Assembly: GCA_000996025.1 (NCBI GenBank)
Contig: LBYF01000010.1
Span: 1-33,220 of the forward strand
Reading direction: 5' to 3'
Length of the DNA: 33,220 nucleotides
Origin: Parcubacteria group bacterium GW2011_GWA2_40_14
Lineage (GTDB): Bacteria; Patescibacteriota; Minisyncoccia; Phycocordibacterales; DATDWN01
Within the stretch, counting starts at the first letter, position 1. Each line of letters starts with the position of its first letter. The notes beneath the pieces are model-generated. The model had not been told where the DNA came from. It saw only the letters and a program-made list of their open reading frames with translations, and made no database searches. Of the stretch, positions 1 to 33,220 are shown piece after piece. Both the position numbers and the translations under genes were made by a program.

Positions 1-189
1 AAAGTAAATCCGCCTCCAGTGGATTTACTTGGTGGCGGATTAGTATCTTTTGATTTTCAGGACTTTTAAAAAATCGGCGTCTCCATTCTTGATTGACTCC
101 TTGTCCGGTTCGTCCTGGCTTTTTTCTTCAACAATTTCCACTATTCTGCAGAATACAAGAATACATGATGATTAAAATAAAAAGTATAT

Positions 190-753
190 ATGAGAAAAAT
201 TTTAAAAACAGAGTTTTTTGATAGGAGTTCCGTAACAGTGGCGGAGGAGTTGCTGGGGAAATTTTTGGTGCGAGAGAGAAAAATAGGAGAAAAGAAAGAG
301 AGAGAAATGTACAAAATTGTGGAGACGGAGGCGTATGAGGGACTCTTGGATAGGGCTTCACATGCCTCGCGAGGACAAACTGTGCGGAATGCACCGATGT
401 ATGGTTTGCCGGGGACGATTTATGTGTACTTTACTTATGGTATGCACTTTATGTTCAATATTGTCTGTGGAAAGAAAGGACATCCGGCAGCTGTTTTGAT
501 AAGGGGAGTGGAAAGTTGTAGTGGTCCCGGACGGCTGACTAAAAAATTGGGGATTGATAAAAGACTAAACGGCAAGATGCTCGGCAAAACGAGCGGATTA
601 TGGGTACAGTGGGTAGAAGATAGAATAGAAGTACGAGATAAGAGTTACGAGATACGAAAAGTTAAAATTCTTAGAACTCCACGTATTGGCATACGCTATG
701 CTGGGCCGATTTGGTCTAAAAAGTTGTACAGATTCGTGCTACAATCCCTATAA
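190..753 (+). CDS. DNA-3-methyladenine glycosylase (Mpg/AAG family)
   Basis: 187-aa ORF with AAG-family motifs: ELLGKFLVRE, VETEAYEG..DRASHASRGQT.RN.PMYG.PGTIYVYFTYGMHFMFNIV, AVLIRGVE, GPGRLTKKLGI. Confidence 0.95.
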   Translation: MRKILKTEFFDRSSVTVAEELLGKFLVRERKIGEKKEREMYKIVETEAYEGLLDRASHASRGQTVRNAPMYGLPGTIYVYFTYGMHFMFNIVCGKKGHPAAVLIRGVESCSGPGRLTKKLGIDKRLNGKMLGKTSGLWVQWVEDRIEVRDKSYEIRKVKILRTPRIGIRYAGPIWSKKLYRFVLQSL

Positions 754-760
754 TTAATTC

Positions 761-1018
761 ATGAAAACATTTGGTGATAAAGTACGAGAAGTAGTAAAGA
801 AGATTCCAAAAGGAAAAGTTTTGACATATGGAGAAGTTGCCAGACGAGCGGGGAATAAAAAAGCATACAGAGCGGTTGGAAATATTTTGAATAAAAATTA
901 TGACAAAAATATTCCTTGCCATAGGGTGATTCGCTCCGACGGAACGCCTGGTGGGTATAATAGGGGAACAGCAAAGAAAAAGGAGATGTTGATAGTAGAA
1001 GGTTACAGATTTAAATAA
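761..1018 (+). CDS. MGMT/Ogt-like methylated-DNA--protein cysteine methyltransferase DNA-binding domain protein
   Basis: 85 aa; GKVLTYGEVARRAG, RAVGN, IPCHRVIRSDGTPGGYNRG with active-site PCHRV; N-terminal domain absent. Confidence 0.92.
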   Translation: MKTFGDKVREVVKKIPKGKVLTYGEVARRAGNKKAYRAVGNILNKNYDKNIPCHRVIRSDGTPGGYNRGTAKKKEMLIVEGYRFK

Positions 1019-1071
1019 GGTGGTATAATTTGATAGTACACAGTTTTGTTATAAATTTAATTTTTAATATT

Positions 1072-1326
1072 ATGAATAGACATAAAGTAGGTTTAACGTT
1101 AGGTGTTTTTGCGGGGTTAATGCATCTGATTTGGGAAGTATTGATTTATACTGGTAATGCTCAAAGACTTATGGACTTTAAGCTTGGGATGCATTCTCTA
1201 AATAATCCCTTTATTGTCGGTGCTTTTGATATGACCACGGCTGTTCTAATGGTTCTTTTGGCTGTTGTAGGAGGTTATGTTGTGGGTAGTGTTTTTGCCA
1301 CCATATTTAACAAAATCCACAGGTAG
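1072..1326 (+). CDS. small conserved membrane protein
   Basis: ATG at 1072 (MNRHKVGLTLGVFAGLMHLIWEVLIY...), two hydrophobic segments; preceded by an extended -10 TGGTATAAT at 1021-1029. Confidence 0.6.
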   Translation: MNRHKVGLTLGVFAGLMHLIWEVLIYTGNAQRLMDFKLGMHSLNNPFIVGAFDMTTAVLMVLLAVVGGYVVGSVFATIFNKIHR

Positions 1327-1449
1327 AACTTCCAAATTTAACCAATCTCATCGTCTAAAATCCAAAACTCCCTCGTCACCTTAGGATTACTAAGGCTCCG
1401 AGTTAGTTTCAGATTTTATACGCGACCTTGGCTAAATTATGAAAGTTCT
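1325..1449. repeat. ~125-bp palindromic element, family B copy 1 (inverted relative to 19095-19221)
   Basis: AGAACTTCCAAATTTAACCAATCTCATCGTCTAAAATCCAAAACT...AGTTTCAGATTTTATACGCGACCTTGGCTAAATTATGAAAGTTCT; arms are reverse complements and the whole unit recurs in reverse orientation. Confidence 0.85.
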
Positions 1450-3013
1450 AAAGTACCTAATTATGTCAAAGTTTTTTTCAAAAGTACTTTCTCGGAAGTT
1501 GTATATTTATCTCTTTCTTTTTGTCGTAACACTTGTGGCCTATGCTCCGGCACTCCGTGGGCCGTTTTTCTTTGACGATAATATTTTTATTGAGCACAAT
1601 GTTTCGGTTCAAAACTTTGACCTGAAACAAATCTACACATCTAGCACTACAGCAGGTAGCGGTCTTTCAGGCGACAATTTCTATAGACCAAATGGTCAAG
1701 CTATTTTTGCTTTGCTCACATGGCTTTTTGGACTTTCTCCACTCATTTTTCATTTTGTAAATATTGCTCTCCACGCCACTCTAGGTTTTCTTATTTTTCT
1801 CTTTTTTTCTGACCTCGGTCTGCAAAGGTTGTACGCTATTTTAGGTTCTCTTTTGTTTCTACTACACCCTATACAAACGGAAGCTGTCAGCTACATTTCC
1901 GGTATATCGGACCCTCTTCTCGGTCTTGTTTTAATAGGGACACTCATTTTATTTGCCCGAGGTCTTGAAGGGGGTGGAGGATTTTCTTTAAAATACTGGG
2001 TTAGTATTTTGCTTCTTACTTTAGTTGGATTTTTTACAAAAGAGAATTTTGTCATTTTACCGGCACTGATGCTTGTGACTCTTATCTATATATATATGAA
2101 AGGACGCGCGGTTAATTGGAAGCGAGGAATTTTAGTTTTGATTACTGTTAGCATTCTGACGGCACTCTATCTCTGGGCTCGGTTTACTATTTTTAATTTC
2201 ACATCAGACATTACAGGCGGTTTTGCTATCCCAACATTTGCAAACGTCTACACAGAGTCTCTTTCTATACGACTTATTACATTTATAAGTATTTTCTATC
2301 ATTATGTCTGGATGCTTCTTGTGCCGATTGGTCTTCACTACGAAACCCCATATGTGGCGTATGATACACTCTCTACTTTTTCTGGGGTATTTGGCTTTAC
2401 TCTTATTTTTGGCGGAGCATACTTGGCGCTTTTATCACTTTCACACAGAAAAGGTATTTTCTTTTTTACATACTCATGGTTTTTTGTAGCTCTTTTGCCT
2501 TTTTCCGGCATTATTCCGACAAACGCAATGTATCTGGAGCATTGGCTGTATGTTCCTATTATCGGTGTTGTATTTTTTGTAGTTTATGCTTTGCAAATAA
2601 GTGGAGAGGAATTTGGAGCATCAAAAAGTTTGTTTCTTTATGTGCCCGTTATTGTCCTATGTATATATCTATCTCTTACGATATATCGTAATACAGACTG
2701 GGCTGACCCAATCCGCTTTTATCAAAACGAGTTGGAGTATGGAGGCTCGGCAAGAATATACGCGAACCTTGGCTTGGAGCTTGCCAATAGGGGTAACTGC
2801 GAACAAGCCATCCCGTACTATCGGCAAGCAATTTTGATAAGCGACCAGTATCCACAGACGCATCACAACCTCGGGCGGTGTTTGGAAGATTCAGGCAATA
2901 CGACCGAGGCAACGGCCGAATACAAACGAGCGCTTGAGATTGACCCGAATTTTTCTTATAGCATAGAGCGGCTCCGGCTGTTGGAGGAAAAATACGAACG
3001 ATTGACTTTTTGA
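1439..3013 (+). CDS. TPR-containing polytopic membrane glycosyltransferase (TMTC/PMT-like)
   Basis: Multi-TM N-terminal region with LRGPFFFDDNIF, NFYRPNGQAIF, LLHPIQTEAVSYISGISD and C-terminal TPRs (YANLGLELANRGNCEQAIPYYRQAI..). An alternative start at 1463 (MSKFF) may be correct because 1439 lies inside a repeat element. Confidence 0.85.
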   Translation: MKVLKYLIMSKFFSKVLSRKLYIYLFLFVVTLVAYAPALRGPFFFDDNIFIEHNVSVQNFDLKQIYTSSTTAGSGLSGDNFYRPNGQAIFALLTWLFGLSPLIFHFVNIALHATLGFLIFLFFSDLGLQRLYAILGSLLFLLHPIQTEAVSYISGISDPLLGLVLIGTLILFARGLEGGGGFSLKYWVSILLLTLVGFFTKENFVILPALMLVTLIYIYMKGRAVNWKRGILVLITVSILTALYLWARFTIFNFTSDITGGFAIPTFANVYTESLSIRLITFISIFYHYVWMLLVPIGLHYETPYVAYDTLSTFSGVFGFTLIFGGAYLALLSLSHRKGIFFFTYSWFFVALLPFSGIIPTNAMYLEHWLYVPIIGVVFFVVYALQISGEEFGASKSLFLYVPVIVLCIYLSLTIYRNTDWADPIRFYQNELEYGGSARIYANLGLELANRGNCEQAIPYYRQAILISDQYPQTHHNLGRCLEDSGNTTEATAEYKRALEIDPNFSYSIERLRLLEEKYERLTF

Positions 3014-3065
3014 ATAAAATACTGTAAGGTGTGATTAGAAAATATGATGTGTGTTAAACAACATC

Positions 3066-3100
3066 CCGCATGCAGACAAGTTATGCATGCGGATTTTTTA
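3066..3100 (+). terminator. rho-independent terminator after the TMTC-like gene
   Basis: CCGCATGC agacaagttat GCATGCGG followed by ATTTTTTA. Confidence 0.75.
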
Positions 3101-3122
3101 TACGATGAAGTTTTTAGGTTGA

Positions 3123-3228
3123 GGATAACTAAATACCTGTCCCTTAGTAGCATACGTTACAATCCTGCTATAGCAGGATTGTAACGTATGTGAACAATTA
3201 TGTTGCTAAGAAATAGGTGTGGATAAGT
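3123..3228. repeat. palindromic element, family A copy 1
   Basis: Perfect 40-bp palindrome CATACGTTACAATCCTGCTATAGCAGGATTGTAACGTATG (3151-3190), with flanks GGATAACT (3123-3130) and TGTGGATAAGT (right end). Confidence 0.9.
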
Positions 3229-3252
3229 GGCTTGCAAATTGATAAACAGCAC

Positions 3253-3282
3253 TTGACAGGTTTTACTAGACTAGTGTACACT
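3253..3282 (+). promoter_or_regulatory. candidate sigma70-type promoter for rpoBC
   Basis: TTGACA (3253-3258), 18-bp spacer, TACACT (3277-3282). Confidence 0.6.
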
Positions 3283-3295
3283 TCATTTTACCTTC

Positions 3296-3372
3296 ACCCA
3301 GTAGTGAATTTTGGCATCGCGCCTTGCGCCGTTCCGATTTCATCGGAACAATGCCAAAATCTACTACTGGGT
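3296..3372 (+). promoter_or_regulatory. multi-branched stem-loop in the rpoBC leader
   Basis: Outer stem ACCCAGTAGTGAATTTTGGCAT / ATGCCAAAATCTACTACTGGGT with 2 mismatches; inner hairpins GCGC-ctt-GCGC and GTTCCGAT-ttc-ATCGGAAC. Confidence 0.75.
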
Positions 3373-3575
3373 TCACGATTGAGTTTTGACCGAAGCGAGG
3401 AAAATAAGGAGGGAATTCCATAATTAATTGGTTCTCACACTATTTTGGGTTTAAATCGCTAACAAATCAATACAAATAAAATAAGGCCTTTCGATAAAGG
3501 TTTATTTTTATTTGTTTTATTTTATTAAGAGGTTTGAAATTTAAATTTCAAACAAATTAAACACAGACATTTTTT

Positions 3576-6500
3576 ATGAATATCACTTCACGACCAAAAA
3601 AGTATTTTAGCCGTTTCAAAGAGCCCTTGGTCAAAACTCCAAACTTTGTTTTACCTCAACTGGACTCTTTCAAGTGGCTTGTCGAAAAAGGATTGAAAGA
3701 GGTCTTTGATGAGTTTTCTTCTATAAAAGATTATTCGGCCAAAAAGTTCACCTTGGACTTTACAGGGTTTGAATTGGCAGAAGCAAAGTATGACGAGTAC
3801 TATGCAAAAGACAATAAACTGTCTTATGATGCGCCCCTGAAAGTCAAAGTTAAACTCCAAAATCATATTCTAGGCACGGAGAAAGAGCAGGAGATTTTCA
3901 TGGCTGATTTTCCACTGATGACAACGCACGGCACTTTTATTATTTCCGGTATTGAACGGGTTATCGTTCCACAGCTAGCTCGTTCGTACGGAGTCTTCTT
4001 TACAGCAAGCGAAGTCAAGGGTCGTCAGCTTTTTGGGGCTAAGATTATACCTCTTCGAGGGGCCTGGGTGGAAATAGAATCTGACCTAGACGGCATGATT
4101 TACGTCAGGATTGACCGCAAACGCAAGTTTGCCGCTACGGTGCTTCTGCGTGTTCTAGGAGCAAAAACAGACGCCGATATTTTGGAATTATTTGAAGATG
4201 ATAATTTTAGCAAAGTATCAATTGAAAAAACACTTCTGAAAGACCATGCCAAAACGATAGAGGATGCTTTCATTGAAATCCACAAACGTCTTCGTGATGG
4301 AGATTTAGCTACCGCCGAAAATGCAAAGGAATTTGTAACTTCTATATTTGATACGGAACGATACGACCTCTCTGTGGTTGGACGACATATGTTTAACAAG
4401 CGTTTTGGTAAGAAAATGGATGACAAAGAATTGAAACGCAAAACAATCTCCTTGGAAGACATTGTTACCATAATCAAAAACATCGCTCTTCTGAACAACA
4501 CTCCACACGCAATCCCTGACGATATTGACCACTTGGGCAAACGCCGTGTCCGATTTGTCGGTGAGCTTTTTCAGCAAAAAATTCGCACCGGCATGGTTCA
4601 GATTAAACGAAATATTCAAAATCGTATGTCAACAATTGACACGGATGTGACCCTTCCCGTTCAGTTTATTTCTCCAAAACCCTTGCAGGCTCGCATTAAG
4701 GAATTTTTCACCACGAACCAACTATCGCAGTTTATGACTCAGGAAAACCCGCTGGCCGAGATTGAAAATCTGCGGACACTTTCGGCTTTGGGTCCGGGAG
4801 GATTAAATCGCACACGAGCCGGTTTTGAAGTGCGTGATGTCCACACTTCACATTACGGTAGGCTCTGCCCGATTCACACTCCAGAAGGTCCAAACATTGG
4901 ATTGGTATTGCGTCTGGCTATTTACGCTCGCATCAACAGCTTCGGCATGATAGAAACTCCGTATGCAAAGGTAAAAGGAGGGGTGGTTACCGATGAAATA
5001 CATTATCTAAATGCTTCCGAAGAAGAAGGATATGCTATCGCTCATGCCGCAACACCAGTGGACGAGGATGGCAAAATTTTGGTTCCCGAAGTTGAGGTTC
5101 GCATTGAAGGCAATCCTGCAACCGTTTCAAAAAGCAAAGTTGATTTTATAGATGTTTCTACCAACCAAGCTTTTTCCATTGCCACATCCATGATTCCTTT
5201 CCTTAATCACGATGAAGCAAGCAGGGCTCTCATGGCTTCCAACATGCAGAGACAGGCCACTCCATGTATTGTTCCAGAAGCGCCATTGGTTGCCACAGGT
5301 ATGGAAGAGGATGCTATGAAATATACAGGACGTTTGGTAATTAGCACGGAAGAGGGGACAGTGACTAGTGCAGATGGTATGAAAATCAGAGTAAAAGGAA
5401 ATAAGGCAAAGGATACAACATACAATCTAGTGCGATTTTCCAGAACAAACGGTTTTACCGCTTTTCATCAACGTCCGATAGTGTCCGTTGGTCAAAAGAT
5501 AAAAAAGGGTGATGTTTTGGCAGACACCAGCGCCTCGCAAAATGGTCAAACTGCTATTGGACAAAACATGTTGGTGGCATTTATGTCATGGAGTGGCAGT
5601 AACTACGAAGATGCTATTATTCTGTCCGAGCGAGTAGTCAAAGATAGTAAGTTTACATCCATACATATTGAGGAATTCGTGGTTAATGTTCGCGACACCA
5701 AGCTTGGTCCAGAAGTAACAACTTGTGATATTCCAAATGTCGGGGAATTAAAACTGAAAAACTTGGCCGAAGACGGCATCGTTCGGGTAGGAGCTGAAGT
5801 TCGACCTGGAGATATTTTAGTTGGTAAGATTACACCAAAAGGGGAGACACAACTGACACCAGAGGAGAGATTACTCCGCTCGCTTTTCGGTGAGAAAGCT
5901 CATGATGTCAAAGATACATCAAAGAGAATGGAGGGTGGCAAGCGCGGGCGAATTATCAAAGTGCAAGTGTTTTCGCGAGAAAAAGGGGACAAGCTAGACT
6001 CCGGTATCATCAAGCGCATACATATTGAAGTGGCTCAATTGCGAAATGTTTCTGTTGGCGATAAGTTGGCAGGACGACATGGCAACAAAGGGGTTATTTC
6101 TCGTATCTTGCCCGAAGAGGACATGCCGTATATGGAAGACGGTACACCGATTGATGTTATTTTAACTCCGCTTGGGGTGCCAAGTCGTATGAACTTGGGG
6201 CAGATTTTGGAACTTCACTTGGGACTTGCCGCGCACACGCTCGGTTATCAAGCTATCGTTCCTCCATTTGCCGGAGCGACAGGAGATGAAACTAAAGCAG
6301 AACTGAAACTGGCTGGATTTTCGGAGACTGGCAAGATGAAACTTTTTGATGGACGGACAGGCGAATCATTTGAACAGGACATCGCCGTCGGTTACATGTA
6401 TATTATGAAACTTCACCATATGGTGGAAGACAAAATCCACATGCGTTCTATAGGTCCGTATTCGCTCATTACTCAACAGCCACTTGGCGGAAAAGCTCAA

Positions 6501-6794
6501 AACGGAGGACAGAGATTTGGAGAAATGGAAGTTTGGGCTCTGCTTGGTCACGGCGCGGCCCATACTCTGCAGGAGATTTTAACTATCAAGTCAGACGATA
6601 TTACAGGACGCTCGGCCGCTTTTGACGCTATAGTTAAAGGTTTGCCAATAACCCAGCTTAATACACCAGCATCTTTTAATGTTTTGCTTAATAATTTACG
6701 AGGTTTGGCTTTGGATGTCCAAGTCAAGCGTCCCAGTGCCGATATTGCATCGCGCATTTTGCCGTCCCACCCTAATCAACCAAAACATATATGA
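3576..6794 (+). CDS. rpoB: DNA-directed RNA polymerase subunit beta
   Basis: 1072 aa; canonical RpoB motifs (LSALGPGGLNRTRAGFEVRDVHTSHYGRLCPIHTPEGPNIGLV; GDKLAGRHGNKGVISRILPEEDMPYMEDGTPIDVILTPLGVPSRMNLGQILELHLG). Confidence 0.99.
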   Translation: MNITSRPKKYFSRFKEPLVKTPNFVLPQLDSFKWLVEKGLKEVFDEFSSIKDYSAKKFTLDFTGFELAEAKYDEYYAKDNKLSYDAPLKVKVKLQNHILGTEKEQEIFMADFPLMTTHGTFIISGIERVIVPQLARSYGVFFTASEVKGRQLFGAKIIPLRGAWVEIESDLDGMIYVRIDRKRKFAATVLLRVLGAKTDADILELFEDDNFSKVSIEKTLLKDHAKTIEDAFIEIHKRLRDGDLATAENAKEFVTSIFDTERYDLSVVGRHMFNKRFGKKMDDKELKRKTISLEDIVTIIKNIALLNNTPHAIPDDIDHLGKRRVRFVGELFQQKIRTGMVQIKRNIQNRMSTIDTDVTLPVQFISPKPLQARIKEFFTTNQLSQFMTQENPLAEIENLRTLSALGPGGLNRTRAGFEVRDVHTSHYGRLCPIHTPEGPNIGLVLRLAIYARINSFGMIETPYAKVKGGVVTDEIHYLNASEEEGYAIAHAATPVDEDGKILVPEVEVRIEGNPATVSKSKVDFIDVSTNQAFSIATSMIPFLNHDEASRALMASNMQRQATPCIVPEAPLVATGMEEDAMKYTGRLVISTEEGTVTSADGMKIRVKGNKAKDTTYNLVRFSRTNGFTAFHQRPIVSVGQKIKKGDVLADTSASQNGQTAIGQNMLVAFMSWSGSNYEDAIILSERVVKDSKFTSIHIEEFVVNVRDTKLGPEVTTCDIPNVGELKLKNLAEDGIVRVGAEVRPGDILVGKITPKGETQLTPEERLLRSLFGEKAHDVKDTSKRMEGGKRGRIIKVQVFSREKGDKLDSGIIKRIHIEVAQLRNVSVGDKLAGRHGNKGVISRILPEEDMPYMEDGTPIDVILTPLGVPSRMNLGQILELHLGLAAHTLGYQAIVPPFAGATGDETKAELKLAGFSETGKMKLFDGRTGESFEQDIAVGYMYIMKLHHMVEDKIHMRSIGPYSLITQQPLGGKAQNGGQRFGEMEVWALLGHGAAHTLQEILTIKSDDITGRSAAFDAIVKGLPITQLNTPASFNVLLNNLRGLALDVQVKRPSADIASRILPSHPNQPKHI

Positions 6795-9700
6795 AACAAC
6801 ATACACAAAATACCAATGATATTGAAACCATATCATTAAAGATAGCTTCTCCAGAGAGAATAAAAGAGTGGTCATTTGGCGAGGTTACAAAACCGGAAAC
6901 AATCAATTATCGCACCCAGCGTAGTGAAAAAAGCGGTCTTTTTGACGAAAAGATTTTCGGTCCAGACAAAGATTATGAATGTTATTGTGGAAAGTATAGA
7001 GGTATCCGTTACAAGGGAATCATCTGCGAAAAATGTGGAGTGGAAATTACTCGCTCTATTGTTCGTCGCGAGCGTATGGGTCACATTGAACTGGCCTCTC
7101 CTGTATCCCACATCTGGTTTTTGAAATCCATGCCATCACGCATAAGTATGGTTTTGGGTATTCCTACGGCAGATTTGGAAAAAGTCATTTATTTCGCTGG
7201 ATATATCGTTACAAAAGTTTCCGAGGAAGACAGAGTAAGATATTTGAAGGATTTGGATTCCGAATACAAAGCAAAAATAAAATCCTTGCAGGATGAAAAA
7301 ACAAAAGAGCATGTCAAAGAGATGCTCCTTACCGCCAAGCGGGAGATTGAATCAATTCAGGAAGGAAAAGTTTTGGACGAAGTGGAATACTACAACTTTG
7401 GCATGAAATACGGCACTATGTTTGAAGCAGGTATAGGCGCAGAGTCTATATATAATATTTTCAAAAAAATAGATTTGCACAAACTCCTCTCCCAACTTAA
7501 AGAAGAACTTGAAAAAGCATCCAATTTAGAATCAGTTAAAGTAAATAAGAGAATCTCACTTATTGCCGCAATGATTCACTCCAATATTCGCCCAGAGTGG
7601 ATGTTTCTTTCAAATATTCCAGTTATGCCACCAGCCCTCCGGCCTATGGTTCCACTGGATGGTGGTCGCTATGCCACGTCCGACGTCAATGACCTCTATC
7701 GTCGGGTTATAAACAGAAACAACCGTTTGAAAAAACTGAAAGATATTCATGCTCCAGATGTTATTTTGCGAAATGAAAAAAGAATTCTGCAAGAAGCAGC
7801 GGATGCTCTGATAGACAACTCTATTCGTCACGGCCAAGCCTCGGGCGCTGTCAGTCAGTCACAAAGACGACCTTTGAAGTCCATCGCCGATAATTTGAAA
7901 GGTAAACGAGGTATTTTCCGTCAAAACTTACTTGGAAAGCGAGTGGATTATTCTGGTCGTTCGGTTATCGTGGTCGGTCCAGACCTTCACCTAAACCAGT
8001 GTGGTTTGCCAAAACACATGGCACTGGAGCTTTTCAAACCATTTGTCATTTCTGAACTTTTGAAAAAAGAGTATGCCTACAATATTCGCGGAGCGTCCAA
8101 ATTGATTGAAGATGGTATAGCTGAAGTTTGGGCTATTCTAGAAGAGGTTATCCACGACAGGTTTGTGCTCCTCAATCGCGCGCCGACACTACATCGTCTT
8201 GGTATTCAAGCATTCAAACCGATACTTATTGAAGGTAACGCTATACATAAAAATATCTTGAAACCGGGCTCGGGGGACGCAACTATTTCTGCAAAACTTT
8301 TGGATATTGTTTTGGGTTGCTATTGGATGACAAAAGAAATTAACGGAGAAAAGGGCGAGGGAAAAATGTTTTCATCTCCAAACAGCGCTATCACAGCATA
8401 TGACTTTAATGAAATTAGTTTTCGCTCAAAAATAAAAATCTTGCCGACAACTTCGGACAAGTACAAGCAATTTGAAGGCAAGCTGTTTGAAACAACTGTT
8501 GGACGGCTCCTCTTTAATTCTGTTTTGCCAAAAGATTATCCTTTTATAAATAGCGAAATAAATCGAGATAAGATTTCCACATTAGTTGATGACCTTATTG
8601 AAAAATACGGTATTGAAAATGTGCCAAAAATGATTGACCAAATTAAATCTTTTGGTTTCAAGTATGCAACGCATTCCGGCGTAACATGGGGACTTGGTGA
8701 TATCATGATTCCTGAAGGCAAAAAGCACATTATACTTGGAGCAAAAGAGAAAGCAAAAATAATTGCCGAGCATTTTGATGCTGGGCTTATTTCCAAGGAA
8801 GAAAGATTACGTCAGACCATTGAAATCTGGCATGGGGCCAAAGCTGAAGTGGAAAAAATTATGCCTGCCACTCTGCCAAAGAACGGCTCGGTTTCCGATA
8901 TGGTACTTTCCAAAGCCCGCGGTTCAATGGCTAATATTACTCAAATGGCTGGTATGAAGGGTCTCATTACTAATACATCTGGAGAAACGATTGAATTTCC
9001 AATTATTTCTTCTTATAAAGAGGGACTTACTCCGCTTGAATATTTTATTACTACACACGGTTCTAGAAAAGGTTTGACTGACACCGCTCTAAACACGGCA
9101 AAGTCCGGGTATCTGACTAGAAAAATGTTTGTGGTGGCTCAAGATACTATTATTACCGAAGAAGATTGTGGCACAAAAGAAGGGGTGCTGATAGATAAGA
9201 ATGCGATATCTGGTATGGAAGTTTCCATCGCAAAGCATATCAAGGGACGATTTTTGGCTGAAGAAGTTGTTACTAAAGATGGCACTGTGCTTTTCAAAAA
9301 AGACCACTTCCTAACAAAGAAAGAAGCAGTACAAATAGAATCACTCGGTATTTCTGCAGTTTCCGTTCGTTCACCACTGTCATGTAGAACCTTAAACGGC
9401 ATCTGTATCAAATGTTATGGGGCCGACCTCGGTAAAAACAAAGTAGTTGAGCTCGGTGAAGCCGTCGGAACTGTGGCTGGACAAGCAATCGGCGAGCCCG
9501 GAACACAGCTGACTATGCGTACCTTCCACGCCGGAGGAGCAGCTTCTGTTTCCGGAGACATTACCTCTGGACTTCCTCGGGTGGAAGAACTTTTTGAGAA
9601 GCGCAAACCGAAAAATCCTGCGGTGGTTTCTTCCGTTTCCGGAACCATTTCCAATATCCGCCAGTCTGACAAAGAAAAAATTATTGTCATTACTCCAAAC

Positions 9701-10348
9701 TTGGAAGATAGAACAAAATCCAAAGATTCAATTGAATATTCCATTTCTCTCAACCGAACAATCTTGGTCAAAGCCCACGACGAAGTCAAAAAAGGGGACA
9801 TTATTACCGACGGTTCCGCCGATATTGACGAGCTTTTCAAATACGCCGGCAAGGACAAAACTATTGACTATATTATTCACGAAATCAACAAACCGTACGA
9901 ACTTCAGGGAGAAACAGTTTCTAGAAAACACATTGAGACAATCGTTCGCCAGATGTTCTCTCGTAAGAAAATCAAAAATCCGGGTGACACTGTCTTTTCA
10001 GTCGGCGATGTTGTAGAGACGGCCTTTCTTCTTGAGGAAAATGCTCGCATCAAAGCTCTGGGTAAAGAGGAAGCCAAAGCCGAGGGAGTTGTTATGGGCA
10101 TCACAGATGTTTCCCTTTCTCGCAAGAGCTTCCTGGCTTCCGCTTCCTTTCAGCACACTACCCGCATGCTTATCTCCTCGTCCATTCGTGGAAACGAAGA
10201 CGAGCTTTCTGGTCTGATGGAGAATGTCATTCTCGGACGTCTCATCCCTGCTGGCACAGGTTTCAAAGGCAGTAAAAAAGCCCAGATGATTGCAGATATG
10301 AGAGCCAGTCGCCCACAGATTTTTGAGGAAAGAAATAAGTTTTTGTAG
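6791..10348 (+). CDS. rpoC: DNA-directed RNA polymerase subunit beta'
   Basis: 1185 aa; zinc site [44 protein letters not shown]; ATGA overlap with rpoB. The catalytic NADFDGD motif is not visible in the supplied translation. Confidence 0.97.
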   Translation: [1185 protein letters not shown]

Positions 10349-10361
10349 AAGTTCTTTTAAC

Positions 10362-10525
10362 GCAAAATTCCTTACTCGGCACGTCGTTTCCAGAGACGCA
10401 GACTTTTCCAGCGAAAAGTCTGCTCTGTCCTCGGCCGCAATTTTGTCAAGATGGGATGCCTTGACAAAAACCTTGCTTGCGGCCTGCGGATGCTCCGGAA
10501 ACAACATGCCGAGCCGAAATTTTGC
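10362..10525. repeat. highly structured (nested multi-stem) non-coding element downstream of rpoC
   Basis: Outer stem GCAAAATTCCTTACTCGGCACGTCGTTTCC (10362-10391) vs GGAAACAACATGCCGAGCCGAAATTTTGC (10497-10525); inner hairpins GCAGACTTTTC-cagc-GAAAAGTCTGC and GGCCGCAA-TTTTGTCAAG...CTTGACAAAA...TTGCGGCC. Confidence 0.8.
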
Positions 10526-10564
10526 TTAGTGGTCATTTATTACGTTTGGTTTAACCAAAACAAT

Positions 10565-11059
10565 ATGAAAAATAATCAAAAAGGTTTTGCAAATGTGGTG
10601 TTGATTGGAGCGATTGTTGTTGTTTTAGCCATTGGCGGTTATTTTATTATTAAGAACAAAAATAAATCAACTAATCCAATAGTATCACCAATAAATAATA
10701 TTGAGGATAAAATGGAAATCAAGATATATTTTAATGATAGCAATAGCTCAGATCCATGTAATGAGACATATGAAGTTACTCGTACCATACCCAAAACTTT
10801 GGCAGTGGCCGATGCTTCTCTAAAAATCCTTTTTTCTGAAAATCTAACTGAACTCAAAAATAATTATCTTGGAGTTTCAATTAAAGATAGTGTTGCAGTT
10901 GTAAATTTTAAAAGACCAGCTTTAGATTATCTAAATAATACCGCATGTATTCAAATGTCATTTAAAATACCAATTGAAAAAACACTATTACAGTATCCGA
11001 CAATAAAAGAAGTTGATTATTCTATTGATGGAAAGGTGTTTACGGAGTTTGATGCATAA
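10565..11059 (+). CDS. membrane-anchored GerMN-domain protein
   Basis: Start MKNNQKGFANVVLIGAIVVVLAIGGYF (TM), then a GerMN-like pattern (IKIYFNDS...C..TYEVTRTIPKTLAVADASLKILFSENLTELKNNYLGVSIKDSVAVVNF). The ORF upstream of 10565 is probably spurious. Confidence 0.75.
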   Translation: MKNNQKGFANVVLIGAIVVVLAIGGYFIIKNKNKSTNPIVSPINNIEDKMEIKIYFNDSNSSDPCNETYEVTRTIPKTLAVADASLKILFSENLTELKNNYLGVSIKDSVAVVNFKRPALDYLNNTACIQMSFKIPIEKTLLQYPTIKEVDYSIDGKVFTEFDA

Positions 11060-11075
11060 TACAAGTAGTATACCT

Positions 11076-11150
11076 GTGTCCTCATCTGTTGATCAAATCA
11101 AAGTTGGATATTGTCTTGATTATGTTTTAGTTTATACCTATGTTAAACTA
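11076..11150 (+). pseudogene. degenerate fragment of the dnaG 5' end
   Basis: GTGTCCTCATCTGTTGATCAAATCAAA..GTTGGATATTGTCT vs dnaG start ATGTCCTCATCCGTAGACCAAATCAAATCAAAAATAGATATTGTCT; internal codon differences over the first 9 codons are synonymous, then a 5-nt deletion shifts the frame. Confidence 0.75.
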
Positions 11151-11258
11151 AAGTTTTGTAAATAAAGGGGGGTGAGGATGCAAGAGTCCAAGATAGGTTG
11201 CTATTGAGTCTTGTCGAAACATAGCATAAATCCTAGTCCCCTTTTGTTTATAAAACTT
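11151..11258. repeat. ~108-bp inverted-repeat (MITE-like) element
   Basis: AAGTTTTGTAAATAAAGGGG (11151-11170) and CCCCTTTTGTTTATAAAACTT (11238-11258) are imperfect inverted repeats; inner GGAT..ATCC and CAAGA..TCTTG also pair. Confidence 0.6.
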
Positions 11259-11270
11259 AATCATTAAAAT

Positions 11271-11480
11271 ATGAGCGCAAATAATCTTATTCTCATAAAA
11301 GAAAAAACAAAAGGTATTTACAAAGTATCTGAAAATAACTATGAACCTGATGGAGAGATACACAACATTGGTACTTTTGATTCGCTCCGAACTGCTATAG
11401 AGAAAGCAGAAGAATATATAACTAATTCAGAAATGGGAGTTGAATATGGTATAAGGTTTACTTTGAAGAAACTGAATTAA
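11271..11480 (+). CDS. small hypothetical protein
   Basis: 69-aa ORF MSANNLILIKEKTKGIYKVSENNYEPDGEI..., immediately upstream of a PemK-like toxin gene. Confidence 0.6.
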   Translation: MSANNLILIKEKTKGIYKVSENNYEPDGEIHNIGTFDSLRTAIEKAEEYITNSEMGVEYGIRFTLKKLN

Positions 11481-11494
11481 ATACTAAAAAATGT

Positions 11495-11932
11495 ATGGAC
11501 AAGGATTTTGACAAATGGAATACAGAGAAAAAAACCGTAGATGCAAAGGTTGTAAATAGGGAGCTTTTCTTTTACGCTCGGGAGATATGGTGGTGTAGTG
11601 CAGGATTAAATATTGGAGTAGAAGTAAATGGGAAGCATGAAAATTTTGAAAGACCAATGCTCATTGTAAAAAAGTTCAATGCCGATATGGTATGGGCGCT
11701 TCCACTTACTACGCAAGGACAAAATAATAAGTATTATTATAAATTAGATCACGAAGATATGAAATCGTGGGTTATTTTGTCTCAAATAAAAACCATAAGC
11801 ACAAAAAGATTTTTACGAAAGGTGGGGTCTATATCTCTGTCAGATTTCAAAGAAGTAATTCTAAGATTACAAAAGTTCCTAAAAATCGAAAACCCCCTTG
11901 CGGGGGGCTTCCTCGGAGGCCGAAGCCACTAA
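11495..11932 (+). CDS. type II toxin-antitoxin system PemK/MazF-family toxin
   Basis: FYAREIWWCSAGLNIGVEVNGKHENFERPMLIVKKFNADMVWALPLTTQ ... WVILSQIKTISTKRFLRKVGSIS matches the PemK/MazF pattern. Confidence 0.85.
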   Translation: MDKDFDKWNTEKKTVDAKVVNRELFFYAREIWWCSAGLNIGVEVNGKHENFERPMLIVKKFNADMVWALPLTTQGQNNKYYYKLDHEDMKSWVILSQIKTISTKRFLRKVGSISLSDFKEVILRLQKFLKIENPLAGGFLGGRSH

Positions 11933-12017
11933 TACTTAATATATTAGCAAATACAAAAGATATGTCAAGTTCAAAATTAACTATAGTTTATAAGCTCATT
12001 AATTAATAAAAAACAAT

Positions 12018-13004
12018 ATGAAAAATAATCAATACATTCGACAAGCTCAGTACAAGAAAGGTTTTGCAAAAATGTGGATTATTCTTGGGCTGGTTATAAT
12101 TCTAGTGATTGGGTTTGTCGTGGTTTTACGTGGTTGCTGGATTAGCGGGAAATTTTATTTTCACTCAACTTGCAACGCCCGAGGAGTGATTGGTGACCCA
12201 ATTCTACTTGAGCAGACTTCAACAGCAGACTGGAAAACATATAAAAATGAAAAATCTGGTTTTGAGTTTCAATATCCAGAAAATTTGAAATTATCTGAAT
12301 CGAATGGAAAAGTGACTCTTAGTCATTCTATTCCTTACGAGAATCGTGGAGAATGTGATATGACAGCTGATGGTAAAACATATAGCACATTAACAGATTT
12401 TAAGCTTTCGTTTGAAAAAAGAACTGGGAATCTAACATTTGAGTATACTGATGGCGAGTATAACCAAGGAGGACTTAAGGGGTCAATGCAATATACAGGA
12501 GCAGAAGGCTGTGGTGAATTAATATATTATTTTCCTGTGGGGGATAGTACTTTAGTAGTAAAAAGAGATGCTATCCAAGCGACTTCTGGTATAAGTACAG
12601 TTTGGGAAAGAGAAAAAATATTAGCAATTTCAGGCGCAATTTCCAAAGAAGAGTCACAAAGAATTTTTGACAAAATTCTCTCTACTTTTAAATTTACTAA
12701 ATCAGTTATTCAATCAGAACTAACAAAAGAAACTGTTTTATCGCTTTTGAAAGGCGATTTGTTTGATAGTAAATGCGGTGGTGGGGAATACAAATCATGT
12801 AAAATAGATATAACAAAAGTAAGTAGTGATTGGCTGGTGACGGTGACTTATGATGGGCTGTACGACGATTCTGTAAAGGCAATCAGATATAAAACGGCAA
12901 TAACTTATCAGGATGGAAAGTGGATTAGTGGTAATGTCTCAAAAACACAGCAATGTTGGCCGAATCGCGGACATCAAGATTTTTCTTCTGAACTGTGCGT
13001 ATAA
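12018..13004 (+). CDS. membrane-anchored hypothetical protein
   Basis: 328 aa; KKGFAKMWIILGLVIILVIGFVVVLRGC TM anchor, then TADWKTYKNEKSGFEFQYPENL-type extracellular domain. Confidence 0.7.
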   Translation: MKNNQYIRQAQYKKGFAKMWIILGLVIILVIGFVVVLRGCWISGKFYFHSTCNARGVIGDPILLEQTSTADWKTYKNEKSGFEFQYPENLKLSESNGKVTLSHSIPYENRGECDMTADGKTYSTLTDFKLSFEKRTGNLTFEYTDGEYNQGGLKGSMQYTGAEGCGELIYYFPVGDSTLVVKRDAIQATSGISTVWEREKILAISGAISKEESQRIFDKILSTFKFTKSVIQSELTKETVLSLLKGDLFDSKCGGGEYKSCKIDITKVSSDWLVTVTYDGLYDDSVKAIRYKTAITYQDGKWISGNVSKTQQCWPNRGHQDFSSELCV

Positions 13005-13081
13005 TTTTTAGTATCGGAATTTGTTTAGAAATTAGAAAGACTTTATAAACTTTATAACTTTACGAACTTTATAACTCTTTT

Positions 13082-14779
13082 ATGTCCTCATCCGTAGACC
13101 AAATCAAATCAAAAATAGATATTGTCTCCTTGGTTTCCTCGTACATAAAGCTGGATAAAGCAGGGGGAAATTTTAAAGGACGATGCCCATTCCACAACGA
13201 GAAGACGCCGAGTTTTTTCGTTTCGCCAGATAGGGGAAATTATTATTGTTTTGGTTGTCATGCCAAAGGGGATATATTCACTTTTGTCCAGGAGTTTGAA
13301 GGATTGGATTTTGTTGGCTCTCTCAAAGTTCTTGCAGACAGAGCTGGTGTGGAATTGGAAAAGTATAGCAAAGGTGATAAAACAGAGAAAGAAAAGTTGC
13401 ACTCGGTTCTTGAGCAAGCGGTATTTTTCTATCAGAAAAAATTATCGGAAAACAAATTAGCTCTGGAATATTTGAAGAATCGTGGAGTTACGGATACCAC
13501 TATAAAAGACTTCCGCATTGGGTTTGCTCCGGCGGAGTGGCGTGAGTTGTATGAATATCTTTTGTCGCGTGATGTCACAGAAAAAGATATGCTACAAGTG
13601 GGGCTCGTCAAAAAGAAAGAAGCTGGAGAATCCAGGGCCTACGATACTTTCCGAGGACGGATAATGTTTCCGATTGCCGATTCGTCTGGCAGAATAGTGG
13701 CATTTTCTGGGCGTATCCTTACTCCAGATGAGAAGTCTCCAAAATATCTGAATAGTCCGGAGACTTCGCTCTTTAACAAGTCAGAGATTCTGTTCGGATT
13801 TGATAAAGCCAAGAAAGATATTCGACTTAAAGATTATTCCATACTAGTGGAAGGACAGATGGATTTGATAATGATGCACCAAGCCGGAATGACAAACACA
13901 GTGGCCTCTTCTGGCACAGCTCTTTCCGAGAATCATCTTATCAAGTTGCGTCGGCTTTCCAATCGTATTATTATGGCTTTTGATGGTGACTCTGCTGGCT
14001 TTTCGGCCTCCGACAGAAGCAGTAATATCGCTCTTTCTCTGGGAATGGAATTAAAAATTGCCGATTTGCCGGAAGGCAAGGATCCAGCTGACTTGGCAAA
14101 AGATAATCCCGAATCTTTGAGAGAATGTTTTAAGCAGACAAAACATATTATTGACTATCTGACTGATAAATTAGTAGCTCGTGGACTGGAGCCCCGAGAA
14201 CTGGGCCAAGAAATAAAAAAACATATTCTTCCTCGCATCGCCCTTCTCCCCAGCACCATAGAGCAGTCCCATTTTGTGAAAAATATTGCCAAAAAAGCAT
14301 TTATAAAAGAAGAAGCTTTGTGGGGGGATTTGAACGTCCCGGTGCCGACATTGTCTCGGCACCTGCAGTACCGAGTCCCTGAATCATCTCCTCCGCACAA
14401 GCGACTGGAACAGATAGAGAGAAAAGTTGTAGGGATTCTATTTTGGCAAGAAGGAAAAGATGTGGAAATAGAAAAAAAAGTTAAAAAAATATTAGGAGAA
14501 AAATTTGAAGAACTGCAGAAAAAATTTGAAAAAGAAAAAGAAGCGTTGATATTTGAAACGGAAAACTATTATAATGATAAAAATAACTTAGGGGCTGATA
14601 TTAAAGAATTGCTTCTTGGACTTGAAGAAGAATATTTGAAAAAAGAACGTGATGAAGTAAGAAATAAACTTCAAAGAGCAGAACAATCCGGTAGTGATTT
14701 GGAAATTGAGAAATACAAAAAAAATTACCACCTCATTTCACAACAAATAGACAAAATAAAAAATAAGAATGAAGAATAA
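13082..14779 (+). CDS. dnaG: DNA primase
   Basis: CHC2 zinc finger [44 protein letters not shown] core ([37 protein letters not shown]). Confidence 0.98.
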
Positions 14780-16061
14780 AAAAATAAAAAAGAATAAGAA
14801 AGCCAAGGCGACCGCCAAAAAAAAGGTGGTGGCAAAAAAGTTTGTCAGGAAATTAAAGGGACGCAAGATAAAAGATGCAAAAATACCTACCGTACGGGTG
14901 AAAAAGAAAAATAAATCATCCCTAGCTATGAGGGCGGCAGGGACCATCAAACTGACCAAAGGTGCTCCAGTTTTGAAACGGGCTGATAGGCAAAGCCTTG
15001 GTATGGGGAAGCTTCTTTTAAAAGGTAAAGAGCGTGGATATGTTACATTTGACGAGATTTTGAAAGAATTTCCGACCATTGAGGAAGATATTATTTTTCT
15101 TGATGAATTATATGAGAAGCTCTCTGGTAGTGGTGTGGATATTTTGGAAGGTGGTGGACTGCTTGAGACTCCATCTGATGAGCTACAAAGTAAAAAGTAT
15201 GCATACAGTGGTCGTAGCAGTGAAGGTTCGTATGACTCCATACAGATGTATCTCAAAGAAATCGGTCAGTATCCGCTTATCTCCGGTAGTATGGAAAAGG
15301 AATTGGCAAGAAGGATTGAAGCAGGAGATATTGAAGCCAAAAATCTCTTGGCTAGGGCCAACTTGCGTCTGGTGGTTTCTATTGCAAAGAAATATGTCGG
15401 ACGCTCGGCTGACCTAACACTCCTTGACCTCATTCAAGAGGGAAATCTCGGACTTTTCAAAGCGGTGGATAAATTTGACTGGACAAAGGGTTACAAATTT
15501 TCAACATATGCCACTTGGTGGATACGCCAAGCTATTACTCGGGCTCTAGCTGACCAGTCTCGTACTATCCGCGTGCCGGTCCATATGGTGGAAACTATTG
15601 CCAAGTATAAACAGGTTGTCAGACGACTTTCCCAAGACCTCGGCAGAGACCCACTCCCAGAGGAAATTGCCACAGAAATGAATTTGGCTGTGGAAAAAAT
15701 TTACACTATTGAAAAAATCGACCAGTCTACAGTATCCCTGGAAGCGCCGATAGGAGAGGATGATGACAGCAAAAGTAAACTCGGAGATTTTCTAGCGGAC
15801 GACAAAATTCTTTCACCAGACCAAGAGTCTAGTAGACGTATTATCTCTGACCAGGTTAAGGAGATTTTGGGAGACTTGCCGGAAAAGGAAAGGAAAATTT
15901 TGGAACTTCGTCACGGCTTGACCGATGGCATCACACATACTTTAGAGGAAGTGGGAAAGGAGTTTGGGGTCACTCGCGAACGTATACGCCAGATTGAAGC
16001 TAAGGCGCACGAAAAGATTAGACAGCATGAAAAGATTAACCGCCTCCGAAATTACTATTAA
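14769..16061 (+). CDS. rpoD: RNA polymerase primary sigma factor (sigma70/RpoD)
   Basis: [32 protein letters not shown]...[56 protein letters not shown], region 4 [24 protein letters not shown]. Overlaps the dnaG 3' end by 11 nt. Confidence 0.98.
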
Positions 16062-16110
16062 ATAAAAAAAGATAGTTATCCACAATAAATTTCCATGCTA
16101 TTGTATAACG

Positions 16111-17607
16111 ATGGAATTTGAGAAAGATGTACAGCTGTCAAAGTCGGAGTATATGATGTTTTTAAAACATCCGGCTTGGCTGTGGCTGAAAAAGCACGAT
16201 AAGAATAAACTGCCTGCGCCGGATGACAATTTGCAAGCAACATTTGATGCTGGAGTGGAATTTGAAGATTACGCCCAAAAGAGATTTCCAAAAGGCATAC
16301 GACTTGGTTTCAATAATTATAATGAATATTTGTCACTTCCAAAAAGAACTACGGAGGTTTGGGAAAAGGGAATACAAACTATTTTTCAAGGAAGGTTTGA
16401 ACAGGGAAACATAACTTGCATATGCGACATTGTGGACAGGGCTCCAAACGATGAAATTGATTTGTATGAAGTCAAGTCAAGCACAAAAGTCAAACCAGAA
16501 CATTATCTGGACTTGGCATTTCAGGTGTTAGTTCTAGAGTCATGTGGTTATGTGGTGCGAAATATCGCAGTTATACACGTTAACGGAAAGTATGTAAGAA
16601 ATGGAAAGGTGGATCCATTGGCACTATCTGCCGTAACAGATATAACAAGTAAAGTACGAGAGAAAATTCCCGAAACGGAGAAAAACATTGACGACGCTCT
16701 AAAAGTCATCAGTTCACCGGAAATGCCCGACCCATCTCCGCGTTATACAAACCTTGGCGCACTCGGTGAGTGGATGGATATTTATAAAAATTTAGGTAAT
16801 AAAATAGATACATATAGCATATACAATATTATTGCATTAGGGGCAGAGGACATAGGGGAGCTTGAGGATTTGGAAATAGCACTGATAAAAGATATACCGG
16901 AAAACTTTAAATTGACTACAAAACAGCAAGTGCAAGTGATGGCAACTAAAAGAGGGGAGCGTAGTATTGCAAAGGCAAAAATAAAAGATTTTCTGGAATG
17001 TCTGACATACCCTATTTATTTTCTGGATTATGAGACATCAATGAGTATCGTTCCACCCTATGACGGAACAAGTCCGTATCAGCAAATTCCATTTCAATAT
17101 TCTTTACATATTTTGGACAAACCAGTAGGAGAATTGAAACATACCGAATATTTACATAGAGATAGCACACATCCAGTTCCGAAATTGTTAGAAAAATTAA
17201 AAAAAGATATCGGTTCAACCGGCAGTATTCTTGTGTGGTACAAGACTTTTGAAATGAAACGTAATCTAGAAATGGTGGAAATGTTTCCAGAATATAAAAA
17301 TTTTTTGATTGATGTGAACAGTAGGGTAGTGGATTTGATGAAGCCATTTGCACAAGGCCTTTTTGTAGATAAAGATTTTTTTGGAAGTAGCTCTATTAAA
17401 AATGTTTTGCCGGTAATGGTACCAAATTTAAATTACAAAGGATTAGATATACAGGAAGGTCAGTCCGCTCAACGGCTTTGGATGGAAGCTGTTATAAAAA
17501 ATAAAGAAGGTATCAACAAGGCAAAACTTTTCCATAACCTCATCGAATATTGCAAACTGGATACTTTAGCTATGGTTGAGATTTGGCGAGTATTAAATAA
17601 CCTATAA
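16111..17607 (+). CDS. PD-(D/E)XK nuclease-like + DUF2779 (RNase H-like) domain protein
   Basis: D-x-YEVKSSTKVK PD-(D/E)XK signature; YFLDYETSMSIVPPYDGTSPYQQIPFQYSLH and YCKLDTLAMVEIWR are typical of DUF2779/DEDD-like folds. Confidence 0.82.
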   Translation: MEFEKDVQLSKSEYMMFLKHPAWLWLKKHDKNKLPAPDDNLQATFDAGVEFEDYAQKRFPKGIRLGFNNYNEYLSLPKRTTEVWEKGIQTIFQGRFEQGNITCICDIVDRAPNDEIDLYEVKSSTKVKPEHYLDLAFQVLVLESCGYVVRNIAVIHVNGKYVRNGKVDPLALSAVTDITSKVREKIPETEKNIDDALKVISSPEMPDPSPRYTNLGALGEWMDIYKNLGNKIDTYSIYNIIALGAEDIGELEDLEIALIKDIPENFKLTTKQQVQVMATKRGERSIAKAKIKDFLECLTYPIYFLDYETSMSIVPPYDGTSPYQQIPFQYSLHILDKPVGELKHTEYLHRDSTHPVPKLLEKLKKDIGSTGSILVWYKTFEMKRNLEMVEMFPEYKNFLIDVNSRVVDLMKPFAQGLFVDKDFFGSSSIKNVLPVMVPNLNYKGLDIQEGQSAQRLWMEAVIKNKEGINKAKLFHNLIEYCKLDTLAMVEIWRVLNNL

Positions 17608-17621
17608 GAATTATCAAACGT

Positions 17622-17654
17622 TATCAAACGCTGAGCGTTTGATAGTTCTATTTT
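17622..17654. terminator. terminator between convergent genes
   Basis: TATCAAACGCT-G-AGCGTTTGATA followed by gttctattttt. Confidence 0.65.
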
Positions 17655-18346
17655 TGGAGAAGAGCGTCAATAGTGGCTTTGAGTGACTCATATGGCTGGG
17701 CGCCTTGGACTGTTACTTTTGTTCCGTCTTTTGAAATGAGGATTGAGTTTGGTGTACCTTGTCCGCCAGCTTTTACTGCGTCTTGATAATCGGCTTCAAC
17801 TTTGGCAGCGTATTTTCCGCTTGAAAGACAGGTGTTGAATGCTTTGACATCGAGACCTACGTTTTTTGCAATGATAGGTAATTGTGCAGGGTCAAGATTG
17901 TTGTTAGATGGGGTAATGTCAAAGAGCATATTTGTATATTCCCAGAATTTTCCAGGTCCACCGAGTTCATTTGCACATTCCAGCGCCTCTGATTCCTTGC
18001 GGGCTTTTGAGTGCAGCTCTGCAATAGGGAAGTGTCTGTAAACCCAAGCTACCTTACCGTCTTTGCCGTATTCGTTCATAACTCTCTCTAGTGTGTTATG
18101 GAATTGTTTACAAAACGGACATTCGGTGTCTGAATACTCCACGATGATTACATCTGCATTTGGATTGCCAAGTATGTGGTCGTCTGCAGATACTGGTCTC
18201 ATACTTATCGTTCCATTTTCTGCTTGTGGTGCAGTAGTTTTTATCGGCTGACTTCCTATTTTTATGTTTGAGTAATAGAGCGCTCCGCCTATGAGGCCTC
18301 CGGCGATTACAATTGCGATTGGTACTGACAATTTTTCTAATATCAT
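17648..18346 (-). CDS. DsbA-like thioredoxin-fold oxidoreductase (membrane-anchored)
   Basis: N-terminal TM, VIIVEYSDTECPFCKQFHNTLERVMNEY (CPFC), cis-Pro region GGQGTPNSILISKDG. Confidence 0.92.
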   Translation of the reverse strand: MILEKLSVPIAIVIAGGLIGGALYYSNIKIGSQPIKTTAPQAENGTISMRPVSADDHILGNPNADVIIVEYSDTECPFCKQFHNTLERVMNEYGKDGKVAWVYRHFPIAELHSKARKESEALECANELGGPGKFWEYTNMLFDITPSNNNLDPAQLPIIAKNVGLDVKAFNTCLSSGKYAAKVEADYQDAVKAGGQGTPNSILISKDGTKVTVQGAQPYESLKATIDALLQK

Positions 18347-18388
18347 GAAGTTATAAAATTAAAAATTTATGTGCTACCATTCTACTAT

Positions 18389-18841
18389 ATGTTAGATTTT
18401 CTAGCAATCATATCGGCAGAATATCTTTTTTTAGTTCCGCTTTTTGTCGGTGGTCTATATTTTTTCTTGCAGTCTAGACCTGAACAAAAAAAAATGATTA
18501 TATTATCTGCAATTGCTTTGTCCATCTCAATACTGTCAATGTTTATCTTACAGTTTATATATTATAATTCCCGGCCGTCTCTCGTCATAGACTTTAAACC
18601 TTTAGTCAGTCATATTTTCAAAAATGGTTTCCCGTCAACACATGCTACGATGACGGCTCTAATCGCCTCTGTCATATATGTTTTTAATAGGAAAATAGGA
18701 CTATTTTTGTTTTTTATAAGCATTCTCATTTCGCTTTCACGGGTTTATCTGGGATTACATCATTTTGTTGATATCATAGCCGGCATTCTTCTGGCCATTA
18801 TTATGACCATAATAGGAAAGACAATTATGAATAAGTATTAA
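18389..18841 (+). CDS. PAP2-family phosphatase
   Basis: GFPSTHATMTALIAS and SRVYLGLHHFVDIIAGILLA are PAP2 motifs 2 and 3; polytopic. Confidence 0.88.
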   Translation: MLDFLAIISAEYLFLVPLFVGGLYFFLQSRPEQKKMIILSAIALSISILSMFILQFIYYNSRPSLVIDFKPLVSHIFKNGFPSTHATMTALIASVIYVFNRKIGLFLFFISILISLSRVYLGLHHFVDIIAGILLAIIMTIIGKTIMNKY

Positions 18842-18855
18842 TAAGTATATTTATA

Positions 18856-18901
18856 AAAATTAGACATGATCTTTGCGATCGCAAAGATCATGTCTAATTT
18901 T
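18856..18901. repeat. 46-bp perfect palindrome
   Basis: AAAATTAGACATGATCTTTGCGATCGCAAAGATCATGTCTAATTTT, perfect with no spacer. Confidence 0.95.
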
Positions 18902-18939
18902 CAATTATTATTAGTAAAATCTCATAAATCTATAAACAC

Positions 18940-18987
18940 ATCACATACATTATTTTTGTACTATAGTACAAAAATAATGTATGTGAT
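18940..18987. repeat. 48-bp perfect palindrome, divergent family A copy 4
   Basis: ATCACATACATTATTTTTGTACTATAGTACAAAAATAATGTATGTGAT; same framework CACATACnTTA...CTATAG...TAAnGTATGTG and same arm length as family A. Confidence 0.85.
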
Positions 18988-19094
18988 AATTATAATTTTT
19001 GCTGAACGAAGATAGAAATCTTTGACTAGAAAGGACTGTACCTCTGAAAATATTTTTCGAACTTTCTCTAAAACAAACTGTAAGTCTTTGTTTT

Positions 19095-19221
19095 AAAACT
19101 TTCAGATTTGAGACAAGGTCGCGTATAAAATCTGAAACTGAATCGGAGCCTACCTATAGTGCGTAGGTGACGAGTCAGTTTTGGATTTTAGACGATGATA
19201 TTGGCCAAATGTGGAAGTTTT
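19095..19221. repeat. ~127-bp palindromic element, family B copy 2
   Basis: Reverse complement aaaacttccacatttggccaatatcatcgtctaaaatccaaaactgactcgtcacc...gattcagtttcagattttatacgcgaccttg... aligns with 1325-1449. Confidence 0.85.
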
Positions 19222-19801
19222 AGAAAAGACTTTGGGTTTTGACTTCGGCAACCGGCTCCCAGTGTTTGATGTCCATTTTTATTTCTTTTGTGAATGGACC
19301 TTCTTTGAACATTAGCTTTTTGTGTTTCTGGGCATACTCGTATATGTCTTTGGTGATGCGGACATCGTCAAGGCAGTATTTGCGAATTTTTTCTATTTCA
19401 CCGTTTCTCCACCAGACTACTGCGTCCAAGCCATTGGAGCTTTTATTTATTCCGAGAGTTCCTTCAGCTACTTGGTCTAGTTTCATTCTTCGTCCATAGC
19501 AGTTTTTGATTTCTTTCAAAATATCAAGAGAGCGGATTTTGGTTAAATCGCCTCTACCTGCTTTTTTATAATATTTATTAAGAAGTGGTATGTCAAAATG
19601 GTCGCCGTTGTAGGTAATAAACATACCGGCTTTTTCCAGTAGTGGCCACAATCTGTCAAAATCTTCCTGCAGGAAACTGTCATAGGTATTTGTCTCGTAA
19701 TCGTATATACATAAAAGAGAAATATCTAAATCGGCCGGATTGTCAGAACCGACATCTTGAAATACATTTTTTGTTTCAATATCAAAAACTATTTTCCGCA
19801 T
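19220..19801 (-). CDS. predicted 3'-5' exonuclease / ribonuclease H-like (PolB-exonuclease-like)
   Basis: VFDIETKN (DxE), FITYNGDHFDIPLL, YCLDDVRITKDIYEYA: DEDD exonuclease motifs. Confidence 0.85.
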   Translation of the reverse strand: MRKIVFDIETKNVFQDVGSDNPADLDISLLCIYDYETNTYDSFLQEDFDRLWPLLEKAGMFITYNGDHFDIPLLNKYYKKAGRGDLTKIRSLDILKEIKNCYGRRMKLDQVAEGTLGINKSSNGLDAVVWWRNGEIEKIRKYCLDDVRITKDIYEYAQKHKKLMFKEGPFTKEIKMDIKHWEPVAEVKTQSLF

Positions 19802-20742
19802 GGCAGCTTGTGTGTTAGAAGAAAGTCGCGAATAGTCACATCTCCCATTCCAAAGCCGACGGTTGGGATTGGGTCAACACCAAAGATTTCAAGAAGGTTA
19901 TCATATCGTCCGCCACCGAAGAGGGAACGGTTATTTTCAGGGCTTGTGTCAAAAACTTCGAACACCATATCTGTATAATAATCAAACCCACGAGTTACTG
20001 TTGGATCAAATTTTACATTCGATATACCAAGTTTTTTGAGTGGAACTAAAATAGCATTAATATCTTTTGGGGGCTCTTCAGACATTTTTTCTATTTCTTC
20101 AAATGATATGTTTAGTTCTGTTTCTGCCGCCTCCACTTCCTCTGTTGACATTTTTGGTAAACGATCTAAGGCATGAATGATCTTTTTAGCATTTTCCGGG
20201 TGCATCCCAAGCTCATCAACGAGTAGGCCATTCAAAAATTTCCTACTACCTATTTTAATTTCGAAATCTTCATCTTTTGCGCCAAAGGCTTTCATAATCG
20301 CGTGTGCAAGGGAAATAATTTCTACATCCGCTTCAACACCTGCGATTCCCATAAGGTCGCAATTAAGTTGCCAGTGCTCGCGTTTGCGACCGTGTTGAGG
20401 TTTCTCATAACGGAAAACATTCGGAATAGAGTACCAACGAAGGGGAAACTTGAGAGATTTTCGTCTGGCCGCGACCATACGCGCTAAGCTTGGTGTCATT
20501 TCAGGGCGAAGGGCCACCTCGCGTCCCCCACGGTCGATAAAAGTGAACATTTGTTCATTCACTATTTCCTCTCCGGATTTTGCTCTATAAAGTTCGGCCG
20601 GTTCAAGTATGGAAGCGCTGTATTCCGCGTATCCGAAACTTTCTACTACTTTTTTCCAAACTGAAAAAATATAATTCTGGATGGCCATATCTTCTGGATA
20701 AAAGTCGCGAACGCCTTTGTAACTTTCTGTGCTTAATTTCAT
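19789..20742 (-). CDS. hisS: histidine--tRNA ligase catalytic core (C-terminally short)
   Basis: GVRDFYPEDM, ALRPEMTPSLARM, FRYEKPQHGRKREHWQLNCDLMG (motif 2), TRGFDYYTDMVFEVF, FGGGRYDNLLEIFG, PTVGFGMGDVTIRDFL (motif 3); ends there at 317 aa. Confidence 0.88.
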   Translation of the reverse strand: MKLSTESYKGVRDFYPEDMAIQNYIFSVWKKVVESFGYAEYSASILEPAELYRAKSGEEIVNEQMFTFIDRGGREVALRPEMTPSLARMVAARRKSLKFPLRWYSIPNVFRYEKPQHGRKREHWQLNCDLMGIAGVEADVEIISLAHAIMKAFGAKDEDFEIKIGSRKFLNGLLVDELGMHPENAKKIIHALDRLPKMSTEEVEAAETELNISFEEIEKMSEEPPKDINAILVPLKKLGISNVKFDPTVTRGFDYYTDMVFEVFDTSPENNRSLFGGGRYDNLLEIFGVDPIPTVGFGMGDVTIRDFLLTHKLPCGK

Positions 20743-20894
20743 AGATTCCAGTATAACAGAAACTTTTGAGTTTGTAATTACACAAAAATTAGAGTAATGG
20801 AGAAAAAATGATTATGCTATAAAATAAAGCGGTCGTTGAGTTTTGTAGCATGAAGGTTTTTTGATGAGAGTTATAAAATGAGAACTCTAAAAAC

Positions 20895-21238
20895 TGTGGA
20901 AAAGTGCACATCTATCCATTAGCAACATACGTTAGAATCCTGCTATAGCAGGATTCTAACGTATGTGAGTAAAATTATGTTATTGCCGACGTAGAGCGAG
21001 GAAGCGAGAAAGTACTCTTTCTCATTTCCGAGCCGAGGTGAGAAGCGAAGCTTCGCAAGACCTTGAACATTTTGTATTCAAAATGTGAAAGGTGTACTGC
21101 CTCTGTAAGAGGAGCAAAATAAGGGATTAAAATACCGCACGGCTTGCCGTGCCATGCCGTGAGAAGCGAACACGCTTTGGGTGCAGAGCTTGCCCTGCAG
21201 CATAATACCTTTTATTAAGGAATAGGTGTGGAAAAGTG
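20895..21238. repeat. palindromic element, family A copy 2, with a nested insertion
   Basis: Perfect 42-bp palindrome 20925-20966; the right arm is continuous with copy 3 up to ...ATTATGTTATT and resumes at TTATTAAGGAATAGGTGTGG (21212 on); outer direct repeats TGTGGAAAAGTG at 20895-20906 and 21227-21238. Confidence 0.85.
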
Positions 21239-21307
21239 TCGTTTGCAAACTTTTACCGGTGATGATTGAATGAAGTTAGGATAGTATGTTTGGAAAGGAG
21301 ATAACGA

Positions 21308-21619
21308 TTGACATCAATTGAATCTGATGCCAGGTTGGAATTTGGGCTTTTGATAAAAACCGCCAGAGCGGGACTGAAGCTGAACAGGTTTCGGTTTGCT
21401 CGTCTAGTTGGTGTAAAAGTAGAAGTCATCAGGCGTCTTGAGCACGGAGTGGTTAATCCAACAAGAAGGGAGTTGGTTCGAGCTATCAAAGTTTGTCGTC
21501 TTTCGGATGAAAAGAAAAACGAGGCATATTGTTTACTTCGAATCTTTTCTTCTCGCCGACAAAAGCGTTCCAAATTTCACTTGCATTGCACAATCATTCA
21601 GAATAGAAAGAGAGGATGA
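21308..21619 (+). CDS. XRE/Cro-type helix-turn-helix regulator
   Basis: TTG start with SD GGAAAGGAG; LLIKTARAGLKLNRFRFARLVGVKVEVIRRLEHGVVNPTRRELVRAI matches an XRE HTH pattern. Confidence 0.78.
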   Translation: MTSIESDARLEFGLLIKTARAGLKLNRFRFARLVGVKVEVIRRLEHGVVNPTRRELVRAIKVCRLSDEKKNEAYCLLRIFSSRRQKRSKFHLHCTIIQNRKRG

Positions 21620-21620
21620 C

Positions 21621-21830
21621 ATGAACGATGCGATTTCTGACAAGGCTCTTGACCAAGAATTCTGCAGATTAAACGAGGATTATGAGAAAGCGAATAGATC
21701 AGTCGTTCCTTTCCAAAGAACTGATACGCCTGTTAAGAAAAGTCGTTATCATCTGGGAAAGTCCTTGACTGATGACAGTCTTCGCAAGATGTCGCTCTTT
21801 GTTTCTCCTCATATCAAAAATGAGGACTGA
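21621..21830 (+). CDS. small hypothetical protein, co-operonic with the HTH gene
   Basis: ATG at 21621 with SD AGAGAGG, 1 nt after the HTH stop; MNDAISDKALDQEFCRLNEDYEKANRSVVPF..., followed by a terminator. Confidence 0.6.
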   Translation: MNDAISDKALDQEFCRLNEDYEKANRSVVPFQRTDTPVKKSRYHLGKSLTDDSLRKMSLFVSPHIKNED

Positions 21831-21845
21831 TACTTTATCAGAAAT

Positions 21846-21877
21846 AAAACCCCGGCTGTGGGAGCAGTCGGGGTTTT
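21846..21877 (+). terminator. rho-independent terminator
   Basis: AAAACCCCGgCTGtgggagCAGtCGGGGTTTTC with A/T tracts on both sides; may act in both directions (also the typA 3' end). Confidence 0.85.
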
Positions 21878-21878
21878 C

Positions 21879-23663
21879 TTATTTATTTTTTTTGCGCAGA
21901 CGAACGGATTTGGGGGTTATCTCAATGTATTCATCAGGAGCCACAATTTCCATGGCTTTCTCTATGTCAAGTTTATATGTTGCAGCCAAATAAACCTTGT
22001 CATCAGAACCAGAGGCGCGCATATTGGTTAATTGTTTACCTTTTGTTGGGTTTACAGTAAGGTCATCGCCTTTTGAAACATTACCTATAACTTGTCCATC
22101 ATAAACTTCCACTCCCGGTTCAACATAGAGCGTTCCTCTCTGTTGCAAGTTGTCCAATGCAAAAGCCAGGACTTTACCGGCTGTTATAGAAATCATTGAA
22201 CCATATTTAGTTCGTTTAATATCTCCAACATACTCTCGAAACTCTATAAATCTGGAAGATAAAATGCCGTTACCTTTTGTATCTATGACGAATTGCCCGC
22301 GATAGCCGAGAAGTCCACGTGTTGGTATTTCAAATGTCAATCGCGATTGACCGTGCATTTGTTTAACATTCATTAAAATACCGCGACGCTCTGTCAGGCG
22401 GGAAATAATAGAGCTAGCCAGCTCGTCAGAAACATCGACGAGAACTTCTTCAAATGGTTCACTTCGTTTACCATCATTTTCTTTGAAAATGACCTGCGGT
22501 TGTGAAACTTGAAGCTCAAAACCCTCACGACGCATATTTTCCAAAAGAATTGCAATATGAAGTTCACCTCTACCATACACAGTAAAACCTTCTGCTTTCT
22601 GATTGCTATCGTTAAAATTTACTTTCAAACCGACATTTATTTCAAGTTCTTTTTCCAATCGTTCACGGATTTGGCGTCCTGTTACGAATTTACCTTCTCG
22701 TCCGGCAAAAGGGGAGTCGTTGACCAAAAAATTGAGAGAGATAGTCGGTTCGTCTATGTTTATGGATGGTAAGACCTCTGCATTTTCGTCATGGCAAATT
22801 GTGTCACCAATGTAAACAGTTGGTAACCCGGCAAGCATAACGATATCTCCAGCAACGGCTTCTACTGTCTCTACTCTTTTTGTACCTTCAAATGAGAAAA
22901 GTTTTGTCAGTTTTCCTGATACAGCGGTTTGACCGCTGGACTGTTTAACAAAAACGCTGTCACCTGTTTTTATTGTGCCATCATATACTCGACAGATGGC
23001 CAGCCGACCGAGAAAATTGTCATAAGCAAGGTTAAAACTTTGTAGACGCGCTGGAGCATTTTTATCGCCTCCCGAGAGTGGCACTTCTCGTATAATTGTT
23101 TCTAAAAGGGGAGTGAGGTCTTTTGATTCGTCGGAGAGTTTCATTTTGGCGTAGCCATCCCTTCCATTTGCAAAAACTGTCGTGAAGTTTAACTGTTCCT
23201 CGTTTGCCCCTAGTTCCAAAAATAGTTCTAGAATCAATTCATGGACTTCGTCCGGCCGTGCCGCTGATTTGTCTATTTTATTTATGATAACAATCGGTTT
23301 TAATCCGAGTTCAAGTGACTTTTTCAAGACAAATCTGGTTTGAGGCATCGGTCCTTCTTGGGCATCAACCAAAAGTAGAACACTGTCAATGGCGCGTAAA
23401 ACTCGCTCCACTTCTGAGCCGAAGTCAGCGTGGCCTGGTGTATCCACGATGTTTATTTTTGTAGTTGCCTGCCCGGAGTCCTTCGAAGGGTAGTAAACAG
23501 AAGTATTTTTTGCGTATATGGTAATGCCACGCTCTTGTTCTATGGCGTTTGAGTCCATGGTAGTTTCTCCCGCGGTCATACCCGTTTGCTTCATCAAAGC
23601 ATCGGTCAGGGTTGTTTTTCCGTGGTCCACGTGAGCTATTATTGCTATATTTCGTATCTCCAT
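21879..23663 (-). CDS. typA: translational GTPase TypA/BipA
   Basis: [82 protein letters not shown]. The ORF extends to 23747 but MEIRN at 23663 is the conserved start. Confidence 0.97.
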
Positions 23664-23708
23664 ATGTTTGAATTGTATATTTGGCGCATTTCGTTGTTGG
23701 ACTTCAGT

Positions 23709-23754
23709 AAAATAATTGTTAACGTACAACAACGAGTACGTCTCCAATTATTTT
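23709..23754. promoter_or_regulatory. stem-loop/operator-like inverted repeat upstream of typA
   Basis: AAAATAATTG-tta-ACGTAC-aacaacga-GTACGT-ctc-CAATTATTTT: 16 paired positions with a symmetrical internal loop. Confidence 0.6.
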
Positions 23755-23985
23755 CTTCGTCCGCCTAGAACTGCATCCAAATATCCAATTCAAATGGATG
23801 CGATTCAAGATAATTCATTTAAAAACCGGCCGAAGCCGGCAGTTCAGTCTTTCAATTAAAGCATGGAATGGGTATTTAAGTCAATGAATTTGGGTAATAC
23901 AGTAATACACAGATGACCATGGTGTTCTTCATGAATCGGTATATAATTAACATTGTTACTAATTTAATATATTAATGATTTTAAT

Positions 23986-24195
23986 ATGAAATTACACAAA
24001 ATCACTTTTATTTTGCTTATTATTGGTGGGTTGAATTGGGGACTTGAGGCTTTGGGTTACAACTTGGTAGATTGGGTTTTCGGAATGGATTCAACTATAG
24101 CTATGGTTGTTTACCTTCTTGTTGGTTTGTCAGCAGTTTACGAAATAGTTTCGCATAAGGGTTTGTGCCGAAACTGCTCACAAGGCCAAATGTAA
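23986..24195 (+). CDS. DUF378 family membrane protein
   Basis: ITFILLIIGGLNWGLEALGYNLVDWVFG...VYLLVGLSAVYEI is a typical DUF378 sequence. Confidence 0.88.
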   Translation: MKLHKITFILLIIGGLNWGLEALGYNLVDWVFGMDSTIAMVVYLLVGLSAVYEIVSHKGLCRNCSQGQM

Positions 24196-25756
24196 TCTTG
24201 GCTTTACAGCGGTGAAACCGCTGTATCCGGACAAAGTTAGTGTGATGATAAAAAAGAACGCCAACACAAGATGTGTTGGCGTTTGCGTTTGCGCATCCGG
24301 AAGCGTTCCTAACTGGAGCGCCGCGGTATTGGTTTCCGCATTCGTAGCCGGGAATAAAACTCAAGACCCCTCCCGCTACGGGTGCGGCTAGTCTGATCCC
24401 CGCGCCGTAGGTGTAACGATTTTCCCACGGTCTTTTTTGAGTATCCCGGCTTAACGTAGCATTAAGTTCGGGGATTAATGCAAACCTCTTGGTTTGCATT
24501 AGGAGGACACCTTGTTCAATGTGGAAGGTGCCGATGATATTTTTTCTTTCAAATGGGGAAGTGTTCCCCACCCGAAATTCCAGAAGTCCGGGAAAAGACG
24601 AACCGATTTTTTGTCCAACCGGCGGAAGGTTGATTCCGGGACGGATAATGGTCGGTCGGTCCCAGCTCATGGTGCTTCCGATGTAGACCATCGGCGCGAC
24701 TTTTGTGGTCAGAGGTATTCCGAGGCCTGAACCACGGAGTTCACCGACCATGCCGACACCGAGTTCTACACTACCGAGACTAGTAATTGGTCGGAGCAGT
24801 CGTAAACCCAACTCGGCTTTCATGGACTGGTCCCAGGACAAGGTTTTTGTATCCTTGCGGGCGTTCAATCCACCCACGGCACCAAAGACCTGGAGTTCCG
24901 TTGCCCCTTTTCCTACATAACCAAGAGTATATCCCACATCTGCGTGGGAGTAGTTCACCCAGTTATGACGGTCGGTCGGCAGGTTCTGGAAACGGTTAGT
25001 GATACTACCGCTCCAACTGGATGAGGCGAACTGTGTTTCTGGAACCCTCACCTCTCCAATTTTTGGAGTTGGTGTTGGCTTTGCAACAGGAGCGACCGGT
25101 TGCGCAACTGGTGGTGGCTGGATGACCACCGTCGGTGGCGGAACATTTACCACCACATTGTTCACTGGTGGGGTTATCGTGACCTGTGGCGCCGGTATAA
25201 CTATCGGTGCCGCTGGTTGTACTTGCACGATGACCGGCTGTGTTGGTGTTGGTGTAGGAGCGGGTGGAGCCACTTTTGCAACAACTGCTTGTGTTGGTGC
25301 TGGTGGTGGAACCACTCGTGATACTGTAGCAGTCGCCGGAACCTTTGGTAGAGCCGGCAAGTTGCACATGCAGTAGCAGGGGATTGTCAGTACAAGACCG
25401 ATCGCGATTTTATTCGGGTCAGCAATCTTGTCCTTATTCTTATCCCAAATATATGGCCAGAAATTTCCGTTGCCGTACTCTTTCCGGGCAATTCTTGAGA
25501 GAGAATCCCCACTGACGACTGTATACATTTGGTCTTTGCAAACCAAAGCTTCTGTTGCCGCCAAGGTTTGCTTGGTAGCTTCCAACTCAAGCGTCAGTCC
25601 AGCCACCTGACCTTGCAAGTTAGCTATTTGCAGACTTGCTTGTGTGTCCACCACGGGCTGGTTCATCCAACCGTGGATGAAATACCCAAGGAGGCCACCG
25701 AGGAGTAACACTCCAATAAGAACCGCGATGGTCCCTATGGTTATTTTTCGTAACAT
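24101..25756 (-). CDS. LysM-domain protein with proline-rich linker and C-terminal beta-rich domain (3' end suspect)
   Basis: TM, coiled coil, LysM (YTVVSGDSLSRIARKEYGNGNFWPYIWDKNKDKIADPNKIAIGLVLTIP), P/V/T-rich linker, then alternating beta-type sequence. The ORF runs through a terminator-like hairpin near its 3' end. Confidence 0.7.
   Translation of the reverse strand: MLRKITIGTIAVLIGVLLLGGLLGYFIHGWMNQPVVDTQASLQIANLQGQVAGLTLELEATKQTLAATEALVCKDQMYTVVSGDSLSRIARKEYGNGNFWPYIWDKNKDKIADPNKIAIGLVLTIPCYCMCNLPALPKVPATATVSRVVPPPAPTQAVVAKVAPPAPTPTPTQPVIVQVQPAAPIVIPAPQVTITPPVNNVVVNVPPPTVVIQPPPVAQPVAPVAKPTPTPKIGEVRVPETQFASSSWSGSITNRFQNLPTDRHNWVNYSHADVGYTLGYVGKGATELQVFGAVGGLNARKDTKTLSWDQSMKAELGLRLLRPITSLGSVELGVGMVGELRGSGLGIPLTTKVAPMVYIGSTMSWDRPTIIRPGINLPPVGQKIGSSFPGLLEFRVGNTSPFERKNIIGTFHIEQGVLLMQTKRFALIPELNATLSRDTQKRPWENRYTYGAGIRLAAPVAGGVLSFIPGYECGNQYRGAPVRNASGCANANANTSCVGVLFYHHTNFVRIQRFHRCKAKITFGLVSSFGTNPYAKLFRKLLTNQQEGKQP
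24251..24283 (-). terminator. terminator hairpin for the minus-strand LysM gene
   Basis: 12-bp stem AACGCCAACACA-aga-TGTGTTGGCGTT; on the minus strand followed by CTTTTTTA. Confidence 0.75.
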
Positions 25757-25810
25757 CTGCTTTTCCTTCCCGAAAGTTTCGGCAAAGAACTTAATTGAGT
25801 TATATTATCC

Positions 25811-25852
25811 ACTCCATGTATCCATCCCCAGTTACGGGTGACGAACCACTTT
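25811..25852. repeat. 42-bp direct repeat, copy 1
   Basis: ACTCCATGTATCCATCCCCAGTTACGGGTGACGAACCACTTT, identical to 25908-25949. Confidence 0.97.
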
Positions 25853-25907
25853 ATGATTAATACAAAACGATTATAGTATCTCAGCACCCTCGAGAATTCA
25901 AATCTTT

Positions 25908-25949
25908 ACTCCATGTATCCATCCCCAGTTACGGGTGACGAACCACTTT
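25908..25949. repeat. 42-bp direct repeat, copy 2
   Basis: Identical to 25811-25852, 97 bp apart start to start. Confidence 0.97.
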
Positions 25950-26041
25950 GCAAAGTTTCAAATGTCCGAAAGAATTTCATTCCTTCTTTTTGTTTTGTGG
26001 TTCTACATTGTGGCGGTTCATAAATACGAACCGCCCAATTG

Positions 26042-26761
26042 TCACTTAATTGCTAGCGCGACATTCCGCGCTGCGAAAGACTTTCGTTTTTCCCAAGTTG
26101 TTTGCTTGGGGTCATCCCCAAGACTTACCAGTGGGTCCATAGGTTTTGGCCTTACTTCAGCCAAGCACATGAATCGTCCGGTCTTGTCCAAATCGAGAAT
26201 GAACGGAACTTTTTGCATGTTTCCATGTTTTTCCGAAAATTCTCGGACTTGGTCAGATGTTGGATTTACCGGAAGTTTTGGGATTTCAGACGTTTTTTCA
26301 TGTGTTGCAATCAGTTGGACTTTCGTCCCACGATTGCGATTCCAAATTCCTATGACAATCAAGAGAACTGCCACAAGTCCAATAGCAATCAGAGTGTATT
26401 TCCTGGTTGTTTCTTGTTCTTGCCTGACCGCTTCTTGTTGCTTGGCGTTTTGCCGCGCAAGTTCTGCTTGGGCTTCTTTGGCGTTTGAAAGGGCCAAATT
26501 CGCTTTGTCCAAGAGTTCCTTCTGCCTTATTTCGGCTTCTTGTTTCTCTTGCAGGGCTTGCTCTGTTCCGCGTTTCTCCGATTCTCGAAGAGTGGCTTTC
26601 AGCTCGTCTTTGACTGCGCGTAAATCATCACGCGAGACAGGAGTTTCTACTTGTTTTTGAGGGTCTATCGCCTGTGCTCCTGTCTGCGCCTGGGCAAAAA
26701 GCCCTGGCGTCAAAAAAAGGATACCGACGATAACTACGAGAACTGTATTCATTTTTCTCAC
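26042..26761 (-). CDS. hypothetical secreted/membrane protein with coiled coil
   Basis: Signal peptide MRKMNTVLVVIVGILFLTPGLFAQAQ, long Q/E/K/A coiled coil, TM YTLIAIGLVAVLLIVIGIW, C-terminal soluble domain. Confidence 0.7.
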   Translation of the reverse strand: MRKMNTVLVVIVGILFLTPGLFAQAQTGAQAIDPQKQVETPVSRDDLRAVKDELKATLRESEKRGTEQALQEKQEAEIRQKELLDKANLALSNAKEAQAELARQNAKQQEAVRQEQETTRKYTLIAIGLVAVLLIVIGIWNRNRGTKVQLIATHEKTSEIPKLPVNPTSDQVREFSEKHGNMQKVPFILDLDKTGRFMCLAEVRPKPMDPLVSLGDDPKQTTWEKRKSFAARNVALAIK

Positions 26762-27008
26762 TTTTTGTCTCCTTTTGACGCCAGAAGTACGGTTTTGAGC
26801 CGTCCTTTGGCGTTTTTGTCAAATGTCAATCCGTTTCCATTATCTACTCACCCCCATGATACAATCATGAAGATTTCTGGAGGAATAACTCTGCTATAAC
26901 CCTATCATAGTTTTCATATTTTGTCTATCCCAAAGAGGTATAGAGGTATAAAGTCTGGGGATTTTTTCCGAGGACTTTGAAAAATTATGTGGCTAAGGGA
27001 TACACTTC

Positions 27009-27115
27009 GATAACTCAACATCTATTCCTTAATAACATAATTTTACTCACATACGTTAGAATCCTGCTATAGCAGGATTCTAACGTATGCTGTTAAAGGA
27101 TAGGTGTTGATAACT
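27009..27115. repeat. palindromic element, family A copy 3 (opposite orientation to copy 2)
   Basis: Perfect 40-bp palindrome CATACGTTAGAATCCTGCTATAGCAGGATTCTAACGTATG (27050-27089); outer direct repeats GATAACT at 27009-27015 and 27109-27115. Confidence 0.9.
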
Positions 27116-27212
27116 TTCCTTGAACAATGTCAATAAAAATTTTATAATAAGTCAGTAATTATTGTATAACTATAAATTGTAAAAATATGAAAATTTTTTT
27201 CTGGCAAGTTTT

Positions 27213-28232
27213 GTGATTGCTTTTTTAATTATGCCATTTGGATTTATATTAGCTCAGGAAACCTTTGGCACCCCTCCGCCACCTAGCGGAAGTCAACCAC
27301 CCCCTCCACCTCCTCCTCCACCACCCATGCCTCCGCCAGGAACTGGCAGTACTGGAGGGTCATTTCAAACTCCACCTCCACCCCCTCCGGGTGGGGCAGG
27401 TATGCAACAAAACTACCAGAATTACCAGCAGCCTGACGGAGCGAGCTATCAGCCTGACGGAGCAAACTATCAACAAAAAGATGGAACTAATTACATGATG
27501 CCAGGTAGTCCTCCAAAAGGTAGCATGACCCCTGGTCAAATGCCTTCCAGGACAACAAACTCTCCCTCTCCGCGTTCTAGTCAGGGTCAAGAACAAGGAG
27601 GAGAGAGCGATTCCGGCTCCAGTCTGTGGGAAAAACAACAGGAAAAACAGCAACAAGCCAATAATAAACGCATGGGTAAGCAACTGAACACCGTTTTAAA
27701 AGCAATATCTAAAATCCAGACTAAACTTAAAAAATCCGGTATTAGTCTTTCCTTGGATTGTCAGACTACTATTTCTGATGCCACTACTATGGTCAGTCTA
27801 ATTTCGGCTGGCTCTACCGACGTAGACCAAAGCGACATTGGTGAAACAATGCAAAGTATCGGCCATTGCCAAATGATGGGAAAACAACTTACTTCAGTGC
27901 CGATGATATACAAGACTTTAAGCAAATCTGTCCTTAAGTTCAAGAAAAAATATCCTGAAGAAAACATTGACGACATGTGGAATGCTGTGGACAAAGATTT
28001 TCTGATATTGAAAAGCGGTGAGTTTGAAGAAGATGATATTTTCAGTTTCTTTGATAATGCCCAAACATTAGCAGAAGATATCGGTATTGATACTCGTCAA
28101 TTCGGACCAATGCCTCAAGGCAGTCCACGTCAAGACAATGGTGGGGGTATGATGCAACAAGGAATTAATCAAGGGGCTTCGGCTATCAAAAGTATTGGCT
28201 CATTTTTCGGCAATATATTTAATAGACGATAA
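27213..28232 (+). CDS. secreted proline/glutamine-rich hypothetical protein (start disrupted by frameshift)
   Basis: PPPPSGSQPPPPPPPPPPMPPPG..., QPDGASYQPDGANYQQKDGTNY repeats, then a folded C-terminal domain with two Cys; ATG at 27187 is out of frame by one T. Confidence 0.7.
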   Translation: MIAFLIMPFGFILAQETFGTPPPPSGSQPPPPPPPPPPMPPPGTGSTGGSFQTPPPPPPGGAGMQQNYQNYQQPDGASYQPDGANYQQKDGTNYMMPGSPPKGSMTPGQMPSRTTNSPSPRSSQGQEQGGESDSGSSLWEKQQEKQQQANNKRMGKQLNTVLKAISKIQTKLKKSGISLSLDCQTTISDATTMVSLISAGSTDVDQSDIGETMQSIGHCQMMGKQLTSVPMIYKTLSKSVLKFKKKYPEENIDDMWNAVDKDFLILKSGEFEEDDIFSFFDNAQTLAEDIGIDTRQFGPMPQGSPRQDNGGGMMQQGINQGASAIKSIGSFFGNIFNRR

Positions 28233-28278
28233 ACTTTTTTTCTTCTCGTTCATGCTATCTACATAGCTCATTTGTATA

Positions 28279-28785
28279 ATGAAGCGTATGCAGACGCTGG
28301 CAAAAAAATTTCCATTGTTTGAAAGCAGTCCTCGCTTAGCGGTTTTTTCTGGTATATCGCTACTCTCTTTTGCTTTTAGTTTTCTTTTGTTTGCCTCTAT
28401 TTACTTATTGCCTCATTTATTACCCGTTACAGAAACTGCAATAGCCCAAAGTCCAAAATGGACTCCGCCTACTGGCAAGTCTATGATGGAAGTTCATATT
28501 GCAAATAACGGCCTGATATTTTTGCAAGGGGCTAAAGTAGAATCTATAACCGGCAAGACTATTATAGTTAGCACTTTTTGGAATTTGGCCGAATTTAAGT
28601 GGACAATACAAACAGACGAATCGTATTACGGACCGCGCCACTTTGGGACAAGCTTTTTAGATTCTAAGGGCAAAAATATATCTATTACAGATATTAAAAT
28701 AGGGGATAATATAGTTGTCAGCGGAAATTTAAATCCAAATTACAAAGAACCAACTATTAAAGCAGACGTTGTTAGGATTCCTTAG
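28279..28785 (+). CDS. membrane-anchored beta-rich hypothetical protein (DUF5666-like)
   Basis: N-terminal TM, then GAKVESITGKTIIVSTFWNLAEFKWTIQTDES...ITDIKIGDNIVVSGNLN...IKADVVRI. Confidence 0.65.
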   Translation: MKRMQTLAKKFPLFESSPRLAVFSGISLLSFAFSFLLFASIYLLPHLLPVTETAIAQSPKWTPPTGKSMMEVHIANNGLIFLQGAKVESITGKTIIVSTFWNLAEFKWTIQTDESYYGPRHFGTSFLDSKGKNISITDIKIGDNIVVSGNLNPNYKEPTIKADVVRIP

Positions 28786-28799
28786 ATTGGCAAAATAAT

Positions 28800-29189
28800 T
28801 TATTGTTTTGCTCGCTTTATCGCCTTTTTTGCGCCAGAGGTCACATCTTTTTTGACCGCTTTGGCTCCATGACTTATGGTTTTCCAATGTTTTTTTAAGT
28901 CTGTTGAGAGAGACAGAATTTCAGCTCGACTGGCTTTCATACCTTTTTCATATTCTTTAGCCACAGAATCAATGATGTGGTGATAAATCGGTTCTGTAAT
29001 CTCCCGAGCTGTTTCTAGCTTGGCAATGACATCTCCCTTCATTTTGATAGCCCACGCTTTGGCATGTTTTTGATGCTTTTTTCCTTTTGGTCCAAGGAAA
29101 AAATAAGCTGTGGCCGCAAGGCCAGCAAGAGTGGCGCCTATAAGAGTTAATTTTACCGCGCTCGAACCATTTTTTATTGTTTTTTTCAT
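28800..29189 (-). CDS. YtxH-like small membrane protein
   Basis: LIGATLAGLAATAYFFLGPKGKKHQKHAKAWAIKMKGDVIAKLE: TM followed by a charged amphipathic helix. Confidence 0.6.
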   Translation of the reverse strand: MKKTIKNGSSAVKLTLIGATLAGLAATAYFFLGPKGKKHQKHAKAWAIKMKGDVIAKLETAREITEPIYHHIIDSVAKEYEKGMKASRAEILSLSTDLKKHWKTISHGAKAVKKDVTSGAKKAIKRAKQ

Positions 29190-29213
29190 TTTTTAATTAA
29201 GTTATTACCATTG

Positions 29214-29477
29214 TTAATCCTTGTCTATAACCCGTCTTCTTCTTCGTGATGGAGGAAAAAATAGACGAAAGATCATGTTATTTTCCAGTCGTTCTTTGAG
29301 CTCTACCACAAATTCTTCCGACTCTCTCAAGCCACCCTTAAGCGTCTCTGAAAGAATATAGAGATTTTCCATAGCTTTGATGAAATAAAATAAAAGAACA
29401 GAAACCAAAACCGAGAGTATGACCGTTGCCACAGATGATATAAAAAAGAAAATATCGGCTTTCATTAATGATTCCAT
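29214..29477 (-). CDS. small single-TM hypothetical protein
   Basis: 87 aa, TM IFFFISSVATVILSVLVSVLLFYFIKAM; next to the YtxH-like gene. Confidence 0.6.
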   Translation of the reverse strand: MESLMKADIFFFISSVATVILSVLVSVLLFYFIKAMENLYILSETLKGGLRESEEFVVELKERLENNMIFRLFFPPSRRRRRVIDKD

Positions 29478-29526
29478 ACTTTGTAGTATACCTAATTTGT
29501 TATGAAAGTAATATGAAACGTGTTAA

Positions 29527-29709
29527 GAGCCTGTTCAAAATCTAACCGCAAAATCTGGCTCAGAATCAAGCTTGTCTGTCAGAACATTCAAATTTCTGCT
29601 GCAAATCACTCATTCTTCCTCAACAGATCTAGATATGCTTCGTCAGAATAAGTGATTTTCGCAAAGAAATTTGAATGTTCTGCCTAGACATTAGATTTTG
29701 AACAGGCTC
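29527..29709. mobile_element. 183-bp MITE-like element, family C copy 1
   Basis: TIR GAGCCTGTTCAAAATCTAA...TTAGATTTTGAACAGGCTC, TAA duplicated at both ends (29524-29526, 29710-29712), no ORF. Confidence 0.88.
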
Positions 29710-29724
29710 TAAAGGTAACAGGTC

Positions 29725-30600
29725 TTAAAATCTTTTTCTTCGGGATTTGATAAATGTTCGCAACAAGAAAAGTATAAAAAGAAATGACAGTCCGAGGGCA
29801 ATATAAAATAACGGTTTTGAACTGACCACCGATAATAATACCGCAGCCGCTTGCCTTTGGGCTGCTCCTAAAAATTCTGGGTTATTTGTTGTCTCCGATT
29901 GTATTTCTGATGAAGTTTTTTGTTCTGAATTTGCTGTCCTAGTATTTTCTGCCTTTCCATTATTTTCAATTAATTTTTCTGTCTGTTTTTCTGGTTCCTT
30001 CTGTGGTTCTTCCTCTATTTGTTTTTCTAAGGACGATTTTAGTTCTGTCCGAAAAGATTCTGTTGTGTTATACAAAGACTCTAGGGCGTTTAATATTATA
30101 GGAGTAGATGAGCTAACTGCGGTTTCCAAAGTAGAAGCCACTAAGTTAAGTGTTTTGGTGGTTTTTGAAGGAGGTGGGGGAGATAGAATATCAACCGCTA
30201 CACTTGTTGTGGTCTGGTAGAGTAGAGCTGTAGTTGCACCCGTGTTGGTATTTAGTGTCTTTCCGATTTTTGCCGAAACAGTGTGTTTACCTTGCTCCGC
30301 TGTCCATGGGAATGATTCAATTTTTGTTTCTCCAGATAAAAGGGCAAAGTTTTTTGTACCAATTGTTTTACCATCTATCGTAAAGACAAGTTCACCCGTT
30401 ACTCCTTCGTCGCTACTATTATAGATAACTGTGAATATATTAACCGAATCGCCGTCTGTAACATTTGTCCGGGATATCCAAACCGAATTAGGTGCAAATC
30501 CAGCTGATAGTTCAGCAGCAATTATTGGAAATCTTGCCGGAATTGCAAATTGAAAAAGAAAAAACACCATAATTATAAGTCTGACAGTTTGGTATTTCAT
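29725..30600 (-). CDS. secreted/anchored CARDB-like domain protein
   Basis: Signal peptide, ISRTNVTDGDSVNIFTVIYNSSDEGVTGELVFTIDGKTIGTKNF..., E/K/T-rich linker, C-terminal TM + KSRRKRF. Confidence 0.65.
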   Translation of the reverse strand: MKYQTVRLIIMVFFLFQFAIPARFPIIAAELSAGFAPNSVWISRTNVTDGDSVNIFTVIYNSSDEGVTGELVFTIDGKTIGTKNFALLSGETKIESFPWTAEQGKHTVSAKIGKTLNTNTGATTALLYQTTTSVAVDILSPPPPSKTTKTLNLVASTLETAVSSSTPIILNALESLYNTTESFRTELKSSLEKQIEEEPQKEPEKQTEKLIENNGKAENTRTANSEQKTSSEIQSETTNNPEFLGAAQRQAAAVLLSVVSSKPLFYIALGLSFLFILFLLRTFIKSRRKRF

Positions 30601-30613
30601 TTATTTTTCTATC

Positions 30614-31858
30614 TTATCGCTCGTAAAGACGGGCGGTGGAGGTGAAACTGGTGACGGAAGAGGATGTTTTGCCGGGGAAAGTTTCTACTTTTAGTTTCCC
30701 GTCGGGTAATAATTGAAAAAGTGCTACACCAAGAACCTCATCACTATTTTTAGCTGTTAGGTTTGGCAGAAAATGCAAAGCGTCCCACTTTTGCCCTTCG
30801 GAATAGTAGTCAAAAGTGACTAGTTCGTATTTTACCAGCCCTGTTTTTTCTTCTATCACTTTAGGGTCTGGCGCATTGCCTCGCGCTCCAAAAGCTTTTG
30901 GATAAGCGCTGAAATTACCAAAAGAAAGACGGATTTGAGTAGGGTCAATATGGTCGTATGTCACACTCAAGTTTTTTGTCCAATATTCCTCGCGCTCTTG
31001 TTTATCTCTCCCTACCAAAAACCAGTTACCGGCCAGTTTCTCTTTGACATCGTAGCCGATTTTTCCTCCGAAGGGTTTATGTTTGATGAGATTCTTTTTT
31101 AACAGTTCACTGCGTAATGGTTCGGCTAGATAGTCAAAAGTATCTACAGTATAAGCGCTGAAATAGTCTATGTTTTGCGGACTGATTAAGTTGCTGTTTT
31201 TTGTCTTGGCGTTCATAATTTGGAAATCAAATGAGTGCGGACCGACCGTGCCGATGACTTCACCCTCCTTTACTTTTATTCTAGGTGAAGCGTATGGGTG
31301 TTGAGATTCTGGATTTTTAAATTTAACTGACGCCAGAATTTTATCCGACAATGTGTCAATATGTATCAACCGTGTGTAAAAATCGCAAGAATGCTCAAAA
31401 ATAACCAGGTAATTATCGCTGTATAATTGACTGCGATATGCCTGTTCCACTGGTTCACGAAAAAGTTCAACGGAGATAATGTAACCATCTGCCGGAGCTT
31501 TGATTTGGTATTGTTTCGGATTGTTTGTGATGAGAGAGCTACTTTTGGTTCCAACAGGAATAATGTATTGATGGTCGGTAGGGGTAACATGCGAATCCTG
31601 CACTTTGCCCATTGGTGTAATAAGCTCTATGTTTTTAACATCCAGCGGAAAAGTTTTAAGTTTGAATGTTCCTTTACCCTGACAAAGTTGCCCGAATAGC
31701 CCAGCTTTTTGGAACGATAAAGCGCTCTGGTCTGCTCCTCTTTGTTTGTTTGTTTCCGGCAAAACCACAAAATAAATAAAAGCGCCAATAAATGTTGCCA
31801 AAACCAAAAGAGCTAAAATATTGATAAAACCATTTTGACAGTTATTATGATTGTTCAT
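30614..31858 (-). CDS. membrane-anchored protein with M23/duplicated-hybrid-motif-like region
   Basis: N-terminal TM; APADGYIISVELF...DNYLVIFEHSCDFYTRLIHIDTLS...VKEGEVIGTVG resembles a LytM/M23 fold without a clear intact metal-ligand set. Confidence 0.55.
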   Translation of the reverse strand: MNNHNNCQNGFINILALLVLATFIGAFIYFVVLPETNKQRGADQSALSFQKAGLFGQLCQGKGTFKLKTFPLDVKNIELITPMGKVQDSHVTPTDHQYIIPVGTKSSSLITNNPKQYQIKAPADGYIISVELFREPVEQAYRSQLYSDNYLVIFEHSCDFYTRLIHIDTLSDKILASVKFKNPESQHPYASPRIKVKEGEVIGTVGPHSFDFQIMNAKTKNSNLISPQNIDYFSAYTVDTFDYLAEPLRSELLKKNLIKHKPFGGKIGYDVKEKLAGNWFLVGRDKQEREEYWTKNLSVTYDHIDPTQIRLSFGNFSAYPKAFGARGNAPDPKVIEEKTGLVKYELVTFDYYSEGQKWDALHFLPNLTAKNSDEVLGVALFQLLPDGKLKVETFPGKTSSSVTSFTSTARLYER

Positions 31859-31900
31859 TGATTATAGATTTAAGTATTAATTATGCTAGAACCTATACAA

Positions 31901-31940
31901 AAAGTAAATCCACCTCCAGTGGATTTGTTTGGTGTTGGTC
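31901..31940 (+). repeat. copy of the short hairpin repeat at window start
   Basis: AAAGTAAATCCACCTCCAGTGGATTTGTTTGGTGTTGGTC vs positions 1-40 AAAGTAAATCCGCCTCCAGTGGATTTACTTGGTGGCGGAT. Confidence 0.7.
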
Positions 31941-31954
31941 ATATCTGCTATAAT
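31925..31954 (+). promoter_or_regulatory. candidate promoter
   Basis: TTGTTT, 18-bp spacer, extended -10 TGCTATAAT; upstream of the 31990 CDS. Confidence 0.5.
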
Positions 31955-31989
31955 TACTGCAGGATAATTGTACATTCAGAAAGGGGAGT

Positions 31990-32532
31990 ATGAAAAAGAA
32001 AACACTTAGGAAAATGAAGAATGGTATCAGTGTGGTATGGCGGCCAATTTTAGAAAAAGAACCCTTGATTGCCCTACCAGAATTGCCGATTCGTATGAAT
32101 CCATGGAGCGTTGAAATATTCTGCACCGAGGCGGAGCGAGAATCGGGTGTGGTTTCCCTCATCAAGTCGGCGTTTGAGGCCCTTCACTGCCACGTTACTA
32201 TCCGTGACGATTCGAAAGCTTCTCTGCTCTACATCGATGCTCACGATGGTGGTCGTCACCACGGCATTGATGCAATCTCTAAAAAACATAGGGAAATAAA
32301 GAAATACACGGAGAGAGTCATTCTCTACTCTAATCCAGAGCAAGTCCAGGACGGAACGAGGGACCTCATCCAAGAGGCCTTTGAAGCTGTAGGCCGTAAA
32401 GTTGAACTCTGGCGTGACCCACGTCTTAAAGTTCCCCATGCCTACATTGAAGGAATCTTGTATCGTGGACCTGAAATTTATCAAGCTCTGACTCAAATAA
32501 AACGTGCACGACAAGAAAAAGTCGTTGCGTAA
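31990..32532 (+). CDS. hypothetical protein
   Basis: 180-aa ORF with SD AAAGGGGAG and a downstream terminator. Confidence 0.7.
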   Translation: MKKKTLRKMKNGISVVWRPILEKEPLIALPELPIRMNPWSVEIFCTEAERESGVVSLIKSAFEALHCHVTIRDDSKASLLYIDAHDGGRHHGIDAISKKHREIKKYTERVILYSNPEQVQDGTRDLIQEAFEAVGRKVELWRDPRLKVPHAYIEGILYRGPEIYQALTQIKRARQEKVVA

Positions 32533-32557
32533 AGCTCTCTCTGCAGTTCACATTTCC

Positions 32558-32588
32558 ATACGGGCGGATCATTCCGCCCGTATTTTTT
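32558..32588 (+). terminator. rho-independent terminator
   Basis: ATACGGGCGG-atcatt-CCGCCCGTAT followed by TTTTTG. Confidence 0.88.
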
Positions 32589-32592
32589 GTAA

Positions 32593-32775
32593 GAGCCTGT
32601 TTAGAATCTAATGACTAGATGAAACATTCAAATTTTGTTGCGAGAATTGAGAATTTTGAGGAGGCATATTGAGATATGCTGACGATAAATTCGCAATTTG
32701 TAGCCAAAATTTGAATGTTTCGGCAGGCAAGCAAGATTTTGAGCCCTTTATTGCGGTTAGATTCTAAACAGGCTC
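32593..32775. mobile_element. 183-bp MITE-like element, family C copy 2 (inverted relative to copy 1)
   Basis: TIR GAGCCTGTTTAGAATCTAA...TTAGATTCTAAACAGGCTC; TAA at 32590-32592 and 32776-32778; reverse complement aligns colinearly with copy 1. Confidence 0.88.
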
Positions 32776-32844
32776 TAAGTATTTTACTGCTCCGCGGGTA
32801 TGCCATCGGCTCTGAATGAGGCCTCAGGCTTGAAGGGGTGATCT

Positions 32845-33191
32845 TTTTCAAATACTTCTGGTCGACCACTCAAAGTATTTGAAAACGGGAATCCACGACG
32901 CTCGCTCTTGCGAGCATAGACCGTGGATTCCTTCGATCATTACATTATCAGTACACCTTTTAGACTTTTTCATTCCTTTCAGTCTGAAAAATTCTCAAAA
33001 GCTTCTGATACTGGGTCCCATCCCAGTATCAGCCCTATTCGTAAAGCTTCGCTTTACTCCGCGGAGCAAGAGAAAAGACCCTTTCGGGTCTCTCTTGCTC
33101 CCTCTGTACGATGAAATCCGAACTCATTTTGAGCAAAATCCTGATGCCGACTAATCTGCGCGCCTCGTCCGCTCCCTTCGGTCGCGGGAGC
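32845..33191. other. non-coding tract with a series of strong hairpins
   Basis: At least six stem-loops: TTTTCAAATACTT/AAGTATTTGAAAA, GGAATCCACG/CGTGGATTCC with inner GCTCGC/GCGAGC, CTGATACTGGG/CCCAGTATCAG, GTAAAGC/GCTTTAC, GAGCAAGAGA/TCTCTTGCTC, GCTCCC/GGGAGC. Confidence 0.7.
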
Positions 33192-33220
33192 AAAAACCAA
33201 AAATTTTCCTTACCTTTCTT

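Follow-up and report, generated by a model that had tools for sequence, protein, structure and literature searches.

The perfect 48-bp palindrome at positions 18940-18987 of the window (the whole stretch of 33,220 nucleotides analysed here, which is contig C10 of the 637,511-base, 26-contig host genome, G000, with relatives in Candidatus Zambryskibacteria) is probably a non-autonomous solo copy of the palindrome that borders a small mobile element in which a Cas2-fold protein takes the place of a Y1 transposase. The main point, a link to a gene, was not visible to the first-pass annotation, which was made from the letters of the window: palindromes of this kind flank genes for PaaX_M/Cas2-like proteins, and the scattered ones read as copies of the borders of these genes. 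Together, the dispersed palindromes and the Cas2-like genes suggest that a type of small mobile DNA not reported before is spread across Patescibacteria; the genomes compared are draft genomes from metagenomes.

The following features of the window are relevant here (a dot within a motif marks the centre of a palindrome):

18940..18987, no strand: A-family perfect zero-spacer palindrome with 24-nt arms; core 18944-18983, sub-type CATACATTATTTTTGTACTA·TAG...
18856..18901, no strand: second-family perfect zero-spacer palindrome, centre GCGA·TCGC, 14 bp past the stop of the preceding gene
3129..3227, plus strand: extended A unit around the palindrome 3151-3190; limits approximate
20907..20984, plus strand: extended A unit around the palindrome 20925-20966, right part shortened; limits approximate
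27009..27116, minus strand: extended A unit around the palindrome 27050-27089; limits approximate

The two arms of the palindrome at 18940-18987 abut without a spacer and are fully paired; the symmetry had been read correctly in the first-pass annotation, as had the length of each half (22 nt, CACATAC to centre), and compared with the family A copy CACATACGTTAGAATCCTGCTA exactly 7 of the 22 arm positions are changed, each change being matched in the opposite arm. The likeness also claimed there between the left flank AAATCTAT and ACATCTAT of copy 2 is due to chance: the A copies at 3170, 20945 and 27069 have a common extended unit of ~95 bp, found at six unlinked sites of G000 with unrelated flanks, which is missing at 18940-18987, so that the resemblance is not meaningful and flank homology with copy 2 was rejected. 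The identical 40-bp core recurs in the same genome at G000:C7:19595-19634, where a truncated Cas2-like ORF has its 5′ end 14 bp away; the 3′ part of this ORF is missing, with the break exactly at another palindrome. The GCGA·TCGC family, to which the neighbouring palindrome belongs, has six further sites in G000. No known RNA family was matched in an Rfam scan of the window. A dispersed repeat of ~100-130 bp was noted at 23679-23782 of the window and at G000:C8:7461-7593, with copies in related genomes too; one copy sits in frame within ksgA (amino acids 93-136 of the G000 protein).

In G000, 76 zero-spacer palindromes with a score of at least 13 were found by a whole-genome script; two dinucleotide-Markov random genomes of equal size contained no zero-spacer palindrome scoring above 11, a comparison which excludes a chance origin of the palindrome at 18940-18987. 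Sorted by their centres, the palindromes fall into GCTA·TAGC (22), GATA·TATC (13), GCGA·TCGC (7), GCAT·ATGC (7), AGTA·TACT (6), and smaller groups. To the E- and F-type palindromes of this genome no gene has been assigned, which counts against the mobile-element reading; E-type palindromes lying in genes were checked as insertions, and the ortholog of one of these genes has equal length. GATA-centred palindromes were seen within long ORFs (G000:C18:6241, C14:25178, C13:2515, C13:20344, and C7:17020), two of them encoding LYDISYS in frame, one of these in a UvrC-like gene. Solo half-sites, considered as marks of a larger transposon, turned out to be chance or degenerate matches only. Long palindromes are destroyed by SbcCD in E. 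coli; no gene for an SbcD C-terminal domain was found in the whole G000 genome, and its absence may help long palindromes to persist there.

When one genome per GTDB species was scanned for exact matches to the A pattern (CATACRYYW-N7-RCTATAGY-N7-WRRYGTATG), 35 contigs were hit, and those with a name more specific than “bacterium” are, with one exception, all from Patescibacteria (Zambryski-, Taylor-, Kaiser-, Niyogi-, and Adlerbacteria, and relatives). The exception is filed as Elusimicrobia (locus L082, MGVS01000068.1, a 121-kb contig); judged by its sequence, which matches the window with 98.9% identity over 890 bp around position 3170, it is probably a misbinned Zambryskibacteria contig. 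Viral contigs gave zero matches to the A pattern, and a viral origin of the A palindromes was discarded on this ground. Among 62 distinct 44-bp A elements, both members of a pair are changed for 17 of the 22 pairs; double-changed cells number 290, whereas shuffled data give 92.6 and sliding the register by 1 to 3 leaves 39-67. As the pattern by which this set was chosen fixes both ends and centre, only the pairing of the middle is unbiased in it: middle positions are paired in 77-93% of the A elements versus 34-45% expected. The proposal of the first-pass annotation, fixed ends and centre around a drifting but paired middle, is borne out, also in other genera, but the middle is not “always” paired, and some Kaiserbacteria copies pair at only 3-7 of 11 positions. 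The centre itself changes symmetrically, from GCTA·TAGC to GCAC·GTGC in G007; since a hairpin leaves the four central bases unpaired, yet these are self-complementary, the symmetry of the duplex matters besides the pairing of the arms. Hybrid palindromes, with arms from different sub-families, were observed in G007 (C2:2327, C14:4893, C21:16602, C29:5745, and C38:17483) and look as if arms were exchangeable at the centre.

When the neighbour genes of 70 A elements were clustered, a single family dominated, with 17 entries from unrelated loci; it comprises proteins of ~190 amino acids with an N-terminal winged helix followed by a PaaX_M/Cas2-like domain. All seven such genes of G000 have palindromes, some of them degenerate, on both sides, which are of type A (contigs C4, C8, C6, and C7), GCAT (C1), GCGA (C17), and AACGA/AGCGG (C14). 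For the tests described below, Cas2-like genes were fetched by protein score alone, ignoring palindromes, and the tests (order, phylum, 75 genes) are free of the selection bias of the A pattern. Within the order, 23 of 29 genes have a zero-spacer palindrome, 15 of them on both sides, compared with 6.6% of random 200-bp windows; within the phylum, the figure is 18 of 28 genes, with 68 sides at spacer 0 versus 1-3 at odd spacers. In the set of 75 genes, 57 have a zero-spacer palindrome at most 150 bp away (5′ in 43, 3′ in 51, both in 37), and the control search at spacers 1, 3, and 5 returned 5-6 and 1-2; the 18 genes with no detectable palindrome count against the mobile-element reading. The palindrome arms to the left and right of a gene share 14.6 of 18 positions within one locus and 8.2 between different loci, and protein identity correlates with arm identity (Mantel rho 0.33, 0 of 2000 permutations). 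The sequence of the palindrome tracks the relatedness of the proteins, and each protein sub-family has its own palindrome.

The domain PF20803 (PaaX_M) is matched by the protein with E 1e-21, while winged-helix Pfam models match weakly. The PaaX equivalog model TIGR02277 scores 38-43 bits, far under its cut-off of 264.55, and Cas2 models are borderline (TIGR01573, 23.1 and 27.4 bits with a cut-off of 24.5; PF09827, 20.9 with a cut-off of 23.8). Comparison of an AlphaFold model (mean pLDDT 86, pTM 0.67) with the PDB gave E. coli PaaX as the nearest fold (8a39; E 5.6e-5), then several Cas2 structures. An aspartate that closes the first strand of the Cas2 domain (D115, in FDIPE) is invariant in 52 of 52 sequences; a Cas2-type aspartate is absent at the aligned place of the PaaX structures 8a39 and 3kfw. 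The winged helix, the retained aspartate, and a symmetric site are consistent with a dimeric, sequence-specific palindrome nuclease. Shorter Cas2-like proteins (127-129 amino acids) without a winged helix were seen at loci L221 and L229, one of which is adjoined by a GCCA·TGGC palindrome with 10-bp arms.

Cas2-like genes are present in 120 of 297 genomes of the order and in 122 of 380 of the phylum, with a patchy distribution and up to 11 copies. Among the 12 genomes of the genus, all five with A palindromes carry the genes, and the six gene-free genomes have no A palindromes; the twelfth, G002, has Cas2-like genes with a different palindrome. In 100-kb samples of three gene-free genomes, ordinary AT-flanked hairpins only were found. 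In G000, G003, and G005, uvrD and ksgA are separated by a palindrome-gene-palindrome unit; in G001, G002, G004, G006, G010, and G011 this site is empty, uvrD and ksgA directly adjoining each other. At the uvrD-ksgA site, the differences between the palindromes of the three species fall on paired positions, which shows paired drift at one and the same place; the unit looks inherited within the genus, and movement may therefore be rare. Many palindromes of G000 are missing at the matching place in G007.

The full element would comprise a palindrome, one gene of ~190 codons (winged helix plus Cas2-like PaaX_M), and a second palindrome, ~650-800 bp in total. A symmetric dimer of the encoded protein might bind two abutting half-sites of ~20 bp, recognising CATAC... 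at the outer end and GCTA·TAGC at the centre, and might nick or cut at the palindrome by means of the conserved aspartate; repair or replication would then place copies of the palindrome, or of the entire unit, at other sites, a route that may be likened to the supposed spread of REPs by RAYT transposases. The paired drift of the middle could arise because a hairpin or cruciform has to form, or because one arm is copied onto the other during repair. That the Cas2-fold winged-helix protein is itself the palindrome-moving enzyme of a class of mobile elements, recognising and copying fully symmetric palindromes in about a third of the sampled Patescibacteria genomes, is a serious possibility which we put forward tentatively; as its nearest solved relative is the repressor PaaX and the 5′ palindrome may overlap a -10-like TATAAT, the binding could be regulatory.

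Like REP elements and their RAYT transposases (PMC2817692, PMC3116915, PMC3733652), the system has a gene between its own short palindromes and many solo extragenic copies, the palindrome sequence follows the protein, and complementary changes preserve pairing, as they do in REPs (PMC2817692); here, too, the repeats on either side of the gene also occur dispersed, with 37 genes bracketed on both sides and 76 palindromes in G000. The bracketed gene, however, encodes a PF20803 winged-helix/Cas2-like protein and not a Y1 HUH enzyme, and while REPs have a GT(A/G)G head and an unpaired middle, A palindromes are symmetric with spacer 0, odd spacers being at background. With PaaX (PaaX_M, PF20803; 8a39, 3kfw) the protein shares the order of winged helix and Cas2-like domain and the best fold match, but it is short, falls under the equivalog cut-off, keeps the Cas2-type aspartate, and its gene has palindromes on both sides. 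Fold, aspartate closing the first strand, and a Q.SV motif are those of CRISPR Cas2, in contrast to the extra winged helix and the borderline scores with Cas2 models; as to genomic setting, the three fully read units sit between uvrD and ksgA. MITEs, casposons, and small DNA transposons are comparable in the small unit, the inverted ends, and the non-autonomous copies, and the occupied (three) and empty (six) uvrD-ksgA sites resemble those of IS/MITE transposons; yet each end here is a complete palindrome, the unit is without a DDE, HUH, or Cas1 enzyme, and no direct repeat indicating a target-site duplication was seen at the flanks read, where the relatives, only ~74% identical in DNA, are too diverged for exact junctions. 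Casposons, too, tie a Cas-fold protein to mobility.

The main rival to a mobile element views the proteins as repressors of the PaaX type and the palindromes as their operators, for autoregulation at the gene and for a regulon elsewhere. Winged helix and PaaX_M, with PaaX as the nearest solved structure, a dyad symmetry that suits a dimer, and a 5′ palindrome that can overlap a TATAAT-like box all agree with this. It is nevertheless unlikely, since the 3′ palindrome is at least as frequent as the 5′ one (51 versus 43 of 75), convergent gene pairs have an excess of A elements between them (18 of 62 compared with 16% of intergenic bases, p = 0.008), with no enrichment of the 62 elements in divergent intergenic regions, and the neighbour genes share no regulon beyond the Cas2-like family itself; moreover, the amplified ~95-bp units are left unexplained, and the invariant Cas2-type aspartate, absent from the aligned PaaX structures, is not required in a repressor. 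Terminators acting in both directions, or RNA-processing hairpins, would be selected for pairing, which suits the paired drift of the arms and the frequent position of GCGA-type copies directly after stop codons, but not the self-complementarity of the four central bases, which a hairpin cannot pair. GC-rich, T-tailed terminators are already found beside the palindromes, copies exist between divergent genes, and the link to a single protein family would have no explanation; opposed by the symmetry of the centre and by the gene context, a simple terminator reading is improbable.

Least credible is that the A palindromes were moved by Y1 (RAYT-like) transposases of G000. Three Y1_Tnp genes are present (G000:C5:3864, C5:20300, and C6:10031; loci L172, L177, and L185), and RAYTs are the presumed movers of palindromic REPs (PMC2817692). 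However, the Y1 genes have flanking hairpins of their own, with 1- or 3-nt loops, and presence is not correlated: G003 has A palindromes without a Y1 (PF01797) gene, and G004 and G010 carry Y1 genes without A palindromes, so a Y1/RAYT origin was rejected. Short hairpins with 3-nt loops lie beside each of the three Y1 genes, on both sides at L185; genes and hairpins are a separate REP-type system in G000.

A link of PaaX or Cas2-like proteins with dispersed palindromes was not found in the open-access literature searched; what appears to be new is that a Cas2-like family is coupled to dispersed palindromes of its own, the working mode resembling that of REP/RAYT. So far, Cas2 has been known mainly for working with Cas1 in CRISPR adaptation, and PaaX for repressing transcription. 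If the winged-helix protein is itself the moving enzyme, a Cas2-like protein would be active in DNA mobility outside of CRISPR and without Cas1. A Cas2-like family with its own palindromes in a phylum of minimal bacteria would extend the list of folds tied to mobile DNA, would offer a lead on the possible ties of Cas2-like proteins to DNA mobility outside CRISPR, and would account for repeats and for “Cas2/PaaX” annotations in genomes of Patescibacteria.
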